Shown: piece by piece, positions 1 to 64,000 of the stretch
Layout of the letters: the number at the start of each line of letters is the position of its first letter
Numbering within the stretch: the stretch's first letter is position 1
Origin: Paracoccus chinensis
Lineage (GTDB): Bacteria > Pseudomonadota > Alphaproteobacteria > Rhodobacterales > Rhodobacteraceae
Length of the DNA: 64,000 nt
Assembly (NCBI RefSeq): GCF_900102885.1
Contig: NZ_FNGE01000001.1
Coordinates: 186,001 to 250,000, forward strand
Reading direction: 5' to 3'
Notes under the pieces: model-generated
The model's database searches: none
What the model was told of the DNA's origin: nothing
The model's input: only the letters and a program-made list of their open reading frames with translations
Made by a program: the position numbers and the translations under genes

Positions 1-117
1 CTGCATCGCCGCCGGCTGGTGCGCCGCTCGGCCGTGCTGCGGACGCTGGCCGCCTGGGTGGTGACGCTGCCCGCCGCGGGGGCGTTGGCCGCCGTCATCG
101 CCCGGGTGATCGCCTGA
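1..117 (+). CDS. C-terminal end of a probable inorganic phosphate transporter (PiT family)
   Basis: Only the last 38 codons are inside the window, in frame 1, ending with TGA. The visible residues are a basic stretch (RRRLVRRSAVLRT) followed by a hydrophobic helix with the string AWVVTLPAA. That pattern resembles the last membrane helix of PiT-type low-affinity phosphate permeases, where a W-x-x-TLP motif is common near the C-terminus. The family call rests on this short tail and is tentative; any multi-pass membrane protein with a similar last helix would fit. The gene is convergent with the small Lrp-type gene, only 5 bp from its stop codon. Confidence 0.5.
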   Translation: MHRRRLVRRSAVLRTLAAWVVTLPAAGALAAVIARVIA

Positions 118-122
118 CGCCC

Positions 123-359
123 TCAGAAGGCGCGGAAGGTCATCGTGGTCAGCGTGCGGTTGATGCCGGGGATGTCGAACAGCCGTTCGGACAGGTAATG
201 GCCCACGTCCTGGTCCTCGGGGACATACACCTTGGCCAGCAGGTCGTATTCGCCCGAGGTCGAGTAAAGCTCGCTCACGACCTCGCGGTCGTAGATGGCA
301 TCGGCGACCTCATAGGTCTTGCCGGGGGTGCAGCGGAACTGGACAAAGACGGGACGCAT
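123..359 (-). CDS. Stand-alone Lrp/AsnC ligand-binding (RAM) domain protein
   Basis: This 78-residue protein covers only the C-terminal regulation-of-amino-acid-metabolism (RAM) domain of Lrp/AsnC regulators. It reads as an alternating strand/helix ferredoxin-like fold, with the typical GEYDLLAKVYV strand and a closing PGINRTLTTMTF segment. Full Lrp proteins are about 150 residues and carry an N-terminal helix-turn-helix, which is absent here, so it cannot bind DNA in the usual way. Such stand-alone domains are known and may modulate full-length Lrp proteins or sense amino acids; which of these applies here is not known. It lies 30 bp downstream of the MATE gene on the same strand and may be cotranscribed with it. 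Confidence 0.85.
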   Translation of the reverse strand: MRPVFVQFRCTPGKTYEVADAIYDREVVSELYSTSGEYDLLAKVYVPEDQDVGHYLSERLFDIPGINRTLTTMTFRAF

Positions 360-389
360 GGGAACCTCGCAGGAAGGGCGCGGGCCAGT

Positions 390-1763
390 CTAGCGGGCTT
401 GCGGCGCGCGGGCCAGAGCGGCGCCCTGCGCGCCCGCCCAGCGCCAGAAGCGCGACATCAGCAGCCCGGCCGCCGCCGTCAGCCCGAGAAGCAGCCCCAG
501 CCACAGGCCTTGCGGCCCCATGCCCAGCGGGAAAGCCAGCAGCCAGCCCGCGGGCAGGCCGATCAGCCAATAGCTGACCACCGCCAGCACCATCGGCACG
601 CGGGTGTCCTGCACGCCCCGCAGCAGCCCCAGCGCGATGGCCTGCATCGCGTCCGCCAGCTGGAACAGCCCGGCGTAAAGCATCAGCGAGGCCGCCAGCG
701 CGACGATCACCGGCGCCTTCGGATCGGCGGGGTTGAGGTAAAGCCCGGTCAGCGTCTCGGGGATGGCAAGGAAGGCCGCCATCGGGATCAGGGCGAAGCC
801 TGCCGACAGCAGGATCGCCGCGATGGCGGCCAGCCGCATCCCTTGCGCGTCGCCGGTTCCATGCGCCGTCCCCACGCGGATCGTGGCGGCGTTGGAGATC
901 CCCAGGTGGACCATGAAGGTCAGCCCCGCGATCTGCAGGGCAATGCCATGGGCGGCCAGCGGCTCGGCCCCGAACCAGCCCATCAGGACATTGGCGCCGG
1001 TGAACATCCCCGTTTCCGCCACCAGGGTCAGCCCGATCGGCAGCCCTAGCGCGAAGACTGACCGGAAGGCCGCCCAGTCAGGCCGCCAGAGCCGCTGGAA
1101 CAGGCGGTACTGCCGCCCCTCGGGCGCCCAGGCGGCGCAGGCGGCAAGTGCCGCAAGCTGCAGCCAGTTCACCGCGAGGCTGGCGATGCCGGAGCCGCGC
1201 ACGCCCAGCTCCGGCAGGCCCCAGTGGCCGAAGATCAGCAGCCAGTTGAACAGGGCGTTGACCGGCAGTCCGACCACGTTGATGACAAGCGCCAGGTTGG
1301 GCCGCCCCAGCGCCGCGAGATAGCTGTTCAGCACCATCCCCGCCAGCACGGCGGGCATCGCCGGGATCATCACCCGCAGCCATTCCTGCCCCAGCGCGGC
1401 GACCCGGGGTTCCTGCCCCAAGGCCGACAGGATCGGTCCCGACCACCACAGAAGCGGCACGATCAGCAGGGAGTGCAGGACCGACAGCCACAGCGCCATG
1501 CGCGTCGCCCGCCGCAGCTCGGCCGCGTCATCCCGCGCGCGGGCATTGGCGATCACCCCCATGACGCCCAGCGCATAGCCGGACCCGAGCATGGTCAGGA
1601 TGAAGAAATACGAGGTCGCCAGCACCAGCGCCGCCAGCTCGTCGACGCCGTAGCGGCCGATCAGGATCGTGTCCGTCACCCCGATCAGCATCCGGCTGAC
1701 ATGGGTGCCGACCAGCGGCAGGCCGAGAAGGAATGTGGCGGTCAGGTGCGGGCGCAGGCTCAT
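390..1763 (-). CDS. MATE family efflux transporter
   Basis: A 457-residue inner-membrane protein with about 12 hydrophobic helices in two MatE-type halves, the length expected for the family. The start reads MSLRPHLTATFLLGLPLVG, with the GTHVSRMLIGVTDTILIG stretch typical of the first helices of NorM-like multidrug and toxin extrusion proteins. These use a sodium or proton gradient to export cationic drugs and metabolites; the substrate cannot be read from sequence. The gene is upstream of, and codirectional with, the small Lrp-type protein. Confidence 0.93.
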   Translation of the reverse strand: MSLRPHLTATFLLGLPLVGTHVSRMLIGVTDTILIGRYGVDELAALVLATSYFFILTMLGSGYALGVMGVIANARARDDAAELRRATRMALWLSVLHSLLIVPLLWWSGPILSALGQEPRVAALGQEWLRVMIPAMPAVLAGMVLNSYLAALGRPNLALVINVVGLPVNALFNWLLIFGHWGLPELGVRGSGIASLAVNWLQLAALAACAAWAPEGRQYRLFQRLWRPDWAAFRSVFALGLPIGLTLVAETGMFTGANVLMGWFGAEPLAAHGIALQIAGLTFMVHLGISNAATIRVGTAHGTGDAQGMRLAAIAAILLSAGFALIPMAAFLAIPETLTGLYLNPADPKAPVIVALAASLMLYAGLFQLADAMQAIALGLLRGVQDTRVPMVLAVVSYWLIGLPAGWLLAFPLGMGPQGLWLGLLLGLTAAAGLLMSRFWRWAGAQGAALARAPQAR

Positions 1764-1833
1764 GCCCTGCCCGTTACTCTCAATCAGGCGGCGCGGGAAG
1801 GCCGCGCCTGACTGCTCGCCCGGACCGTGCCGG

Positions 1834-2727
1834 TCAGTCCAGCCTCGCGGGCAGCGCCATTCCCCGCAGCGCCTCGGCGGTGGGCAGGGGGCGCTTGCCC
1901 TCGCGCTGGACCTCGGTGATCTCGACCGCGCCCTCGCCGCAGGCGACGACCAGCCCGCCCAGCACCTCGCCCGGCGCGCCCTGCCCCTCGGCCAGCCGCG
2001 AGCGCAGCAGCTTCAGACGCTCGCCCCCGGCCATGCACCAGGCGCCGGGAAAGGGCGACAGCCCCCGGATCAGCCGGTCCACCTCGGCGGCGGGCCGGGT
2101 CCAGTCGATCCGCGCCTCGGCCTTGTCGATCTTGGCGGCATAGGTCACGCCCTCGGCCGCCTGCGGCACGGCGGGCAGCGGCAACCGGTCCAGCACCTTC
2201 AGGATGAGGTCGGCACCCATCCCCGCCAGCCTATCGTGCAGGTCGGCCGTGGTGTCCTCGTCTCCGATCAGGGTGCGCGCTTCGGCCAGCACCGGCCCGG
2301 TATCCAGCCCCGCCTCCATCTGCATGATGGCGACGCCGGTCTCGGCATCCCCCGCCATCACCGCCCGATGGATCGGCGCCGCCCCACGCCAGCGCGGCAG
2401 CAGCGAGGCGTGGATGTTGAGGCACCCGAGCCGCGGCGCATCCAGCACCGGCTGCGGGAGGATCAGCCCATAGGCCACCACCACCGCCACATCAGCGCCA
2501 AGGGCCGCGAACTCCGCCTGCTCCTCGGCCCCCTTCAGCCGCACGGGGGTCCGCACCGGAATGCCCATCGCCTCCGCCGCTGCCTGCACCGGCGAGGGCC
2601 GGGGTTTCTGCCCCCGTCCCGCAGCCCTCGGCGGCTGCGAATAGACGCAGACGACCTCGTGCCGTGCGGCAATCGCCTGAAGCGCAGGAACCGAGAATTC
2701 GGGTGTCCCCATGAACACGACGCGCAT
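1834..2727 (-). CDS. fmt: Methionyl-tRNA formyltransferase
   Basis: Transfers a formyl group from 10-formyl-THF to initiator Met-tRNA in the cytoplasm. The 297-residue protein starts with the family hallmark [13 protein letters not shown]. It has the catalytic stretch [16 protein letters not shown] near residues 104-119 and the GLDTGP aspartate near residue 142, equivalent to the Asn-His-Asp catalytic set of E. coli Fmt. I chose the ATG at 2727 over a GTG one codon upstream because a purine-rich ribosome binding site (GGGGAG) lies about 6 bases before it. It is the last gene of the def, def-like, fmt operon. The gap to the def-like gene contains an intergenic repeat. Confidence 0.96.
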
Positions 2728-2740
2728 CACCCGCTCCCCT

Positions 2741-2808
2741 CTTTTCCTCTTCGTGAAAATATCCCGGAATTGTCGTATACGACGATGGGGCAGAGCCCCG
2801 GTCCGGCG
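2741..2808. repeat. Intergenic repeat, type B copy 1
   Basis: On the plus strand this reads a pyrimidine-rich CTCTTCG start, then the core AATATCCCGG, the near-palindrome GTCGTATACGAC, and a GGGGCAGAGCCCC hairpin ending in GGTCCGGC. The same order occurs at 59199-59262, and a related form occurs at 5743-5804 and 54173-54232. Here it fills most of the 85-bp gap between the def-like gene and fmt. Confidence 0.8.
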
Positions 2809-2812
2809 CGTC

Positions 2813-3313
2813 TCACCTGCGCGCCAGCTTCGCCGCTTTGGCCACCAGCATCCGCCGCTTCAGGGGTGACAGGCGGTCCACGTAGACCCGCCCGTCCAGA
2901 TGGTCGATCTGGTGCTGCACGCTCGTCGCCCACAGGCCCACGAAGTCCCGCTCCTCGACCTCGCCCGCCGCGTTGAGGAACCGCACCGTCACCGCCCGCG
3001 GCCGCTCGATCACTGCCGAGACGCCCGGCAGGTTGGGTGAGGCCTCCTCGTGCGACCGCATCTTCACCGAGGCGTGCAGCACCTCGGGGTTCGCCATCCG
3101 CACCGCCTGCCCCCGCTGGTCCGAGGCATCCACGACCGCCAGCCGCAGCATCACGCCAATCTGCGGCGCGGCCAGGCCCACGCCGGGCATCGCCTCCATC
3201 GTGTCGATCATGTCGTCCCAGATCGCGCGGATCTCGTCCGTGACCGCCTCGACGGCTGCTGCGGGCGTGTGCAGCCGCCGGTCGGCATAGGGGATGAAGG
3301 GCCGGACCGCCAT
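2813..3313 (-). CDS. Peptide deformylase paralogue with degraded active site
   Basis: A 166-residue member of the peptide deformylase family (the usual length), directly after def with a TGA-ATG junction and before fmt. Motif 1, GVGLAAPQ (residues 44-51), is intact. In motif 2, where true deformylases have EGCLS with a metal-binding Cys, this protein reads EASPN, placing Ser near residue 92. In motif 3 the expected HExDH reads HQIDH (residues 134-138), so the catalytic Glu is Gln while both metal-binding His remain. By family knowledge it should be inactive or very weak as a deformylase. It may be a regulatory or ribosome-associated paralogue. Automatic pipelines would probably call it def. 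Confidence 0.85.
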
Positions 3314-3832
3314 TCAGGCCCGCGCCATCTCGCGCTTCATCTTGGTCATGCGGCGCGAAATCATCTGCCGCTTCATCGGCCCGATATGATCGATGAAGAG
3401 CTTCCCGTTCAGGTGGTCCAGCTCATGCTGCGCGCAGGTGGCCCAGAGCCCGTCGAAGTCGCGCTCGTGCACCTTGCCATCGAGGCCCGTCCAGCGCATC
3501 CGCACCTCGGCCGGGCGCGTGACCTCGGCATATTGCTCGGGGAAGGACAGGCAGCCCTCCTCATAGGTGTTCAGCGCCTCGGACGTGCCCACGATCTCGG
3601 GGTCCACCATGACCAGCGGCGCGCGGGGCGCGTCGGGGTCCTTGGTGCAGTCCATGACAAAGAGGCGTTGCAGCACGCCCACCTGCGGCGCGGCCAGGCC
3701 CACGCCCGGCGCGGCATACATGGTGGCCAGCATCTCGTCGGCCAGAGCCTCGATCTCGGGCGTGATCCGGCCCACGGGGTCGCAGAGCTTCTTCAGCCGG
3801 GGATCGGGGAACAAAAGGATGGGGCGCGTCAT
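3314..3832 (-). CDS. def: Peptide deformylase
   Basis: Removes the N-formyl group from nascent proteins using a metal ion. All three signatures are present: GVGLAAPQ (residues 43-50), EGCLS with ligand Cys94, and HELDH (136-140) with His136, catalytic Glu137 and His140. I chose the start MTRPILLFPDPRL at 3832, giving 172 residues, because it matches the family N-terminus. The frame is open further upstream, but that extension has no family resemblance and would overlap the divergent lyase gene. First gene of the def, def-like, fmt operon, so formylation and deformylation are encoded together. Confidence 0.96.
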   Translation of the reverse strand: MTRPILLFPDPRLKKLCDPVGRITPEIEALADEMLATMYAAPGVGLAAPQVGVLQRLFVMDCTKDPDAPRAPLVMVDPEIVGTSEALNTYEEGCLSFPEQYAEVTRPAEVRMRWTGLDGKVHERDFDGLWATCAQHELDHLNGKLFIDHIGPMKRQMISRRMTKMKREMARA

Positions 3833-3908
3833 GGCCCTCGCACATAGGACAAGCCTTTCCGCCGCGCAACAAGCCGCTATGGTCGGGGCGCGTGACAGGA
3901 GACCTCCG

Positions 3909-5111
3909 ATGAACAGACCCGACCGCTTCGCCGCCCCCGACTTCGACCACGCCATCGAGCGCCGGGGCACGATGTGCAACAAGTGGGACGACATGGCCGG
4001 GGTCTTCGGGCTGGACGCGCCCGACGCCCTGCCGATGTGGGTCGCCGACATGGACTTCGCCGCGCCCGCAGGCGTCCGCCGCGCGCTGGAGGCGACGGTC
4101 GCCCATGGCGTCTACGGCTATCCGGGCGTGAACGAACCCTATCTCGACGCGATCCGCTGGTGGATGCAGACCCGGCACGGGTGGCAGGTCGAGCGTGATC
4201 ACATCCTCTCGGTCCACGGACTCGTCAACGGCACGGCGCTGGCGGTGGACGCCTTCACCGCGCCGGGCGACGCGGTGGCGCTGATGACGCCCGTCTACCA
4301 CGCCTTCGCCCGCGTCATCAAAGCCGCAGGCCGCACCGTGACGGAACTGCCGCTGGCGGTCTGTGACGCCCAGTATGCGCTGGACTGGAACGGCTGGGAA
4401 AGCCGCCTGACGGGCCGAGAACGGATGCTGATCCTCTGCTCCCCCCACAACCCCGGCGGCCGGGTCTGGAGGGCCGAAGAATTGCGCGAGATCGCCGGTT
4501 TCTGCCGCGCCCGCGACCTGATCCTCGTCTCGGACGAGATCCATCACGACCTCGTCCTGCCCGGAGGTCCCCGCCACACTGTCACGGCACTGGCCGCGCC
4601 CGAGATCGCGGACCGGCTGGTGACGCTGACGGCCGCCACCAAGACCTTCAACATCGCGGGCGCGCACTTGGGCAACGCGATCATTGCCGATGATACCCTG
4701 CGCGACCGGTACAAGGCGCGGATGATGGCGCTGGGCATCTCGCCCGGCCTTTTCGGCCTGCCGATGGTGACGGCGGCCTATTCGCCCGAGGGCGCTGCCT
4801 GGGTGGATGCGCTGGTCGATTACATCGCCGGCAACGCCCGCATCTTCGACGAGGCCGTCAACGCCATCCCCGGCGCGCGGTCCATGCCCCTGCAGGCGAC
4901 CTATCTCGCTTGGGTCGATTTCACCGGCACGGGGATGGAGCCGGCAGAAATCCACCGCCGCATCGAGCAGGGCGCCCAGATTGCGGCCAACCACGGCGAA
5001 AGCTTCGGCCTGGGCGGCGCGGGTCACATGCGCTTCAATCTCGCCACGCCCCGCGCGCGGGTGGCCGAGGCCGCGTCCCGTCTGCGCGAGGCCTTCGCCG
5101 ACCTGCAATGA
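3909..5111 (+). CDS. PatB/MalY-type PLP-dependent C-S lyase (putative cystathionine beta-lyase)
   Basis: A 400-residue fold-type I aminotransferase-like enzyme. The early PMWVADMDF motif is characteristic of the MalY/PatB branch. Other landmarks are SPHNPGGRVW, the VSDEIHHDLV cofactor Asp, and TAATKTFNIAGAH, whose Lys (about residue 245) should bind PLP. Members cleave cystathionine or cysteine conjugates to pyruvate, ammonia and a thiol, feeding methionine synthesis. The start follows AGGAGACCTCCG and gives a full-length family protein. It diverges from def with a 76-bp gap. Its stop overlaps the next gene's start (ATGA), so the two are probably translationally coupled. The exact substrate is not readable. 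Confidence 0.88.
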   Translation: MNRPDRFAAPDFDHAIERRGTMCNKWDDMAGVFGLDAPDALPMWVADMDFAAPAGVRRALEATVAHGVYGYPGVNEPYLDAIRWWMQTRHGWQVERDHILSVHGLVNGTALAVDAFTAPGDAVALMTPVYHAFARVIKAAGRTVTELPLAVCDAQYALDWNGWESRLTGRERMLILCSPHNPGGRVWRAEELREIAGFCRARDLILVSDEIHHDLVLPGGPRHTVTALAAPEIADRLVTLTAATKTFNIAGAHLGNAIIADDTLRDRYKARMMALGISPGLFGLPMVTAAYSPEGAAWVDALVDYIAGNARIFDEAVNAIPGARSMPLQATYLAWVDFTGTGMEPAEIHRRIEQGAQIAANHGESFGLGGAGHMRFNLATPRARVAEAASRLREAFADLQ

Positions 5112-5731
5112 GGCCGCTGCGCATGGCCGCGCTGGGGGCGGTGGCGCTGGCCGGGTGGTTCGCCTGGACCGGCGGCATCCCCCTGCCGCTGCCGCTGCCG
5201 CTGCCACCCACCCTGCCCTTGCCGGTGCCGCCTCCGGCCACGAACATCCCGATCCCGCGGCCGCCGCGCCTGCCCGAGATCCGCATCCCCCAGCCTGCAC
5301 CGGCAATCACAAGCCCGGTCGAGCGCATCCTGGTCGAGAAATCCGCCCGCCGGATGACCATCTTCCAGCGCGACGGCAACCCGCGCGTGATGTCCATCGC
5401 TCTGGGCTTCGCGCCGGAGGGCGACAAGGTGCAGCAGGGCGACGGCAAGACCCCCGAGGGCATCTTCACCGTGGACCGGCTGAACGACCGCAGCAGCTTC
5501 ACCCTGTCGCTGGGCCTCGACTACCCGCGCCCCGAGGACCGCGCCCGAGCGAGCGCAGAAGGCGTCGATCCCGGGGGCGACATCATGATCCACGGCCAGC
5601 CCAACCAGGTCGATGAGGGTTTCAAGGTCAGAGGCGACTGGACCGCCGGCTGCATCGCCGTCACCAACCCCGAAATCCGCGAGCTTTTCGCCCATACGCC
5701 CATCGGCACCGAGGTCGAGATCAGGCCCTGA
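5108..5731 (+). CDS. L,D-transpeptidase (YkuD domain)
   Basis: A secreted or membrane-anchored peptidoglycan cross-linking enzyme of 207 residues. A short N-terminal hydrophobic segment (MAALGAVALAGWFAW) acts as signal or anchor. It is followed by a proline-rich linker (PLPLPLPLPPTLPLP and more) to about residue 65, then the YkuD catalytic domain. The active-site signature is visible as IHGQP with His at about 162 and DWTAGCIAV with the nucleophilic Cys at about 182. These enzymes make 3-3 cross-links or attach proteins to peptidoglycan. It overlaps the upstream lyase gene by 4 bp. It could also start at an internal ATG five codons later. Confidence 0.9.
   Translation: MRPLRMAALGAVALAGWFAWTGGIPLPLPLPLPPTLPLPVPPPATNIPIPRPPRLPEIRIPQPAPAITSPVERILVEKSARRMTIFQRDGNPRVMSIALGFAPEGDKVQQGDGKTPEGIFTVDRLNDRSSFTLSLGLDYPRPEDRARASAEGVDPGGDIMIHGQPNQVDEGFKVRGDWTAGCIAVTNPEIRELFAHTPIGTEVEIRP
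5183..5205 (+). repeat. Hexanucleotide repeat coding PLPLPLPL in the L,D-transpeptidase
   Basis: CTGCCG is repeated about 3.5 times in a row inside the gene, encoding the Leu-Pro part of the linker. Slippage would change linker length by two residues per unit without a frameshift, so length differences between strains would not inactivate the enzyme. Confidence 0.6.
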
Positions 5732-5742
5732 GCGCGCCTCGG

Positions 5743-5804
5743 CGTCTTTCTTCTTTGTCCAAATATCCCGGGGGAGCCCGCAGGGCGGGGGCAGAGCCCC
5801 CACT
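5743..5804. repeat. Intergenic repeat, type A copy 1
   Basis: Plus-strand order: TCTTTCTTCTTTGTCC, core AAATATCCCGGGGGAGC, then GCAGGGCGGGGGCAGAGCCCCC, which can form a GGGGGC/GCCCCC hairpin. The same layout is at 54173-54232, and the AATATCCCGG core is shared with the type B copies. It fills the space between the convergent ends of the L,D-transpeptidase and hrpB, where a bidirectional terminator would be useful. The terminator role is inferred. Confidence 0.8.
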
Positions 5805-5806
5805 TC

Positions 5807-8230
5807 TCACGTCCCGCGCGGCTTGGCCCGCAGTGTCGGATCGGCGCTCGTGGGGTCCTCGGGCCAGGGATGGCGCGGATAGCGCCCGCGCATGTCCTTG
5901 CGCACATCGGCATAGCCCCCGGCCCAGAAACCCGGCAGGTCGGTCGTCAACGCGATGGGCTTGCCACCCGGCGACAGCATCTGGATGCGCAGGGGGCGGC
6001 TGCCCGCCGTGGGGTGGCGGGTGACGCCGAACAGCTCCTGCAGCCTGGCCTCGATGGTGGGCGTCTCGGCATCGTAGTCGATGGGAATGCGGCGGCCGAG
6101 CGGCGAGACAAAAGCTGCGGGCGCCGCCTCGTCCAGCCACCGCTGGCCGTCCCAGCCGATTAGCGCCTTCAACGGCTCGGTCAGGTCCAGCGACCGCAGG
6201 TCGGCGCTCGTGCGGGCCTTTCCCAGCCAAGGCAGCAGCCAGCCAGGATCTGCCAGCAGCGCCGCGTCGGACACATCCGGCATCCCTTCCACCAGCGCGA
6301 TCCTCGCCCGCAGTCGCCGGGCAGCAGGCGACCAAGGCAGGCCGAGGTCGCGCAGGCCCTCCCACGCCGCAAGCGCCACCGCCTCGGGGTCGGGATCGTC
6401 CAGTGCCCGATCGGACAGAACCAGCGCCTCCAGCCGCTCCTGCCGCCGCGCAAGCACCCGGCCGTCGCGGCGGGACCACTCGACCACCTCAACCACCTCG
6501 ATCCGTTCGGCGTAGAGCGCCCGCAGGTCCGCCTCGTCCAGCGCAGCCGCCATCCGCACCCGCGCCTCGCGCGCATCGCCGTCGAGGTCGGTCGCCACGA
6601 TCAGCCGCTGCCCGCCCAAAGGATCACCTTCGGCCAGCACCGCGCCCTTGCCGCCGGACAGGACATAGCGCGGCGCATCCCCCTTGCGGCGCAGACCGAT
6701 GCGGTCAGGGTAGGCCAGCGCCGCCATCTCACCCAGGCTCATCGGGGGCGCGTCGGGCGCGAGGCGGCGCAGGCGGCGTCCTTCCGCACGGATGCGTTCC
6801 ACCGTGCCGCGGTCGGCGGGCCAGGGGTGGCGCTCGGCATAGGCGCGGGGATCGCGGATGGCCTGAAGCCGCAGCGACAGGTCGGCGGGCGCCCCCCGGA
6901 TCGGGTCGCGCTCGGCCATCAGCGCGGCAAGGTCCGCCGCCTCGCGCCCGGCCCTCAGCAGCATGTGCCCGAGGCGCGGATGCAACGGCAGCGCGGCCAG
7001 CGCCCGGCCATGCGGGGTGATCCGGCCGTCCTTCAGCGCGCCCAAGGCTTCCAGAAGCGCCCGCGCCTCGGCCAGCGCGGCAGTGGGGGGTGGGGTCAGG
7101 AAGGCCAGCCCCTCCTCGGAACCCCAGGCCGCCAGTTCCAGGGCAAGCCCCGCCAGATCGGCGGTGGCGATCTCGGGCGGGGCGAAAGCGGGCAGGCTCC
7201 CCTCCTCGGCCCGCGCCCACATGCGATAGCAGATGCCCGGCGCGATCCGGCCCGCGCGGCCACGCCGCTGCTCGGCTTCGGCGCGGCTGACGCGCTCCGT
7301 CACCAGCCGCGTCATGCCGGAGCCGGGGTCGAACCGCGCCCGCCGCGCCCTCCCTGCGTCCACCACCACCCGCACGCCCGGGATCGTCAGCGAGGTTTCC
7401 GCGATCGAAGTCGCCAGCACGATCCGCCTTCGCTCACCGGGCGGGGCCAGGGCGGCACGCTGCGCCGACAGCTCCATCGCGCCGTAAAGCGGCATCACCT
7501 CGGCGGGACCGTCCAGCATCGCGGCCACGCGGCGGATCTCGCCCTCGCCCGGCAGGAAGGCCAGGATCGTGCCGCCGGTCTCGCGTGTCTCAGACTCGGC
7601 CTCAGCGATCAGCCGGGCGGCCTCGGGGACCAGCCTTGCGCCCGCAGGCAAGGGCCGTTCGAGCCAGCGCGTTTCCACCGGAAAGGCCCGGCCCCGCGAG
7701 CGCACCACGGGCGCGTCGTCCAGCAGCGCCGCGACCGGTTCCGCGTCCAGCGTGGCCGACATCACCAGCACCGCCAAATCGGGCCGCAGCGCCGCGCGGC
7801 TTTCCCACACCAGCGCGAGCCCGAGGTCGGCGTTCAGGCTGCGCTCGTGGAACTCGTCGAAGATCACGCAGCCGGTGCCGGGCAGGTCGGGGTCGGACTG
7901 GATCATGCGCGTCAGGATCCCTTCCGTCACGACCTCGATCCGCGCCCCCGGCACCGCCTCGCCCCGGATGCGGTAGCCGACGGTCGCGCCCAAGGGTTCG
8001 CCCAGCGTCGAGGCCATCCGCTCGGCCGCGGCCCGGGCGGCCAGGCGGCGCGGCTCCAGCATGACGATGCGGCCGGGGATCAGGTCGAGCAGCGCCAGCG
8101 GCACCCGCGTCGTCTTGCCCGCGCCGGGCGGGGCCACCAGCACCGCACGGCCCTGTTCGGCCAAGGCCGCCCGCAACTCGGGGATTGCATCGTCGATGGG
8201 AAGGGCGTCGGGGGATCGGGCGTCGGTCAT
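5807..8230 (-). CDS. hrpB: ATP-dependent RNA helicase HrpB
   Basis: A DEAH-type helicase of 807 residues, the usual HrpB length. Walker A is PPGAGKTT (residues 34-41), the DEAH motif is the HrpB-typical DEFH (125-128) followed by ERS, and motif VI is visible as QRRGRAGR. The C-terminal half carries the HrpB-specific domain, ending in the FWAGGYADVRKDMRGRYP stretch seen in this family. I chose the start MTDARSPDALPIDD; an open extension of 12 codons upstream is unlikely because it approaches the divergent Mfd-like gene. Its physiological RNA substrate is poorly defined. Confidence 0.93.
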   Translation of the reverse strand: MTDARSPDALPIDDAIPELRAALAEQGRAVLVAPPGAGKTTRVPLALLDLIPGRIVMLEPRRLAARAAAERMASTLGEPLGATVGYRIRGEAVPGARIEVVTEGILTRMIQSDPDLPGTGCVIFDEFHERSLNADLGLALVWESRAALRPDLAVLVMSATLDAEPVAALLDDAPVVRSRGRAFPVETRWLERPLPAGARLVPEAARLIAEAESETRETGGTILAFLPGEGEIRRVAAMLDGPAEVMPLYGAMELSAQRAALAPPGERRRIVLATSIAETSLTIPGVRVVVDAGRARRARFDPGSGMTRLVTERVSRAEAEQRRGRAGRIAPGICYRMWARAEEGSLPAFAPPEIATADLAGLALELAAWGSEEGLAFLTPPPTAALAEARALLEALGALKDGRITPHGRALAALPLHPRLGHMLLRAGREAADLAALMAERDPIRGAPADLSLRLQAIRDPRAYAERHPWPADRGTVERIRAEGRRLRRLAPDAPPMSLGEMAALAYPDRIGLRRKGDAPRYVLSGGKGAVLAEGDPLGGQRLIVATDLDGDAREARVRMAAALDEADLRALYAERIEVVEVVEWSRRDGRVLARRQERLEALVLSDRALDDPDPEAVALAAWEGLRDLGLPWSPAARRLRARIALVEGMPDVSDAALLADPGWLLPWLGKARTSADLRSLDLTEPLKALIGWDGQRWLDEAAPAAFVSPLGRRIPIDYDAETPTIEARLQELFGVTRHPTAGSRPLRIQMLSPGGKPIALTTDLPGFWAGGYADVRKDMRGRYPRHPWPEDPTSADPTLRAKPRGT

Positions 8231-8377
8231 CGCCCTTGTCGTGGCCGAAAACGCGCGCGGCTGCAAACCTGCCGTCCGCGCCGGAACCGGCGCGCGCGAA
8301 TGTAGTTGAAGCTGACGCAGGAAGGGCCGGACACGGACCTGATTGCCTCCGGACCCGTTCCTTTGCCGAAAGCCATC

Positions 8378-11300
8378 ATGCCCCCATCTCCCGAGAAGGC
8401 CCGGCCCGCCGGCCGCCTTGGAAATGCCGAAACCGCCGCGGCCCTCGCCGAGCAGCTACCGCAGGGCGACATCATCTTCGCCGCCGAATCGGAAACCGAG
8501 GCCATGGCCGTCGCCCGTGCGCTGGCCGTGGCTGCGCCGGGGGCACAGGTGATCCTTCTGCCCGAAAGCGACGCGCTGCCGGGGGACAGCTCGCCCGCCT
8601 CGCCCGCCAACATCGGCCTGCGGAACGCCGGGATCTCGCGCCTGCGCGGGCGCGAGGACGGACCCGTCGCCCTGGTCACCACGGCCGACGCGCTGGCACT
8701 GGCCTGGCCCGCGCCGTCCGAGGTCCCGGCCGAGCTGCTGTCGGTGACGGTGGGCACCGAGATCAACCTGCCTGCCCTGCGCGATTCCATCGTGGCGCTG
8801 GGCTATGCCGAGGACGACCGGGTGGACGAGCCGGGCGAGGTCGCCCTGCGCGGGCAGGTGCTGGACGTCTTCCCCGCACAGTCCGAGGACCCCGTGCGGA
8901 TCGAGGTGGCGGAGGGCCGGATCGCCTGGATCAGCCTTTACGACATCCTCGACCAGCGCACGCTCTCCGAGGTCCAGTCCTGCACCATCGCCGCCGTGAC
9001 CGAGCCTGCGCTGGGCGAGACGCGCTGCGCCCTGCCCGACCACCTGCCCGGCGCGCGGCTGGTTCTGTCCCCCGCCGCCGACAAGCGTCGCCGCAATGTC
9101 CTGAAGCTGGCCGCCGAGATCGGCAGCGCCGCTGCGATCCGGCGCGTGCTGCCGGAAGAGGCTTGGGCGGCCTCGATCAAGGACCGCGAGACCCTGGAGC
9201 TGGCGCGCGCCGGCGACCCGCCGCCGCGCTTCGTCGAAAGCCGCGCGCCCGAACGCGCCTTCACCCGCACTGCCCGTGCCGTGCTGGAGGCAGGCGAGCG
9301 GCTGGTCCTTCTGGGCAGCGAGCGCGACCTGCGCTTCCTGTCCCGCCGCGCGGCACGTCTGCTGGAACGCACGATCCGCGCCGCCGGCTCTTGGGAGGAG
9401 GTCGCGGGGGCCGAGCCCGGCAGCCTCCTGTCCCTGCCCATGCCGGCCGAGCGGGGCTTCCGGCGCGACTGCGTTCTGGCCGTTGCCGCCGCCGACCTGC
9501 TGGGCAGCCGCGCCCTGCGCGAGGATGCCGTGGCCTCGGGCCAGACGCTTCTGGACCAGGTGGGCATCCGTATCGGCGACGTGGTGGTCCACGAGGACCA
9601 CGGCATCGGCGTCGTGGCGGGCATCGAGCCCTTGCCCGACCTGGGCGAGGGCGACCCGGGCGAGGCGATCCGCCTGACCTATGCGGCGGACGGCGTGCGG
9701 CTGGTCCCCGTCCTGCAGGCGCACCGCATCTGGCGCTATGGGGCCGAGCCCGAGGCGGTCACGCTCGACCGCCTGGACGGCTCGAGTTGGCGCAAGCGCA
9801 AGGACGAGGTCGAGGCGGCGGTTGCGGAAACCGCCCAAGCCCTTTCGGAACTGGCCGAGGCGCGCAGGGGGCAGGAGGCCCCGGTGCTGGAGGGCGATCC
9901 TGCGGATTACGAACGCTTCGCCGCGGGCTTCGCCTTCACCGAAACGCCCGACCAGGCCCGCGCCATCGAGGCGGTGCGCGACGACCTTGCCTCGGGGAAG
10001 CCGATGGACCGGCTGGTGATCGGCGACGTGGGCTACGGCAAGACCGAGGTCGCCCTGCGCGCGGCCGCCATCGCCGTGCTGGAGGGCCGTCAGGTGGCGG
10101 TCGCCGCCCCCACGACGGTTCTGGCGCGCCAGCATGTCGAAACTTTCCAGCGCCGCTTCGCCGCCTTGGGCAAGACGGTCGGCGCACTGCACCGCCTGTC
10201 CACTGCCGCCGAGAAGAAGGCGGTAAAGGAAGGACTGGCTGACGGCTCGATCGACGTCGTGATCGGCACGGGCGCGGTCGCGGGCAAGGGGGTCAGCTAC
10301 AAGGACCTCGGCCTTGTCATCATCGACGAGGAGCAGCGCTTCGGCACCGCCGACAAGGGGAAGCTGCGCGAGCTGTCCGCAGGCCATGTCCTGACGCTGA
10401 CCGCGACCCCCATCCCGCGCACCCTGCAATCGGCGCTGGTAGGCCTGCAGCAGCTGTCGGTCATCGCCACGCCCCCCGCGCGCCGCCAGCCCATCCGCAC
10501 CTCGGTCGCGCCCTTCGACGCAGGCACCCTGCGCGCGGCCCTGCTGCGCGAGCGCGCCCGGCGCGGGCAGAGCTTCGTCGTCGTCCCCCGGATCGAGGAC
10601 ATGGAGCCGATGGCCGAGCAGTTGCGCGAGCTTCTGCCCGGCTTCGAGATCCTGCAGGCCCATGGCAAGCTGCCCGCCGCCGAGATCGACGAGTCCATGA
10701 TCCGATTCGCCCGCGGCGAGGGCGACGTGCTGCTGGCCACCAACATCATCGAGGCGGGGCTGGACGTGCCGCAGGCCAACACCATGGTCGTCTGCAAGGC
10801 CGACCGCTTCGGCCTGTCGCAGCTGCACCAGTTGCGGGGCCGCGTAGGCCGGGGCAACCAGCGCGCCCACATGCTGATGTTCACGGAAGCCGGAAAAACG
10901 ATCCCCGAGCTGACGCTGAAGCGTCTGCAGACGCTGGAGACGCTGAACCGCCTGGGCGCGGGCTTCGAGATCAGCGCCCGCGACCTCGACCTGCGCGGGG
11001 CGGGCGACCTGCTGGGCGAGGAGCAGGCCGGCCACATGAAGCTGATCGGGATCGAGCTTTACCAGCGGCTGCTGGCCGACGCCCTGTCGGCGCGGGGCGG
11101 CGCAGGCGAGCGCTGGATCCCCGACCTTCAGCTTGGCCTGCAGGGGAAGCTGCCCGAAAGCTGGATCGCCGACCCGGACACGCGGCTGGAAATCTACATG
11201 CGTCTGGCCCGCATGGATTCCTCGGAAGCCGTCGACCTGCTGGAAGCGGAACTCGAAGACCGCTTCGGCGAGATCCCGGCCGAGGCGCGGGTGCTGCTGC

Positions 11301-11554
11301 AGATCGTCCGCCTGCGCGAGGCCGCCCATGCGGCGGGCATCGCCCGCGTGGTCGCCGGTCCCGCGGGCATCGTCCTTTACCCGCGCGAGGGGGCTACACC
11401 CGACGCCGAGGCGCTGGGGCTCGATGGCAAGGAGGACTGCCTCGTCCTGCGCGAGGCGATCGAGGACCCGCGCGAACGGCTCGAACGCACCGCCGGGCTG
11501 CTGGCGGCCGTGGCGGAGCGCGCCGAGGAGATGGAGCCCGCCCGGGCCGCCTGA
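8378..11554 (+). CDS. Mfd-like transcription-repair coupling factor (short, divergent)
   Basis: A 1058-residue protein with the Mfd architecture. The N-terminal UvrB-like region contains RGQVLDVFPAQSEDPVRIE. An RNA-polymerase-interaction domain starts at the VVHEDHGIG motif (about residue 402). A RecG-like translocase follows, with Walker A GDVGYGKT (549-556) and DEEQ (650-653), and then the C-terminal TRCF domain. Mfd removes stalled RNA polymerase and recruits UvrA. The N-terminus is divergent: where standard Mfd has a tryptophan-containing string near DCLPYDR, this has LPESDALPGD. It is also about 100 residues shorter than typical Mfd. I chose ATG 8378 (MPPSPEKARPAG); an upstream TTG at 8306 is the alternative. 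It could be a second Mfd-type protein. Confidence 0.8.
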   Translation: MPPSPEKARPAGRLGNAETAAALAEQLPQGDIIFAAESETEAMAVARALAVAAPGAQVILLPESDALPGDSSPASPANIGLRNAGISRLRGREDGPVALVTTADALALAWPAPSEVPAELLSVTVGTEINLPALRDSIVALGYAEDDRVDEPGEVALRGQVLDVFPAQSEDPVRIEVAEGRIAWISLYDILDQRTLSEVQSCTIAAVTEPALGETRCALPDHLPGARLVLSPAADKRRRNVLKLAAEIGSAAAIRRVLPEEAWAASIKDRETLELARAGDPPPRFVESRAPERAFTRTARAVLEAGERLVLLGSERDLRFLSRRAARLLERTIRAAGSWEEVAGAEPGSLLSLPMPAERGFRRDCVLAVAAADLLGSRALREDAVASGQTLLDQVGIRIGDVVVHEDHGIGVVAGIEPLPDLGEGDPGEAIRLTYAADGVRLVPVLQAHRIWRYGAEPEAVTLDRLDGSSWRKRKDEVEAAVAETAQALSELAEARRGQEAPVLEGDPADYERFAAGFAFTETPDQARAIEAVRDDLASGKPMDRLVIGDVGYGKTEVALRAAAIAVLEGRQVAVAAPTTVLARQHVETFQRRFAALGKTVGALHRLSTAAEKKAVKEGLADGSIDVVIGTGAVAGKGVSYKDLGLVIIDEEQRFGTADKGKLRELSAGHVLTLTATPIPRTLQSALVGLQQLSVIATPPARRQPIRTSVAPFDAGTLRAALLRERARRGQSFVVVPRIEDMEPMAEQLRELLPGFEILQAHGKLPAAEIDESMIRFARGEGDVLLATNIIEAGLDVPQANTMVVCKADRFGLSQLHQLRGRVGRGNQRAHMLMFTEAGKTIPELTLKRLQTLETLNRLGAGFEISARDLDLRGAGDLLGEEQAGHMKLIGIELYQRLLADALSARGGAGERWIPDLQLGLQGKLPESWIADPDTRLEIYMRLARMDSSEAVDLLEAELEDRFGEIPAEARVLLQIVRLREAAHAAGIARVVAGPAGIVLYPREGATPDAEALGLDGKEDCLVLREAIEDPRERLERTAGLLAAVAERAEEMEPARAA

Positions 11555-11677
11555 CGCAGGGGCCGCGGCGTCAAGCCTGCGCCGGACACTGAACCCGACG
11601 GCCCCGCTGGCCGTTGGGGCCGGGACCGCCTATGTGACAGGCCGTTCATTCATGCCGTTGATTTCACGGGGGACCGC

Positions 11678-13057
11678 ATGGCCTTGTCCGACACCACTGG
11701 CAGTCTGATGCGCGGGCTTGGGCTGGCCGATCCGGTCATCCGCCTGGGCGTCACGGGTCTCAGCCGGGCGGGCAAGACGGTGTTCATCACCTCGCTGGTG
11801 GCGAACCTGCTGGACAGGGGGCGGATGCCGGGCCTGCGGGCGGCGGCCGACGGCACCATCCGCGCGGCCTGGCTGCAGCCCCAGCCCGACGACACCGTGC
11901 CCCGCTTCGAGTTCGAACGTCACCTTGCCGCCCTGACCGGCCCCGACCCCCACTGGCCCGAGGGCACCCGCCATGTCAGCGAGCTGCGCCTGTCCTTGCG
12001 GGTCCAGCCGCGCGGGCTTCTGTCGGGACTGAGGGGCGTGCAGAACATCCACCTCGACATCGTGGACTACCCCGGCGAGTGGCTTCTGGACCTGCGCCTG
12101 ATGGACCGCAGCTTTGCGCAATGGTCCGCCGAGACGCTGGAGCGGATGGAGGGCCGCCCCGGCGCGGAGGCCTATCTTTCGGGCCTCGGCGGCATCGACG
12201 CGCAGGCGCGCTTTGCCGAGCCTCTGGCCCAGCGCATGACGGCCTCCTACACGGCGCATCTGGCGGCAGCGCGGGACGCGGGCTTTTCGGACACCACGCC
12301 GGGACGGTTCCTGCTGCCGGGGGAGATGGAGGGCTCGCCCGCGCTGACCTTCTCTCCGCTGCCCGAGACAATGGCGGGCTCACCCCTGTACAAGGAATTC
12401 CGGCGCCGCTTCGACGCCTACAAGTCGCGCGTGGTCCGGCCCTTCTTCCGCGACCACTTCGCCCGCATCGACCGGCAGGTGGTGCTGGTGGATGTCCTCG
12501 GCGCCATCCATGCCGGTCCCCGCGCGGTCGAGGACATGCGCCGCGCCATGGCCGACATCCTGTCGGCCTTCCGCCCCGGCCGGGTGGGCTGGCTTTCCCA
12601 GCTTCTGGGCACGCGGCGGGTGGAACGCATCCTGTTCGCCGCGACCAAGGCCGACCACTTGCACCATCTGCAGCACGCGCGGCTGACGAACATCCTGACC
12701 GCCATGCTGCGCGAGGCCCGCGACCGCGCCGACTTCCAGGGCGCGCGCACCGAGGCGCTGGCCCTTGCCGCCCTGCGCACCACGACCGAGGAGATCATCC
12801 GGCAGGAGGGGCTGGATCTGCCCGCCGTGCGCGGCACGCTGATGGACGGACGGCAGGCGGCCTTCTACCCCGGCGAGCTGCCCGACAACCCCGCCGACCT
12901 GCTGCGCCCGGCAGCGGAAGGCGCGACCCGCTGGCTCGATGCAGATTATGCCGTGATGAACTTCGCCCCTGCCCCGAACACCCTTCGCCCCGGCGACGGC
13001 CCGCCCCATATCCGGTTGGACCGCGCCGCCGAGTTCCTGATCGGGGACCGGTTGTGA
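11678..13057 (+). CDS. ycjX: YcjX family P-loop protein (DUF463)
   Basis: A 459-residue cytoplasmic P-loop NTPase with the Walker A motif GLSRAGKT at residues 27-34. It has the long family-specific stretch that includes NIHLDIVDYPGEWLLDL and the ATKADHLHH element, which looks like a GTPase-type NKxD-like specificity loop. YcjX proteins are conserved next to YcjF in proteobacteria and linked to stress (phage shock in enterobacteria); the molecular role is unclear. Here, too, the YcjF homologue follows 78 bp downstream on the same strand. That gap contains a small ORF and a palindrome. Confidence 0.9.
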   Translation: MALSDTTGSLMRGLGLADPVIRLGVTGLSRAGKTVFITSLVANLLDRGRMPGLRAAADGTIRAAWLQPQPDDTVPRFEFERHLAALTGPDPHWPEGTRHVSELRLSLRVQPRGLLSGLRGVQNIHLDIVDYPGEWLLDLRLMDRSFAQWSAETLERMEGRPGAEAYLSGLGGIDAQARFAEPLAQRMTASYTAHLAAARDAGFSDTTPGRFLLPGEMEGSPALTFSPLPETMAGSPLYKEFRRRFDAYKSRVVRPFFRDHFARIDRQVVLVDVLGAIHAGPRAVEDMRRAMADILSAFRPGRVGWLSQLLGTRRVERILFAATKADHLHHLQHARLTNILTAMLREARDRADFQGARTEALALAALRTTTEEIIRQEGLDLPAVRGTLMDGRQAAFYPGELPDNPADLLRPAAEGATRWLDADYAVMNFAPAPNTLRPGDGPPHIRLDRAAEFLIGDRL

Positions 13058-13071
13058 GGAGCCGAGGGAAA

Positions 13072-13143
13072 ATGCAAATGGAAAACCTTTCCATGCAAGA
13101 CGATCAGATATCGGTCCTGCTCAACGAGGGTCGTGATGGCTGA
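13072..13143 (+). CDS. Possible 23-residue ORF between ycjX and ycjF
   Basis: Reads MQMENLSMQDDQISVLLNEG, then RDG and stop. A purine-rich GAGGGAAA lies directly upstream, and the TGA overlaps the first codons of the YcjF gene (stop at 13141-13143, next ATG at 13136). It contains no hydrophobic segment. It could be a coupled leader peptide or simply a chance frame. The same bases contain a 17-bp palindrome, so the segment may serve as a regulatory site instead. No function is known to me. Confidence 0.25.
   Translation: MQMENLSMQDDQISVLLNEGRDG
13078..13094. promoter_or_regulatory. 17-bp palindrome between ycjX and ycjF
   Basis: ATGGAAA-ACC-TTTCCAT is a perfect 7-bp inverted repeat around a 3-base centre. 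It sits 42 bp before the YcjF start, in a locally AT-richer patch between two GC-rich genes. Such symmetry fits an operator for a dimeric regulator, or a small RNA hairpin that would affect coupling between ycjX and ycjF. The binding factor is unknown. Confidence 0.35.
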
Positions 13144-14344
13144 CACTCCTCCGCCCCGCCGCGGGCCGGTGCTGATCGAATACGGACCCGCTGCGCCCGA
13201 AAGCGCGGCAGAACCCGAGGCAGCTCGCACGGCTTCCGGGCCCGAGGATGCCACGTCGCGGCCGCAGGAGACCCGCCCGGACCCGCAGGACCGCGTGGTG
13301 CCTGGTCCGGTCCCGCCCCGCGTCGAACGGACCGACACGCCCCCTCCGCGCCGGGACGCCCGCGCGCCGCGCCTGCTGGATGCGCCCCCCGGTCCCTCGC
13401 CCGCCGACGCGCCGCCCATCGACGATGGGCTGGCCTCTCCCCTGCCCCGCCCGCGCACGATGGAGATGGTGACGCGGATCGTGGGGCGCGGCCCCTCGAA
13501 GGTGACGCGGTTCTTCCTGAACAGCCTCGCGGCTCTGCTGACCTTTCTGCTGTCCATGGCGGCGCTGCGATTCTTCGACAGCCTCATGGCGCGCTCGCCG
13601 GTGCTGGGCTGGATCGGGATCGGGCTGTTTGCGGCCTTCACGCTGGCCACCCTGGCGCTGGCGGTGCGCGAATACGCCGCCTGGGCGCGGCTGGGGCGCA
13701 TCGACGCAATCCACCGCGAATCGGGGCTTGCCCTGTCCTCGGGCGACCTGAAGCGCGCGAACGCGGCGGTGGACCGGCTCGACGCGCTTTACGCCCGCCG
13801 CCCCGAGATGGCGCGCGCGCGCCAGAACCTCGCCCAGCGCCGGGGCGACAGCTTCGATGCCCGCGTGGTCCTGGCGGTGGCCGAGGCCGAGTTGCTCGCC
13901 CCCCTCGACCAGCAGGCGCGGCGCGAGATCGAGGGCGCGGCCCGCACCGTCGCCGCCGCGACCGCCCTGATCCCGCTGGCGCTGGCCGACGTGCTGACGG
14001 CGCTGGCCGCGAACCTGCGGATGATCCGCCGCATGGCCGAGATCTACGGCGGCCGCGCGGGTGCGGTGGGCGGCTGGCGGCTGGCCCGCACCGTCATCAC
14101 CCACCTGATCGCCACGGGCGCGGTCGCGGCGGGCGACGACCTGATCCACACCGTCGCGGGCGGCGGCATCCTCGCCAAGGTCAGCCGCCGCTTCGGCGAG
14201 GGAGTCGTGAACGGCGCGCTGACTGCCCGGGTCGGCATCGCCGCAATGGAGGTCTGCCGCCCCCTGCCCTTCATCCAGGCGCCGCGTCCCAAGGTCGGCA
14301 ACCTGCTGACGCGGGGCCTCAAGGGTCTGTTCGGCAACGACTGA
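13136..14344 (+). CDS. ycjF: YcjF family membrane protein (TIGR01620/DUF697)
   Basis: A 402-residue protein. The first ~110 residues are a proline- and arginine-rich, probably disordered cytoplasmic segment. Two hydrophobic helices follow (about residues 125-180), and then a soluble C-terminal DUF697 domain containing the RMAEIYGGRAGAVGGWRLAR stretch typical of TIGR01620 proteins. It pairs with YcjX upstream. The start at ATG 13136 is favoured over a GTG one codon earlier because GAGGG at 13126-13130 is spaced correctly for it. Function is unknown; the pairing with YcjX suggests a membrane receptor or partner for that NTPase. Confidence 0.88.
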   Translation: MADTPPPRRGPVLIEYGPAAPESAAEPEAARTASGPEDATSRPQETRPDPQDRVVPGPVPPRVERTDTPPPRRDARAPRLLDAPPGPSPADAPPIDDGLASPLPRPRTMEMVTRIVGRGPSKVTRFFLNSLAALLTFLLSMAALRFFDSLMARSPVLGWIGIGLFAAFTLATLALAVREYAAWARLGRIDAIHRESGLALSSGDLKRANAAVDRLDALYARRPEMARARQNLAQRRGDSFDARVVLAVAEAELLAPLDQQARREIEGAARTVAAATALIPLALADVLTALAANLRMIRRMAEIYGGRAGAVGGWRLARTVITHLIATGAVAAGDDLIHTVAGGGILAKVSRRFGEGVVNGALTARVGIAAMEVCRPLPFIQAPRPKVGNLLTRGLKGLFGND

Positions 14345-14444
14345 CGCCCGATCGGGCGCCGGTCCGCCGTCAGCGGATGAAAGCTCCGTGCATCGCGCCT
14401 GCCGCCCCTTTCGCCCGCGCGCCCGAGACACTAGCCTGCGGGGC

Positions 14445-15065
14445 ATGAGATGGAACCTGCCCAACCTGCTGACGCTTCTGCGCCTGGTCGCCGCCCCCGG
14501 GGTGCCGCTGATGTTTCTGTTCATCAGCCGTCCCTTCGCCGATTTCGCGGCGCTGGCGCTGTTCGTTCTGGCAGCGGTGACAGACTGGATCGACGGCCAT
14601 CTGGCACGCAGCTGGCAGCAGGAAAGCCGTTTCGGCGCGGCGATGGATCCGATCGCGGACAAGGCGATGGTGGTGATCGCGCTGGTCGTGATCACCGGCT
14701 ATTCCGGCATGAACCCCTGGCTGATCCTGCCCGCGACCGTGATCCTGTTCCGCGAGGTCTTCGTGGCGGGCCTGCGCGAGTTCCTGGGCTCGGATGCCGG
14801 GCGGCTGAAGGTCACCAAGCTTGCCAAGTGGAAGACCACCGCCCAGATGATCGCCATTGCCGTCATGTTCCTGGGCACGGGCATCGACTATTACGAAAAG
14901 GGCCTGCCGCCGCTGGTGGGCGAAGGCCGCGTCTGGCGCGGCGACTGGTCGGACCTCGCCACGCATCTGGGGCTGGTCCTGATGTGGATCGCGGCGATCC
15001 TGACCGCGATCACCGGCTGGGATTATTTCCAGAAGGCCCGGCCCTGGCTGAGGGATGTGCGATGA
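14445..15065 (+). CDS. pgsA: CDP-diacylglycerol-glycerol-3-phosphate 3-phosphatidyltransferase
   Basis: The committed enzyme of phosphatidylglycerol synthesis in the inner membrane. The CDP-alcohol phosphotransferase signature D-x2-DG-x2-AR-x8-G-x3-D-x3-D is visible as TDWIDGHLARSWQQ, then FGAAMDPIADK. Several hydrophobic helices follow, and the 206-residue length is normal. The start MRWNLPNLLTLLRL is the classical PgsA N-terminus; an open upstream extension of 19 codons has no family resemblance. The stop overlaps the moaD start by 4 bp (ATGA), a pgsA-moaD-moaE arrangement often seen in Rhodobacteraceae. Confidence 0.95.
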   Translation: MRWNLPNLLTLLRLVAAPGVPLMFLFISRPFADFAALALFVLAAVTDWIDGHLARSWQQESRFGAAMDPIADKAMVVIALVVITGYSGMNPWLILPATVILFREVFVAGLREFLGSDAGRLKVTKLAKWKTTAQMIAIAVMFLGTGIDYYEKGLPPLVGEGRVWRGDWSDLATHLGLVLMWIAAILTAITGWDYFQKARPWLRDVR

Positions 15066-15313
15066 CGCTGGATATCCTTTACTTCGCCTGGCTGCGCGAG
15101 CGCATCGGCGCCCCCCGCGAGCGCGTGGAAACCTCGGCCGCGACCGTGCGTGAGCTGGTGGCGGAACTGGTCGCCCGCACCGACCGCCACGCGGCGGCGC
15201 TGTCGGACCTGGGCGCGGTGCGCGTGGCCGTGGACCAGGCACTCACGGATCTGGACGCGCCCTTGGGCAATGCCCGCGAGGTCGCCTTCTTTCCGCCGAT
15301 GACGGGCGGCTGA
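15062..15313 (+). CDS. moaD: Molybdopterin synthase sulfur-carrier subunit
   Basis: A small ubiquitin-fold protein of 83 residues that carries the thiocarboxylate used to build the dithiolene of molybdopterin. The start MTLDILYFAWLRERIG and the end VAFFPPMTGG, with the required C-terminal Gly-Gly, are diagnostic. The start codon overlaps the pgsA stop, and the stop shares one base with the moaE start, so all three genes are probably translationally coupled. Confidence 0.95.
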   Translation: MTLDILYFAWLRERIGAPRERVETSAATVRELVAELVARTDRHAAALSDLGAVRVAVDQALTDLDAPLGNAREVAFFPPMTGG

Positions 15314-15744
15314 TGCGTGTCCTTGTCCAGCCGGAGCCCTTCGACGCCGCCGCCCTGACGCAGGGCTTCGGCGCGGGCGCGGGCGCGGTCGTGACCTTCA
15401 CCGGCCTCGTGCGCGGAGACGACGGCCTGACGGCGCTGGAGATCGAGCATTACCCCGGCATGACCGAGCGCGCCCTGTCCGAACACGCGCAGGCGGCCGC
15501 CGAGCGCTTCGGCCTGTCCGACGTGCTCGTTGTCCACCGTCATGGCCGCATCGCGGTCGGCGAGCCGATCATGATAGTCGCCACCGCCGCCCGCCACCGC
15601 CGCGCGGCCTTTGATGCCGCCGATTTCCTGATGGACTGGCTGAAATCCCGCGCGCCCTTCTGGAAGCGCGAGATCGGCGCGCAAGGCCCGCGCGGCTGGG
15701 TCGCCGCGAAGGACGAGGACGAGGCGGCACTGAACCGCTGGTAG
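15313..15744 (+). CDS. moaE: Molybdopterin synthase catalytic subunit
   Basis: The 143-residue MoaE forms a heterotetramer with MoaD and converts cyclic pyranopterin monophosphate to molybdopterin. Family landmarks are GAVVTFTGLVRG, the LEIEHYPGMTE element, VLVVHRHGRIAVGE, and the C-terminal MDWLKSRAPFWKRE with the catalytic lysines. The start codon overlaps the moaD stop by one base. Presence of moaDE implies that the organism makes molybdoenzymes, none of which is encoded in the window. Confidence 0.96.
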   Translation: MRVLVQPEPFDAAALTQGFGAGAGAVVTFTGLVRGDDGLTALEIEHYPGMTERALSEHAQAAAERFGLSDVLVVHRHGRIAVGEPIMIVATAARHRRAAFDAADFLMDWLKSRAPFWKREIGAQGPRGWVAAKDEDEAALNRW

Positions 15745-15745
15745 G

Positions 15746-16048
15746 TCAGGATCCCGGCAGGATCAGCCCGCCCATCTGCACCGCCGTATAGCGGAAGCCG
15801 AGGCCCGCGGTCAGCACCGGGTCGCCCTTGACCAGCCGCAGCGCGTCGGCCTCGCTGTCGGCCCAGACAAGGGCCAGGCCCCAGACCCCCTCGGGGTCCA
15901 GCACGGGGCCGACCGCAATCGCGTAGCCCTCGTCGGCCATCGCCTGCCACCAGGCCGCATGGTGCGTCATCGCCTGCTCTTCGGCGGCGGTCGCGCCATC
16001 GGGAAAGTCGGGGCGGGGAGGGTGAAGGCGTAGAAGGATGGCGGGCAT
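15746..16048 (-). CDS. YciI family protein
   Basis: A 100-residue single-domain protein of the YciI/YCII type (dimeric alpha-beta barrel, ferredoxin-like). It starts MPAILLRLHPPRPDF and contains HHAAWWQAMADEGYAIAVGP, with the conserved His and the pattern H-x3-W. It then has the YciI-like WADSEADALRLVKGDPVL segment. The molecular function is unclear; some relatives are hydrolases or dehalogenase-like. It is convergent with moaE, one base apart, so it is not part of that operon. Confidence 0.85.
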   Translation of the reverse strand: MPAILLRLHPPRPDFPDGATAAEEQAMTHHAAWWQAMADEGYAIAVGPVLDPEGVWGLALVWADSEADALRLVKGDPVLTAGLGFRYTAVQMGGLILPGS

Positions 16049-16195
16049 GGCAACCTCGTGCCTTTCTGGCGCGAGACTGCGCCCCCGGACGCCCCTTGGC
16101 AAGCGGCCCTGCGCGCGGTCCCTGCCGCGCGGCCTTCGTTGCAATCCGCCGCCTTGCCCCGCATATAGGCGGCGATCAGCGAAAGGCGCCCGCCC

Positions 16196-17155
16196 ATGAC
16201 CTATCTCGAGTTCGAAAAGCCGCTGTCCGACCTGGAAGGCAAGGCCGAGGAGCTGCGCGCGCTCGCCCGCCGGGGCGAGGGCGTTGATCTCGAGAAAGAG
16301 GCCGCGGCGCTGGACCGCAAGGCGCAGGACATGCTGCGCGACCTTTACCGCAACCTCGATCCGTGGCGGAAGGCGCTGGTCGCGCGCCACCCCGACCGGC
16401 CGCACTGCAAGGACTATGTCGAGACGCTGTTCACCGAATGGACGCCGCTCGCGGGCGACCGCGCCTTCGGCGACGACCACGCGGTCATGGGAGGCCTTGC
16501 CCGCTTCCGCGACCAGGCGGTGGTGGTGATCGGGCACGAGAAGGGCAACGACACCCGCTCGCGCATCCACCGCAACTTCGGCATGGCCCGCCCCGAAGGC
16601 TATCGCAAGGCGATCCGGTTGATGGACATGGCCGACCGCTTCCGCCTGCCGGTGGTGACCCTGGTGGACACGCCCGGCGCCTATCCCGGCAAGGGCGCCG
16701 AGGAGCGTGGCCAGTCTGAAGCCATCGCGCGATCGACCGAGAAATGCCTGCAGATCGGCGTGCCCCTTGTCTCGGTCATCATCGGCGAGGGCGGGTCGGG
16801 CGGCGCGGTGGCCTTCGCCACGGCCGACCGCGTGGCGATGCTGGAACATTCGATCTATTCGGTGATCTCGCCCGAGGGCTGCGCCTCGATCCTGTGGAAG
16901 GACGCCGACAAGATGCGCGAGGCGGCCGAGGCGCTGAAGCTGACCGCGCAGGACCTGAAAAAGCTGGGCGTGATCGACGCGATCATCCCCGAGCCCACCG
17001 GTGGCGCCCAGCGCGAACGCGACGAGACGATCCGCTCGGTCGGCGACGAGATCGCGCGTCTTCTGGGCGAGTTGCAGGGCCGCAAGCCCGCCGACCTGAT
17101 CCGCGCCCGGCGGCAGAAGTTCCTCGACATGGGCGCGCGCGGCCTGGCGGCCTGA
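16196..17155 (+). CDS. accA: Acetyl-CoA carboxylase carboxyltransferase subunit alpha
   Basis: With AccD it transfers the carboxyl group from biotin to acetyl-CoA, the first step of fatty-acid synthesis. The 319-residue length is normal. The family start [15 protein letters not shown] is followed by the coiled helical region, [16 protein letters not shown], the [17 protein letters not shown] carboxybiotin/CoA-site motif and [12 protein letters not shown]. It is monocistronic in this window. The ~650 bp after it contain no convincing gene. Confidence 0.97.
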
Positions 17156-17808
17156 GCGGCAGGCACCTTGAAGCAGAGCGCCAGGCCTCCTCAGGAGTAC
17201 TGGTGCCTTCCTGCGCGATGCACTCCTGAACTTCGGCCCAGCTGGCGCGCAGCGCGCCGGGTCTCGGCGTCCGTCTGGCGAGGTCGGGACTCCGGCCTTT
17301 CCGCTCCATCTAAATCCGAGGAACTTTGCCTTCCTGACGGCTTGGTGCTGATGAAAATAGACTCGTCCATCAATGGCAAACGCATCAATCCGCCTTCGTG
17401 GCCCCCTGGCAAAGGTCGGCAGAAACCTGCAGCTTGACCTTGGCTGAAGCGCTGATGGCTCCTCGCAACGAGCGCTGCCCCGAGGGGCTCGCCTCATGCC
17501 TGTTGTTCGAAGCCTGCAGCCGCGATCAGCGACACCGGTCATCGGCATAGACTTGGCAGGCCGTGTGACGCGCCGCCGCTCCCCTTGTCCATTCCCGGCG
17601 TCAGCACTGTCGCGGACCGTTGGGGCGTAGCCATGCGTTTTCGGGATGCTGCGGGACCTGCTTGATCCCGACATGGCCAAGGTCAGGCCAAGCGCATGAT
17701 CTCACCTGCATGATAAGCTTCCCGAGGTCGCATTTACCTTGGACCGCGTCACGGCGGGCATTGCCGCATTAGTACCACCTTAGGTCTATCAGAGCTCGAA
17801 GCCTGCGC
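17156..17808. other. 650-bp stretch with no convincing gene
   Basis: Between accA and the end of fliP I find no frame with family resemblance, a good start or the high third-position GC of the neighbours. Frames are broken and the base composition is visibly lower in GC than either side. A weak inverted repeat (AGGCACC at 17161 and GGTGCCT about 40 bases later) could be the accA terminator. A short frame near 17538 reads VIGIDLAG, faintly like the N-terminus of IS110-type transposases, but nothing after it supports that. It may be the scar of a deletion or old insertion at the edge of the flagellar cluster. Confidence 0.5.
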
Positions 17809-18729
17809 TCATCCACCACCCTGGTAGCCCCGCACCAAGGCCGCAGCGATCAGTCCCCAGCCATCGACCGCCACGAAGAAGGCCAGCTTGAAGGGCAGCG
17901 CGACCACGGTGGGCGGCACCATCATCATCCCCATCGACATCAGGATCGCGGAAACCACCAGGTCGATGATCAGGAAGGGCAGCGAGACAAGAAAGCCGAT
18001 GGCGAAGGCGCGCTCGATCTCGGTCAGCATGAAGGCGGGCACCAATAGCGACAAGGGGGCTGTCTCGGGATCCGGCATGTCACCCTGAGCCGTTTCTGGT
18101 GCGAAAGGGCCGGGCTGCGACACCTCGGGGCGCGGCGCCACCTCGGCCAGGGCGGCCATCGTGTCAAGGTCGGTACGCTCGGCCATGAAGCGGCGGAAGG
18201 GCTCGATTCCGCGATCGAAGGCCGTGTCCAGTGCGATCTCGCCCCGCGTCAGCGGCGCGCCCGCGACCTCCCAGGCATCCCGCAGCACCGGGTCCATCAC
18301 GTACCAGCTGAGGAACAGGGCAAGGCTGACGATCAGCATGTTCGGCGGCGACTGCTGCAGCCCGATCGCCTGCCGCATGATCGACAGCACCGTCACGACA
18401 AAGGGAAAGCAGGTCACCATGACCGCGAGCCCGGGCGCGAGCGACAGCAGCGTCAGCCCCACCACGAGGATCACGGCATTCTGGCTGACCCCGCCCGCAG
18501 CCTGGGTGGCAAGACCCGAAAGATCCTGCGCTGCCGTGCTGTCCGGCAACGCTGCAAGGACAGCCAGCGCAACCCAACCAAGCGGGCAGCATATCCCACA
18601 GGCCCTGCTCTGCCTTGACGCTGCCGAACCCATTTCGGTCGTCGCCCGGCCAGGGCCGCTTGGCGCGATCATTGCAGGAATTGGCGCCCCCCTGCCGCGC
18701 CCGTCGCCGCCACCGCCCTTCGCAGTCAT
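17809..18729 (-). CDS. fliP: Flagellar export gate protein FliP
   Basis: Core membrane component of the flagellar type III export gate. The 306-residue reading has the FliP landmarks VVTVLSIMRQAIGLQQSP, the FLSWYVMDPV helix, PAFMLTEIERAFAIGFLVSLPFLIID and the C-terminal MSMGMMMVPPTVVALPFKL. FliP normally has a cleaved signal peptide. Here the hydrophobic WVALAVLAALPDSTAAQ segment lies about 50 residues in, so the true start may be an internal Met near residue 34. The upstream ATG overlaps the fliN stop (ATGA), which argues for the long form. Last gene of the leftward fliF-fliH-fliN-fliP run. FliQ is not adjacent. Confidence 0.94.
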   Translation of the reverse strand: MTAKGGGGDGRGRGAPIPAMIAPSGPGRATTEMGSAASRQSRACGICCPLGWVALAVLAALPDSTAAQDLSGLATQAAGGVSQNAVILVVGLTLLSLAPGLAVMVTCFPFVVTVLSIMRQAIGLQQSPPNMLIVSLALFLSWYVMDPVLRDAWEVAGAPLTRGEIALDTAFDRGIEPFRRFMAERTDLDTMAALAEVAPRPEVSQPGPFAPETAQGDMPDPETAPLSLLVPAFMLTEIERAFAIGFLVSLPFLIIDLVVSAILMSMGMMMVPPTVVALPFKLAFFVAVDGWGLIAAALVRGYQGGG

Positions 18730-18974
18730 GCGGCGGCCGGGCCGAGGATGCGCACGGCCAGGCGGCCCTCGCCATGTTCGACAAGCTCGCCGCGGGCCAC
18801 GACTTTGTCGCCGATGCAGATTTCGACCCCGTCCGCGGCATCCTGGTCCAGCGGCAGCACGTCCTCGGCCTGAAGGCGCGCGAGGTCCGCCACTGACATC
18901 CGCGTGCGGCCGATGCGGATCGCGATCTCGACCTGGATCTGCTCGGTCGGGATCAGGCCCTGTTCCAGGTCCAT
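18726..18974 (-). CDS. fliN: Flagellar motor switch protein FliN
   Basis: An 82-residue single SpoA/SPOA domain protein of the C-ring: LARLQAEDVLPLDQDAADGV and VARGELVEHGEGRLAVRI match FliN/SctQ C-terminal domains. It is somewhat shorter than E. coli FliN (137 residues) because it lacks the variable N-terminus, as in many alphaproteobacteria. It sits one base after the fliH-like gene stop and overlaps the fliP start by 4 bp. Binding partners FliM and FliG are not encoded in the window. Confidence 0.9.
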   Translation of the reverse strand: MDLEQGLIPTEQIQVEIAIRIGRTRMSVADLARLQAEDVLPLDQDAADGVEICIGDKVVARGELVEHGEGRLAVRILGPAAA

Positions 18975-18975
18975 G

Positions 18976-19536
18976 TCATTCCACCTCTATCATCTCGAGG
19001 ACAAGGCCGCGCAACTGCTCGGTTACGCGCGCAACCTCCCAGGTCGCGGTGCCGCCCAGCATCTCGGCCTCGATGCACCCCTCGGGTCCCGAGGGATCGA
19101 TCCCGATCGCCTCGATGCCGGTCATGGCGAGGCAGGCGGCCGTGAAAGGCGCCATGTCCGGCCCGCATCGGATCTTCACGGTCAGCGGCGCGACCGAGGC
19201 CGCAACCTGCCGCAACTCGGCCAGAAGCGCCGCTTCCAGCCGCGCCCGCGCCACGACCGGCATGATCCCGTCCAGAAGCGCCCCGACCAAAGGCGCAAGT
19301 GCCTGGACCTGCCCCTCTCCTGCAGCAAGGCGGGCGGCGCCTTCGGCCTCGAGTCGCTCGGACAGTCCGCTCAGGGCGGCGCAAAGCTGGTCGAGCTGCA
19401 GGGCCTCCGCCTCTCGCCGACCCTGTGAAAGACCTTCGGCAAAGGCGGCCTCCAGGTCGGACTGGGCGAAGACAGGCGGCGGTGACGCCTTCTCGGCACC
19501 AGTGTCGAAGCGTTCCAGCTGAAGCAGCGCGCCCAT
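18976..19536 (-). CDS. fliH: FliH-like flagellar assembly protein
   Basis: A 186-residue soluble protein between fliF and fliN. It has an acidic, alanine-rich helical N-terminal half (coiled-coil-like, with SDLEAAFAEGLSQGRREAE) and a C-terminal domain resembling FliH/HrpE regulators of the export ATPase. Sequence similarity in this family is weak, so the call rests on position, size and helical character. In other bacteria FliH tethers the ATPase FliI to the C-ring; fliI is not in this window. The stop shares one base with the fliN leader, and the start overlaps the fliF stop. Confidence 0.7.
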   Translation of the reverse strand: MGALLQLERFDTGAEKASPPPVFAQSDLEAAFAEGLSQGRREAEALQLDQLCAALSGLSERLEAEGAARLAAGEGQVQALAPLVGALLDGIMPVVARARLEAALLAELRQVAASVAPLTVKIRCGPDMAPFTAACLAMTGIEAIGIDPSGPEGCIEAEMLGGTATWEVARVTEQLRGLVLEMIEVE

Positions 19537-21116
19537 CAGGCTTCCTCCTTCTGGCCGATCCAGCCCGACAGGATGCGCATGCTTTCCTCCTGACGCTCGC
19601 GCATCAGCTCGCGCAGGCGGGCCACGGGATCGGCCAGCGCGGCGGGCGGCGTCACCTCGAACTCGGGCGCCGCAGCCGACAGGCTCGGCAGTTCCGCCCC
19701 GGAGGCAGCCCCGGGCGGCGCAAGGGCAGGCGCAAGGATCTCGCCCGCGCCTGCGCCCGAGTTGTCCAGCAGCGCGGGCTCGGCGCTGCCCGAGCGTGCG
19801 CGCAGGATGGGACGCATCACGACCATCGCCACGGTCAGCGCGAAGAACCCGATCAGCGCCAGCCGGGCCAGGTCGTTCAGCGGCAACTGCGCCAGCAGCC
19901 CGCCGGGTTCGGCCGAGCTGCCCTCGGTGCCAAGCGCCGAGAAGGGCAGCGACTTGACGGTGATGACATCGCCCCGCGCCTCGTCGAAGCCCACGGCCGA
20001 GGCGACAAGCTCGCGCAGCGCCTCCAGTTCCGGCTCGCTGCGGGGCACCAGGGTTTCGGTGCCGTCGGGGGCCTTTTCGGCCGTGCCGTTCACCAGCACC
20101 GCCACCGTCAGCCGCCGCGTGGCACCGGGCTGGCGCAGGACCTCGCGCGTCAGTCGGCTCACCTCATAATTCTGCCGCTGCCGCGTTTCCGAACTGGATG
20201 TCCGGCTCTGCTCGCCCTGTGCGCCCGTCCCCTCGGGCAGGTTCGACGAGGCCGTGACCGCCGCCTGCTCGCCGTTGGTGGACTGGTCGGTGGTTTCCTC
20301 GTTTTCCTGCGAGACCAGCGCGCGGCCGTTCGGGTCGAAGGTCTGCTCGGACAGCTGCTCGGTTTCGGTCACCAGGTCGAGGTTCAGTTCCACGATTGCA
20401 TTGCCGGGGCCGACATGGGGCTCGAGGATGCGCTCGACGTTGCGCTTCATCTCGGCCGCGCGGTCGGCGGCGACGGTTTCCTCGCCGGTTGAGACGATGC
20501 CGCGGGCGCTGTCGATCACCTTGACCCGCTCGGGATCGAGCCCGGGCACCGCCGAGGAGACCAGGAACTGCAGCGACTGCGCCTGCCGGGCGTCCAGCGT
20601 GCCCCCGCTCATCGTGACCGTGACCGAGGCCGCCCCGCCCGCGTCACGCCGATAGCCCCGCGTGGAAGGAGGCGCGACATGCACGCGCGCCGCCTTGACA
20701 CCCGGAACCGTCAGGATGGTGCGGGCAAGCTCGCCTTCCTTCGCCCGCCAATAGGCCGCGTCGAACATCTGCGAGGTCGTGCCGAAGCCCGACATCCCGT
20801 CCAAGATCTCGTAGCCCGCGCCGCCCTGTGAGGGCAGACCCATGCCCGCCAGCGTCATCCGCAGCCGGTCTCGTTCTGCCTCGGCGACCCAGATAGCGTC
20901 GCCACGGATTTCCGAAGGGATGCCGGTCTTGTCGAGCTCGGCCATCACCTCGCCGGCCCGGGCCGAATCGAGGCCGGAATAGAGCAGCGCCATGGGCGTG
21001 CGGCTGGCCAGCCAGGCAAAGCCCGCAACGGCCACGAAGGTCAGCAGGAACGCCGCCCCGATCAGCCGCTTCTGGCTGGCACTGCGGTCGTTCCAGTACT
21101 CGGCAAGCTTCTGCAT
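19536..21116 (-). CDS. fliF: Flagellar MS-ring protein FliF
   Basis: A 526-residue inner-membrane ring protein. The N-terminal helix (about residues 19-37) is followed by the YscJ/FliF periplasmic domains, with MALLYSGLDSARAGEVMAEL and VPGVKAARVHVAPP. The FliF C-terminal domain has SLQFLVSSAVPGLDPERVKVID, then a second transmembrane helix near residues 415-435 and a cytoplasmic tail that in FliF binds FliG. First gene of the leftward run, transcribed from the divergent region shared with fliL. Confidence 0.96.
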   Translation of the reverse strand: MQKLAEYWNDRSASQKRLIGAAFLLTFVAVAGFAWLASRTPMALLYSGLDSARAGEVMAELDKTGIPSEIRGDAIWVAEAERDRLRMTLAGMGLPSQGGAGYEILDGMSGFGTTSQMFDAAYWRAKEGELARTILTVPGVKAARVHVAPPSTRGYRRDAGGAASVTVTMSGGTLDARQAQSLQFLVSSAVPGLDPERVKVIDSARGIVSTGEETVAADRAAEMKRNVERILEPHVGPGNAIVELNLDLVTETEQLSEQTFDPNGRALVSQENEETTDQSTNGEQAAVTASSNLPEGTGAQGEQSRTSSSETRQRQNYEVSRLTREVLRQPGATRRLTVAVLVNGTAEKAPDGTETLVPRSEPELEALRELVASAVGFDEARGDVITVKSLPFSALGTEGSSAEPGGLLAQLPLNDLARLALIGFFALTVAMVVMRPILRARSGSAEPALLDNSGAGAGEILAPALAPPGAASGAELPSLSAAAPEFEVTPPAALADPVARLRELMRERQEESMRILSGWIGQKEEA

Positions 21117-21123
21117 TCCGCCC

Positions 21124-21144
21124 TCTCGAATCGTTCTCGAATCG
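21124..21144. repeat. Tandem 11-bp direct repeat in the fliF-fliL control region
   Basis: TCTCGAATCG occurs twice with an 11-bp period, a few bases upstream of the fliF start on its strand. One helical turn of spacing places both copies on the same DNA face, a common layout for regulator binding. The protein is unknown. Confidence 0.4.
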
Positions 21145-21171
21145 ACAGGAACGGTGATGGCACGGGGCCGA

Positions 21172-21186
21172 TTAAGAATTGGTTAG
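21172..21186. promoter_or_regulatory. CtrA-like box in the divergent fliF/fliL promoter region
   Basis: The string TTAA-GAATTGG-TTAG matches the CtrA recognition sequence TTAA-N7-TTAA at 7 of 8 specified bases. It lies midway between the fliF start (minus strand, 21116) and the fliL start (plus strand, 21228). In Rhodobacteraceae the flagellar genes are often under the CckA-ChpT-CtrA phosphorelay, so one site here could control both flagellar runs. Assignment rests on motif and context. Confidence 0.5.
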
Positions 21187-21227
21187 CCCCCTGCTGCTAC
21201 TCCGGTCCCATCAGGACGGAGAATCAG

Positions 21228-21710
21228 ATGACGGACATCAGCGAACCGCTTGACGCATCGCCCCCCCGGCCATTGCTGAAACGGCTGCGTCCGGTGCTGC
21301 TGCCGGTCCTGGCGCTGGCAACGGGGGCAGGCACAACGGCCACGGGGCTCTGGTCGCCGATGGCAATGCTGCGCCCTACCGAACCCGCCCCGGCCGAGGT
21401 GCAGGCGCCCCCTGCCGCGACCTTCCTCGACGTGCCGCGCATCGTGCTGACACTGCCGGGCGAGCGGACGCAGACGCTGGCGCTGGCCGTCACGCTCGAG
21501 GTCGCGCCCGAGGCGCTTGCTCAGGCGCGGCTGCTGATGCCGCGCATCACCGACAGCTACAACGGCTTCCTGTCGCAGATCGACGCAGCCGCCTTCAGCC
21601 GCCGCGGCATCCTGGAAATCCTGCGCGGCGAGCTTGCGACCCGCACCCGCTTCGTCCTGGGCGACTCGGCTCTTCGCGACCTTCTCATCACCGAGTTCCG
21701 TATCCAATGA
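21228..21710 (+). CDS. fliL: Flagellar basal body-associated protein FliL
   Basis: A 160-residue protein with an N-terminal cytoplasmic tail, one membrane helix (about residues 24-45) and a periplasmic stomatin-like domain. The C-terminal half shows FliL landmarks: LAVTLEVAPEALAQARLLMP, then LSQIDAAAFSRRGILEILRGEL and LRDLLITEFRIQ. FliL supports stator function and high torque. The ATG follows a good ribosome binding site (AGGACGGAG). Its stop overlaps the next gene by 4 bp. First gene of the rightward flagellar run. Confidence 0.9.
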   Translation: MTDISEPLDASPPRPLLKRLRPVLLPVLALATGAGTTATGLWSPMAMLRPTEPAPAEVQAPPAATFLDVPRIVLTLPGERTQTLALAVTLEVAPEALAQARLLMPRITDSYNGFLSQIDAAAFSRRGILEILRGELATRTRFVLGDSALRDLLITEFRIQ

Positions 21711-22045
21711 CCCTTTCCCTCATCCTGCAAGTCGCGCTGGTGGTCGCGGGACTGGCCGTGGCCGGCTTCTGCCATGTCCTCGCGCGGCGCCTGCGCAAGC
21801 TGAACGACCTGGAAACCGGCTTGGGGGGCGCGATTGCCGTCATGGCGGCCGAGATCGCGCGGCTGGAGGCGGCGTTGGCTGCCGCTCAGGCGGGCGCCAC
21901 GACCGCCAGCGACGGCCTTGCGCGCGAGATCGAGAAGGCCAAGTCCGAACGCGCCTATTGGGCGCTGCAGCAGCAGTTCCTGCCCCAGGCGGCGCCCGCC
22001 CGTCCGCTGCGCCGCCGGCGGGTCAAGGAGGCCGGCCATGCCTGA
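21707..22045 (+). CDS. Small membrane protein of unknown function in the flagellar operon
   Basis: 112 residues: one N-terminal membrane helix (SLILQVALVVAGLAVAGFCHVL), then an arginine-rich segment and a long alanine-rich helix, probably coiled coil, ending in a basic tail (PLRRRRVKEAGHA). I recognise no family. It overlaps fliL by 4 bp and the MotE-like gene by 8 bp, so it is cotranslated with motility genes. Topology (single helix plus cytoplasmic or periplasmic coil) suggests a structural partner of FliL or the stator. This is inference from context only. Confidence 0.8.
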   Translation: MTLSLILQVALVVAGLAVAGFCHVLARRLRKLNDLETGLGGAIAVMAAEIARLEAALAAAQAGATTASDGLAREIEKAKSERAYWALQQQFLPQAAPARPLRRRRVKEAGHA

Positions 22046-22577
22046 CCGCATCTTCTGGATGGGCAGCGCCATCGCCCTTGTCGCGGGACTGGCCATCGCG
22101 CAGGGGGACCGGCTCGCGCGCTCGCTGACAGCCGAGGCCGCTCCGGCCGAGCTGCTCGACGGCTGCACCGACATTCCCGAGGCCGTGGCCCTGGCCGAAA
22201 CGCTGCGGCTGCGGGGCATCGCCGTGGACCGCGCGCTGGCCGATCTCGAGCGCCGCAAGGGCGAGATCGCCGCCGCCGAAGCGCAGATCACAGCGCGGCT
22301 CCTGTCCCTGAAAAAGGCCAAAGCTGCGCTGGGAGAAACCCGCGCGGGCCAGGACGCGGGCCGCAGCGAGGGGATCGAGCGGCTGATCGCCGTCTATGAC
22401 GCGATGAAGCCTGCCGAGGCCGCGACGATCATCGCGGCCCTGCCGCCCGATTTCGCGGCCGAGATCCTGACGCGCGTCCAGCCCGACGCGGGCGCGCGCA
22501 TCATCGCCCAGATCGACCCGGGCCAGGCCGCGGTCCTGACCGCTCACATGGGCGCGCGCCGCCTGACCGGAGACTGA
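22038..22577 (+). CDS. MotE-like protein (MgtE N-terminal-like domain)
   Basis: A 179-residue protein with an N-terminal membrane helix or signal (WMGSAIALVAGLAIAQG), a central coiled coil (about residues 70-115) and a C-terminal MgtE-N-like domain. That domain carries the pattern YDAMKPAEAATIIAALPPD then LTRVQPDAGARIIAQIDPGQAA. This organisation matches MotE, a periplasmic chaperone-like partner of the stator protein MotC in rhizobia. It lies directly before motA (4-bp gap), supporting a stator role. Gene names differ between genomes, so I give no symbol. Confidence 0.78.
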   Translation: MPDRIFWMGSAIALVAGLAIAQGDRLARSLTAEAAPAELLDGCTDIPEAVALAETLRLRGIAVDRALADLERRKGEIAAAEAQITARLLSLKKAKAALGETRAGQDAGRSEGIERLIAVYDAMKPAEAATIIAALPPDFAAEILTRVQPDAGARIIAQIDPGQAAVLTAHMGARRLTGD

Positions 22578-22581
22578 GCCC

Positions 22582-23448
22582 ATGTTCGGCATCATCGGCA
22601 TCGTCCTGACCTTCGCCATGGTCTTCGGCGGCTATATCCTCGCCGGCGGCAAGATGGCGGTGATCACCCATTCGCTGCCCTTCGAGATGATGATGATCGG
22701 CGGCGCGGCGGTGGGGTCGTACCTGCTGTCGAACGACGGCGCGACCCTGAAGCACACGGTTCCGGGCATCCTGCGCGCCTTCAAGGGGCCGCGCTGGCAC
22801 GAGGCCGACAACACGCAGATGCTGTGCCTGCTGTTCCAGCTGCTCAAGATCGCGCGCTCGAACCCCGTGGCGCTGGAAGAGCATGTCGAGAATCCGCAGG
22901 GGTCCGCAATCTTTCAGGCCTATCCCGCGATTCTAGCAGATGAGAACGCGGTGACGCTGATCACCGACACGATGCGCTCGGCCAGCCTCAACTACGACGA
23001 CCCCTACCAGGTCGAGGACATGCTCGCCCGCCGCATCGCCCTGATGAAGGAAGAGGCGATGCATGTCCCGCACGCGCTGCAGAACATGGCCGACGCCCTG
23101 CCCGCGCTGGGGATCGTCGCGGCCGTGCTGGGCGTCATCAAGACCATGGGGGCGATCGACCAGCCGCCCGAGGTGCTGGGCGGCATGATCGGCGGCGCGC
23201 TGGTCGGCACCTTCCTGGGCGTCTTCCTCGCCTATGGACTGGTCGCGCCCTTGTCGCAGCGGCTGGCAGCGGTGATGAAGCAGGACCTCGCCTTCTACGA
23301 GGTCATCAAATCGGTGCTGATCGCGGGGCTGCACCAGCACGCGACGAACCTCTGCGTCGAGGTGGGCCGCCAAGCCGCGCCCGAGCACCTGCGCCCGAGC
23401 TTCACCGAGGTCGAAAGCGCGCTGCGCGAGATGAAGAAGGCCGCATGA
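22582..23448 (+). CDS. motA: Flagellar motor stator protein MotA
   Basis: Proton-conducting stator subunit, 288 residues with four membrane helices and a large cytoplasmic loop. Characteristic strings are the N-terminal GIVLTFAMVFGGYILAGG, the loop around LNYDDPYQVEDML, and the conserved proline region ALPALGIVAAVLGVIKTMG, followed by GGMIGGALVGTFLGVFLAYG. MotB, its obligatory partner, is not next to it or elsewhere in the window. The stop overlaps the following small ORF by 4 bp. Confidence 0.96.
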   Translation: MFGIIGIVLTFAMVFGGYILAGGKMAVITHSLPFEMMMIGGAAVGSYLLSNDGATLKHTVPGILRAFKGPRWHEADNTQMLCLLFQLLKIARSNPVALEEHVENPQGSAIFQAYPAILADENAVTLITDTMRSASLNYDDPYQVEDMLARRIALMKEEAMHVPHALQNMADALPALGIVAAVLGVIKTMGAIDQPPEVLGGMIGGALVGTFLGVFLAYGLVAPLSQRLAAVMKQDLAFYEVIKSVLIAGLHQHATNLCVEVGRQAAPEHLRPSFTEVESALREMKKAA

Positions 23449-23708
23449 TGCTGGCGGCTCTTGCCCTTGCCGCCGCCCAGGCGCTCAGCCCCGCCGCGGC
23501 CGCCTTTGTCGATGACGCGACCGCGCGCCTGCTGGCCGGAGAGGAGCTTGCCCCCGACTTTCCCGTCCGGCTGCAGGCCCTGCCCCCCGACCAGCGGCTG
23601 CTGGTGATCGTCTATTTGCGCCGCGCGGGCTTTCTGGCGGACGTGGTGATGCCGGTGGACTGGGTGATCTCGCCCGCAGGCCCCGCCGAGACCGAGGGTG
23701 GAAAATGA
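23445..23708 (+). CDS. Small protein of unknown function between motA and flhA
   Basis: 87 residues beginning MMLAALALAAAQALSPAAAA, which looks like a signal peptide, followed by a compact domain containing LQALPPDQRLLVIVYLRRAG and a short acidic tail. I recognise no family, and it does not resemble FliQ (two hydrophobic helices) or MotB. It overlaps motA and flhA by 4 bp on each side, so it is almost certainly translated with them. A small periplasmic flagellar accessory protein is plausible. Confidence 0.78.
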   Translation: MMLAALALAAAQALSPAAAAFVDDATARLLAGEELAPDFPVRLQALPPDQRLLVIVYLRRAGFLADVVMPVDWVISPAGPAETEGGK

Positions 23709-25783
23709 CCGCGGTGGCGCCCGCCGAGGGGCTCGGGGCCTCGGCCAAGCCGCTTGCCATCACAGGCGTGCTGGTGCTGGTGGTGATGTCGATGGTGATC
23801 CCGATCCCGGCCGCGCTGCTGGATGCCGGGATCGCGCTGTCGATCGCCACGTCGGTGCTGATCCTCGTCATGGCCAGCGTCGTCCACAAGCCCACCGACT
23901 TCCAGGCCTTTCCGGTGATGCTGCTGCTGTCGCTGGTGATCCGGCTGTCGCTGAACGTCTCCTCGACGCGCCTGATCCTGACCGAGGGGCATACCGGCCC
24001 GGTTGCTGCGGGCGAGGTCATCAACGGCTTCGCGCAATTCGTCGCGGGCGGCTCGCTGATGGTCGGAATCACGGTCTTTGCCGTCATCTCGATCGTGAAC
24101 TTCATGGTGATCACCAAGGGCTCGGGGCGGATGGCCGAGGTCTCGGCGCGCTTCGCGCTCGATTCGCTGCCGGGCAAGCAGCTCGCCATCGACGGCGACC
24201 TGAACTCGGGTGCGATCACCCATGACGAGGCCAAGCGCCGCCGTCTTCAGGATCAGCGCGAGATCAGTTTCTACGGATCGCTCGACGGCGCGTCCAAGTT
24301 CGTCAAGGGCGACGCCATCGCAGGGCTGCTGATCACCGCCGTCAACTTCTTCGTGGGCTTGGGCGTGGGCCTGATTTCCCACGGGATGCCGGCGGGTGAG
24401 GCGCTGTCCACCTACTCGCAACTGACCATCGGCGACGGGCTGGTCACGCAGGTCCCCGCGCTCATCACCTCGATGGCGGCGGCGCTGCTGCTGTCGCGCG
24501 GCGGATCGACCGAGTCGACGGCAGACCTGCTGTCCCAGCAACTGGCGGAGAACTGGCACGCCCCGGCGCTGGCCGCGGGCGCGATGGCCGTACTGGGCTT
24601 CGTGCCGGGGATGCCCACGCTGATGTTCTTGGGGATCGCCGCCGTCGCCGGCTGGTTCGCTTGGCGCAACGCTACCCGCCCGGCCCCGACACCCGAGGAC
24701 AGCAAGGCCGCCGCCCTGCCCGCGCAGGAGGCGCGCCCTCGCATCGGCGACGTGCTGGATACCGACGAGATCTGCGTGGAAATCGGCGCGGACCTCATCG
24801 CCGCCGCGCTCGACCCGGCGCGGGGCCTCGGCGGGCGGATCAACAACCTGCGCATCCACATCGCCCGCAGCTACGGCATCATCCTGCCCGAGGTGCGGAT
24901 CACCGACGCGATCGGCATGGGCGGCGGCGACTATGTCATCCGTGTCCACGGCGTGGTGCGCGCGCGCGGACGGCTGAACCCGCACCAGATCCTTGCGCTC
25001 GGCTCCGAAGACATCCTGGCCGACATCCCGGGCGAACGGACACGCGAGCCCGTCTACGACAGCCCCGCCCGCTGGATCGCCCCCTCGCACCAGGACGAGG
25101 CCGCCATTGCCGGCGCCAGCGTCGTGACGCCGATGGAGGTCCTGTCCACCCACCTCATGGAAACCGTCAAGTCACAGATGCCCGCGCTGCTGACCCTTGG
25201 CTCGATGCAGCGGCTGATGCAGGAACTGCGCGCGTTGTCGGACGAAACGCGGGCGCAGGGATACCAGCGCGTCTTCGACAGCCTGATTCCCGACAAGGTC
25301 GCGCCCGAGCAGCTTTTGTCCGTGCTGCGCCTGCTGCTTGAGGACCGCATCTCGATCCGAAACCTCGCGCTGATCGTGGAAGGCATCCATGAAAGCCGCT
25401 CGCCCGACCCCGAGATTGCCGCCGAGTTCGTCCGTCGGCGCCTGCGCGGCCAGATCACCGAGGCGCTGACGGACCCCGACGGGCAACTGGACGTCCTGCA
25501 ACTGCATCCGGGGTGGGAGGCCGAGTTCCTGCGCGCCGAATCCGAGCCGGGCCGCGCCGCTGGTGCCGTGACCCCGCCGCTGATGCAGCGCCTGACCGAG
25601 AAGCTGCGCCTCGCCGCCGCCGGCCTGCCGCCCGGGGCCCAGCCAGCGCTGGTCGTCCCCGACCACCGCCGCCGGTTGGTCCGCGCGGTGGCGGCGGGCG
25701 CGGGTCTCTCCTGGCCGGTGCTCGGCCTCGAGGAGGTCGACCCGCAGGCCCGCGTCCGGCTGGTGGGCTCGGTCGAGCCATGA
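23705..25783 (+). CDS. flhA: Flagellar biosynthesis protein FlhA
   Basis: Main export-gate protein of the flagellar type III system, 692 residues. The N-terminal half has about eight membrane helices and FlhA landmarks: MVIPIPAALLDAGIALSIAT, RLSLNVSSTRLIL, and the FHIPEP-region equivalent LDSLPGKQLAIDGDLNSG. The C-terminal cytoplasmic domain follows from about residue 330, with VCVEIG-type and LSVLRLLLEDRISIRNL elements that form the cargo-docking nonamer. Start and stop both overlap neighbouring genes by 4 bp. Confidence 0.97.
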   Translation: MTAVAPAEGLGASAKPLAITGVLVLVVMSMVIPIPAALLDAGIALSIATSVLILVMASVVHKPTDFQAFPVMLLLSLVIRLSLNVSSTRLILTEGHTGPVAAGEVINGFAQFVAGGSLMVGITVFAVISIVNFMVITKGSGRMAEVSARFALDSLPGKQLAIDGDLNSGAITHDEAKRRRLQDQREISFYGSLDGASKFVKGDAIAGLLITAVNFFVGLGVGLISHGMPAGEALSTYSQLTIGDGLVTQVPALITSMAAALLLSRGGSTESTADLLSQQLAENWHAPALAAGAMAVLGFVPGMPTLMFLGIAAVAGWFAWRNATRPAPTPEDSKAAALPAQEARPRIGDVLDTDEICVEIGADLIAAALDPARGLGGRINNLRIHIARSYGIILPEVRITDAIGMGGGDYVIRVHGVVRARGRLNPHQILALGSEDILADIPGERTREPVYDSPARWIAPSHQDEAAIAGASVVTPMEVLSTHLMETVKSQMPALLTLGSMQRLMQELRALSDETRAQGYQRVFDSLIPDKVAPEQLLSVLRLLLEDRISIRNLALIVEGIHESRSPDPEIAAEFVRRRLRGQITEALTDPDGQLDVLQLHPGWEAEFLRAESEPGRAAGAVTPPLMQRLTEKLRLAAAGLPPGAQPALVVPDHRRRLVRAVAAGAGLSWPVLGLEEVDPQARVRLVGSVEP

Positions 25784-26526
25784 CGCTGGACCCGGGTCTT
25801 CTTCCCTGGCTGATGCCGCTGCTGCTGGTTTACGCGCGCATCCAGGCCTGCCTGCTGGCGATGCCGGGCCTGGGCGAGCGGATGATCCCCGTTCGCATCC
25901 GCGTGGCCGCTGCCATGGCGCTGACGCCCCTTTACGCGGGCGCTGCCCGACCCGGGCCCCTGCCCGCGCCGCTGCAACTCGTGGCCCTGGTCGCGGCCGA
26001 GATCGTGGCGGGGCTGGCGCTCGGCCTCATGGTGCGGGTGGTCGCCATGGCGCTCGACGTGGCCTCGACGGCGCTGACGCAAAGCGCCTCGATGTCGGCG
26101 ATGCTGGGGATTTCCGAGGACATGCCGCCCCATCCCATCGGCAACCTCATGCACATGGCAGGCATGGCGCTGCTGATGGCGCTGGGGCTGCCGGTGCTGG
26201 TCTGCCAGCTTCTGACCGACAGCTTCGTGCTGAAGCCCGCGGGGCTCTGGCCTCAGATCGCGCAGGTGTGGCCCGCCTTCCTGACCCTGGTCGTCCATGG
26301 CTTCACCCTGGCGCTGCTGATCGCCTCGCCCTTCGTGCTGGGCGGGCTTCTGTTCCAGATGCTCTCGGGCGTGGTCTCTCGGGTCATGCCCGCCATGCCC
26401 GTCGTCTTCGTGGCCGCACCCGCCGCGATCGGGCTCGCACTGGTGGCGCTGGCCCTGCTGACGCCGGCGCTGCTGGCGATCTGGGCCGATGCCGTCCTGT
26501 CCGTCGACCTGCCGGGGCTGCGATGA
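25780..26526 (+). CDS. fliR: Flagellar biosynthetic protein FliR
   Basis: Export gate component that assembles with FliP and FliQ. It is 248 residues with about six hydrophobic helices. The GLGERMIPVRIRVAAAMALT and SASMSAMLGI-type strings and the C-terminal VSRVMPAMPVVFVAAPAAIG match FliR/SctT. The start codon overlaps the flhA stop and the stop overlaps flhB, so flhA-fliR-flhB are translated as a coupled block. Confidence 0.95.
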   Translation: MTLDPGLLPWLMPLLLVYARIQACLLAMPGLGERMIPVRIRVAAAMALTPLYAGAARPGPLPAPLQLVALVAAEIVAGLALGLMVRVVAMALDVASTALTQSASMSAMLGISEDMPPHPIGNLMHMAGMALLMALGLPVLVCQLLTDSFVLKPAGLWPQIAQVWPAFLTLVVHGFTLALLIASPFVLGGLLFQMLSGVVSRVMPAMPVVFVAAPAAIGLALVALALLTPALLAIWADAVLSVDLPGLR

Positions 26527-27617
26527 GCGGCGGCGAGGACAAGGACGACCGCCAGCACGAGCCGAGCGAGCAGAAGCTGCGGAAGGCCCGCGAGCAGGGC
26601 GACATCCCGCGCTCGACCGAGGCCACGACGGCGCTGGCCTACCTAGGGATCTTCGGTGCCTTTATCATGGGCATGGCGGCGGTGGTGCCGGCTTGGCTCG
26701 GCATGGCCGAGCGGCTGATGGGTGCCGAGCCCCTGCCCGATGGCGCCGAGGCCGCGGCACGGTCCTTGGGCCTTCTGTCGGGAGCAGCCGTGCTGGGCGC
26801 CGCACTGGTTCCGGCCGCACTGGTGGTGGCGGGGCTGCTGGCGCAGCGCGGGCTTGTCTTCACGCCGTCGCGCCTCGCCCCCGATCTCAAGCGGATCGAC
26901 CCGTTCAGGAATGCGGGCCAGAAGTTCGGCAAGACCGGGCTGGTGAGCTTTGCGATCTCGCTCGCCAAGCTCTGCGGCGTCACGCTGGGGGGCGTGCTGC
27001 TGTTTTCCACCTTGGGCCGCAGCATCGCGCAGGCAGCGAACATGGGCGCCACGGCCTGGATCGAGGCGCTGCCCCTTTTGATCCGGCAGGTGCTGCTGCT
27101 GGCGCTGGCCGTGGCAGCGGTTTTCGCGGTGATCGATCTGCTGTGGAAGCATCTCGATCACCGCCGCCGCAACCGCATGACCCGGAAAGAGGTCGAGGAC
27201 GAGCACAAGGACAGCGAGGGCGATCCCCATCTCAAGGCCGCGCGGCGGCAGAAGGCGGTCGATCTGGCCTTGGGCTCAATGCTGGCGGATGTGGAACGCG
27301 CCGACGTGGTGATCGTGAATCCGACGCATTACGCGGTCGCGCTGGAATGGAAGCGGGGCAGCGGCCGGGCGCCGGTGTGCCTCGCCAAGGGCGTGGACGA
27401 GGTCGCGGCCCGCATCCGCCAGCGCGCCCGCGACCACAGGGTGCCGATCTGGTCCGACCCGCCCTGCGCCCGTGCCCTGCACGCAACCGTCAGGATCGGC
27501 GACGAGATCCCGCGGACCGAGTTCGGTCCCGTCGCCGCCGCCATCCGCTTTGCGGAGGCGATGCGCGCCAAGGCGCGGCGCGGCTATGACGGCGCTCTCG
27601 AAGGGGCGGCGCGATGA
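26523..27617 (+). CDS. flhB: Flagellar export switch protein FlhB
   Basis: A 364-residue protein that controls substrate switching of the flagellar export apparatus. The N-terminus SEQKLRKAREQGDIPRSTE is the classical FlhB motif. Four membrane helices follow, then the charged linker NRMTRKEVEDEHKDSEGDP and the autocleavage site NPTH at residues 266-269, here in VNPTHYAVAL. All key residues are intact. The stop overlaps a small downstream ORF (ATGA). Confidence 0.97.
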   Translation: MSGGEDKDDRQHEPSEQKLRKAREQGDIPRSTEATTALAYLGIFGAFIMGMAAVVPAWLGMAERLMGAEPLPDGAEAAARSLGLLSGAAVLGAALVPAALVVAGLLAQRGLVFTPSRLAPDLKRIDPFRNAGQKFGKTGLVSFAISLAKLCGVTLGGVLLFSTLGRSIAQAANMGATAWIEALPLLIRQVLLLALAVAAVFAVIDLLWKHLDHRRRNRMTRKEVEDEHKDSEGDPHLKAARRQKAVDLALGSMLADVERADVVIVNPTHYAVALEWKRGSGRAPVCLAKGVDEVAARIRQRARDHRVPIWSDPPCARALHATVRIGDEIPRTEFGPVAAAIRFAEAMRAKARRGYDGALEGAAR

Positions 27618-27877
27618 TGGGCAAGGGGGAACTCTGCCCTGCTCCTAATACCGGTTGGGAGAGGCAAGCCCGGAGGATGGAACCTGCTTGCGGCGGGTGC
27701 GGCACTGCTTTCGGGAGTTGGGAGCGTGCGCGCCGGAAGACGTTCAGCCGGTACGCCCGTTGGGTTGGCCAGACGCGCTGGAGAGGACATCTGGCCTGCC
27801 TCGCGCCTTTGCGCGTCGATCAAAGGGCGGGCACGGTTGCGCGCGTCCGTTCGCCTGTCGCGGGAACCGGAAGATGA
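27614..27877 (+). CDS. Doubtful 87-residue ORF after flhB
   Basis: The ATG overlaps the flhB stop and the TGA overlaps the start of the FliJ-like gene, the same 4-bp pattern used through this operon. Against it, codon use is unlike the neighbours: third positions are far less GC-biased, and the protein is rich in Arg, Trp and Cys (EPACGGCG, TRWRGHLACLAP) with no recognisable family. A spacer with accidental overlaps is equally possible. If real, it would be a small basic cytoplasmic protein with a CxxC pair. Confidence 0.3.
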   Translation: MMGKGELCPAPNTGWERQARRMEPACGGCGTAFGSWERARRKTFSRYARWVGQTRWRGHLACLAPLRVDQRAGTVARVRSPVAGTGR

Positions 27878-28257
27878 GCCGCAAGGCCGATCAGCTCGGC
27901 AAGCTGGCGCGGATCGCGCGGCTGAAGGCCGATGCGGACCTGCGGCGCTATTCGGCCTATCGCGCCCATGCCGACGCCATGCAGCGGCAGGTCGAGGGTA
28001 TCCGGGCCGAACTGGCCGAGGCAATCGCCACTCCGGTTTCCGATGCGCTGGGCCAGTGGCGGCTGACCACCGCGCTGGTCGCCTATCGCGCCGGAGAGGC
28101 GCAGCGCAGCGAGGCGGCGCTGGCGCGGATGAAACCGGGCCTCGACGCGGCCCATCGTGCCGCCCTTCTGACCTTCGGGCGGGCGGAAGCGCTGCTGCAG
28201 GTGCAGCGGCAGGTCTTGGAGCAGGAGAAAACAGAGGCAGAGCGCAGGCGCTGGTGA
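27874..28257 (+). CDS. FliJ-like coiled-coil protein at the end of the flagellar operon
   Basis: A 127-residue, almost entirely helical protein, basic and rich in Ala, Arg, Gln and Glu, with no hydrophobic segment. It starts MSRKADQLGKLARIARLKAD and ends in a charged coil, EQEKTEAERRRW. Size and coiled-coil character are those of FliJ, the export chaperone-like stalk of the FliI ATPase. FliJ sequences are poorly conserved, so this is an inference from position and shape. It is the last gene of the rightward flagellar run. Confidence 0.6.
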   Translation: MSRKADQLGKLARIARLKADADLRRYSAYRAHADAMQRQVEGIRAELAEAIATPVSDALGQWRLTTALVAYRAGEAQRSEAALARMKPGLDAAHRAALLTFGRAEALLQVQRQVLEQEKTEAERRRW

Positions 28258-28445
28258 CAGGAGAGCCTGCGGGCCGGCATGCGCAGGAACCGGCGCCTGT
28301 GCCAGATGATGGACCTTGCAAGCAGTGAGGTCCCGCAGGGGCACCAGGAGGATCGAAGGCAAGGCACCAGCGCTGCCTCGCCGCGCTGCAGCTCGGATGG
28401 CTGATCAGGCGCGTTCCACCTTCCAAGGCGGTCCGGAATGGACCG

Positions 28446-28874
28446 TCACGCGGCCCGGCCCAGCCCGTGCCGCATCACCACGGCATCGATTCCGGGGGCA
28501 TAGTATCGGGGGCGGCGGCCGACTGCCTCCCACCCCGTCCGGCGGTAAAGTGCAAGGGCGGCGGCGTTATCCGAGGCAACCTCCAGAAAGGCGGCCTCGG
28601 CGCCCTGGGCTTGGCATTGCTCAAGGAATCGGCCGACCAGAGCCCGGCCCTGGCCCGCGCGGCGCGCCTCGGGGGCAACGGCAAGGGTCAGAAGCTCGGC
28701 CTCACCCCCCGCAATCCGGCCAAGGAGAAAGCCGTCAGCTGCCGTCAGCAGGACGCAGCCGGGCGCAGACAGCAGCCCTTCGAACTCGGTTGCGGTCCAG
28801 GGACGCGGCGTCACGAAGCACCGGCCGTGCAACGCGGCGAGTTGCTTGGGCCCCGTCGCGGAACCGCCGCTCAT
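28446..28874 (-). CDS. rimI: Ribosomal-protein-alanine N-acetyltransferase RimI
   Basis: A 142-residue GNAT-fold acetyltransferase. The acetyl-CoA-binding motif A is visible as LAVAPEARRAGQGRALVGRF (Q/R-x-x-G-x-G/A pattern), with AAALALYRRTGWEAVGRRP near the C-terminus as in RimI. It overlaps tsaB by 4 bp, the common tsaB-rimI pairing. RimI acetylates the N-terminal Ala of ribosomal protein S18. A hairpin-capable CGGTCC/GGACCG pair lies across its 3' end. Confidence 0.92.
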   Translation of the reverse strand: MSGGSATGPKQLAALHGRCFVTPRPWTATEFEGLLSAPGCVLLTAADGFLLGRIAGGEAELLTLAVAPEARRAGQGRALVGRFLEQCQAQGAEAAFLEVASDNAAALALYRRTGWEAVGRRPRYYAPGIDAVVMRHGLGRAA

Positions 28875-29626
28875 CGCAGGATCACGGGTGCCGGGTCGCG
28901 AGGCGGCGCGGCATCGGCCGGACGCAGGTAAAGGGGCGCGGGGCGCAAGCCCGGAGGCGCGGCGTTGCGGGTTCTGCTGAGGGGGGCGCCCTTGTCCGCC
29001 GTCCCTGCAAGACCCTCAGTCCTACGCTCATGGGCAATCCGCGCGATGGCGACCGCGACGGGATGGAGAGGGGCGCAGTCGGGCGGACCCGGTGGAAGAT
29101 CGTCGATCATGCCCAGCCGGGGACCGGAGGCACGGGCCTGACTCGCGTGGTTTCCGTCCTGAGAAGGCGCAGCATGGGGCCAGTCAGCCTTGACGTCCTC
29201 GCGTGCCGTGAACCCGTCCTGCAGGCCCGCGCTGTCCCGGGAACCGAAGTCCTCCCACACGACCTCGTTCCCGCGCAGCGGGACCACGGCCCGGCAGGGG
29301 CGGGGTGCGCCGCAGGCGGCCGCCTCGGTCGCGCTGACGCCGATCGCCGGAATGCCCAGCGACAGCGCCAGCCCGCGCGCGGCGGCGACCGAGATGCGCA
29401 CGCCGGTGAAGTTGCCGGGGCCCACACCCACGCCGATCGCGTCGAGGTCGGACCACACCAGGCCCGCCTCGGCCAGCAGTTCTTCCAGCAGGGGAAACAG
29501 CCGCTCGGCCTGGCCCTTGGTCATGGGCTCGGCGCGTTCGGCCAGGACGCGGTCGCCGCAAACGACAGCGGCCGCGCAATGCGCGGCCGACGTATCAAAG
29601 CCAAGCACCCAGAGAGGGTCAGGCAA
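28871..29626 (-). CDS. tsaB: tRNA threonylcarbamoyladenosine biosynthesis protein TsaB
   Basis: A 251-residue ASKHA-fold protein that partners with TsaD and TsaE in making t6A at position 37 of ANN-decoding tRNAs. N-terminal LWVLGFDTSAAHCAAAVV and the strongly conserved IGVGVGPGNFTGVRISVAAA are diagnostic. The region after about residue 140 is longer and more variable than usual, with Pro- and Ala-rich stretches. Its start overlaps the end of the nfu gene by 8 bp and its stop overlaps rimI by 4 bp, making an nfu-tsaB-rimI operon on the minus strand. Confidence 0.93.
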   Translation of the reverse strand: MPDPLWVLGFDTSAAHCAAAVVCGDRVLAERAEPMTKGQAERLFPLLEELLAEAGLVWSDLDAIGVGVGPGNFTGVRISVAAARGLALSLGIPAIGVSATEAAACGAPRPCRAVVPLRGNEVVWEDFGSRDSAGLQDGFTAREDVKADWPHAAPSQDGNHASQARASGPRLGMIDDLPPGPPDCAPLHPVAVAIARIAHERRTEGLAGTADKGAPLSRTRNAAPPGLRPAPLYLRPADAAPPRDPAPVILR

Positions 29627-30182
29627 CGGGGCGCACCTCGACCACCTCGGGGATGTAGTGGCGCAGCAGGTTCTCGATCCCCATCTTCAGCGTCAGGGTC
29701 GAGGACGGACAGCCCGCGCAGGCGCCCTGCATGTGCAGGTAGACTACGCCCCGGTCGAAGCCGTGGAAGGTGATGTCGCCGCCGTCCTGGGCCACGGCCG
29801 GGCGGACGCGGGTGTCCAGCAATTCCTTGATCTGGCCCACGATCTCGGCGTCGGGGCCGTCATGGGCGGCATGCGCGCTGGCCTGGGTTGCGGCGGCCCC
29901 CGGCATCACGGCGTCGCCGGACTGGTAGTGGTCCATGATCGCACCCAGGATCGACGGCTTGATCTGGTCCCAGATCGCCGCGTCGGACTTGGTCACGGTC
30001 ACGAAATCCGACCCTAGGAACACGGCCGTGACGCCGGGCACCGCGAAGATGCGGCGCGCAAGCGGGCTGGCCACCGCGCCCTCGGGCGTCGGGAAGTCGG
30101 CGGTGCCGCTGCCCAGCACGGTCTCGCCGGGCAGGAACTTCAACGTGGCGGGGTTCGGGGTGGTCTCGGTCTGAATGAACAT
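29619..30182 (-). CDS. NifU/Nfu-type iron-sulfur cluster carrier
   Basis: A 187-residue protein with an N-terminal Nfu-N domain (MFIQTETTPNPATLKFLPG, SPLARRIFAVPGVTAVFLG) and a C-terminal NifU-like domain. The latter has the cluster-binding CxxC, GACAGCPSS, near residues 152-155. Such proteins hold and transfer [4Fe-4S] clusters to target enzymes such as lipoyl synthase and aconitase. I chose the start MFIQTETTPNP as it is the canonical family N-terminus; a 15-codon upstream extension is open but unlikely. Confidence 0.93.
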   Translation of the reverse strand: MFIQTETTPNPATLKFLPGETVLGSGTADFPTPEGAVASPLARRIFAVPGVTAVFLGSDFVTVTKSDAAIWDQIKPSILGAIMDHYQSGDAVMPGAAATQASAHAAHDGPDAEIVGQIKELLDTRVRPAVAQDGGDITFHGFDRGVVYLHMQGACAGCPSSTLTLKMGIENLLRHYIPEVVEVRPVA

Positions 30183-30255
30183 CGGGTGCTCCTCGGTCAG
30201 GTCCGATATGGTCGCGGCGGCCCCCAAGTCAAGGCTGGCGGTCCTTCGGCACCTG

Positions 30256-30711
30256 TCAGGTGATCTGCTCCAGCCGCTCGCGCGAGATGTCGCCGGGCAC
30301 GATGGTCAGCGGACAGGGCAGCGTGGTCATCTCGCGCATCAGCCGCGTGACGAGGGGACCGGGGCCGCCGCTGTCCGAGGCCGCGGCCAGCACGACGATG
30401 GCGATCTCGGGGTCGCCGCTGATCTGGGCGATCAGCTCGCCCCCCGGATCGCCCTCGCGCACGACCAGCTCGGGCTCGACGCCGGGGCGGTCGCGCATCC
30501 ACTTGGCGAAAACCTCGAACTGCTGCTCGATCCGCTCGCGCGCCTCGGCGCGCATGACCTCGGCCACACCGAAGCCGTGCTGGATCTCGCTGGCTGGGAT
30601 GACAGCCAGCACCTGCACCGCGCCGCCGGTGTTGGCAGCCCTCAGGGCGGCATAGCGGATGGCGTTCAGGCACTCCTTGCTGTCGTCCAGCACGACCAGA
30701 AACTTGCGCAT
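30256..30711 (-). CDS. Universal stress protein (UspA family)
   Basis: A 151-residue cytoplasmic single-domain Usp. It starts MRKFLVVLDDSKECLNAIRYA, with the conserved Asp of the nucleotide pocket, and ends with a beta strand (CPLTIVPGDI). The ATP-binding G-x2-G-x9-G-S/T pattern is not clear: the equivalent stretch reads AASDSGGPGPLVTRLMRE. It may thus be a non-ATP-binding (UspA-like) member. It is transcribed toward nfu with a 73-bp gap. Confidence 0.9.
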   Translation of the reverse strand: MRKFLVVLDDSKECLNAIRYAALRAANTGGAVQVLAVIPASEIQHGFGVAEVMRAEARERIEQQFEVFAKWMRDRPGVEPELVVREGDPGGELIAQISGDPEIAIVVLAAASDSGGPGPLVTRLMREMTTLPCPLTIVPGDISRERLEQIT

Positions 30712-30879
30712 CGTCCCGCCCCTTCGGTGCCATCGGCCAATTCCTGCCGGTCAGAGTCGCAAAACTGCATCAGCTTCTCAACCCCCGAAGGAAAGGGGTT
30801 TGCTGCACTTGCATTGAACCCCCACTATGCTAACCGCGGGCAGTGTCCCCAGCATGACCAACCAAAGGTGGCAGGGCGA

Positions 30880-31626
30880 GTGACGGTCCAACACGACTGG
30901 AACAGCGAACAGATCGGTCTTGCCTCCTTCGCCGCCCCCCTGGCGCGCGACGCGGGGCTGATCGCGTCACGGCGTGCGGGCCGTGCGCCTGCCGTGGGGA
31001 TGACCCTCGGCAAGCGGCTGTTCGACGTGACCCTGGCGCTGCTGCTGCTGGTGCCGCTGTCACTTGTCATGCTGGTGGTGGCCGGCCTCTTGCTGGTGGC
31101 CGAGGGGCGGCCGATCTTCTACGTCTCGGAACGGATGCGGGCGTCCGACCGGGCGTTCCGGCTGATCAAGTTCCGCACCATGACCGCCGTCAAGGAAGAC
31201 GCGGGCGCGACCGGCGCCCACAAGGCCTGGCGGATCACGCGGCTCGGCTGCATCCTGCGCCGCACGCGCATCGACGAGCTGCCGCAGCTGTTCAACATCC
31301 TCAAGGGCGACATGAGCTTCGTCGGCCCCCGCCCACCCCTGCGCGAATATGTCGAGCGCTTCCCTCGCCGCTATGCCCAGGTGCTGCGGACGCGGCCGGG
31401 CGTCACGGGCCTCGCCACGCTGATCTATCACGGGCATGAGGACCGGATCATGGCGCGCTGCCATTCGCCCGAGGCGACCGAGGCCGCCTATTACCGGCGC
31501 TGCCTGCCCACGAAGCTGCGGCTGGACCTGATCTACCAGCAGCGCCGGACGCTGGCCCTGGACCTGTGGATCATCCTCAATACCGTGATGACGGTGATCA
31601 TCCCCGGCTGGAAGCGGCGCCGCTGA
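30880..31626 (+). CDS. Sugar transferase (undecaprenyl-phosphate sugar-1-phosphate transferase type)
   Basis: Initiates polysaccharide repeat-unit assembly by placing a sugar phosphate on the lipid carrier at the inner membrane. One N-terminal helix ([20 protein letters not shown]) precedes the bacterial sugar-transferase domain with [13 protein letters not shown] and [20 protein letters not shown], then FVGPRP, the full family signature. A start is not obvious: GTG at 30880 (248 residues) is chosen because of GCAGGG just upstream, and ATG 31000 (208 residues, [10 protein letters not shown]) is a good alternative. Its 3' end overlaps truA, which is convergent, by 29 bp. No other polysaccharide gene is nearby. 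Confidence 0.88.
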
Positions 31627-32395
31627 ACGGGTCCGCCGGGTAGTCCGCCCCGACCAGATACAACCCCTGCGGCGGGCAGACCGGCCCGCAGGCCGCGCGG
31701 TCGCGCGCCTCAAGCGCCTTGCGCACCCGGTCAGGCGCCCAGGCGCCGGCGCCCACCCGCTCCAGCGTGCCCACGATGGACCGGACCTGGTTGTGCAGGA
31801 AGGACCGCGCGGAAAGGTGAAAGCGGTATTCCGCGCCATGCGGGACCGCGATCTCCTCGATGGCGATGCAGTCCAGCGTCTTCACCGGACTGGCCGCCTG
31901 GCACATGGTCGAGCGGAAGGTTGTGAAGTCATGCCGCCCGACCAGATGCGCCGCGCCGTCCCGCATCGCCTGAACGTTCAAAGGATGAACGACCTGCCAC
32001 ACGCGGCCCCGGTCATGGGTCGCAGGCGCCCGGCGGGACAGCAGGCGGAACAGGTAGCGCCGTCCTTGGGCCGAGAAGCGGGCATGGAAGTCATCGTCCA
32101 CACGTGCGGCGGCAAGGATCGCGACCGGAGCGGGCTTGAGGTGCCAGTTCAGCGCCTCGGACAGCCGGAAAGGGTCCCAGTCGCGTTCTAGGTCGGCATG
32201 GGCCACCTGCCCCGTCGCATGAACACCCGCATCCGTCCGCCCCGCCGCCGCGATCCGGGCGCCCGCGCGAAAGCCGGGGTCGAGCGCGGCCAGCGCGCGC
32301 TCGACCGCGCCCTGGACCGAGGGCAGCTCGGCCTGCGCCTGCCAGCCGGCGAAGGGTCCGCCGTCATATTCGATCTTCAGCGCGAAGCGCGGCAT
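31598..32395 (-). CDS. truA: tRNA pseudouridine synthase A
   Basis: Makes pseudouridine at positions 38-40 of tRNA anticodon stems. The start [19 protein letters not shown] and the catalytic loop [13 protein letters not shown], with nucleophilic Asp55, are diagnostic; [14 protein letters not shown] follows near the C-terminus. At 265 residues it is a normal length. An open frame continues upstream but has no family resemblance. The last codons overlap the end of the sugar transferase gene on the other strand. It follows the XpaC-like gene by 4 bp. Confidence 0.96.
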
Positions 32396-32399
32396 GGGA

Positions 32400-33362
32400 C
32401 TAGCGGCGGCGAAGGTTCTCGGGGATGCGGAACAGCTCGTCCGCGGTCTGCTCGCTGCGATCCTCCAGCAGGGCGCCCTCGGGCGGGCGGACACCCTCGC
32501 GAGCCAGGCGGTCGCGCAGGACCTGGATCTCGATGTCCATGTCGGTGCGCCCGCCCTGGTGCAGCCGCTGGGTCACGGCTTGGAAACCGGCTTCCAGATC
32601 ACCCAGCAAGGCCTCGTATTGCGCCCGGGCGCCTTCATCGCGGGTGCGGGCGTAAAGATCGACGAACTTGACCGTCGCGTCACGGGCGCCGATCAGGTAG
32701 ACGCCCAGGTAGCGGCGGGCCGCGGCCAGCGCGCCGGGGTTCTGTTCCACCCCGTCAAACAGGTGCCGCGCGGTCGCGGCGAACATCCCCACCCGCGCTT
32801 CCAGCCGCCGGTCGTCCACCCGCTTGATCGCGTCGGTGATGCCGGCCAGATGCTTTTCCGCCTCCTCGACCATGCGGGACGCGCGGTCCTGCTGGAAGCT
32901 GTCCACGCCCTCCATCCCCTTGTCGCTCATCGGGTCCGGGCCAAAGGTCAGCCAGTGCAGGATCGAGCCGGTGAAGCCGATGGCCAGCGCGCCCCCCAGC
33001 GCGCCCGGCTCGGCCGAGCCCACGGCCAGTCCGAGGCCCGTCAGCACGCCGCCGAACAGCTTGCGCGGGATCGCCGGGCGGCGCGCCACGCGGCGCGCGT
33101 CATAGGCGGCCTCGGCCTGCAGGCCTTCGCGCGTCATCCACATCGCGCCTGCGGTGATGCCGAAGCCGGCAAGGCTTGTGGCCATCACAACCGGATCGCC
33201 CTGGAAGAAGGCCGTCAGCAGGAAGGGCGAGGCCATGAAGGTGATCCACTTGGTCCGCCCTTCATGCGGGTGGCGCACCTCGCCCGGCGCGGGACGCGCG
33301 GGCGGGGCATTGTCCGCCCGGCCCGCGTTGGGGGAATACTTGCCGCCGAACCGTTTCGCCAT
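32400..33362 (-). CDS. XpaC-like protein (5-bromo-4-chloroindolyl phosphate hydrolysis family)
   Basis: A 320-residue protein with a positively charged N-terminus, two hydrophobic segments (about residues 42-75 and 105-140) and a long helical C-terminal half. The helical part includes [20 protein letters not shown] and [20 protein letters not shown], the pattern of XpaC-type proteins. The family name comes from an old Bacillus phenotype; in proteobacteria these proteins usually neighbour toxic-anion-resistance (TelA-like) genes. No telA gene is visible here. Function unknown. A tiny ORF sits 10 bp upstream, and truA follows. Confidence 0.8.
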
Positions 33363-33372
33363 GATCCCGCCC

Positions 33373-33456
33373 TCAGCCCGCGCCGAAGAGCGAGGCGTAA
33401 AGCGTCACCCCCATCAGAAGGAAGAAGGACAGGCGCTGCGCGGCGGGACGGGACAT
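33373..33456 (-). CDS. Possible 27-residue membrane microprotein upstream of the XpaC-like gene
   Basis: Starts MSRPAAQRLSFFLLMGVTLY and ends ASLFGAG: a short basic head followed by a single hydrophobic helix, which is typical of bacterial membrane microproteins. Codon third positions are mostly G or C, like real genes here. Its stop lies 10 bp before the XpaC-like start, with GGGCGGG in between serving as that gene's ribosome binding site, so the two could be cotranscribed. No clear ribosome binding site precedes the small ORF itself. Confidence 0.4.
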   Translation of the reverse strand: MSRPAAQRLSFFLLMGVTLYASLFGAG

Positions 33457-33687
33457 GGCATGATCTTTCGGCGGATCGGCGTTTCGGCGGTGGCCGCTCT
33501 TGCGGTCGCACGGGGGCGGTCGCCCGGTCAACCCCGCAGCGGCCCGCCCGTTCCGGGGCGCGGCACGGGAAAAGGCGCAGGCCTGCGTGGCAGGCAGGCC
33601 GGAATCAGGAACATCCGCCTTGCGCGCGCGGTTGTCCCGGGCGAGTTGCCCTTCGCTTCACGCAAACCGCGACCTGCAGGTGTCCCC

Positions 33688-34212
33688 TTGATCTGGCGCA
33701 CAGCCGTCCTTGCCGCCATCGCCTGCCTGTTCCTGGCCGTGCCGGACGTGGACCTGATGCTTCTGTCGCTGCTGCACCACCGCTCGATCCTGACGCATTC
33801 GGCGCTGCCCGCACTCATCCCCTTCCTTTTCCGCCGCAGGATCGGGCTGATGCCCACGGCCGGGGCGCTGATCGGGCTGTACGTCCACCTGATCTGCGAT
33901 GCGCTGTCGCCCTCGGTGGGCTTCGGGCAGGTCTGGCTGCCCGCGCCCTTCAAGATGCCGCTGGGCGGGCTCAGCCGCCTGTGGCTGGCCGGGAACGCCG
34001 CCCTCTGCTTCCTGCTGGCGCAGGGAATCTGCCGCCGCCTCTCGCCCGGCCTGGCGGGCTTGGTCGCGGTGGTGCTGGCCAGCGCCGGGGTCGGGATCTT
34101 CTATGGGCTGGTCAACGAAAGGTCGCTTCTGTCCGCAGCGGTCTGCCTGGTTTTCCCGGGCCTTCTCGGCCTGTCGATCCGGCAGCGCCTGCGGAAGCGT
34201 CCTTCCGCCTAG
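33688..34212 (+). CDS. Small membrane-bound metal-dependent hydrolase-like protein
   Basis: A multi-helix inner-membrane protein of about 174 residues. The string LLHHRSILTHSALPAL contains the H-R-x-x-T-H-S motif seen in the YdjM/LexA-regulated membrane-bound hydrolase family, where His and Asp (VPDVDLML just upstream) could bind metal. The start is uncertain: TTG at 33688 gives the compact form, while the frame stays open to an ATG at 33461 with poor codon use. Function is not known for most members. It diverges from the small ORF and XpaC-like gene. Confidence 0.6.
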   Translation: MIWRTAVLAAIACLFLAVPDVDLMLLSLLHHRSILTHSALPALIPFLFRRRIGLMPTAGALIGLYVHLICDALSPSVGFGQVWLPAPFKMPLGGLSRLWLAGNAALCFLLAQGICRRLSPGLAGLVAVVLASAGVGIFYGLVNERSLLSAAVCLVFPGLLGLSIRQRLRKRPSA

Positions 34213-34253
34213 AGGGCCTGCGCTTCACGGCGCCTGCCGACAAGAAAGGGGAT

Positions 34254-34327
34254 TGGAGCGGGTGATGGGAATCGAACCCACGTATTCAGCTTGGAAGGCT
34301 GCTGCTCTACCATTGAGCTACACCCGC
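34254..34327 (-). tRNA. tRNA-Gly (anticodon TCC)
   Basis: Read on the minus strand, the 7-bp acceptor stem is GCGGGTG paired with CACCCGC. The D arm is AGCTCAATGGTAGAGC, the anticodon loop CTTCCAA gives anticodon TCC, and the T arm GTGGGTTCGATTCCCA is standard. The 3' CCA is encoded. It decodes GGA and, by wobble, GGG. It lies between the hydrolase-like gene and trkH. Confidence 0.96.
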
Positions 34328-34412
34328 ATGACGGGCAGCTTTACCCAAGCAGGACCCGCCGCGCAAGCGGGCCGCGCTTGACCGGCGCAAGGCGCGGGGG
34401 CAGTCAGGCGGG

Positions 34413-35861
34413 ATGATCGACATCCGCCCCGTCGCCCAAGCGATCTCAAAGCTTTCCGTCGCCATGGGCGGGCTGATGCTGCTGCCGGCCGCCGTCGACT
34501 GGAGCATGGGCGACCCGAACTGGCGCGCCTTCTTGGCCTCGGCCTGCGGGACGGTCGTCCTGGGCCTGATGACCATGCTGGCAACGCGGGGCGGCGGCGG
34601 GCGGCTGCAGATCGAGCAGGCCTTTCTTCTGACCACGGGCCTCTGGATGGTGCTGCCGGTGCTGGGGGCGATTCCCTTCGTGCTAGGCGCGCCGGGGGCA
34701 AGCTGGACCGACGCGATGTTCGAATCGATGTCGGGCATGACCACGACAGGGGCCACGGCCTTCCGGAAACTCGACGGCCTGCCGCTGGGCACGCATCTGT
34801 GGCGCGGCATCCTGCAATGGGCGGGGGGCCTGGGCATCGTCGTGGTCGCCATGGTGTTCCTGCCCATCATGCGGGTCGGCGGCATGCAGTTCTTCAAGTC
34901 CGAGGGATTCGACACCATGGGCAAGGTCATGCCGCGGGCGGGCCAGATCGCGGCCGAGATGGCGCAGCTTTACCTCGGCATCACCATCGCCTGCGCCCTG
35001 GCCTATGCCGCGCTGGGGATGGGCGGCTTCGACGCGGTGATGCACGCGCTGACGACCTGCTCCACCGGCGGATTCGGGCGCTATGACGCGAGCTTCGTCC
35101 CCTTCATCGGCCCCATCGAATACGCGGCGTCCTTTTTCACCATTCTGGCCTCGCTTCCCTTCGTGCGGATGCTGCAACTGGCGCATGGCGACCCCGGCCC
35201 GATCTGGCGCGACAGCCAGATCCGCACCTACCTGGGCATCATAGCCGCCATCTGCGGGCTGATCATGGCCTATGAAGCGGCCTGGCGCGAGGTCGCGCCC
35301 TCCTTCGACTTGCTGCGCGAGGTGATCTTCAACGTCGTCACCATCATTTCGGGCACGGGCTTCGCCTCGGCCGACGTGACGCAATGGGGTCACCTGCCCT
35401 TCGTGCTGCTGGTGCTGGCGGGGCTGATCGGGGGCTGCACGGGCTCGACAGTGTGCTCCATCAAGGTCTTCCGTTATCAGGTGCTGTTCGAGGCCCTGCG
35501 CGGCCAGTTGGTGCAGATGCACTCGCCCCATCGCGTGCGGCCCTTGCGGCTGCAGGGGCGCAGGCTGGACGCCGAGGTGGTGAACTCGGTCATGGCCTTC
35601 TTCACGCTGTTCGTGCTGACCTTCGGCGTGCTGATCGTGGCGCTGGCGCTGAGCGGACTGCATTCCCGCACCGCCCTGACCGCTGCCTGGACCGCCATCG
35701 CCAACGTGGGCCCGATCTGGGGCCCCGAGGTGACGGCGAACGGTGGCGTCGCGGCCTTCCCCGAGACCTCGAAGTGGCTGATGATCCTGGGGATGTACCT
35801 CGGCCGGCTGGAACTGATCACCGTTCTGGTCGTGCTGCTGCCGCGCTTCTGGCGGCAGTAG
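34413..35861 (+). CDS. trkH: TrkH family potassium uptake protein
   Basis: A 482-residue K+ translocating subunit with repeated M1-P-M2 units. Selectivity-filter-like strings are visible as SGMTTTGATAF, TTCSTGGFGRY and IISGTGFAS, followed by GGCTGSTVCSIKVFR near the fourth loop. It needs the NAD-binding regulator TrkA, which is not in the window. The start MIDIRPVAQAISKL matches the family. It is convergent with the peptidoglycan-binding gene, ending one base before it. Confidence 0.94.
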   Translation: MIDIRPVAQAISKLSVAMGGLMLLPAAVDWSMGDPNWRAFLASACGTVVLGLMTMLATRGGGGRLQIEQAFLLTTGLWMVLPVLGAIPFVLGAPGASWTDAMFESMSGMTTTGATAFRKLDGLPLGTHLWRGILQWAGGLGIVVVAMVFLPIMRVGGMQFFKSEGFDTMGKVMPRAGQIAAEMAQLYLGITIACALAYAALGMGGFDAVMHALTTCSTGGFGRYDASFVPFIGPIEYAASFFTILASLPFVRMLQLAHGDPGPIWRDSQIRTYLGIIAAICGLIMAYEAAWREVAPSFDLLREVIFNVVTIISGTGFASADVTQWGHLPFVLLVLAGLIGGCTGSTVCSIKVFRYQVLFEALRGQLVQMHSPHRVRPLRLQGRRLDAEVVNSVMAFFTLFVLTFGVLIVALALSGLHSRTALTAAWTAIANVGPIWGPEVTANGGVAAFPETSKWLMILGMYLGRLELITVLVVLLPRFWRQ

Positions 35862-37244
35862 TCAGGCGGGATCGGTTCCGGCGGGGCCTTCCGCCTGCGG
35901 GGCAGGTTCCGGCGCCGGGGTCGCCCGCAGGCTGTCGAGGATTTCCGCCGCGACATGGGGCTGGTCGGCAGCGTCCATCACCGGCCAGATCAGCACCACG
36001 CCCTGCACGCGTCCATCGACGACCCGCGCCTCGGCCTGGCCGATATGGGTGTCGTTGCGCCCGATCAGCGAGGCGCGGCCCTGCGCCACCTGCCGCTCGG
36101 GCGAGGGCACCCAGCCCAGCGCGGTGACAAGGCCGGTGAAGTCCAGCATCTCCTGCTGCCCGCCGGGCGCGCCGTAAAGGATCAGCGCCGAGCCCGAGTC
36201 GTCCTTGGGCCCGTAGATCGACAGCCCCTGTTCGTTGCGGTCGAACTGCAGCCGGTCCATCGGCACCATCAGCGACAGGCCCGACTGCGGGTCGTCCAGT
36301 TGCGTCAGGTTCATCTCTGCCCGCCACGCCTCGCGGCGCTGGATCAGGGCGCGCATGGTTTCGGCCGCATCGGGCGAGGCGCGCAGGGACAAGACCTCGG
36401 CCGCGATGGCGGCGCGGGTCTGCGGGCCGTCCTTGCCGTCGATCTCGCCGTTGTAATGGCCAGCCCAGCGCAGGGCGCGCTGGACGTCCTCCAGCGGCGG
36501 CATCTCGGCGCCGGAACCCGCTTGGGGCAGTTCGATGGCGCCGGCAGGCTCCAGCGGCTCGCCCAGGTCGTCGGGCGGCAGGACGGCGGCGAAGCGGCCC
36601 ACCCGCTCGGCCCGCCGGAAGGCGCCGAGCCAGGCCTCAGCCACCTCGGCGGGCATGGGACCCAGCGCGATGGCGAGGCCGCCGTCCGGCTGCTGGAACA
36701 GCCCGGCCTCGGGGAAATCCTCGCGCCAGGTCGCCAGCGCCGCATCCGCCGCCTCGCGCGTGTCGAAGCGCTGCAGGCGCAGGTAGTCGCCGGGCGGGGG
36801 CGCAATGACGGGTTCGGCGGCGGCCGTGTCAGGCGCAGCGCTTGCGGATGCGCCCCCCGTACCCGCGCCCTGCGGCGCGAAGGTCGAGGCCCCTGCCGCC
36901 GGACCCGCCCCATCGGGCGGAGCGCCGGCAGCCCCCGCCACGGCGGCCGCAACCGGCTGCGCGCCCTCGGGCACCGGCACGATGAAGCTGTCGCCGGGGA
37001 TCTCGCCCGCCGCGCTGAGGCGGGCAAGCTCGGCCTCGGCCTCCTCGCGCTCCATCGGTCCCAGGCCGATGCCGGTCCAGCCGCCGGGCAGCGGGAAGCG
37101 CATCACCTCGGGGTAGCGCCCGGCCCAGCGGGCGATCATCGCCTCGGCCGCCGCCGCGCGCTGCGCCTCGACCCGCAGCACCACCGGCTCGGCCAGCACC
37201 GCCCCCGGCAGCATCGCGCAGATCAGAAAGGCCAAGCCCCGCAT
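35862..37244 (-). CDS. Secreted peptidoglycan-binding protein with SPOR-like repeats
   Basis: A 460-residue exported protein with signal peptide [18 protein letters not shown]. It has two SPOR-like repeats, near residues 28-90 and 150-210. Both have the same core: an aromatic- or charge-rich helix, then GLAIALGPM / GIGLGPM and [10 protein letters not shown] / [12 protein letters not shown] Pro/Ala-rich linker separates them. A putative peptidoglycan-binding-1 domain follows ([20 protein letters not shown]). The C-terminal domain of about 170 residues is not recognised. It probably acts in the periplasm on cell-wall sensing or remodelling. No partner gene is adjacent. Confidence 0.78.
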
Positions 37245-37339
37245 CGGTCACATCCCTTGCCCCTGGGCCGATTGACCCGGCCCGGACCGCACCCTATGAG
37301 CGGCCTGCATTCGCGTCAGTTATGCGAAAGGACGCCGGG

Positions 37340-38287
37340 ATGACCAGCCCCGAACAGGCCGACCGGCCACGCTGTTTCCAGGACGTGATCCTGCGCCTGC
37401 AGAGCTATTGGGCGGCCACCGGCTGCGCCATCCTGCAGCCCTACGACATGGAGGTGGGCGCCGGCACCTTCCACCCGGCGACCACGTTGCGATCCCTGGG
37501 CACCCGCCCCTGGGCCGCGGCCTATGTCCAGCCCTCGCGCCGCCCGACCGACGGGCGCTATGGCGAGAACCCGAACCGGCTGCAGCATTATTATCAGTAC
37601 CAGGTCATCATCAAACCCTCGCCGCCGAACCTGCAGGAGCTTTACCTTGGCTCGCTCAAGGCGATCGGTCTCGACCCGCTGGTCCACGACGTCCGCTTCG
37701 TCGAGGACGACTGGGAATCCCCCACCCTCGGCGCTTGGGGCCTCGGATGGGAAGTCTGGTGCGACGGCATGGAGGTCAGCCAGTTCACCTATTTCCAGCA
37801 GGTCGGCGGGCATGACTGCCGCCCCGTGTCGGGCGAACTGACCTATGGCCTCGAACGGCTGGCCATGTATGTGCTGGGGGTCGAGCATGTCATGGACATG
37901 CCCTTCAACGCGCCCGATGCGCCGATCCCGCTGACCTACGGCGACGTCTTCCGCCAGACCGAGCGCGAATATTCCCGCTGGAACTTCGAGGTTGCCGACA
38001 CCGAGATGCTGTTCCAGCACTTCAAGGACGCCGAGGCCGAATGCGCCCGCATCCTCGACGCGGCAGCAGAGGACAGCGCCGGGCGGCATATCCCGATGGC
38101 GCACCCGGCCTATGACCAGGCGATCAAGGCAAGCCACATCTTCAACCTGCTCGATGCGCGCGGCGTGATCTCGGTCACGGAACGGCAGGCCTATATCGGC
38201 CGCGTCCGGGCGCTGGCGAAACGCTGCGCCGACCTGTTCGTGACGACCGAGGCCGCGACCGGCGCCAACGCGGGGGATGCGGCGTGA
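37340..38287 (+). CDS. glyQ: Glycyl-tRNA synthetase alpha subunit
   Basis: Catalytic subunit of the bacterial alpha2-beta2 glycyl-tRNA synthetase. Family strings: [38 protein letters not shown] and the class II motif around [23 protein letters not shown] 37340 ([10 protein letters not shown], 315 residues) is preferred over one six codons earlier because AAAGGA lies 7 bases before it. Its stop overlaps the next gene (GTGA), leading into the DUF6446-type gene and glyS. Confidence 0.97.
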
Positions 38288-38766
38288 CCTCGGGCAAGAT
38301 CATGGCATCCATGCTGGTGCTGGTGGCAGTGCTCGCGGGCGTCGCCGTCTGGTACCTGCAGGTCTACGGCTTCTACGAGGACGTGGACGAGATCACCGGC
38401 GCCTCGCAGATGATGGTGACCCTGCCGGACGGCTCGACCCGGCCCGTCGCCGTCTCGGAGTTCAAGGGCATCGACGCGGACTCCTCGCCGATCCGCTGGC
38501 GCTCCTGCTTCACGCTGGACCCGGCCGAGGTCGCGGACGCGGCCCCCTTCCCGGCCGCCACGCCCCTGAACGGACCGAACTGGTTCCAGTGCTATTCTGC
38601 CAAGGCCCTGACCGCCGATCTCGAGGCCGGGAATGCCCGCGCGATCCTCGGCCAAGCGGAAGTCCACCCCGACGTGGACCGTATCATCGCCGTTTATCCC
38701 GACGGCCGTGCCTTCGGCTGGCACCAGTTGAACGACAAGACCCCCGCACGCGGAGTGATGGACTGA
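38284..38766 (+). CDS. DUF6446-type membrane-anchored protein between glyQ and glyS
   Basis: 160 residues starting at a GTG that overlaps the glyQ stop. One N-terminal helix ([20 protein letters not shown]) is followed by a periplasmic domain containing [19 protein letters not shown] and [20 protein letters not shown], with two conserved-looking Cys. I recall this as DUF6446, a gene found at this place in Rhodobacteraceae; that family label is from memory and not checked. It shares one base with the glyS start. Function unknown; its location inside a tRNA synthetase operon is probably about coexpression. Confidence 0.8.
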
Positions 38767-41057
38767 TGGACCTGCTGATCGAGCTGTTTTCCGAGGAAAT
38801 CCCCGCCCGGATGCAGCCCCGCGCACGCGAGGACCTCAAGCGGCTCATCACCGACGGGCTGGTGGACGCGGGCCTGACCTATGCCTCGGCCGGCGCCTTC
38901 TCCACGCCCCGCCGCCTCGCGCTGGCGGTCGAGGGGCTGACAGCGGAATCCAAGCCCGTGCGCGAGGAGCGCAAGGGGCCGAGGACGGACGCGCCGGAAA
39001 AGGCCATCGAGGGCTTCCTGCGCTCGACCGGCCTGACGCTGGACCAGCTGGAACGCCGCGCCGAGAAAAAGGGCGAGGTCTTCTTCGCCGTCATCGAGAA
39101 GCCCGGCCGCAAGGCCGCGGACATTGTGGCCGAGGTTCTTGAGGCCACGATCCGCGACTTCCCCTGGCCCAAGTCGATGCGCTGGGGCTCGGGCTCGCTG
39201 CGCTGGGTCCGCCCGCTGCATTCGATCATCGCGATCCTGTCGGACGAGGGTGGCGCACAGGTCGTGCCGCTGACCGTGGACGGCATCGCGGCCGGCGACA
39301 CCACGCGCGGCCACCGCTTCATGGCCCCCGACGCCTTCCGCGTGACGGGCTTCGACGACTACGCCGCCAAGCTGCGCCGCGCGAAGGTCATGCTCGACCC
39401 CGCCGAGCGCGAGGCCGCGATCCGGCAGGAGGCCGCGAACCTCGCCTTCGCGCGCGGGTGGGAGATCGTGTCCGACGAGGGCCTGATGACCGAACTCGCC
39501 GGGCTGGTCGAATGGCCGGTGCCGCTGATGGGCGTGATCGAGCAGCGCTTCCTCGACCTGCCGCCCGAGGTTCTGCAGACCTCGATGAAGGAGCACCAGA
39601 AATTCCTGTCCGCCCGTAACCCGAAGACGGGCCGGATCGAGGGCTATGTCACCGTCGCCAACATCGAGACGCCCGACCACGGCGCGACGATCCTGGCCGG
39701 CAACCAGCGCGTCCTGGCCGCCCGCCTGTCCGACGCCGCCTTCTTCTGGGAGAACGACCTGCGCGAGGCTCGCGCGGGGATGCAGGCCTGGGCCGAGGGC
39801 CTGAAGGCCGTGACCTTCCACGCCAAGCTGGGATCGCAGGCCGACCGGGTGGAACGCATCGCCGCGCTCGCCCGCGAGATCGCCCCCGCCGTGGGCGCGG
39901 ACCCCGATCAGGCCGAGCAGGCGGCCAAGGTCGCCAAGCTGGACCTGCGCTCGGCCATGGTCGGCGAGTTCCCCGAGTTGCAGGGCACGATGGGCCGCTA
40001 TTACGCGCAGGCCGCCGGGCTGCCGGATGCGGTGGCGGATGCCGCCCGCGACCACTATTCGCCCCTGGGGCCGTCGGACGAGGTGCCCAGCGCGCCCGTC
40101 TCGGTCGCCGTGGCGCTGGCCGACAAGTATAATATCCTTGGTCACTTCTTTGCCGCAAAAGAGAAGCCCACTGGCTCAAAAGATCCCTTTGCGCTCCGGC
40201 GTGCAGCGCTCGGGATGATCCGGCTTATCGTTGATAACAGCGTCCGGCTCTCGCTCGAATATCTAGTCAGCAAAGATATCGACGGCGCTTCATTCGTTTA
40301 TGCAATGCACAATGGCGCGGCTTTGATGACGGGCCAACCTGATGGCTCGACTGTCATAACCGATTTCAACAGCGCAATGGTATTAGGTAATCAGTTTCCG
40401 GACACGTTTGGCCGCGCCCGCAGCCAAATGCTCGAAATGTTCGAAACCGGACACGATGATTTCGTGAAGCTTGTGGATGACAAGCCGGCTGGCCGCTTCC
40501 CGACAAAGCGCGAAGTATTAGAGTTGCTCGCCGCTGACCTCCTCGCCTTCCTTCACGACCGCCTCAAGGTCCATCTCCGCGACCAGGGCATCCGCCATGA
40601 CGTGATCGACGCGGTGCTGGCGATGCTGGGGTCGGACGACCTCACGCTGGTCGTGCGCCGGGCGACTGCTCTGAACGGGATGCTGGGGACCGGAGACGGC
40701 CCGAACCTGCTGCAGGGGCTCAAGCGCGCGGCCAACATCCTGGCGCAGGCCGAAGAAAAGGACGGCGTCGAATATTCCTTCGGCGCGGACCCGAAATTCG
40801 CGGAAACCGACGAGGAACGCGCGCTGTTTGCCGCGCTGGACGCCGCCGAGCCGAAGATCGCCGCCGCCATGCGGGCCGAGGACTTCCCCGCCGCCATGTC
40901 GGCCATCGCGGCCCTCCGCGCCCCCATCGACGCCTTCTTCGAGGCGGTGCAGGTCAACACCGACAACCAGGTGGTCCGCCGCAACCGCCTGAACCTTCTG
41001 TCCCGCATCCGCGAGGCGGGCCGCCTGATTGCCGACTTCGGCCGGATCGAGGGGTGA
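38766..41057 (+). CDS. glyS: Glycyl-tRNA synthetase beta subunit, with a foreign-looking internal segment
   Basis: 763 residues; binds tRNA-Gly and positions it for GlyQ. N-terminal [20 protein letters not shown], mid-region EHQKFLSARNPKTGRIEGYV, the HD-like region with KEKPTGSKDPFALRRAALG and the C-terminal anticodon domain (FGADPKFAETDEERALFAAL, NRLNLLSRIREA) are all present and in frame. From about 40126 to 40535 (residues ~454-590) base composition drops sharply and codon use changes. The later part of this block (ASFVYAMHNGAALMTGQPDG onward) does not look like GlyS to me. At 763 residues it is longer than the ~690 of E. coli. The start shares a base with the previous stop. Confidence 0.95.
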   Translation: MDLLIELFSEEIPARMQPRAREDLKRLITDGLVDAGLTYASAGAFSTPRRLALAVEGLTAESKPVREERKGPRTDAPEKAIEGFLRSTGLTLDQLERRAEKKGEVFFAVIEKPGRKAADIVAEVLEATIRDFPWPKSMRWGSGSLRWVRPLHSIIAILSDEGGAQVVPLTVDGIAAGDTTRGHRFMAPDAFRVTGFDDYAAKLRRAKVMLDPAEREAAIRQEAANLAFARGWEIVSDEGLMTELAGLVEWPVPLMGVIEQRFLDLPPEVLQTSMKEHQKFLSARNPKTGRIEGYVTVANIETPDHGATILAGNQRVLAARLSDAAFFWENDLREARAGMQAWAEGLKAVTFHAKLGSQADRVERIAALAREIAPAVGADPDQAEQAAKVAKLDLRSAMVGEFPELQGTMGRYYAQAAGLPDAVADAARDHYSPLGPSDEVPSAPVSVAVALADKYNILGHFFAAKEKPTGSKDPFALRRAALGMIRLIVDNSVRLSLEYLVSKDIDGASFVYAMHNGAALMTGQPDGSTVITDFNSAMVLGNQFPDTFGRARSQMLEMFETGHDDFVKLVDDKPAGRFPTKREVLELLAADLLAFLHDRLKVHLRDQGIRHDVIDAVLAMLGSDDLTLVVRRATALNGMLGTGDGPNLLQGLKRAANILAQAEEKDGVEYSFGADPKFAETDEERALFAALDAAEPKIAAAMRAEDFPAAMSAIAALRAPIDAFFEAVQVNTDNQVVRRNRLNLLSRIREAGRLIADFGRIEG
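40126..40535 (+). other. Low-GC mosaic segment inside glyS
   Basis: Three 60-base lines counted by hand inside this block contain 31-33 G+C (about 52-55 percent), while the glyS sequence on both sides is clearly above 65 percent. Third codon positions inside are often A or T (for example AAG TAT AAT ATC, GAA GTA TTA GAG TTG), which is unlike the rest of the gene. The reading frame continues across both borders. It fits gene conversion or recombination from a lower-GC donor, or an in-frame insertion. Confidence 0.75.
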
Positions 41058-41236
41058 GCCGGATCAGGGAAAGGTCCAGTGGACCTTTCCCCCGGCGAAC
41101 GCCCGGCGCGCAAGCGGAGGGCCCGCATGACGTCCGCAAACAGTCTGGTGGACCGTTTCCAGTCCCGAACGCCCGGAACGAAAGCAGAGGGCTGGGCCGG
41201 ATCAGGCGCGAATGCCCGAAGCGCAAGCGAAAACCT
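41058..41236. repeat. Degenerate REP-like repeat array after glyS
   Basis: Pieces recur in order: GCCGGATCAGG at 41058 and 41196; GTCCAGTGGACC at 41074 and GTCTGGTGGACC at 41143 (period 69 bp); CGAACGCCCGG at 41096 and 41166, with CGAATGCCCGA at 41209. Each of the last is followed by a variant of GCGCAAGCGGAG. The rest of the glyS-kynU gap, 41237-41457, holds no gene or clear signal that I can see. Confidence 0.65.
41067..41091. repeat. Perfect hairpin just after glyS
   Basis: Arms GGGAAAGGTCC and GGACCTTTCCC (11 bp each) flank the 3-base centre AGT, starting 10 bases after the glyS stop. It could act as a transcript end or stability element, although no run of T follows. It is also the first part of a repeated unit that continues to about 41236. 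Confidence 0.75.
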
Positions 41237-41457
41237 GGATAGGGAAGGGAGCGCGGCCTTTTTTCCCTTGGCAGCGTGGCGCATCGCACGGATGCCCCCC
41301 CCTTCGCACCCAGCCCCGTTCCGCTGAACTGAAGGGCGGACGAATAGTCGAAACAGGCGTTCCTGCCGCGCCTTCGTTCCGCTGGCCGACGGCTTCCGAG
41401 ACTGTGGCCCAACCTTGCGGATCGACGCTTACGGCATCGGGTCGCAAGCCCATGCAT

Positions 41458-41479
41458 TATCGCGAAAATGATAGCGATA
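41458..41479. promoter_or_regulatory. Inverted repeat upstream of kynureninase
   Basis: TATCGC (41458-41463) and GCGATA (41474-41479) form an inverted pair separated by 10 bases, about one helical turn, in a locally AT-rich patch 54 bp before the kynU start. This is a reasonable operator layout, for example for an Lrp-type KynR or another dimeric regulator, but no regulator gene is adjacent. Confidence 0.3.
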
Positions 41480-41532
41480 CCCCATCTTGCAGCCGCCGGT
41501 TGCGCTGCTAGCTTGCGTCAAAGGGGAGCCTC

Positions 41533-42720
41533 ATGACCGACTTCGCCGCCACGCGCGACGCCTTCCACCTACCCGAAGGCATCACCTACCTTGACGGCAA
41601 CTCGCTGGGACCGATGCCCCGCCATGCCGTTGACCGGGTGGCGGCAATGATGCGGGACCAGTGGTCGGAGATGCTCATCACCGGCTGGAACCGGGCGGGC
41701 TGGTACGTGCAGCCGCGCAAGGTGGGCGACCGGATCGCACGGCTGATCGGCGCAGGCGAGGGACAGGTCGTCATGGGCGACACGCTGTCGATCAAGGTCT
41801 TCCAGGCGGTCTCGGCCGCGCTGCGGATGCGGCCGGGCCGGCGGGTGATCCTGTCGGACAGCGGCAACTTCCCGTCCGACCTCTATGTCGCGCAGGGGCT
41901 GGCCGAGACGGTCGGGGCCGAGTTGCGCGTCGTCGCGCCCGAAGAGGTGGCGGCCCACATCACCCGCGACCTTGCCGTGCTGATGCTGACCGAGGTCGAT
42001 TACCGCACCGGCCGCCGCCACGACATGGCCGCCCTGACGGCCGCCGCGCATGAGGCGGGGGCGCTGACCGTCTGGGACCTCGCCCATTCGGCGGGAGCGG
42101 TGGACGTGGACCTGCTGGGCGCGGGCGCGGATTTCGCGGTGGGCTGCACCTACAAGTATCTCAATGGCGGGCCGGGTGCCCCGGCCTTCATCTGGGTCCA
42201 TCCCGACCATGCCGACGCCGCCCGACCTTGCCTGCAGGGCTGGATGGGCCACGCCCAGCCCTTCGCCTTCGAGCAGGGCTACGCCCCCGCACAAGGCATC
42301 GAGCGGATGCGGGTCGGCACCCCTCCGGTCATCGCACTGGCAGCACTGGACGCCGCGCTCGACGTCTGGGAGGGCGTGGACATGGCCGCGCTGCGCGCCC
42401 GGTCGATCGAACTCAGCGAGGCCTTCATCGCGGGCGTCGAGGCCGCCTGCCCCGAACTGGTTCTGCATTCTCCACGCGACCCGGCCCAGCGCGGCAGCCA
42501 GGTGGGCTTCCGCCACCCGCAGGCCTATGCGGTCATGCAGGCGCTGATCGCGCAAGGGGTGGTCGGCGACTTCCGCGCCCCCGACGTGCTGCGCTTCGGC
42601 TTTGCGCCGCTTTACAACGACATGGAGGACGTGGCCCGCGCGGTCGAGGTACTGGCCGGGGTCCTGCGCCAAGGTCTCTGGGACCGGCCCGAGCATCACC
42701 GCCGCGCGGCGGTAACCTGA
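41533..42720 (+). CDS. kynU: Kynureninase
   Basis: A PLP enzyme that splits kynurenine to anthranilate and alanine in tryptophan breakdown. Length 395 residues. Landmarks: ITYLDGNSLGPMPRHAVDRV at the N-terminus, VWDLAHSAGAVDVDL with the cofactor Asp, and CTYKYLNGGPGAP with the PLP Lys at about residue 208. The start follows AAAGGGGAGCC. Other kynurenine-pathway genes (kynA, kynB) are not in the window, and it stands alone between a 475-bp gap and the efflux operon. Confidence 0.94.
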   Translation: MTDFAATRDAFHLPEGITYLDGNSLGPMPRHAVDRVAAMMRDQWSEMLITGWNRAGWYVQPRKVGDRIARLIGAGEGQVVMGDTLSIKVFQAVSAALRMRPGRRVILSDSGNFPSDLYVAQGLAETVGAELRVVAPEEVAAHITRDLAVLMLTEVDYRTGRRHDMAALTAAAHEAGALTVWDLAHSAGAVDVDLLGAGADFAVGCTYKYLNGGPGAPAFIWVHPDHADAARPCLQGWMGHAQPFAFEQGYAPAQGIERMRVGTPPVIALAALDAALDVWEGVDMAALRARSIELSEAFIAGVEAACPELVLHSPRDPAQRGSQVGFRHPQAYAVMQALIAQGVVGDFRAPDVLRFGFAPLYNDMEDVARAVEVLAGVLRQGLWDRPEHHRRAAVT

Positions 42721-42770
42721 CATGGCGGCTGTGGCTTCCCGTGCGACCGGGCTGGAACCATAAGGCCCCC

Positions 42771-43844
42771 ATGCCGCCCAGAAATCGCCGCTTGACCCTT
42801 CGCTCGCTTCTGGCCCTTTGCACCATCATCCTGGGGGCTGGAACCGCTTGGGCTGTCGACGCCATTGCCGTCGAGATCGTGCCGGTCGAGGAACGGCCGC
42901 TCACCTTCGACATCAAGCTGACCGGCACCATCGCCGCCCAGGACAGCATCGACCTGTCCTTTCCGGCCGGCGGCAGGATTACCAGCATCCTCGTGCAGGC
43001 GGGCGACAGTGTCAGGGGAGGCTATGCGCTGGCGCGCAGCGACGATGTCCAGCAGCAGCAGGCGCTGGTGCAGGCGCTGGCCGGGGTCGAAGCCGCCCAG
43101 GCCGCCGAGCAGCAGGCCGCCCAGGCCGCCGCCCGCACGGCCGAGCTGCTGGAGCGCGGCGTGGGCACGCGCGCGGCCGCCGATGCCGCCGAGCAGGCGC
43201 TGGCCGCGGCAAGGGGCCAGCTGGAAAGCGCCCGCACCAGCCTCCGGCAGGCGCGACGCGCCGTGCTTGATGCCGTGATCCGAGCGCCGCAGGCGGCGGT
43301 GGTGACCGCGCGCTGGGCCGAGCCGGGCCAGGTCGTCGGCGCCGCCCAGCCGATCCTGAGGCTGGCGGCGCTGACACGGCTCGAGGCGGTGTTCCAGGTG
43401 CCCGACACGCCGCAGCTTGACGGCGCGGCGGATGCGCGCATCTCGCTGGTGCCGCTGGACCGGCCGGGGGCCGAACTGACCGCCCGCGTCACCGAGATCG
43501 CGCCCTTAGTCGATCCGGCCACCGGCTCGGTCACGGTGCGCGCGGCGGTCGACGGGCCCTTCGACGCCAGCCTGCTGGGGGCGGCGGTGCAGGGCACGCT
43601 GCACATGCCTGCCGGAACCGGCATCGAGGTGCCCTGGTCGGCGCTGAGCGCGTCGGGCCCGTCCCCGGCGGTCTGGCGCGTGGCCCCCGACGGCACCGTT
43701 GCCCTTGCCCCCGTGGAGATCGAGCGCTTCGCCACCGGCCGCGTGGTGCTGCGGTCGGGCGTGTCGCCCGGCGATTCGGTCGTGGGCGAGGGCTCGCACC
43801 TGATGTTTCCCGGCCGCCGCGTCGTGCCCGGGAAGGGGAGCTGA
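42771..43844 (+). CDS. RND efflux periplasmic adaptor subunit (first)
   Basis: A 357-residue HlyD/MFP-type adaptor. Signal peptide MPPRNRRLTLRSLLALCTII through TAWA is followed by a lipoyl half (FPAGGRITSILVQAGDSVRG) and an alanine-rich coiled-coil hairpin of about 90 residues. The second lipoyl half has VIRAPQAAVVTARWAEPGQVV, and beta-barrel domains follow. It joins the inner-membrane pump to an outer-membrane channel. It lies 50 bp after kynU and two bases before a second adaptor. No lipobox Cys is visible, so it is probably not a lipoprotein. Confidence 0.92.
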   Translation: MPPRNRRLTLRSLLALCTIILGAGTAWAVDAIAVEIVPVEERPLTFDIKLTGTIAAQDSIDLSFPAGGRITSILVQAGDSVRGGYALARSDDVQQQQALVQALAGVEAAQAAEQQAAQAAARTAELLERGVGTRAAADAAEQALAAARGQLESARTSLRQARRAVLDAVIRAPQAAVVTARWAEPGQVVGAAQPILRLAALTRLEAVFQVPDTPQLDGAADARISLVPLDRPGAELTARVTEIAPLVDPATGSVTVRAAVDGPFDASLLGAAVQGTLHMPAGTGIEVPWSALSASGPSPAVWRVAPDGTVALAPVEIERFATGRVVLRSGVSPGDSVVGEGSHLMFPGRRVVPGKGS

Positions 43845-43846
43845 CG

Positions 43847-44944
43847 ATGCGGCTGGCGGCGACCCTGATCCTTTGCCTGCTGGCGGGTGCGCCAGCATGG
43901 GCCTTCACCCTGCCCTTCGGAGGCGGCGAGCCGCAGGCGCCGCCTGCCCCGGCGCGCCCCGTCGTGTCCGAGATCCTGGAGGCCGGCACGACCATCGCCG
44001 CGGTGCGCAGCATTCCCGGCGTCATCGCGGCGGCAACCGAGGTGCAGATGGCCTTCCAGACGCTGGGGCGGATGATCGAGCGTCCGGTGGACATCGGCGA
44101 CCGCGTGAAGGCCGGCGACCTGCTGGCGCGGCTCGACCCCGAGGGTCTGGCCGCCTCGACCCGCGCGGCCAAGGCGGCGCTGGCCTCGGCCGAGGTGAAC
44201 CTGACCACAGCCCGGAACGCCGCTGACCGGGCGCGGTCGCTGGCAGAGCGAAACGTGGCCTCGATCGCGCAGCTGGAACAGGCCGAACGGGCCTTGTCGG
44301 GCGCGCGCTCGGCGGTGGAACAGGCCCGCGCCCGGCTGAAAAGCGCACGCGATGCGGAAGGTTACGCGGTGATGAGGGCGCCCATCAGCGGCGTGGTCAG
44401 CGCCATCCGCGCCGCCCCCGGCGCGGTCGTGGCAGCGGGCGATCCGGTCCTGACGCTGTCCTCCGAGGACGAGCTTGAGGCGCGGGTGGACCTGACCGAG
44501 GCAGAGCTGTTCGGCGTCGTTCCGGGGACCGAGTTCCTCATCACGCGCGAGCACGGCGACGCGCAGCCGATCCGCGGGCGCGTGGGCCGCATCTCTCCCG
44601 TGGCCGATCCGCAGACCCGCACGCGGCGCGTCCATATTGCCCTGCCGAAGGGCAGCGGGCTGCGGCTGGGCAGCCTGGTCCGGGCCAGCCGCCTTGCGGG
44701 GCCGGCCGTGGCCCTGACCATTCCCGCGACCGCCCTTCTGAACTCGCCTGAGGGTCCCGCTGTCTGGGTCGTCGAGCGCCAGGGGGAAACCGCCCATGTG
44801 GCGCTCAATCCCGTGGCACCGGGCGTGCGCGTCGGCGACCGCATCGAGGTCATCCAGGGATTGGCCCCCGGCGCCGAGATCGTCATCCGGGGCGTGCACT
44901 CCCTGACAGATGGGCAGCCCGTCGGCCGCAGGGTCGCGCCATGA
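43847..44944 (+). CDS. RND efflux periplasmic adaptor subunit (second)
   Basis: A 365-residue adaptor of the same family with signal peptide MRLAATLILCLLAGAPAWA. Its lipoyl domain has GRMIERPVDIGDRVKAGDLL, a coiled coil of about 80 residues follows, and then AVMRAPISGVVSAIRAAPGA and beta-barrel and membrane-proximal domains. Two different adaptors before one permease suggests either a heteromeric adaptor ring or gene duplication followed by divergence. The stop overlaps the permease start by 4 bp. Confidence 0.92.
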   Translation: MRLAATLILCLLAGAPAWAFTLPFGGGEPQAPPAPARPVVSEILEAGTTIAAVRSIPGVIAAATEVQMAFQTLGRMIERPVDIGDRVKAGDLLARLDPEGLAASTRAAKAALASAEVNLTTARNAADRARSLAERNVASIAQLEQAERALSGARSAVEQARARLKSARDAEGYAVMRAPISGVVSAIRAAPGAVVAAGDPVLTLSSEDELEARVDLTEAELFGVVPGTEFLITREHGDAQPIRGRVGRISPVADPQTRTRRVHIALPKGSGLRLGSLVRASRLAGPAVALTIPATALLNSPEGPAVWVVERQGETAHVALNPVAPGVRVGDRIEVIQGLAPGAEIVIRGVHSLTDGQPVGRRVAP

Positions 44945-47900
44945 TCCGCCAGCGCCGCTTCAACCTGTCGGACTGGGCCCTGAAGCACCGCTCTCTGGTG
45001 TGGTTCCTGCTGATCGTGTCGATGGTCGCGGGCGTCATGGCCTACCGCAACCTCGGGCGCGAGGAAGACCCCAGCTTCACGGTCAAGGTCATGGTGGTCA
45101 GCGCCGCCATGCCCGGCGCCACCACCGACGAGATGCTGGAACAGGTCACCGACCGGATCGAGACCAAGCTGGAGGAACTGGACGAGCTGAAGATGACCCG
45201 CTCGGTCACGATGCCGGGGCAGGCGGTGGTCTATGTCGAGCTGCTGGACAGCGTGCGCGGACAGGACGTGCGGCGTGCCTGGCAGCGCGTCCGCCACATG
45301 CTGACGGACCTGCGCCCCGAGTTCCCTCAGGAATTCGCGGGCCTTCAGTTCAATGACAGCTTCGGCGACGTTTACGGCAACATCTACGCCTTCACGGCGG
45401 ACGGCTTCACCTCGCGCGAACTGCGCGACCGGGTCGAGGACATCCGCAAGCAGGTCCAGGCGCTGCCGGCCTCGGGCAAGACCGGGCTGATAGGCGTGCG
45501 CGAGGAACAGATCTACATCGAGTTCTCCTCGGCCCGGCTGGCGGCCTTCGGGCTGAACGAAGCCCAGGTCCTGCAAAGCCTGGCCGCGCAGAACGCCATC
45601 GCCCAGTCGGGCATCGTGCAGGCCGGCGACGAACAGGTGCTGGTGCGCGTGGGCGGCCAGTTCGACACCGCCGCGGCCATTGCCGCCGTCAACCTGCGGA
45701 TCGGCGACCGCTTCTTCAACCTGGGTGAGGTGGCCACGGTGCGCCGCGGCTATGCCGACCCGCCCGCCAGCATCTTCCGCTACAATGGAAAAGAGGCCGT
45801 CGCCCTGCGGATCGCCATGCGCCAGGGCGAGAACATCCAGACCTTCGGGGCCGAGCTTGATGTCCTGATGGAGAAGATCGCGCGCGACCTGCCCATCGGC
45901 ATCGAGATGCACAAGTTCGCAGACCAGCCCCATGTCGTCGCCGAGGCGGTGGGCCATTTCGTGCAGGCGCTGGCCGAGGCCGTTGCAATCGTGCTTCTTG
46001 TCAGCTTCATCAGCCTCGGGCTGCGGGCGGGCTTCGTCGTGGCGCTGACGATCCCGCTGGTGCTGGCGATCACCTTCGTCATCCTCGACATCTGGGGGAT
46101 CACGCTGCAGCGGATCTCGCTGGGGGCGCTGATCATCGCGCTGGGGCTCTTGGTCGATGACGCGATGATCGCCATCGAGACGATGATCTCGCGGCTGGAA
46201 CTGGGCGAAAGCCTGACCGAGGCCGCCAGCTACGCCTGGACCTCGATCGCCTTTCCGATGCTGACTGGGACGCTGGTCACGGTCGCGGGTTTCATCCCCA
46301 TCGGGCTGAACAGCTCGGCGGCGGGCGAGTTCACCTTCTCGCTGTTCGTCGTGATCGCCGTGTCGCTGCTGGTCAGCTGGATCGTGGCGGTGCTGTTCGC
46401 GCCGCTCCTGGGCGTGACCTTCCTGCCCCGCACGCTCAGTCATCACGCCGGCCGCGCGGGTCCCCTGCGGCGGGCCTTCCATGCCATGCTGAGGGCGGCC
46501 ATGCGGTTCCGCTGGACGACCGTGGCGCTGACCTTCGCGCTGTTCGCGGGCTCGGTCTGGGGGATGCGCTTTGTCGAGCAGCAGTTCTTCCCGACCTCGG
46601 ACCGGCCCGAGGTGATGATCGACATCACGGAACGCCACAACGCCTCGATCGCGCGCACCGACGCCTCGGTCGCGCGGCTGGACGCCTTTCTCGCGGACCA
46701 GCCCGAGGCGCTGTTCTGGACCAGCTACGTGGGCCGGGGCGCCCCCCGCTTCGTGCTGGCGATGGACGTGCCGACGCCAGGGCCCTTCATGGGGCAGATC
46801 GTGGTCCAGACACCCGATATCGAGGCCCGCGACGCGCTGAAGGAAAAGCTCGCCGCCTTCGCCGCGGCCGAGATGATCGGCACCGACATCTACCTGAAGA
46901 ACCTCGAGATCGGCCCGCCCGTGGGCAAGCCCGTGCAATACCGCGTCAGCGCCGACGACCCGGCCGAGGCGCGGGACGCCGCACGCAGTCTCGCCGCCCT
47001 TCTGGCCCAAGAGCCGCGCCTGCGCGACATCACCCTGGACTGGAACGAGCCCGCCCGCGTGGTCCGCGTCGAGGTGGACCAGGACCGCGCCCGCCAGCTT
47101 GGCCTGTCCAGCGCGGACATCTCGAACGCGCTGTCGGCGCTGTTCTCGGGCAAGATCGTCACGCAGCTGCGCGACGGGATCTTCCTGATCGACGTGGTGG
47201 CGCGCGGCCAGGAGGCCGACCGGCAGTCGCTGGAATCGATCCAGAACTTGGAGCTTTCCCGGCCCACGGGCACGCCCATCCCGCTCGCCGCGCTGGCACG
47301 GCTGAGCTATGACACCGAGCAGCCGGTCATCATGCAGCGCGACGGCCGGCCCACGGTGACGGTCAAGGCGGCGGTTGCCACCGACGACCAGCCTGCGACG
47401 CTGGTGGCGGCGCTGGCGCCGCGCGTGGCGGATTATGCGGCCGGCCTGCCGCCCACGGTCGCCATCGCCATCGGCGGCACGGTGGAAAGCTCGGCCGAAA
47501 GCCAGCAGCCGATCGCGGCGGTGGTGCCGCTGATGCTGCTGATCATGGCGACGCTGGTGATGATCCAGACGCAGAGCTTCCGCCTGTCACTGATCGTCTT
47601 CGCCGCCGCGCCCCTGGGCCTGATCGGCGTGGTGGCGACGCTGGTGCCTTTCCGCGTGCCGATGGGCTTCGTGGCGATCTTGGGCATCCTTGCGCTGATC
47701 GGCATCCTGATCCGCAACTCGATCATCCTGGTTCATGAAATCCAGGCGCTGCTGGTCCAGGGCCGCAGCCAGTGGCAGGCGGTGTTCGAGGCCTCGGACA
47801 GCCGCGCCCGGCCGATCCTGCTGACGGCCGCGGCGGCGAGCCTCGCGCTGATCCCGATCTCGAGGCAGGTGTTCTGGGGACCGATGGCCTTCGCGATGAT

Positions 47901-48000
47901 GGGCGGCATCATTGCGGGCACGCTGATCACGCTGCTGTTCGTGCCGGCGCTCTATTGCGTGGTGTTCCGGGTGAAGAAGCCCGAGGGCAGAGCGGACTGA
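44941..48000 (+). CDS. RND efflux pump inner-membrane permease
   Basis: A 1019-residue AcrB/MexB-type proton-driven pump with 12 helices and two large periplasmic loops. The TM4 proton-relay pair is present as LGLLVDDAMIAIETM (Asp406-Asp407), and the C-terminal half shows GFVAILGILALIGILIRNSI. The substrate is unknown; the general HAE1-like or metabolite-exporting type cannot be told from sequence. No outer-membrane TolC-type gene is adjacent. Confidence 0.95.
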   Translation: MIRQRRFNLSDWALKHRSLVWFLLIVSMVAGVMAYRNLGREEDPSFTVKVMVVSAAMPGATTDEMLEQVTDRIETKLEELDELKMTRSVTMPGQAVVYVELLDSVRGQDVRRAWQRVRHMLTDLRPEFPQEFAGLQFNDSFGDVYGNIYAFTADGFTSRELRDRVEDIRKQVQALPASGKTGLIGVREEQIYIEFSSARLAAFGLNEAQVLQSLAAQNAIAQSGIVQAGDEQVLVRVGGQFDTAAAIAAVNLRIGDRFFNLGEVATVRRGYADPPASIFRYNGKEAVALRIAMRQGENIQTFGAELDVLMEKIARDLPIGIEMHKFADQPHVVAEAVGHFVQALAEAVAIVLLVSFISLGLRAGFVVALTIPLVLAITFVILDIWGITLQRISLGALIIALGLLVDDAMIAIETMISRLELGESLTEAASYAWTSIAFPMLTGTLVTVAGFIPIGLNSSAAGEFTFSLFVVIAVSLLVSWIVAVLFAPLLGVTFLPRTLSHHAGRAGPLRRAFHAMLRAAMRFRWTTVALTFALFAGSVWGMRFVEQQFFPTSDRPEVMIDITERHNASIARTDASVARLDAFLADQPEALFWTSYVGRGAPRFVLAMDVPTPGPFMGQIVVQTPDIEARDALKEKLAAFAAAEMIGTDIYLKNLEIGPPVGKPVQYRVSADDPAEARDAARSLAALLAQEPRLRDITLDWNEPARVVRVEVDQDRARQLGLSSADISNALSALFSGKIVTQLRDGIFLIDVVARGQEADRQSLESIQNLELSRPTGTPIPLAALARLSYDTEQPVIMQRDGRPTVTVKAAVATDDQPATLVAALAPRVADYAAGLPPTVAIAIGGTVESSAESQQPIAAVVPLMLLIMATLVMIQTQSFRLSLIVFAAAPLGLIGVVATLVPFRVPMGFVAILGILALIGILIRNSIILVHEIQALLVQGRSQWQAVFEASDSRARPILLTAAAASLALIPISRQVFWGPMAFAMMGGIIAGTLITLLFVPALYCVVFRVKKPEGRAD

Positions 48001-48003
48001 GCC

Positions 48004-50025
48004 TCAGCCCTCGGCGATCTCCTGCGCGAAGGCCGCGCCGAAGCGGTCGAGCCGCGCGGGGTCGAGATAGCGCGACAGGTCGCGGGGCCGGTCCTCGGCG
48101 ATGCGGCGCAACTGGCTGGCCGTCAGCGACAAGGGCTTTTCCGTGCCGTCCTCGCCACATGCGAGCCGCTGCGCCGTCTCGGCAAGGCGGTCGTAAAGCG
48201 CGGCCGAAGCGCGCCCCGCAAGCGCCCGGCGAGCCGGATGCATCTCCGGCACCTCGCCCGCGATGACGGACAGGAAGGCCGCGCCGTAGCTTTCCAGCTT
48301 CTTCGCGCCGACGCCGCCGATGCGGGCCATGTCGTCCAGCGTTTGCGGGCGGACCTGCGCCATCTCGATCAGGGTGCGGTCGGGGAAGATGACATAGGCG
48401 GGCACCCGCTGCGCCTCGGCCAGCGCGCGGCGCTTGGCCTTGAGCGCCGACAGAAGGGGTGCGTCTTCCTCCTCGACCTGCGTGCGGACGACGGTGGCAG
48501 GCTTGGCGCGGCGGATCAGGTCGCGGCGCAGGGTGACGGGCGTTTCGCCCCGCAGGACCGGATGGGCGGCGGCGGTGATGCGCAGGCCCCCGTGGCGTTC
48601 CGGGTCGGGGCGGATCAGGTCATGGCCCAGCATCTGGCGCAGGATCGCCTGCCATTCGGCCTTGGATGTGGCCTTGCCCACGCCGAAGGTCGGCAGCTGG
48701 TCATGGCCGCGCTGGGTGATCTTGTCGGTCGCATTGCCCGTCAGCACGTCGATGATGTGCCCCTGCCCGAACCATTCGCCCGTCCGCAGGATCGCCGACA
48801 GCGCCATCCGCACCGGCTGGGTCGCGTCGAAGACCTCGGGCGGCGTATCGCAGAGGTCGCAGTTGCCGCAGGGCTCGGCCGTTTCGCCGAAATAGGCCAG
48901 CAGGTGCTGGCGGCGGCATCCCGTCGCCTCGGCGAGGCCCAGAAGGGCGTTCAGGCGGCCGTGGTCGGCCTCCTTCCGCTCGGGGGGCGCGAGCCCCTCG
49001 TCAACCTGCGTCCGGCGCAGGCGGATATCGTCGGGGCCGTAAAGCGTCAGGGTCTCGGCGGGCGCCCCGTCGCGGCCGGCGCGGCCGATTTCCTGGTAAT
49101 AGGACTCGATCGACTTCGGCAGGTCGGCATGGGCCACCCAGCGGATGTCGGGCTTGTCGATGCCCATGCCGAAGGCAACGGTGGCGACCACGACCAGCCC
49201 GTCCTCACGCTGGAAGCGAGCCTCGACCTCGCGGCGCGTCTCGGCCTCCATGCCCCCGTGATAGGCGACGGCGGGAATGCCGGCGGCGTTCAGCGCGGCT
49301 TCCAGCGTTTCCGTCTTGGCGCGGGTGGCGCAGTAGATGATGCCCGACTGCCCGCGCCGGGCGGCGGCGAAATCCATGATCTGGCGGCGCGGGCTGTCCT
49401 TGGGCTGGAAGGCGAGATGGATGTTCGGCCGGTCGAAGCCGCGCAGGAAGGTCAGCGGCGCGCGGCCGTCGAACAGGCGCGCAACGATCTCCTCCCGCGT
49501 CTCGGCGTCGGCCGTGGCGGTGAAGGCGGCCAGCGGCACGCCCAGCGCGCGACGCAGGTCGCCCACGCGCAGGTAATCGGGGCGGAAGTCGTGGCCCCAC
49601 TGGCTGACGCAATGCGCCTCGTCCACCGCGATGGCGGTGACGCCCGCGCGCTTGAGCATCGGCACCGTCGCGCCCGAGGCCAGCCGTTCCGGCGCCATGT
49701 AGAGCAGCTTGAGGCTGCCCTCGGACAGCGCCCGGAACACCTCGTCGCTTTCCTCCTCGGTATTGCCCGAGGTCAGCGCGCCCGCGGCCACCCCTGCCTC
49801 GCGCAGGGACCGCACCTGGTCCCGCATCAGGGCAATCAGGGGCGAGATGACCACCGTCACGCCGTCGCGCATCAGCGCGGGCAGCTGGTAGCACAGCGAC
49901 TTGCCGCCGCCCGTGGGCATGATCGCCAGCACGTCGCGGCCTTCGGCCACGGCCTCGACGATCTCCTGCTGGCCGGGGCGGAATCCGTCGAAGCCCCAGA
50001 CCTGCCGCAGCAAGTCCCCCGGCAT
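48004..50025 (-). CDS. recQ: ATP-dependent DNA helicase RecQ
   Basis: A 673-residue SF2 helicase in recombination and replication repair. Walker A is MPTGGGKSLCYQLPAL, motif II is DEAHCVSQWGHDFRPDY, and motif VI is QEIGRAGRDG. The zinc-binding region has the ordered cysteines of RecQ (CRRQHLLAYFGE, then CGNCDLC), followed by winged-helix and HRDC domains. I took MPGDLLRQVWGFDGFRPGQQ as the start because it is the family N-terminus and it overlaps the yggT stop by one base; an open frame further upstream is not coding. Confidence 0.96.
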   Translation of the reverse strand: MPGDLLRQVWGFDGFRPGQQEIVEAVAEGRDVLAIMPTGGGKSLCYQLPALMRDGVTVVISPLIALMRDQVRSLREAGVAAGALTSGNTEEESDEVFRALSEGSLKLLYMAPERLASGATVPMLKRAGVTAIAVDEAHCVSQWGHDFRPDYLRVGDLRRALGVPLAAFTATADAETREEIVARLFDGRAPLTFLRGFDRPNIHLAFQPKDSPRRQIMDFAAARRGQSGIIYCATRAKTETLEAALNAAGIPAVAYHGGMEAETRREVEARFQREDGLVVVATVAFGMGIDKPDIRWVAHADLPKSIESYYQEIGRAGRDGAPAETLTLYGPDDIRLRRTQVDEGLAPPERKEADHGRLNALLGLAEATGCRRQHLLAYFGETAEPCGNCDLCDTPPEVFDATQPVRMALSAILRTGEWFGQGHIIDVLTGNATDKITQRGHDQLPTFGVGKATSKAEWQAILRQMLGHDLIRPDPERHGGLRITAAAHPVLRGETPVTLRRDLIRRAKPATVVRTQVEEEDAPLLSALKAKRRALAEAQRVPAYVIFPDRTLIEMAQVRPQTLDDMARIGGVGAKKLESYGAAFLSVIAGEVPEMHPARRALAGRASAALYDRLAETAQRLACGEDGTEKPLSLTASQLRRIAEDRPRDLSRYLDPARLDRFGAAFAQEIAEG

Positions 50026-50318
50026 CAGTAGCCCAAGAAGAACCCGGCGTTGTTCACCAGCGCCCGCTGCAGGATGATGATGCCGATGAAGACCACCAGC
50101 GGCGCAAGGTCCAGCCCGCCGAGATCGGGCAGGATGTTCCGGATCGGGCGATACAGCGGTTCCAGCAGGCGCGACAGCCCGTCCCAGACCTGCCGCACCA
50201 GCGGCTGGCGCAGGTTCAGCACGTCGAAGTTGATCAGCCAGGACATGATGATATGCGCGATCATGATGAACCACAGCACATCCAGGATCAGCATCAGCGC
50301 CTGAAACAATGTCGTCAT
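50025..50318 (-). CDS. YggT family membrane protein
   Basis: A 97-residue protein with two hydrophobic regions, the second of which includes the strongly conserved LVRQVWDGLSRLLEPLYRPI, followed by RNILPDLGGLDLAPLV. This is the YggT signature. Members are linked to osmotic stress and cell division in various bacteria. I chose the start MTTLFQALMLILDVLWF; longer frames upstream have no family match. It is followed immediately by recQ. Confidence 0.92.
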   Translation of the reverse strand: MTTLFQALMLILDVLWFIMIAHIIMSWLINFDVLNLRQPLVRQVWDGLSRLLEPLYRPIRNILPDLGGLDLAPLVVFIGIIILQRALVNNAGFFLGY

Positions 50319-50460
50319 CCGTGGTCCGCCCTTTTCCGCATCTCGGCCCGAGGTAGGCGAGCCCGCACGTCCGCGCAAGCGCCCGCGCGCAATGCCGCGC
50401 CGTCGTGATTGACGCGCGCCGCCCGTCCCCTTAGCGCAGGGGCGGAAAAGGAGCCGGCCC

Positions 50461-51036
50461 ATGTATCCCATCCTGCGCTTCCTGGGCGAGGTCGCCTCGG
50501 CCCGCCGCGCCCCCCGGCTGGGCCCTCTGGAGCCCCATGTCTCGACGCACCGCATCTCTCCGCTCGACCTCGACCCGTGGTGGGAGCTGAACAACGGCCG
50601 GACGCTGACGATCTATGACCTGGGCCGGATTCCCATGGCGATCCGGCTGGGCATCACCGACACGCTGAAGAAGAACGGCTGGGGCTTCACCGTCGCGGGC
50701 AACACCGTGCGTTACCGCCGCCGCATCAAGGCCTTCCAGCGCGTCACGCAGGTGTCCCGCACGATCGGCTGGGACGACCGCTTCGTCTACATGGAGCAGT
50801 CGATGTGGGCCAAGGGCGACTGCCTGAACCACATGCTGCTGCGGGTGGCCATCGTCGGCGGCAGCGCCCGCAAGGGGCTGGTGTCCCCGGCCGAGTTCAT
50901 GGCCGCCTTGGGTTATTCCGATCCCAGCCCGCCCCTGCCCGACTGGGTCACGGCCTGGATCGAGGCCGACGCCCGGCGCCCTTGGCCGCCCGTCCTGCCG
51001 CCAATGTCCAGCCGCACGGACGACTTGCCAGCCTGA
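50461..51036 (+). CDS. Acyl-CoA thioesterase-like hotdog protein
   Basis: A 191-residue single-hotdog protein. The segment RISPLDLDPWWELNNGRTLT contains the 4HBT-type D-x-W-E-x-N-N-G-R element of the Thioesterase-like superfamily, with later RVTQVSRTIGWDDRFVYMEQ and YRRRIKAFQ strands. It probably hydrolyses acyl-CoA, but the substrate is unknown. The ATG follows GGAAAAGGAGCC. It is followed by an MFS gene, 25 bp away. Confidence 0.83.
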   Translation: MYPILRFLGEVASARRAPRLGPLEPHVSTHRISPLDLDPWWELNNGRTLTIYDLGRIPMAIRLGITDTLKKNGWGFTVAGNTVRYRRRIKAFQRVTQVSRTIGWDDRFVYMEQSMWAKGDCLNHMLLRVAIVGGSARKGLVSPAEFMAALGYSDPSPPLPDWVTAWIEADARRPWPPVLPPMSSRTDDLPA

Positions 51037-51061
51037 GCGACTTTGCGCCTTATGCGCCCGC

Positions 51062-52438
51062 ATGGGCATGAGGGGCGCGATGGACCGCAAACGCATCTGG
51101 GGCTGGTGGTTCTTCGACTTCGCCAGCCAGCCCTATGCCACCCTTCTGCTGACCTTCATCTTCTCGATCTACTTCGCCGAGGTGGCGAGCACCCGCTTCG
51201 TCCTTGAAGGCACGGACCCGGCGCAAGCGGGCGCGCGGGCGCAGGCCCTGTGGGGCTGGGGGCTGGCCGCCTCGGGCATGGTCATCGCGGCTCTGGCGCC
51301 GATCCTCGGCGCGGTCGCGGACACCACGGGGCGGCGGATGCCGTGGATCCGGCTCTTCTCTGCCTTCTATGTCGCGGGCGCGGCGGGGCTGTGGCTTCTC
51401 GCGCCCGACGGGAAGGGGCTGGTGCTGGCGCTGACCTGCTTCGGCCTCGGCCTGATCGGGATGGAGTTCGCCACGATCTTCACCAACGCCTTGATGCCGA
51501 CGCTGGCCGGGCGGGAGGAGATCGGCCGCATCTCGGGCTCGGGCTTCGCCTTCGGCTATGTGGGGGGCGTCCTGTCGCTGGCGCTGATGCTGGGGCTGTT
51601 CGCCGAAAGCGCCGTCACTGGGCTGACGCTGCTGGGGAACCCGCCCGCCCTGGGGCTGGACGGCGCGGCGCGCGAGGGCACGCGCTTTGTCGGACCCTTC
51701 ACGGCGCTGTGGTACCTGATCTTCATGATCCCGTTCTTCGTCTGGGTGCGAGAGCCGCGCGGCGTGGCCCGGCCGCTGCAACTGGGCAGGGCGATGCGCG
51801 ACCTCGGCGCGCTGCTGCGCAGCCTGCGACACCGGCGCTCGCTGGCGGCCTGGCTGCTGTCGTCAATGTTCTCGCGCGATGCGCTGAATGCTCTTTACGG
51901 CTTCGGGGGCGTCTATGCGGGCACGGTACTGGGCTGGCCGGTGATCCTGTCGGGCATCTTCGGCGTCACCAGCGCCGTTTCCGCCGCCGTCATCTGCTGG
52001 ATCGGCGGCCGCGCGGACCGGCGCTGGGGGCCGCGCCCCGTGATCGCCGCCTGCACGCTGGTGCTGATCGCGGTCTGCCTTCTGGTCGTCGGAATGGACC
52101 GGACCAGCATCTTCGGCGTCAAGCTTCCCCCCGGCTCGCGCCTGCCCGACGCGCTGTTCTTCGCCTGCGGGGTCGCCATTGGCGGCGCGGGCGGCGTGGT
52201 GCAGGCGGCAAGCCGCACCATGATGGTCCGCCATACCTCGGCCGAGCGCGCAACGGGCGCCTTCGGCCTTTACGCGCTGTCGGGCAAGGCCACGGCCTTT
52301 CTTGCGCCGACGCTGATCGCCGTTGTCACCACGGCCACAGGCAACCAGCGGCTGGGCATCTCGCCCCTGATCGTGATGTTCCTTCTGTCGCTTGCCCTGC
52401 TAAGCTGGGTAAAACCAGAGGGAGAACCCGAGCAGTGA
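51062..52438 (+). CDS. MFS transporter, UMF1 type
   Basis: A 458-residue inner-membrane protein with 12 helices. N-terminal RIWGWWFFDFASQPYATLLL is typical of the UMF1 (Atg22-like) branch of the major facilitator superfamily. Other helix strings are ALAPILGAVADTTGRRMPWI and GGAGGVVQAASRTMMVRHTS, the latter typical of UMF1. The substrate is unknown; amino-acid export is possible in some members. Several in-frame ATG codons lie close together (51062, 51068, 51080). Its stop overlaps the mepA start (GTGA). Confidence 0.9.
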   Translation: MGMRGAMDRKRIWGWWFFDFASQPYATLLLTFIFSIYFAEVASTRFVLEGTDPAQAGARAQALWGWGLAASGMVIAALAPILGAVADTTGRRMPWIRLFSAFYVAGAAGLWLLAPDGKGLVLALTCFGLGLIGMEFATIFTNALMPTLAGREEIGRISGSGFAFGYVGGVLSLALMLGLFAESAVTGLTLLGNPPALGLDGAAREGTRFVGPFTALWYLIFMIPFFVWVREPRGVARPLQLGRAMRDLGALLRSLRHRRSLAAWLLSSMFSRDALNALYGFGGVYAGTVLGWPVILSGIFGVTSAVSAAVICWIGGRADRRWGPRPVIAACTLVLIAVCLLVVGMDRTSIFGVKLPPGSRLPDALFFACGVAIGGAGGVVQAASRTMMVRHTSAERATGAFGLYALSGKATAFLAPTLIAVVTTATGNQRLGISPLIVMFLLSLALLSWVKPEGEPEQ

Positions 52439-53295
52439 TCCGCAAGTTCAAGTCCATGCTGGCCGCGCTGGCTCTTTCGGCGCTGGCCCTGCCCGCCGCG
52501 GCCGCCGACCCGCTGGCCAAGGACGTCTTCGGCGCCTTCCGGCAATCGAACGGAGGCCCCTCGGGCGCCTTCGGCGGCTATTCCCGCGGCTGCGCCACCG
52601 GCAACATCCAGCTGCCCGAGACGGGCCCGACCTGGCAGGCCATGCGGCTGTCCCGGAACCGCAACTGGGGCCATCCGCAACTGGTCGATTTCCTTGTCGG
52701 GCTGTCGCAGCAGGCGACGCGCTACGGCTGGGCCGGGCTTTACATCGGCGACATGAGCCAGCCGATGGGCGGACCCATGACCTCGGGTCACGCGAGCCAC
52801 CAGATCGGGCTGGACGCCGACATCTGGATGCTGCCGCCCTCGTCCCTGCGGCTGACGCCCTCGCAGCGGGAAAACCTGTCCTCGCAGTCGGTGGTGGCGA
52901 AGAACGGCATCCGGCCCAGCCCGCTCTGGTCGGCCAGCCACCACGCCATCATCCGCGCCGCCGCGTCCGACCCGCGCGTGGCGCGCATCTTCGTCGATCC
53001 CGTGGCCAAGGTCGCGATGTGCCAGGCCGAACGCGGCAACCGCGCCTATCTGCGCAAGATCCGCCCCATCAACGCGCATGACTACCACTTCCACGTCCGC
53101 CTCGCCTGCCCCAACCAGGGCTGCGAGAACCAGGCGCCCCCGCCCCCCGGCGACGGCTGCGAGGAAGCCGCCCGGTGGATCCGCAACCGCATCGACCCGC
53201 CGCCGCCTGCCCCCGCCGATCCCGACTATCGCCACCCCCGCACCTACCGGCTGAGCGAGCTTCCCCGGACATGCCAGACCCTCGTCGCGCGCTGA
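52435..53295 (+). CDS. mepA: Penicillin-insensitive murein endopeptidase
   Basis: A 286-residue exported peptidase that cuts D-Ala-meso-DAP cross-links. The signal peptide runs from the GTG start through SMLAALALSALALPAAAA. The LAS-metallopeptidase zinc site is visible as TSGHASHQIGLDADIW (about residues 115-130), with the final HDYHFHVRL near residue 217. C-terminal Cys residues (CPNQGCENQ, GCEEAA) are like those of E. coli MepA. The GTG start overlaps the stop of the MFS gene, and its end overlaps the next gene's start by 25 bp. Confidence 0.94.
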   Translation: MIRKFKSMLAALALSALALPAAAADPLAKDVFGAFRQSNGGPSGAFGGYSRGCATGNIQLPETGPTWQAMRLSRNRNWGHPQLVDFLVGLSQQATRYGWAGLYIGDMSQPMGGPMTSGHASHQIGLDADIWMLPPSSLRLTPSQRENLSSQSVVAKNGIRPSPLWSASHHAIIRAAASDPRVARIFVDPVAKVAMCQAERGNRAYLRKIRPINAHDYHFHVRLACPNQGCENQAPPPPGDGCEEAARWIRNRIDPPPPAPADPDYRHPRTYRLSELPRTCQTLVAR

Positions 53296-54161
53296 TCGCG
53301 GCGGCGCTGGCATGGGGGCTGTCGGCGCCCGCCCATGCGGCCGCCCTGATCGTGGATTACCTGGGCACCCATGTGTGGACCGGGACCGATGAGGATTTCG
53401 GCGGGTTCTCGGGGATCGAGATGTCGGCGGACGGGCGCAGCTACACGGCGCTGTCGGACCGGGGCACGGTCCGCTGGGGCAGCATCGAGCGTGACAACCA
53501 GGGCCGCATCCGCGCGCTGTCCACCGCGGGCCGGGCACGCCTGCAGGACAGCACCGGAACCAAGCTGAAGCCCGGCTACCTGGGCGATGCCGAGGGACTG
53601 GCGATCGACGCCGAGGGGCGGATGTTCGTCAGCTTCGAGGGGCTGGACCGGATCGCCCGCTTCGACGACCCCGACGACCCGGCCGAGCGCATCCCCCCCG
53701 CGTCCGCCTTCAAGGCGCTGGTCCGCAACGCGGGGCTCGAGGCGCTGGCGATCACGCCCGAGGGCGACCTTCTGACCATGCCGGAACGGTGGGAGTCATC
53801 CGAGCCCCTGACGCCGGTCTGGCGCTTCCGCGACGGCGCCTGGTCCACCGCCTTCCATCTGCCTCGCGACGAGGTCTGGGCCCCGGTCGGGGCCGACGTG
53901 GGGCCGGACGGCAAGCTTTACGTCCTTGAACGGGACTTCCGGGGCCTGCGCGGCTTCGCCAGCCGCGTGCGCCGCTATGCGATGGAGGACGACAAGATCG
54001 GCCCGCCCGAGCATATCCTGACCACCAGCCTGATGCAGTTCGACAACCTCGAAGGCATCGCCGTCTGGGCCGACGGCCAGGGCATCCGCATCACCATGAT
54101 CTCGGACGACAATTTCCTGTTCGTCCAGCGCACCGAACTGGTCGAATACCGGGTGCGGTGA
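53271..54161 (+). CDS. Esterase-like activity of phytase family protein
   Basis: A 296-residue exported protein. The signal peptide begins MPDPRRALIAAALAWGLSAP. The propeller-like repeat then starts DFGGFSGIEMSADGRSYTAL and continues with SDRG, followed by DAEGLAIDAEGRMFVSFEGL, the pattern of phytase-like esterases (Ca-dependent beta-propellers). Another match is LMQFDNLEGIAVWADGQGI near the C-terminus. Enzymatic activity is predicted, not shown. It begins inside the last codons of mepA, so coupling is likely. Confidence 0.82.
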   Translation: MPDPRRALIAAALAWGLSAPAHAAALIVDYLGTHVWTGTDEDFGGFSGIEMSADGRSYTALSDRGTVRWGSIERDNQGRIRALSTAGRARLQDSTGTKLKPGYLGDAEGLAIDAEGRMFVSFEGLDRIARFDDPDDPAERIPPASAFKALVRNAGLEALAITPEGDLLTMPERWESSEPLTPVWRFRDGAWSTAFHLPRDEVWAPVGADVGPDGKLYVLERDFRGLRGFASRVRRYAMEDDKIGPPEHILTTSLMQFDNLEGIAVWADGQGIRITMISDDNFLFVQRTELVEYRVR

Positions 54162-54172
54162 AGCCTCCCCTT

Positions 54173-54232
54173 GTTCTTCTTCGCTTAAGTATCCTGGGGG
54201 AGCGCGTCGCGCGGGGGCGAAGCCCCCACTTT
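54173..54232. repeat. Intergenic repeat, type A copy 2
   Basis: Same plan as 5743-5804: TTGTTCTTCTTCGC, core AAGTATCCTGGGGGAGC, GCGTCGCGC, then GGGGGCGAAGCCCCC able to pair. It follows the esterase-like gene by 11 bp and precedes the transporter gene. Confidence 0.75.
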
Positions 54233-54337
54233 GACGCCCATCCTGCTTGACTTGCCCCGAGGCAAAGGCGTAGGCGCCCCTCGTTCCGCCCTTGCGGGGC
54301 CGAGTTCTTCCGCCACCTTGTAAAACGGAAACCATCC

Positions 54338-54943
54338 ATGCGCCCGATCCTTCCCGCCATCCTGGCGATGGCCGCGACTGTGCTCGCCTCGAACATCCTT
54401 GTGCAGTTCCGCCTGGGCGACTGGCTCACCTGGGGGGCGCTGACCTATCCGGTGGCTTTCCTCGTCACCGACATCACCAACCGCATCCACGGCCTTGCCG
54501 CCGCGCGGCGCGTGGTGGTGGCAGGCTTCGTGATCGGCGTCATCTGCTCGCTAGTCGCGGCGACCGGAGGCGGAACCACGCTCAGGATCACCGTGGCCTC
54601 GGGCGCGGCCTTCCTGCTGGCGCAACTGCTGGACGTGTGGCTGTTCGACCGGCTGCGCCACCGTGACTGGTGGCAGGCGCCCTTCCTGTCCTCGGTCGTG
54701 GGGGCGGTGCTGGACACGGTGCTGTTCTTCACCATCGCCTTTGCCGTCTTCCTGCCCGCCGACGCCAACACCGGCTGGTCGAACGAGGCCGTGCCGCTGC
54801 TGGGCGCGGGCCCGCTGGCGCCGCTGTGGGTGTCTTTGGGAATTGCCGACTGGATGTGCAAGATGACCCTTGCCGTGCTGGCTCTTGTGCCATTCCGGGT
54901 GCTGGTCCGCAAAATCTTGTCTGCGCCGGTCCGCGGCTATTGA
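54338..54943 (+). CDS. Queuosine precursor transporter (YhhQ/VUT family)
   Basis: A 201-residue membrane protein with about six helices. Landmarks: NILVQFRLGDWLTWGALTYP and FLVTDITNRIHGLAAARRVV (the conserved TDxxNRxxG-like element of the family), and a later LWVSLGIADWMCKM. Members take up queuosine precursors such as preQ0 or preQ1. No queuosine biosynthesis gene is nearby, and no preQ1 riboswitch-like structure was recognised in the 54233-54337 leader. Confidence 0.87.
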   Translation: MRPILPAILAMAATVLASNILVQFRLGDWLTWGALTYPVAFLVTDITNRIHGLAAARRVVVAGFVIGVICSLVAATGGGTTLRITVASGAAFLLAQLLDVWLFDRLRHRDWWQAPFLSSVVGAVLDTVLFFTIAFAVFLPADANTGWSNEAVPLLGAGPLAPLWVSLGIADWMCKMTLAVLALVPFRVLVRKILSAPVRGY

Positions 54944-55002
54944 CTTGTTGCCCGCCTGTGCCAACCTCAACCCTACGAGCAACATTGAAAGGAGGTGGTC
55001 CA

Positions 55003-55059
55003 GTGTCGAGAGTGATGTTGGAGAGAGGTGCCGGGACAGCAGGGGGGACCAGCGCCTGA
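55003..55059 (+). CDS. Possible 18-residue peptide with strong ribosome binding site
   Basis: GTG start; the peptide reads VSRVMLERGAGTAGGTSA. The AAAGGAGGTG upstream is complementary to ten bases of the 16S rRNA 3' end and is spaced 7 bases (from GGAGG) from the start, the best ribosome binding site I see in this window. Translation seems likely. Codons GTG-ATG-TTG-GAG-AGA are not the usual high-GC choice. It may be a leader or regulatory peptide in a small RNA; function unknown. Confidence 0.45.
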   Translation: MSRVMLERGAGTAGGTSA

Positions 55060-55134
55060 GGGCAGCCCCAAGGGTGCAGAACCCCAGTCTGGGACGGATC
55101 ATCCATCCCTAACCGGACCATCTTCCTGATCTCG

Positions 55135-55167
55135 CGGGCCGTCCTCAGGGGGCGGCCCGTTCGGTTT
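55135..55167 (+). terminator. Rho-independent-like terminator of the small unit
   Basis: Stem CGGGCCG (55135-55141) pairs with CGGCCCG (55153-55159) around an 11-base loop and is followed by TTCGGTTTT. A second hairpin, GGGCGCCT/AGGCGCCC, follows at 55171-55189. Confidence 0.65.
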
Positions 55168-55192
55168 TCCGGGCGCCTGTCAGGCGCCCATG

Positions 55193-55226
55193 AAAAAACC
55201 CCGGCCGCGTTTCCACGGCCGGGGTT
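55193..55226 (-). terminator. Terminator of the thiolase gene
   Basis: On the minus strand, arms AACCCCGGCCG and CGGCCGGGGTT (11 bp, 8-base loop) are followed by a run of T (seen as AAAAAA at 55193-55198 on the plus strand). It lies 18 bp after the thiolase stop: a textbook intrinsic terminator. Confidence 0.85.
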
Positions 55227-55244
55227 CCTTTTGGTCGAAAGGCG

Positions 55245-56429
55245 TCAGATCCGCTCGATCGCCAGCGCGATGCCTTGGCCACCGCCGATGCACATGGTGA
55301 TCAGCCCGTACTTGCCGCCCGTGCGCTCAAGCTCATAGAGCGCCTTGACCGTCAGGATCGCGCCGGTCGCACCGATCGGGTGGCCCAGCGCGATGGCGCC
55401 GCCGTTCGGGTTCACCTTGGACGCATCGAGCCCGAGCCCCTTGTTCACCGCCAGCGCCTGAGCCGCGAAGGCCTCGTTCGACTCGATCACGTCGAAGTCG
55501 TCCACGGTCAGGCCGATCTTTTCCATCAGCTTCTGGACGGCCGGGATCGGGCCGATGCCCATGACCTCGGGGCGCACGCCCGCATGGGCATAGCCCAGCA
55601 GCTTCGCGCGCGGCTTGAGGCCCGCGCGTTCGGCCGCTTCCGCGCGCGCCAGGACGATGGCGGCCGCGCCGTCGTTGATGCCGCTGGCGTTCCCGGCGGT
55701 GACGCTGCCGCCGTCCTTCTTGAAGGCGGGGCGCAGGCCCGCCAGCGCCTCGGCCGAGGTCTGCTTGGGATGCTCGTCGGTGTCGAAGCTGATCACGCCC
55801 TTGCGGGTCTTGATCTGGATGGGGACGATCTGGTCCTTGAAGCGGCCCTCGGCGATGGCCTCGGCGGCGCGCTTCTGGCTTTCCAGCGCAAAGGCGTCCT
55901 GCTCGTCACGGCTGATCTGGTGCTCGGCCGCGACGTTTTCCGCCGTCACGCCCATGTGGCCCGTGCCCATCGGGTCGGTCAGCGCCCCCACCATCATGTC
56001 CAGCGCCTGCTGGTCGCCCATCTTGGCGCCGTGGCGCATGGACGGGATGATGAAGGGCCCGCGGCTCATGCTTTCGGCGCCGCCCGCCAGCGCGAAGTCC
56101 GCATCCCCCAGCATCAGCGACTGCGCGGCCGAGGCGATGGCCTGCGCGCCCGAACCGCAGAGCCGGTTCACGTTCATCGCCGGAGTGGTTTCCGGGATGC
56201 CCGCGTTCAGCATCGCCACCCGCGACAGGTACATGTCGCGCGGCTCGGTGTTGATGACATGGCCATAGGCCACGTTGCCGATCTGGTCGGGCGTGACGCC
56301 CGCCCGGGCCATTGCCTCTTTCGCGACGGTGGTCGCAAGCTCGATCGGCGGAACGCTTGCCAGGCTGCCACCGAAACCGCCGATCGCGGTCCGCACGCCC
56401 GACAGGATCACGATGTCGCTGTCTGCCAT
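55245..56429 (-). CDS. phaA: Acetyl-CoA C-acetyltransferase (thiolase)
   Basis: A 394-residue biosynthetic thiolase. The active-site Cys is in [20 protein letters not shown], the His in [15 protein letters not shown], and the second Cys in MCIGGGQG near the end. It condenses two acetyl-CoA to acetoacetyl-CoA, the first step of polyhydroxybutyrate synthesis; in Rhodobacteraceae the phaB reductase usually follows, but it does not here. The gene is monocistronic, with a strong terminator. Assignment to phaA rather than another thiolase is by similarity of the strings, not proven. Confidence 0.9.
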
Positions 56430-56612
56430 TCTGAGTCTCCCCCTCGGAAAATATTGTCGTCCGAGATTAGCGACTGCATCCCACGGGATACAAGGGAAAC
56501 CCGGCAGGATGCGGCAGCGCAGCGTTGCCCCTTCTGACGCAAAGGCGATTTTACAGGGCGGCGCGAGGCCCTAAGATGCCCCGCAAAAGAAAAGAACCCG
56601 AGGGCACAGGCA

Positions 56613-57200
56613 ATGAACACCTATCTGAAGCTGGCCATCGTCATGCTGGTCGCGTCCTGCGGGGGCGGCGGCGGGAACTTCAAGGCGCCGCGCGATCTGG
56701 ACAACGCCTGCTCGATCGTGGCCCAGCGCCCAGCCTACCTGCGCGCCATGAAGGCGGCGGAACGCCGCTGGGGGGTGCCGGTCGCGGTGCAGATGGCCTC
56801 GATCCACCAGGAATCGAAATTCATCGGCGATGCCCGGACGCCGCACCAGTATGCGCTGGGGATCATCCCCATCGGGCGGCAAAGCTCGGCCTACGGCTAT
56901 TCGCAGGCGCTGGACGGCACGTGGGAGGAATACCTGAAATCCACCGGCAAGCGCCGCGCGCGCCGCGACGACATCCGCGACGCCACCGACTTCATGGGCT
57001 GGTACATGGACGGGACGGCGCGAAGTCTGGGCGTGTCCAAGGCGGACGCCGCGAACCAGTATCTCGCCTATCACGAGGGGCGCTCGGGCTATGCCCGGGG
57101 CAGCCACCTGTCCAAGACCTGGCTGCTGGGCGTCGCGGGCCAGGTGCAGCAGCGCGCGGTCATGTACCAGGCGCAGCTTTCGGCTTGCGGCCGGGCCTGA
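56613..57200 (+). CDS. Lytic transglycosylase-like lipoprotein
   Basis: A 195-residue lipoprotein: the signal peptide ends in the lipobox LVASC (Cys16), followed by a Gly-rich tail. The SLT domain starts ERRWGVPVAVQMASIHQESK with the catalytic Glu in HQESKF, then YALGIIPIGRQSSAYGYSQA and DGTWEEY as in family 1 lytic transglycosylases. It cleaves the glycan strands of peptidoglycan, probably from the outer membrane. The neighbours lolA and ubiH-like gene are unrelated in direction. The upstream gap contains no clear regulatory element. Confidence 0.86.
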   Translation: MNTYLKLAIVMLVASCGGGGGNFKAPRDLDNACSIVAQRPAYLRAMKAAERRWGVPVAVQMASIHQESKFIGDARTPHQYALGIIPIGRQSSAYGYSQALDGTWEEYLKSTGKRRARRDDIRDATDFMGWYMDGTARSLGVSKADAANQYLAYHEGRSGYARGSHLSKTWLLGVAGQVQQRAVMYQAQLSACGRA

Positions 57201-57224
57201 GCCCGGCCACCGGAGCCCGGCGCC

Positions 57225-57821
57225 TCAGCGCCGGCGCTCGACCTCGGAGGTGATCGAAAAGCGCGAGGGCGGGATCTGCACGCCTTTCTGCATCTCGCCC
57301 AGGATCACCGTCGTCTTCTTGCCGGTGTCATCGGTCACGATCCACTGGCGCAGCTCGGTCGGGTTGGCCGTGAAGACCATCTGGATGTTGCCGTATTCCG
57401 GATGCTGGGGGTCCTGCGCGGTCACGACCGTGGTGTTCTTGCGCTCGCTATGCCCGATGACCGAGCCGTTGCGGCCCAGGTTCACGTTGTCGGCCAGGAT
57501 GATGTTCAGTGGCGTGCGCGACAGGGGATACTGCTGGGCGCCGGTGTTCGACTTCCTGTCGAAGACCGCGACCTGTCCGCCCGAGGCCAGCACCAGCGTG
57601 CTGTCGCCCTTGTACTCGAAGCGCACCCGGCCGGGGCGGTGGATGAAGACGCGGCCCGGCGTGACCGATCCGTCGGCGTTCACCTGGGTGAAGTCGGCCA
57701 CCACGGTCTTGAGGCCATTGAGATAGCGCGAGATTTCATTGAGCGAGATCTTCTCGGCCGCCGCGGGCAGCGCGAAGACAAGGGCGAAGGCGGGCGCAAG
57801 AGCGAGAGAGCGAAGGTTCAT
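57225..57821 (-). CDS. lolA: Outer-membrane lipoprotein carrier protein LolA
   Basis: A 198-residue periplasmic chaperone that moves lipoproteins from LolCDE to the outer membrane. The signal peptide runs MNLRSLALAPAFALVFALPAA, and the mature part has KTVVADFTQVNADGSVTPGR then HRPGRVRFEYKGDSTLVLAS, typical of LolA beta-sheet strands. I chose the Met at 57821 since it gives a good signal peptide; 19 more codons upstream are open. It is convergent with the lipoprotein gene. Confidence 0.93.
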   Translation of the reverse strand: MNLRSLALAPAFALVFALPAAAEKISLNEISRYLNGLKTVVADFTQVNADGSVTPGRVFIHRPGRVRFEYKGDSTLVLASGGQVAVFDRKSNTGAQQYPLSRTPLNIILADNVNLGRNGSVIGHSERKNTTVVTAQDPQHPEYGNIQMVFTANPTELRQWIVTDDTGKKTTVILGEMQKGVQIPPSRFSITSEVERRR

Positions 57822-57914
57822 GAGCGAAGTGAATACCGCCTTTCCAAGGACTTGCACGTCACGAAACAGGGACGGCACCGCCCCGAACGCTCGCGCGCAA
57901 GTGAGGGTTCCGGT

Positions 57915-59138
57915 CTAGAGCGGGCGACCCGTCAGCAGCCGGGGCATCGGCGCGACCGACAGCCCCGCCGCCTGCCGCATGAAGGCGCGGCGCAGGGGCG
58001 CGATGGCCGTGACAAGGCCCATGCCCAGCCCGCGCGCCTGCCGCAGGACCGGCAGGTCGTTGGAAAACAGCCGGTTCACCGTGTCCATCCCCAGCCCCAG
58101 GGCCGTCGCGTCGAATCGCCGCCACCTCTGGTAACGCTCCAGCACGTCGGGGGCGCCGATATCCTCGCCGCGCCGGGCGGCCTCGACCACGACCTCGGCC
58201 AGCGCCGCGACATCCCGCAACCCGAGGTTCAGCCCCTGCCCCGCGATCGGATGGACCCCATGCGCGGCATCCCCCACCAGCGCGATGCGCGGCGCGACGT
58301 AGGATTCGGCCAGGCTCAGGCTCAGCGGATAGGAGAATCGGGGCCCGGCCAGCCGGATCTCGCCCAGATAGTCGCCGAAGCGCGGGCGCAGGACGTCGAG
58401 GAACTCGTCGTCCGGCAGGGCGGCGATGGCGCGGGCATTCTCGTCCGTTTCGGACCAGACGATGGAGCTGCGGTTACCCGGCAGGGGCAGGATCGCCAGC
58501 GGCCCGGTCGGCATGAAATACTGCCAGGCAGTGCCACCGTGGGGCCGCTCATGATCGACCGCACAGACCAGTGCCGTCTGGCCGTAGCCATGCCCGCGCC
58601 GGGTGATCCCCGCGCGCGCCGCCACGCCCGAGCCGCGTCCGTCCGCGCCGACCAGCAGCCGCCCGGTCAATTCGCGTCCGTCGTCCAGCGTGACGGCGAC
58701 ATGGCCGGGGCGCTCCTGCTGCCCCGTGACCTGCCGGCCGGGCAAATGGGTCACGCGCCCTTCCATCGCCTCGACCAGGGCCGCGTAAAGGAAGCGGTCC
58801 TCGAGCATGTGGCCGACCGGGCCTTCCTCGATCTCGGCCGAATCGAAGATCAGGTGGAAAGGCCCTGCCCCTTCGCCCGGCTGGCCCTGCGCGGCCTCGA
58901 CCCGCAGGATCGGCTGCGCCTTGTCGGCCAGCCCGCCCCAAAGCCCCAGCGCCGTCAGCAGCCGCCGCGAGGCCAGCGCCAGCGCATAGGCGCGCCCGTC
59001 GAAGCCCTCCCCGGCCCGGTCGCGGGCAGGACGCGCGTCGATGACGGCGACGGATAGCCCCACCTGGGCCAGGGCAAGCGCCAGCGCAGGCCCGTTCAGG
59101 CCTCCGCCCGCGATGATGATGTCGTGATCCACAGCCAT
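57915..59138 (-). CDS. UbiH/UbiF/Coq6-type FAD-dependent monooxygenase
   Basis: A 407-residue flavoprotein hydroxylase, probably in ubiquinone ring hydroxylation. FAD motifs: N-terminal DHDIIIAGGGLNGPALALAL (GxGxxG-like) and C-terminal PRIALVGDAAHGVHPIAGQG with LNLGLRDVAALAEV. Which ring position (C5, C6, C1) is modified cannot be read. It begins 60 bp before a repeat shared with the divergently transcribed amidase. Confidence 0.92.
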   Translation of the reverse strand: MAVDHDIIIAGGGLNGPALALALAQVGLSVAVIDARPARDRAGEGFDGRAYALALASRRLLTALGLWGGLADKAQPILRVEAAQGQPGEGAGPFHLIFDSAEIEEGPVGHMLEDRFLYAALVEAMEGRVTHLPGRQVTGQQERPGHVAVTLDDGRELTGRLLVGADGRGSGVAARAGITRRGHGYGQTALVCAVDHERPHGGTAWQYFMPTGPLAILPLPGNRSSIVWSETDENARAIAALPDDEFLDVLRPRFGDYLGEIRLAGPRFSYPLSLSLAESYVAPRIALVGDAAHGVHPIAGQGLNLGLRDVAALAEVVVEAARRGEDIGAPDVLERYQRWRRFDATALGLGMDTVNRLFSNDLPVLRQARGLGMGLVTAIAPLRRAFMRQAAGLSVAPMPRLLTGRPL

Positions 59139-59198
59139 GTCACCTACCCTATCCCGGGCTCCGACCACGGTCCATGCGGCGCATGGCACCGGGCTCCA

Positions 59199-59262
59199 TC
59201 TTCTTCGCACGAATATCCCGGGATCGTCGGATACGACGATGGGGCAGCGCCCCGGTCCGGCA
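59199..59262. repeat. Intergenic repeat, type B copy 2
   Basis: Same plan as 2741-2808: CTTCTTCGCAC, AATATCCCGGG, GTCGGATACGAC, ATGGGGCAGCGCCCC, GGTCCGGC. It is the only copy located in a divergent promoter region (the UbiH-like gene starts at 59138 on the minus strand, the amidase at 59319 on the plus strand), so here it cannot act as a terminator for an upstream gene. Confidence 0.8.
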
Positions 59263-59318
59263 TTGCCGCCCCGGCCCGGCGCCGCTAGCGTGTGGCCGAC
59301 ACTTTCAGGGAACACCGC

Positions 59319-60647
59319 ATGGACTGGCTCAAGGCATCGGCGACGGAACAGGGGCGCGCGATCATGGCCGGGCTGGTCAGTCCCGTTGATCTGGCCGAGG
59401 GCTATCTGGACGCCATCGCGCGCGCACCGCTCAGCCCGCGCATCTTCGCCCGCACCACGCCCGAACGTGCGCGGGCCGAGGCCATTGCCGCCCATGACCG
59501 CGCCAAGGCGGGCCTGCGGCGCAGCCTGCTGGACGGCGTGGCGCTGGCCTGGAAGGACAACATCGACAGCGCGGGCGTGGCGACCGAGGCCGGCTCCATG
59601 CTGCTGGAAGGTCGCGTTCCCGCCCAGGATGCGGCGGTGCTGGCAACGGCGACGCTGCAGGGCGCGGTGTGCCTCGGCAAGACCCACATGACGGAACTGG
59701 CCTTCTCGGGCCTCGGGCTGAACCCCACCGTCGCCACGGTGCCCAACGCCTATGACGCGAGCCTTGTCGCGGGCGGCTCCTCGGGCGGCTCGGCCGTGGC
59801 GGTGGCGATGGGGCTCTCGGCGGCGGCCATCGGGTCGGACACGGGCGGCTCGATCCGCCTGCCCGCGGCCTGGAACGGCATCGTCGGCTTCAAGCCCAGC
59901 CCCGGCGCGGTGGACATGACCGGCACCCTGCCGCTCTGCCGTCGCTTCGACGTCGTGGGGCCCTTGGCCCGGACGGTCGAGGACTGCGCCGAGGTCTTCG
60001 CGATGATTCAGGGCATTCCCGCCCCGGACCTGCGCGAGGCCGAGCCGCGCGGCCTGCGGCTGATGGTGCTGGACGGCCTGCCGTTTGAGGGCGCCCGCGA
60101 GGAACCCGTCGCCGCCTTCGAGGAGGCAGTGGAGCGCCTTGCCGCCGCCGGTGTCTCGATCACCCGCGCGGCGCCTTCCTGCGTCACCGATGCCGCGGCG
60201 CTGTCGCCAACCCTGTTCGCCCCCGAGGCCTATGGCCTCTGGCGCGACCAGATCGAGGCCGCGCCAGAGGTGATGTACCTGCCGATCCTCGAACGCTTCC
60301 GGGGCGGACGCGAGGTCAGCGCCGCCGATTACGTCGCGGGATGGGAACGGCTGATCCACCTGCGCCGGGACTGGGCCGCCACCGTGGCCCCTTATGACGC
60401 GGTGATCCTGCCCACCGCGCCGATCCTGCCGCCCGAGATTGCCCGGCTGGAAGAGGACGCCATCTTCTTCGCGGCCGAGAACCTGCTGGCGCTGCGCAAC
60501 ACCCGCATCGGCAATTCCATGGGCCTGCCCTCCATCAGCCTGCCTACCGCGCGGCCTGCCTGCGGGCTGATGCTGATGGGCGCGGCGGGAGGTGATCTTG
60601 CCCTGCTGCGCGTGGCGCAGGCGGTCGAGGCCGCCCTGCGGGACTGA
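59319..60647 (+). CDS. Amidase (amidase signature family)
   Basis: A 442-residue Ser-Ser-Lys hydrolase. The catalytic Lys79 is in LAWKDNID, the cis-Ser in GGSSGGSA (about 154), and the nucleophile Ser178 in SDTGGSIRLPA; the spacing 75 and 24 residues fits the family. N-terminal VSPVDLAEGYLDAIARA is also typical. It acts on carboxyl-amide bonds; the substrate (for example indole acetamide or a mandelamide type) is unknown. I chose ATG 59319 (MDWLKASATE). It is followed by an aminotransferase gene, 88 bp downstream. Confidence 0.9.
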   Translation: MDWLKASATEQGRAIMAGLVSPVDLAEGYLDAIARAPLSPRIFARTTPERARAEAIAAHDRAKAGLRRSLLDGVALAWKDNIDSAGVATEAGSMLLEGRVPAQDAAVLATATLQGAVCLGKTHMTELAFSGLGLNPTVATVPNAYDASLVAGGSSGGSAVAVAMGLSAAAIGSDTGGSIRLPAAWNGIVGFKPSPGAVDMTGTLPLCRRFDVVGPLARTVEDCAEVFAMIQGIPAPDLREAEPRGLRLMVLDGLPFEGAREEPVAAFEEAVERLAAAGVSITRAAPSCVTDAAALSPTLFAPEAYGLWRDQIEAAPEVMYLPILERFRGGREVSAADYVAGWERLIHLRRDWAATVAPYDAVILPTAPILPPEIARLEEDAIFFAAENLLALRNTRIGNSMGLPSISLPTARPACGLMLMGAAGGDLALLRVAQAVEAALRD

Positions 60648-60735
60648 CCCCGTCCGGCCTTTGTCTGGACGCATCGGCCCTTTGCCGATAGTCTGGCGCC
60701 AAACGGGACGGCAGATCCCGTGAGAGCGAGGCAGC

Positions 60736-61917
60736 ATGACATCCCCCCAGCGGTTTTCGAACCTGCCGGACTATGCGTTTCCGCGCCTGCGGAAGCTTTT
60801 GTCCGACGTGGCTCCCGGCCCCGACCCGATCGTGATGACGATCGGCGAGCCGCGCCACGGCATCCCCGATTTCGTCGCCCCGATCCTGTCGCGGACCGTG
60901 GGCGAACTGGGGAAATACCCGCCGAACGAGGGCACGCCGGAGCTGCTGGCGGCGATCTCGGGCTGGCTGAAGACTCGCCACGCCATCGAGGTGCCCCCCG
61001 AGGGAATCACCGGCCTAAACGGCACGCGCGAGGGGCTGTTCAACGCGGCCCTCGCCCTCTGCCCCGAACGCAAAAACGGCACGACGCCGCGAATCCTCGT
61101 GCCGAATCCCTTCTACCAGGTCTATGCCGTGGCCGCCGCCGCGGTGGGCGCCGAGCCCGTCTTCGTCAACGCGACCGGGACGACCGGCCACCTGCCCGAC
61201 TTCGCGGCGCTGGACCCGGCCACGCTGGACGCCGCCGCGATCTGCTATCTCTGCTCGCCCGCGAACCCGCAGGGCGCGGTCGCGGGCCGCGACTACCTGG
61301 AACGGCTGGTCGAGTTGGCCGAGCGGCATGATTTCCTGATCTTCGCCGACGAATGCTATTCCGAGATCTGGCGCAGCGCCCCCCCGCCCGGCGCGCTGGC
61401 CGTCGCCATGGGCATGGGTCTGGGCCACCGGGTGGTGATGTTCAACTCGCTGTCGAAGCGGTCGAACCTGCCCGGCCTGCGTTCGGGCTTCGTCGCGGGC
61501 GCGGTGGAACATATCGCGCGGCTGCGGACGCTGCGCAGCTATTCCGGCGCGCCGGTCCCCCTGCCCCACCAGCGCGTCAGCGAGGTCGCCTGGGCCGACG
61601 AGGATCACGTCATGGCGAACCGCGCGCTGTATCAGGAAAAATACGCCATCGCCGACCGGGTCTTCGGCAATGTGCCCGGCTACGTGCCGCCCGAGGGAGG
61701 CTTCTTTCTGTGGCTGCCCGTGGAAGACGGCGAAGCCGCCGCCCGCAGGCTGTGGGCCGAGGCGGGGGTGCAGGTGCTGCCGGGGGCCTATCTGTCGCGC
61801 GACACCGATGCCGGCAATCCGGGCAAGGGCTACGTCCGCGTGGCGCTGGTGGGCCCGGCCGGGGAAACCGAGGATGCGCTGACCCGCATCCGCGACACGC
61901 TGTATGGGAAAGGGTAA
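60736..61917 (+). CDS. Class I/II PLP aminotransferase (probable N-succinyldiaminopimelate aminotransferase)
   Basis: A 393-residue fold-type I enzyme. [11 protein letters not shown] and [12 protein letters not shown] carry cofactor-contacting residues, and [16 protein letters not shown] has the PLP Lys at about residue 241. The start reads [20 protein letters not shown], with [18 protein letters not shown] next. Proteins of this sort upstream of ftsK in alphaproteobacteria are often annotated DapC (lysine and cell-wall precursor synthesis); I did not verify this. It lies 7 bp before ftsK. Confidence 0.85.
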
Positions 61918-61924
61918 ACGGGGC

Positions 61925-64000
61925 ATGGCCAGCTGGCAGGCGAAACACCGCGATCCGCTGTTCGACCAGACCACGCAGGTGGCGCTGGAACGACGGGTCA
62001 AGGAACTGGTCGGCGCGGGCCTGATCGTCGCGGGCGTGCTGGTCGCCACCATGCTGTTTTCCTTCAATCCCGACGATCCGGGCGTGGGCACCGCGACCGA
62101 CCAGCCCGCGCAGAACCTGCTGGGGCGGGTCGGGGCCTATATCGCCTCGGCGCTGTTCATGATCGTGGGGCACGGCAGCTGGATGCTGGCCATTTCGGGC
62201 ATCGTCTGGGGCCTCCGGCTGATGCTGCACCGGGGCGAGGACCGGCTTTTGCGCGGCGTCTTCACGCCCATCGCCATGGTCGTGGCCTCGCTGCACGCCT
62301 CGTCCATGGTGCCGCCACCCGGCTGGACGCAGAGCTTCGGCCTTGGCGGGCACCTGGGCGACATGCTGATGGGGGGAATGATCGGCATCCTGCCCTTCAG
62401 TGCCGCCGTGGGCCTGAAGATCCTGGCGCTGCTGACCGCCGCTGGGGCGGTGGCGATGGCGGCTTTCGTGCTGGGCTTTGACCGGCGCGAACTGATGGGG
62501 ATCGGCCGCTTCCTCGCCACGGGGCTGGCCACCGCCTATGACCTGGGCATGACGGCGGTGGGACACGGGGCCTCGGCCTCGGTCGCCGCCGCGCGCGAGG
62601 TCCGCCGCCGGGCCGAGGCGCGCCGCCGCCGCATGGCCGGAGAGGAGGCCCCTTCCGAAGCCGAGCCCGAGGCGCAGGCCCCCTCGCCGGTCATGTTCTC
62701 GCGCCTGCGCCGCCCTGCCCCCCTGCCCCCGGCCGAGGACGCGGCGCTGCCGCCCGAACTGGTCGAACCCGCTCCCCAGTATGACGAGGCGGCGCCCGCC
62801 CCCGACGCACAGGTCGTGCGCGAGCGGATCACCGAGGCGATCCGCCACCATCACGAACCCGAGGCCACGCCCGAGCCTGACGGCCGCTCGGTCCTTTCCG
62901 CCGTCACTGCCCGGCTGACGGGGCGCGCGCAATCGGTCCCGCCGGTGTCCCCGGCGCCGCCCACGGACACCTCGCGCGTGGTGATGCCGCCCGCACGGCA
63001 GCTTGCGCCCTCGCGCCAGGCGATGGCCGAGGCGCAGCCGGGCCTGTCCTATGACAGCGCCGCCGTCGCCTATGAACGTCCGCCCCTGTCGCTGCTGGCC
63101 GCCCCCGGCACGGTCGAGCGCCACACGGCGAGCCCCGAGGCGCTGGCCGAGAACGCCCGGATGCTGGAGGCCGTGCTGGACGACTATGGCGTCAAGGGCC
63201 AGATCACCGCCGTGCATCCCGGCCCGGTGGTCACGCTCTACGAACTCGAACCCGCGCCGGGCCTGAAGGCGAGCCGGGTGATCGGCTTGGCCGATGACAT
63301 CGCCCGATCCATGTCGGCGCTGTCGGCCCGTGTCTCGACCGTGCCCGGCCGCACCGTGATCGGGATCGAGCTTCCGAACCAGCGCCGCGAAAAGGTCGTG
63401 CTGCGCGAGATCCTGTCCGCCAGCGCCTTCGGCGACAGTTCGGTGCCGCTGCCGCTGGCGCTGGGCAAGGACATCGGCGGCGAGCCCGTCGTGGCGAATC
63501 TCGCCAAGATGCCGCATCTGCTGATCGCGGGGACCACCGGCTCGGGGAAATCCGTCGCCATCAACACGATGATCCTGTCGCTTCTCTACAAGCTGACGCC
63601 CGAGGAATGCCGGCTCATCATGATCGACCCCAAGATGCTGGAACTGTCGGTCTATGACGGCATCCCGCATCTGCTCTCCCCCGTCGTGACCGACCCAAAG
63701 AAGGCCGTGGTGGCCCTCAAGTGGGTCGTCTCCGAGATGGAGGAGCGCTACCGCAAGATGTCCAAGATGGGCGTCCGCAACATCGAGGGCTATAACAGCC
63801 GCGTCCGCGAGGCGCTGTCCAAGGGCGAGTTGTTCCGCCGCACCATGCAGACCGGCTTCGACGAGGAAACCGGCGAGCCCGTCTTCGAGACCGAGGAATT
63901 CCAGCCCGAGACCTTCCCCTATATCGTCGTCATCGTGGACGAAATGGCCGACCTGATGATGGTGGCGGGCAAGGAGATCGAGGCCTGCATCCAGCGCCTT
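61925..64000 (+). CDS. ftsK: DNA translocase FtsK (3' end outside window)
   Basis: The first 692 codons of a membrane-anchored DNA pump that clears the septum and activates XerCD. The N-terminal domain has about four helices (residues 30-180). A Pro- and Ala-rich linker lies at about 215-370, and then the motor domain with alpha and beta subdomains: Walker [10 protein letters not shown] (residues 535-543) and Walker [12 protein letters not shown] near residue 672. The window ends inside the motor domain; the gamma DNA-reading domain lies beyond. The start [18 protein letters not shown] follows seven bases after the aminotransferase stop. Confidence 0.96.

Follow-up and report, generated by a model that had tools for sequence, protein, structure and literature searches.

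The small unit at positions 54976-55168 (+) of the window, by which we mean the whole 64,000-nucleotide stretch of Paracoccus chinensis DNA analysed here, is real and is a stand-alone small gene. A strong ribosome binding site, a GTG open reading frame and a terminator of its own, all claimed in a preliminary description made from the letters of the DNA, lie where they had been placed, and the view that the unit is small and autonomous, with selection acting on its short ORF, is supported. Our preferred reading, held tentatively and rated somewhat short of an even chance, is that the unit encodes a translated, ribosome-gated regulatory sRNA of about 190 nt, related to CC2171, in which the passage of a ribosome would outweigh the peptide that is made. 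The elements of the unit are as follows.

54976-55168 (+): the unit, with conserved upstream TTGAC, 18-codon mini-ORF, covarying stem and terminator
54940..54967 (+): putative promoter, TTGACT (54940-54945), a 16-nt spacer and CAACCT (54962-54967)
54976..55168 (+): putative transcript of about 190 nt with a predicted start, matched by the models R1 and RF01867
54987..55003 (+): extended Shine-Dalgarno GAAAGGAGGTGGTCCAG, complement of the 16S rRNA 3' tail with one G-U
55003..55059 (+): mini-ORF VSRVMLERGAGTAGGTSA, GTG start, 18 codons (55003-55056) and TGA (55057-55059)
55017..55021 (+): 5' arm GTTGG of an inner helix, pairing with CTAAC at 55109-55113 in the MFE and centroid folds of 54976-55168
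55037..55091 (+): P2 stem over the ORF end and stop codon; in Rhodobacterales, 6 of its 9 pairs show two-sided changes
55115..55127 (+): lock, the 16S-tail-like segment GGACCATCTTCCT, pairing back onto the ribosome binding site
55134..55160 (+): intrinsic terminator stem-loop, a 12-pair stem with a T-rich tail

The preliminary description let the unit begin at 54944; that position falls in a promoter-like upstream stretch, and the RNA itself probably starts near 54975. The upstream element, which overlaps the stop codon of the preceding Vut_1 gene, is probably a promoter, judged by its conservation: of 30 Paracoccus loci, counting the window's own, 29 have TTGAC 5' of the site, and a CTGTG.CA..CT block aligns as well. 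A consensus promoter scan of the region found no promoter. Terminator-like sites in the region number two, against 0.3 expected from shuffles, and a second strong terminator-like hairpin lies at 55197-55226, between the unit and a convergent thiolase gene. A domain search places that gene at 55245-56429 and, upstream of the unit, a Vut_1 (YhhQ-type) transporter gene at 54338-54943. The sole match in an Rfam scan of the window at gathering thresholds was a tRNA gene at 34257-34327 (-); the unit was not reported.

By blastn the unit was found in 35 of 36 congeners and not in 24 genomes of other families of the class. A covariance model, R1, was built from an alignment of 49 sequences, namely 30 genus loci including the window and 19 loci from named records (the divergent L069 and L110, the cut-off L071 and the duplicate L079 were left out). 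R1 matches the window over its full length at 54979-55167 (E 1.2e-34, the window's own sequence being among the 49). Of 149 Rhodobacterales genomes, 142 (68 of 72 genera) give R1 one match apiece. E values are below 1e-12 for 138 of these matches, and two of the matches are weak, at 3.6e-4 and 0.002; R1 has no match in the other seven genomes. ORF and terminator are both conserved in other genera, which the preliminary description had set as the test of its proposal, and chance similarity was rejected on the strength of the spread in congeners, Rhodobacterales and Alphaproteobacteria.

An exact 21-base core, GAAAGGAGGTGRTCCNRTGTC, occurs in 42 of 289 genomes of a class sample and in 69 of 398 genomes of a phylum sample. 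By hand count, all 69 are among the 135 Alphaproteobacteria of the phylum sample, and its 263 other Pseudomonadota have none. The core never occurs more than once per genome, and a reversed-pattern control was empty in the 398 genomes; half of the Alphaproteobacteria in the sample escape a search for the exact core, of which variants exist. A core scan of named genomes gave at least 119 stretches. Eighty core loci were listed, 76 of them with alphaproteobacterial titles (several orders), three titled only Proteobacteria and one Gemmatimonadota. This last, L091, carries the 21-mer, scores 16 bits with R1 and is probably a chance match; it was kept in the class-wide ORF, neighbour and site-pairing counts given below. 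Searched across orders against 74 loci (30 of L032-L061 and 44 of L062-L141), R1 gave seven matches below E 0.001, and most of the 58 matches listed were weak, a few lying off the element; the argument for homology across the class is thus based on RF01867, the ORF and the 21-mer common to the loci, and not on R1.

The preliminary description knew of no family for the unit. RF01867 (CC2171), which Rfam lists as an sRNA gene, is a relative, with the window below its cut-off. The window is matched at 54980-55158 by the full model with 33 bits (E 1.7e-5); since this is below the gathering cut-off of 75 bits, the unit is not filed as a member. The likeness lies in the shared 5' block CAAC..GAAAGGAGGTGRTCCAGTGTC and in a terminator hairpin at the same model end: the RF01867 5' block GAAAGGAGGUGAUCCAGUGUC is present in the window at 20 of 21 positions, with one A to G, and so is a G+C-rich 3' terminator hairpin of RF01867 type. 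The difference lies in the consensus helix CAUUGUC/GACAAUG, which is only partly matched (in the Infernal alignment GAGAGU stands opposite CUGAU-CUC, and non-standard pairs make up two of the seven), whereas the predicted fold of the unit pairs the ribosome binding site instead. RF01867 matches 69 of the 289 class-sample genomes, nine of them above the cut-off, and its matches coincide with those of R1 in the four class-sample genomes that belong to the window's family. The unit is, judged by its sequence, a sub-threshold relative and structural variant of RF01867. CC2171 itself is reportedly the Caulobacter sRNA of Landt et al. 2008; a search of the open-access literature, outside which most subscription papers lie, found no paper on its function or on 16S complementarity. 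In Mesorhizobium huakuii, MH_s33 is annotated as RF01867 in a single table entry, with a sequenced stretch of 215 nt, and the accessible part of that report gives neither a function nor an ORF for it (PMC5596092); the Mesorhizobium loci L066 and L137 of our set carry the unit's core together with an ORF beginning MSSDFV.

The ribosome binding site of the unit is complementary to the whole tail of 16S rRNA. In the window, where AAAGGAGGTG stands at 54988-54997, GAAAGGAGGTGGTCCAG (54987-55003) pairs gap-free over 17 nt, with one G-U, with the 16S end CTGGATCACCTCCTTTCT; in many other genera an A replaces the G, and the 16S pairing is perfect. Since GGAUCACCUCCUUUC is the single-stranded 16S tail beyond helix 45, the conserved 15-mer covers the loose tail. 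The extended site is identical in 30 of 30 Paracoccus loci, the window's own included, and AAGGAGGTGRTCC occurs once in the 3.63 Mb of the window's own assembly, which, in the copy searched, seems to be without rRNA genes. The 16S end was not found in eight Paracoccus genomes, complete ones included, nor, with up to two mismatches, for five Paracoccus genomes among the matches listed; the Paracoccus genome copies searched therefore seem to be without rRNA. As a query against other records it matched 219 overall, 209 of them at 99% or better, and among the matches listed it was found at 51 of 51 bases (100%) in Paracoccus aminovorans and 39 further plasmid records. An altered Paracoccus 16S tail matching GGTGGTCC was considered and rejected: with the standard end seen in P. 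aminovorans, the single G-U pair stays.

Complementarity to the full 16S tail, combined with a fixed short ORF, is also what would be expected of an RNA that only ties up free 30S subunits or acts as an initiation sink, with its own structure irrelevant. A single-copy gene, however, would need very high expression to titrate ribosomes, and the covarying stem described below would be left unexplained; of the readings weighed here we consider this the least probable, and very improbable.

Comparison of the loci suggests that the start, length and stop of the mini-ORF are strongly constrained and its amino acids weakly. An in-frame stop is present in 117 of 119 class-wide loci, among the matches listed (the other two run off the contig); the start-codon frame closes after 13-31 codons in 115 of the 117, with exceptions of 36 and 59 codons, as against 27 of 116 and 26 of 112 for the other two frames. 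In one of the class-wide loci, L149, the core is followed by a 59-codon secretion-signal-like ORF; this is probably a chance match. Within Rhodobacterales the ORF set comprised 97 of 110 loci drawn from the 142 matches, the 13 others, whose head was not placed by the pattern, being left out. Exactly 18 amino acids are encoded in 92 of the 97, the remainder having 12, 20, 20, 22 and 26, and all three stop codons are used (TAG 41, TGA 38, TAA 18). On our reading of the codon rows, a base lost and a base gained, with frame and stop intact, are the simplest explanation of how the window's ORF differs from those of its closest relatives. Six loci (L113, L124, L130, L134, L156 and L178) have 14-residue ORFs with a constant KRCHLAGIAR; the four titled ones, L113, L124, L130 and L134, are Bradyrhizobium.

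The alternative that bears most directly on these counts is a small-protein gene, that is, a plain small mRNA whose ribosome binding site is unusually good and whose active product is the 18-residue peptide. It would account well for the strongly kept start, length and stop, and within Rhodobacterales the peptide is recognisable, often as V-S-R-x-x-L-E-[RK]-G-V-G-T. Peptides of different orders, however, share little beyond their first residues; eight peptides of other orders gave no NCBIfam match (the window's own 18-aa peptide being too short for the tool), and three of these eight gave no Pfam match above cut-off. Synonymous variants are hardly favoured: among one-step variants of the commonest codons in Rhodobacterales, 25 of 45 possible synonymous ones occur and 48 of 104 non-synonymous ones. 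The wobble bases of two codons are frozen, with GAG at codon 7 in 116 of 116 and ACA at codon 12 in 115 of 116 distinct 18-codon ORFs, and about 100 nt of structured, conserved RNA lie 3' of the ORF. We take the small-protein reading to be unlikely, if well short of negligible. As the peptide is weakly constrained and the wobble bases of codons 7 and 12 are nonetheless invariant, it is the RNA and its translation, rather than the peptide, that selection would seem to keep. The preliminary description had proposed a regulatory peptide or a dual-function sRNA. The latter remains a live proposal, with strong comparative evidence arguing that the ORF is translated, as we infer that it is in the cell; the former looks weak, with peptides that differ almost completely between orders and with non-synonymous variants nearly as frequent as synonymous ones while length is tightly kept.

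When 54976-55168 is folded, the MFE and centroid structures both place AGGAGGTGGTCC (54990-55001) in a duplex with GGACCATC-TTCCT (55115-55127). This pairing, the lock, consists of AGGA/TCCT plus GGTGGTCC/GGACCATC, with the GTTGG/CTAAC helix sitting inside it; the segment CTAACCGGACCATCTTCCT at 55109-55127 covers CTAAC and the lock segment, and CTAACCGGACCATCT of the latter is present in 30 of 30 Paracoccus loci, the window's included. From the predicted start the fold energy is not exceptional (z -1.7, 10 of 200 shuffles as good); with the coordinates of the preliminary description it is z -1.0 (34 of 200 as good), and the lock duplex is lost.

Among the 49 aligned sequences the lock is 94.4% paired, nearly all of its changes being one-sided, with one double change; the invariance of the ribosome binding site leaves the lock core no room to covary, and the GTTGG/CTAAC arms are so nearly invariant that covariation cannot test that helix. 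Lock and P2 together show 24 double-change cells, compared with 5.3 in shuffles and 4-12 when the partner is slid, and the covariation score is 0.174 against 0.132 and 0.018-0.073, respectively; as kinship alone can lift sequences above shuffles without any structure, the slid controls are the better guide. Of those 24 cells, P2 accounts for 23; in the window the pairs of this stem are CAG/CTG, GGGG/CCCC and GCGCCT/GGGTGC, a version that deviates from the commoner one in Rhodobacterales. Counted by pairs, double changes are nothing special: seven pairs have one, versus eight and seven with the partner slid by -1 and +1. A larger alignment of 99 sequences fitted to the model, from which 12 of 110 loci were left out, including the weak matches L345 and L346, gives 181 double-change cells against 54.9 in shuffles and 14-25 slid. 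Seven inner lock pairs are kept in nearly all of these 99 sequences, in an alignment fitted to the structure; the next three (columns 22-24) are unpaired in 61, 75 and 41 of the 99, and the outer pairs hold mostly in Paracoccus. A competing five-pair helix, CGAGA/TCTCG, which is partly the RF01867 helix, crosses the lock and is 85.7% paired in the 49 sequences; it shows no double change among them and is absent from the predicted fold. The short GAGA/TCTC pairing of 55008-55013 with 55128-55133 also crosses the lock, without covariation support, and could be an alternative state.

Class-wide, the site pairs with the rest of its RNA better than with shuffled RNA in 36 of 76 loci, compared with 6 for a reversed, 0 for a complement and 7 for a shuffled-site control, and no better in the other 40. 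An earlier run, with different shuffles, gave 33 of 76; four of 80 loci had been dropped for having too little DNA, and, the loci being related, these counts are not to be read as a probability. The partner of the site lies 3' of the ORF in Rhodobacterales and in L141, a locus of another order; several loci of Phyllobacteriaceae and Bradyrhizobium have it within the ORF. About +113 from its element start, L141 repeats 11 nt of the 16S tail exactly (GGATCACCTCC), and this internal copy could pair with the ribosome binding site of the same RNA; L113 and L124 have the 16S-tail-like pieces CACCTC and CTGGGATCGCC in their coding stretch. In several other loci it is the codons after the start that pair with a segment before the terminator, as in the RF01867 consensus, the pairs being TCATTGTC/GACAATGG, TCATTGCC/GGCAATGG and CATGGTY/GACCATG. 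Pairing of the wider initiation region with the 3' end, a weak test, is seen in 13 of 76 loci, versus 4 reversed.

The same 3' segment might belong to an ordinary trans-acting sRNA, in which CAUCUCC/CCACCUCC would pair with the ribosome binding sites of target mRNAs, the Shine-Dalgarno stretch serving as a mask and the ORF being secondary. The segment is anti-Shine-Dalgarno-like and conserved in Rhodobacterales, the unit has its own terminator, and anti-Shine-Dalgarno motifs in stem-loops are reported, in the accessible part of the source, for the Bartonella sRNA BbsR14 (PMC7717549). Such an sRNA would leave unexplained both the tight class-wide ORF length and the complementarity to the whole 16S tail, however, and outside Rhodobacterales many loci lack the segment or have it in another place. 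We regard this explanation as distinctly unlikely.

In the ribosome-gated regulatory sRNA that we prefer, the extended Shine-Dalgarno would pair with the loose 16S tail of a free 30S subunit; when no 30S is at hand, the internal 16S-like segment near the 3' end would hold the Shine-Dalgarno stretch. A ribosome that takes the site and runs the 18-codon frame would open the lock and the stop-codon stem, the CAUCU(U)CC-type 3' segment would be freed and the RNA reshaped, and the freed segment may then act on other mRNAs or alter the life-time of the RNA. Very long Shine-Dalgarno pairing could slow initiation rather than promote it, which is a point against the ribosome-gated reading. More broadly, the unit may belong to a class-wide device that gauges free 30S subunits, built on a complement of the tail and, as far as Rhodobacterales and some further lineages go, on an internal mimic of the tail, so that ribosome and RNA would compete for the site and a mini-ORF of near-fixed length, the peptide of which hardly matters, would time the open state; this wider proposal is a possibility that we hold with considerable doubt.

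The neighbourhood of the unit varies. A Vut_1-like gene precedes it in 20 of 81 loci, and a release-factor-like (GGQ) gene, which we take from its sequence to be arfB-like, lies near it in 16 of 81. In Sphingomonadales, what is presumably a branched-chain aminotransferase-like gene is often found 3' of the unit and a presumably TlyA-like gene upstream. Each order has its own neighbours, and in 29 of 75 class-wide loci a simple gene caller puts the downstream gene on the minus strand. With neighbours that change from one bacterial order to another and a downstream gene on either strand, the unit looks like an independent gene. Genes related to translation or tRNA recur near it, namely Vut_1/YhhQ-type and arfB-like genes in Rhodobacterales (L062-L138) and the presumed TlyA-like rRNA methyltransferase in Sphingomonadales; this recurrence could be chance synteny.

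Fifteen of the 16 arfB-like genes lie downstream on the same strand, with a median start 227 nt from the core; the other, in L119 (Hyphomonadaceae UBA5336), is divergent and about 150 nt upstream of the element. That arrangement would fit a cis-acting leader or attenuator of the next gene, which in many Rhodobacterales is this presumed ribosome rescue gene. In the window, however, the next gene is the thiolase on the other strand, and the genome's arfB-like gene (its third RF-1 domain match, arfB-like by size) is about 57 kb away, outside the window; the terminator closes the unit, and across the class no fixed same-strand downstream gene was found, the minus-strand neighbours just mentioned being those of a crude gene caller. 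As a general explanation the neighbour-gene leader was rejected on account of the varying neighbours and the distant arfB-like gene, and we consider such a leader very unlikely.

Several short coding RNAs of related bacteria resemble the unit in part. As described in the accessible parts of the reports, rnTrpL/peTrpL of Sinorhizobium meliloti is likewise a small RNA with a translated mini-ORF, of comparable length at 14 aa (PMC10117765, PMC7298713); it is leaderless and an attenuator of a downstream operon (PMC10117765), whereas the Shine-Dalgarno of our unit is extreme and there is no operon with which the unit is regularly paired. Pos19 of Rhodobacter sphaeroides is a coding sRNA of 219 nt, also from Rhodobacterales, but its ORFs are of 150 or 135 nt, it has an RpoE promoter and, in the part of the source available, it is reported from R. 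sphaeroides strains only (PMC5036791). The duf1127 leader of S. meliloti shares with the unit a short upstream ORF and the reading out of ribosome occupancy, and its authors deem it, in the accessible text, suited to sense a shortage of ribosomes; it is a cis attenuator of a downstream gene, in contrast to the stand-alone RNA described here (PMC12218461). Pos19 and the duf1127 leader were rejected as identities of the unit, being different things.

The unit is spread far more widely than could be seen in the preliminary description, and the Rfam cut-off passes the relative in only 9 of 289 class genomes. The pattern of constraint, with ORF length and RNA fixed and the peptide loose, leads to a clear prediction that could be tested in common laboratory strains. 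As a single-copy element in 142 of 149 sampled Rhodobacterales genomes, with relatives in the class and pairing over the whole 16S tail, the unit is well placed as a candidate for a basic connection of gene regulation with the supply of ribosomes.
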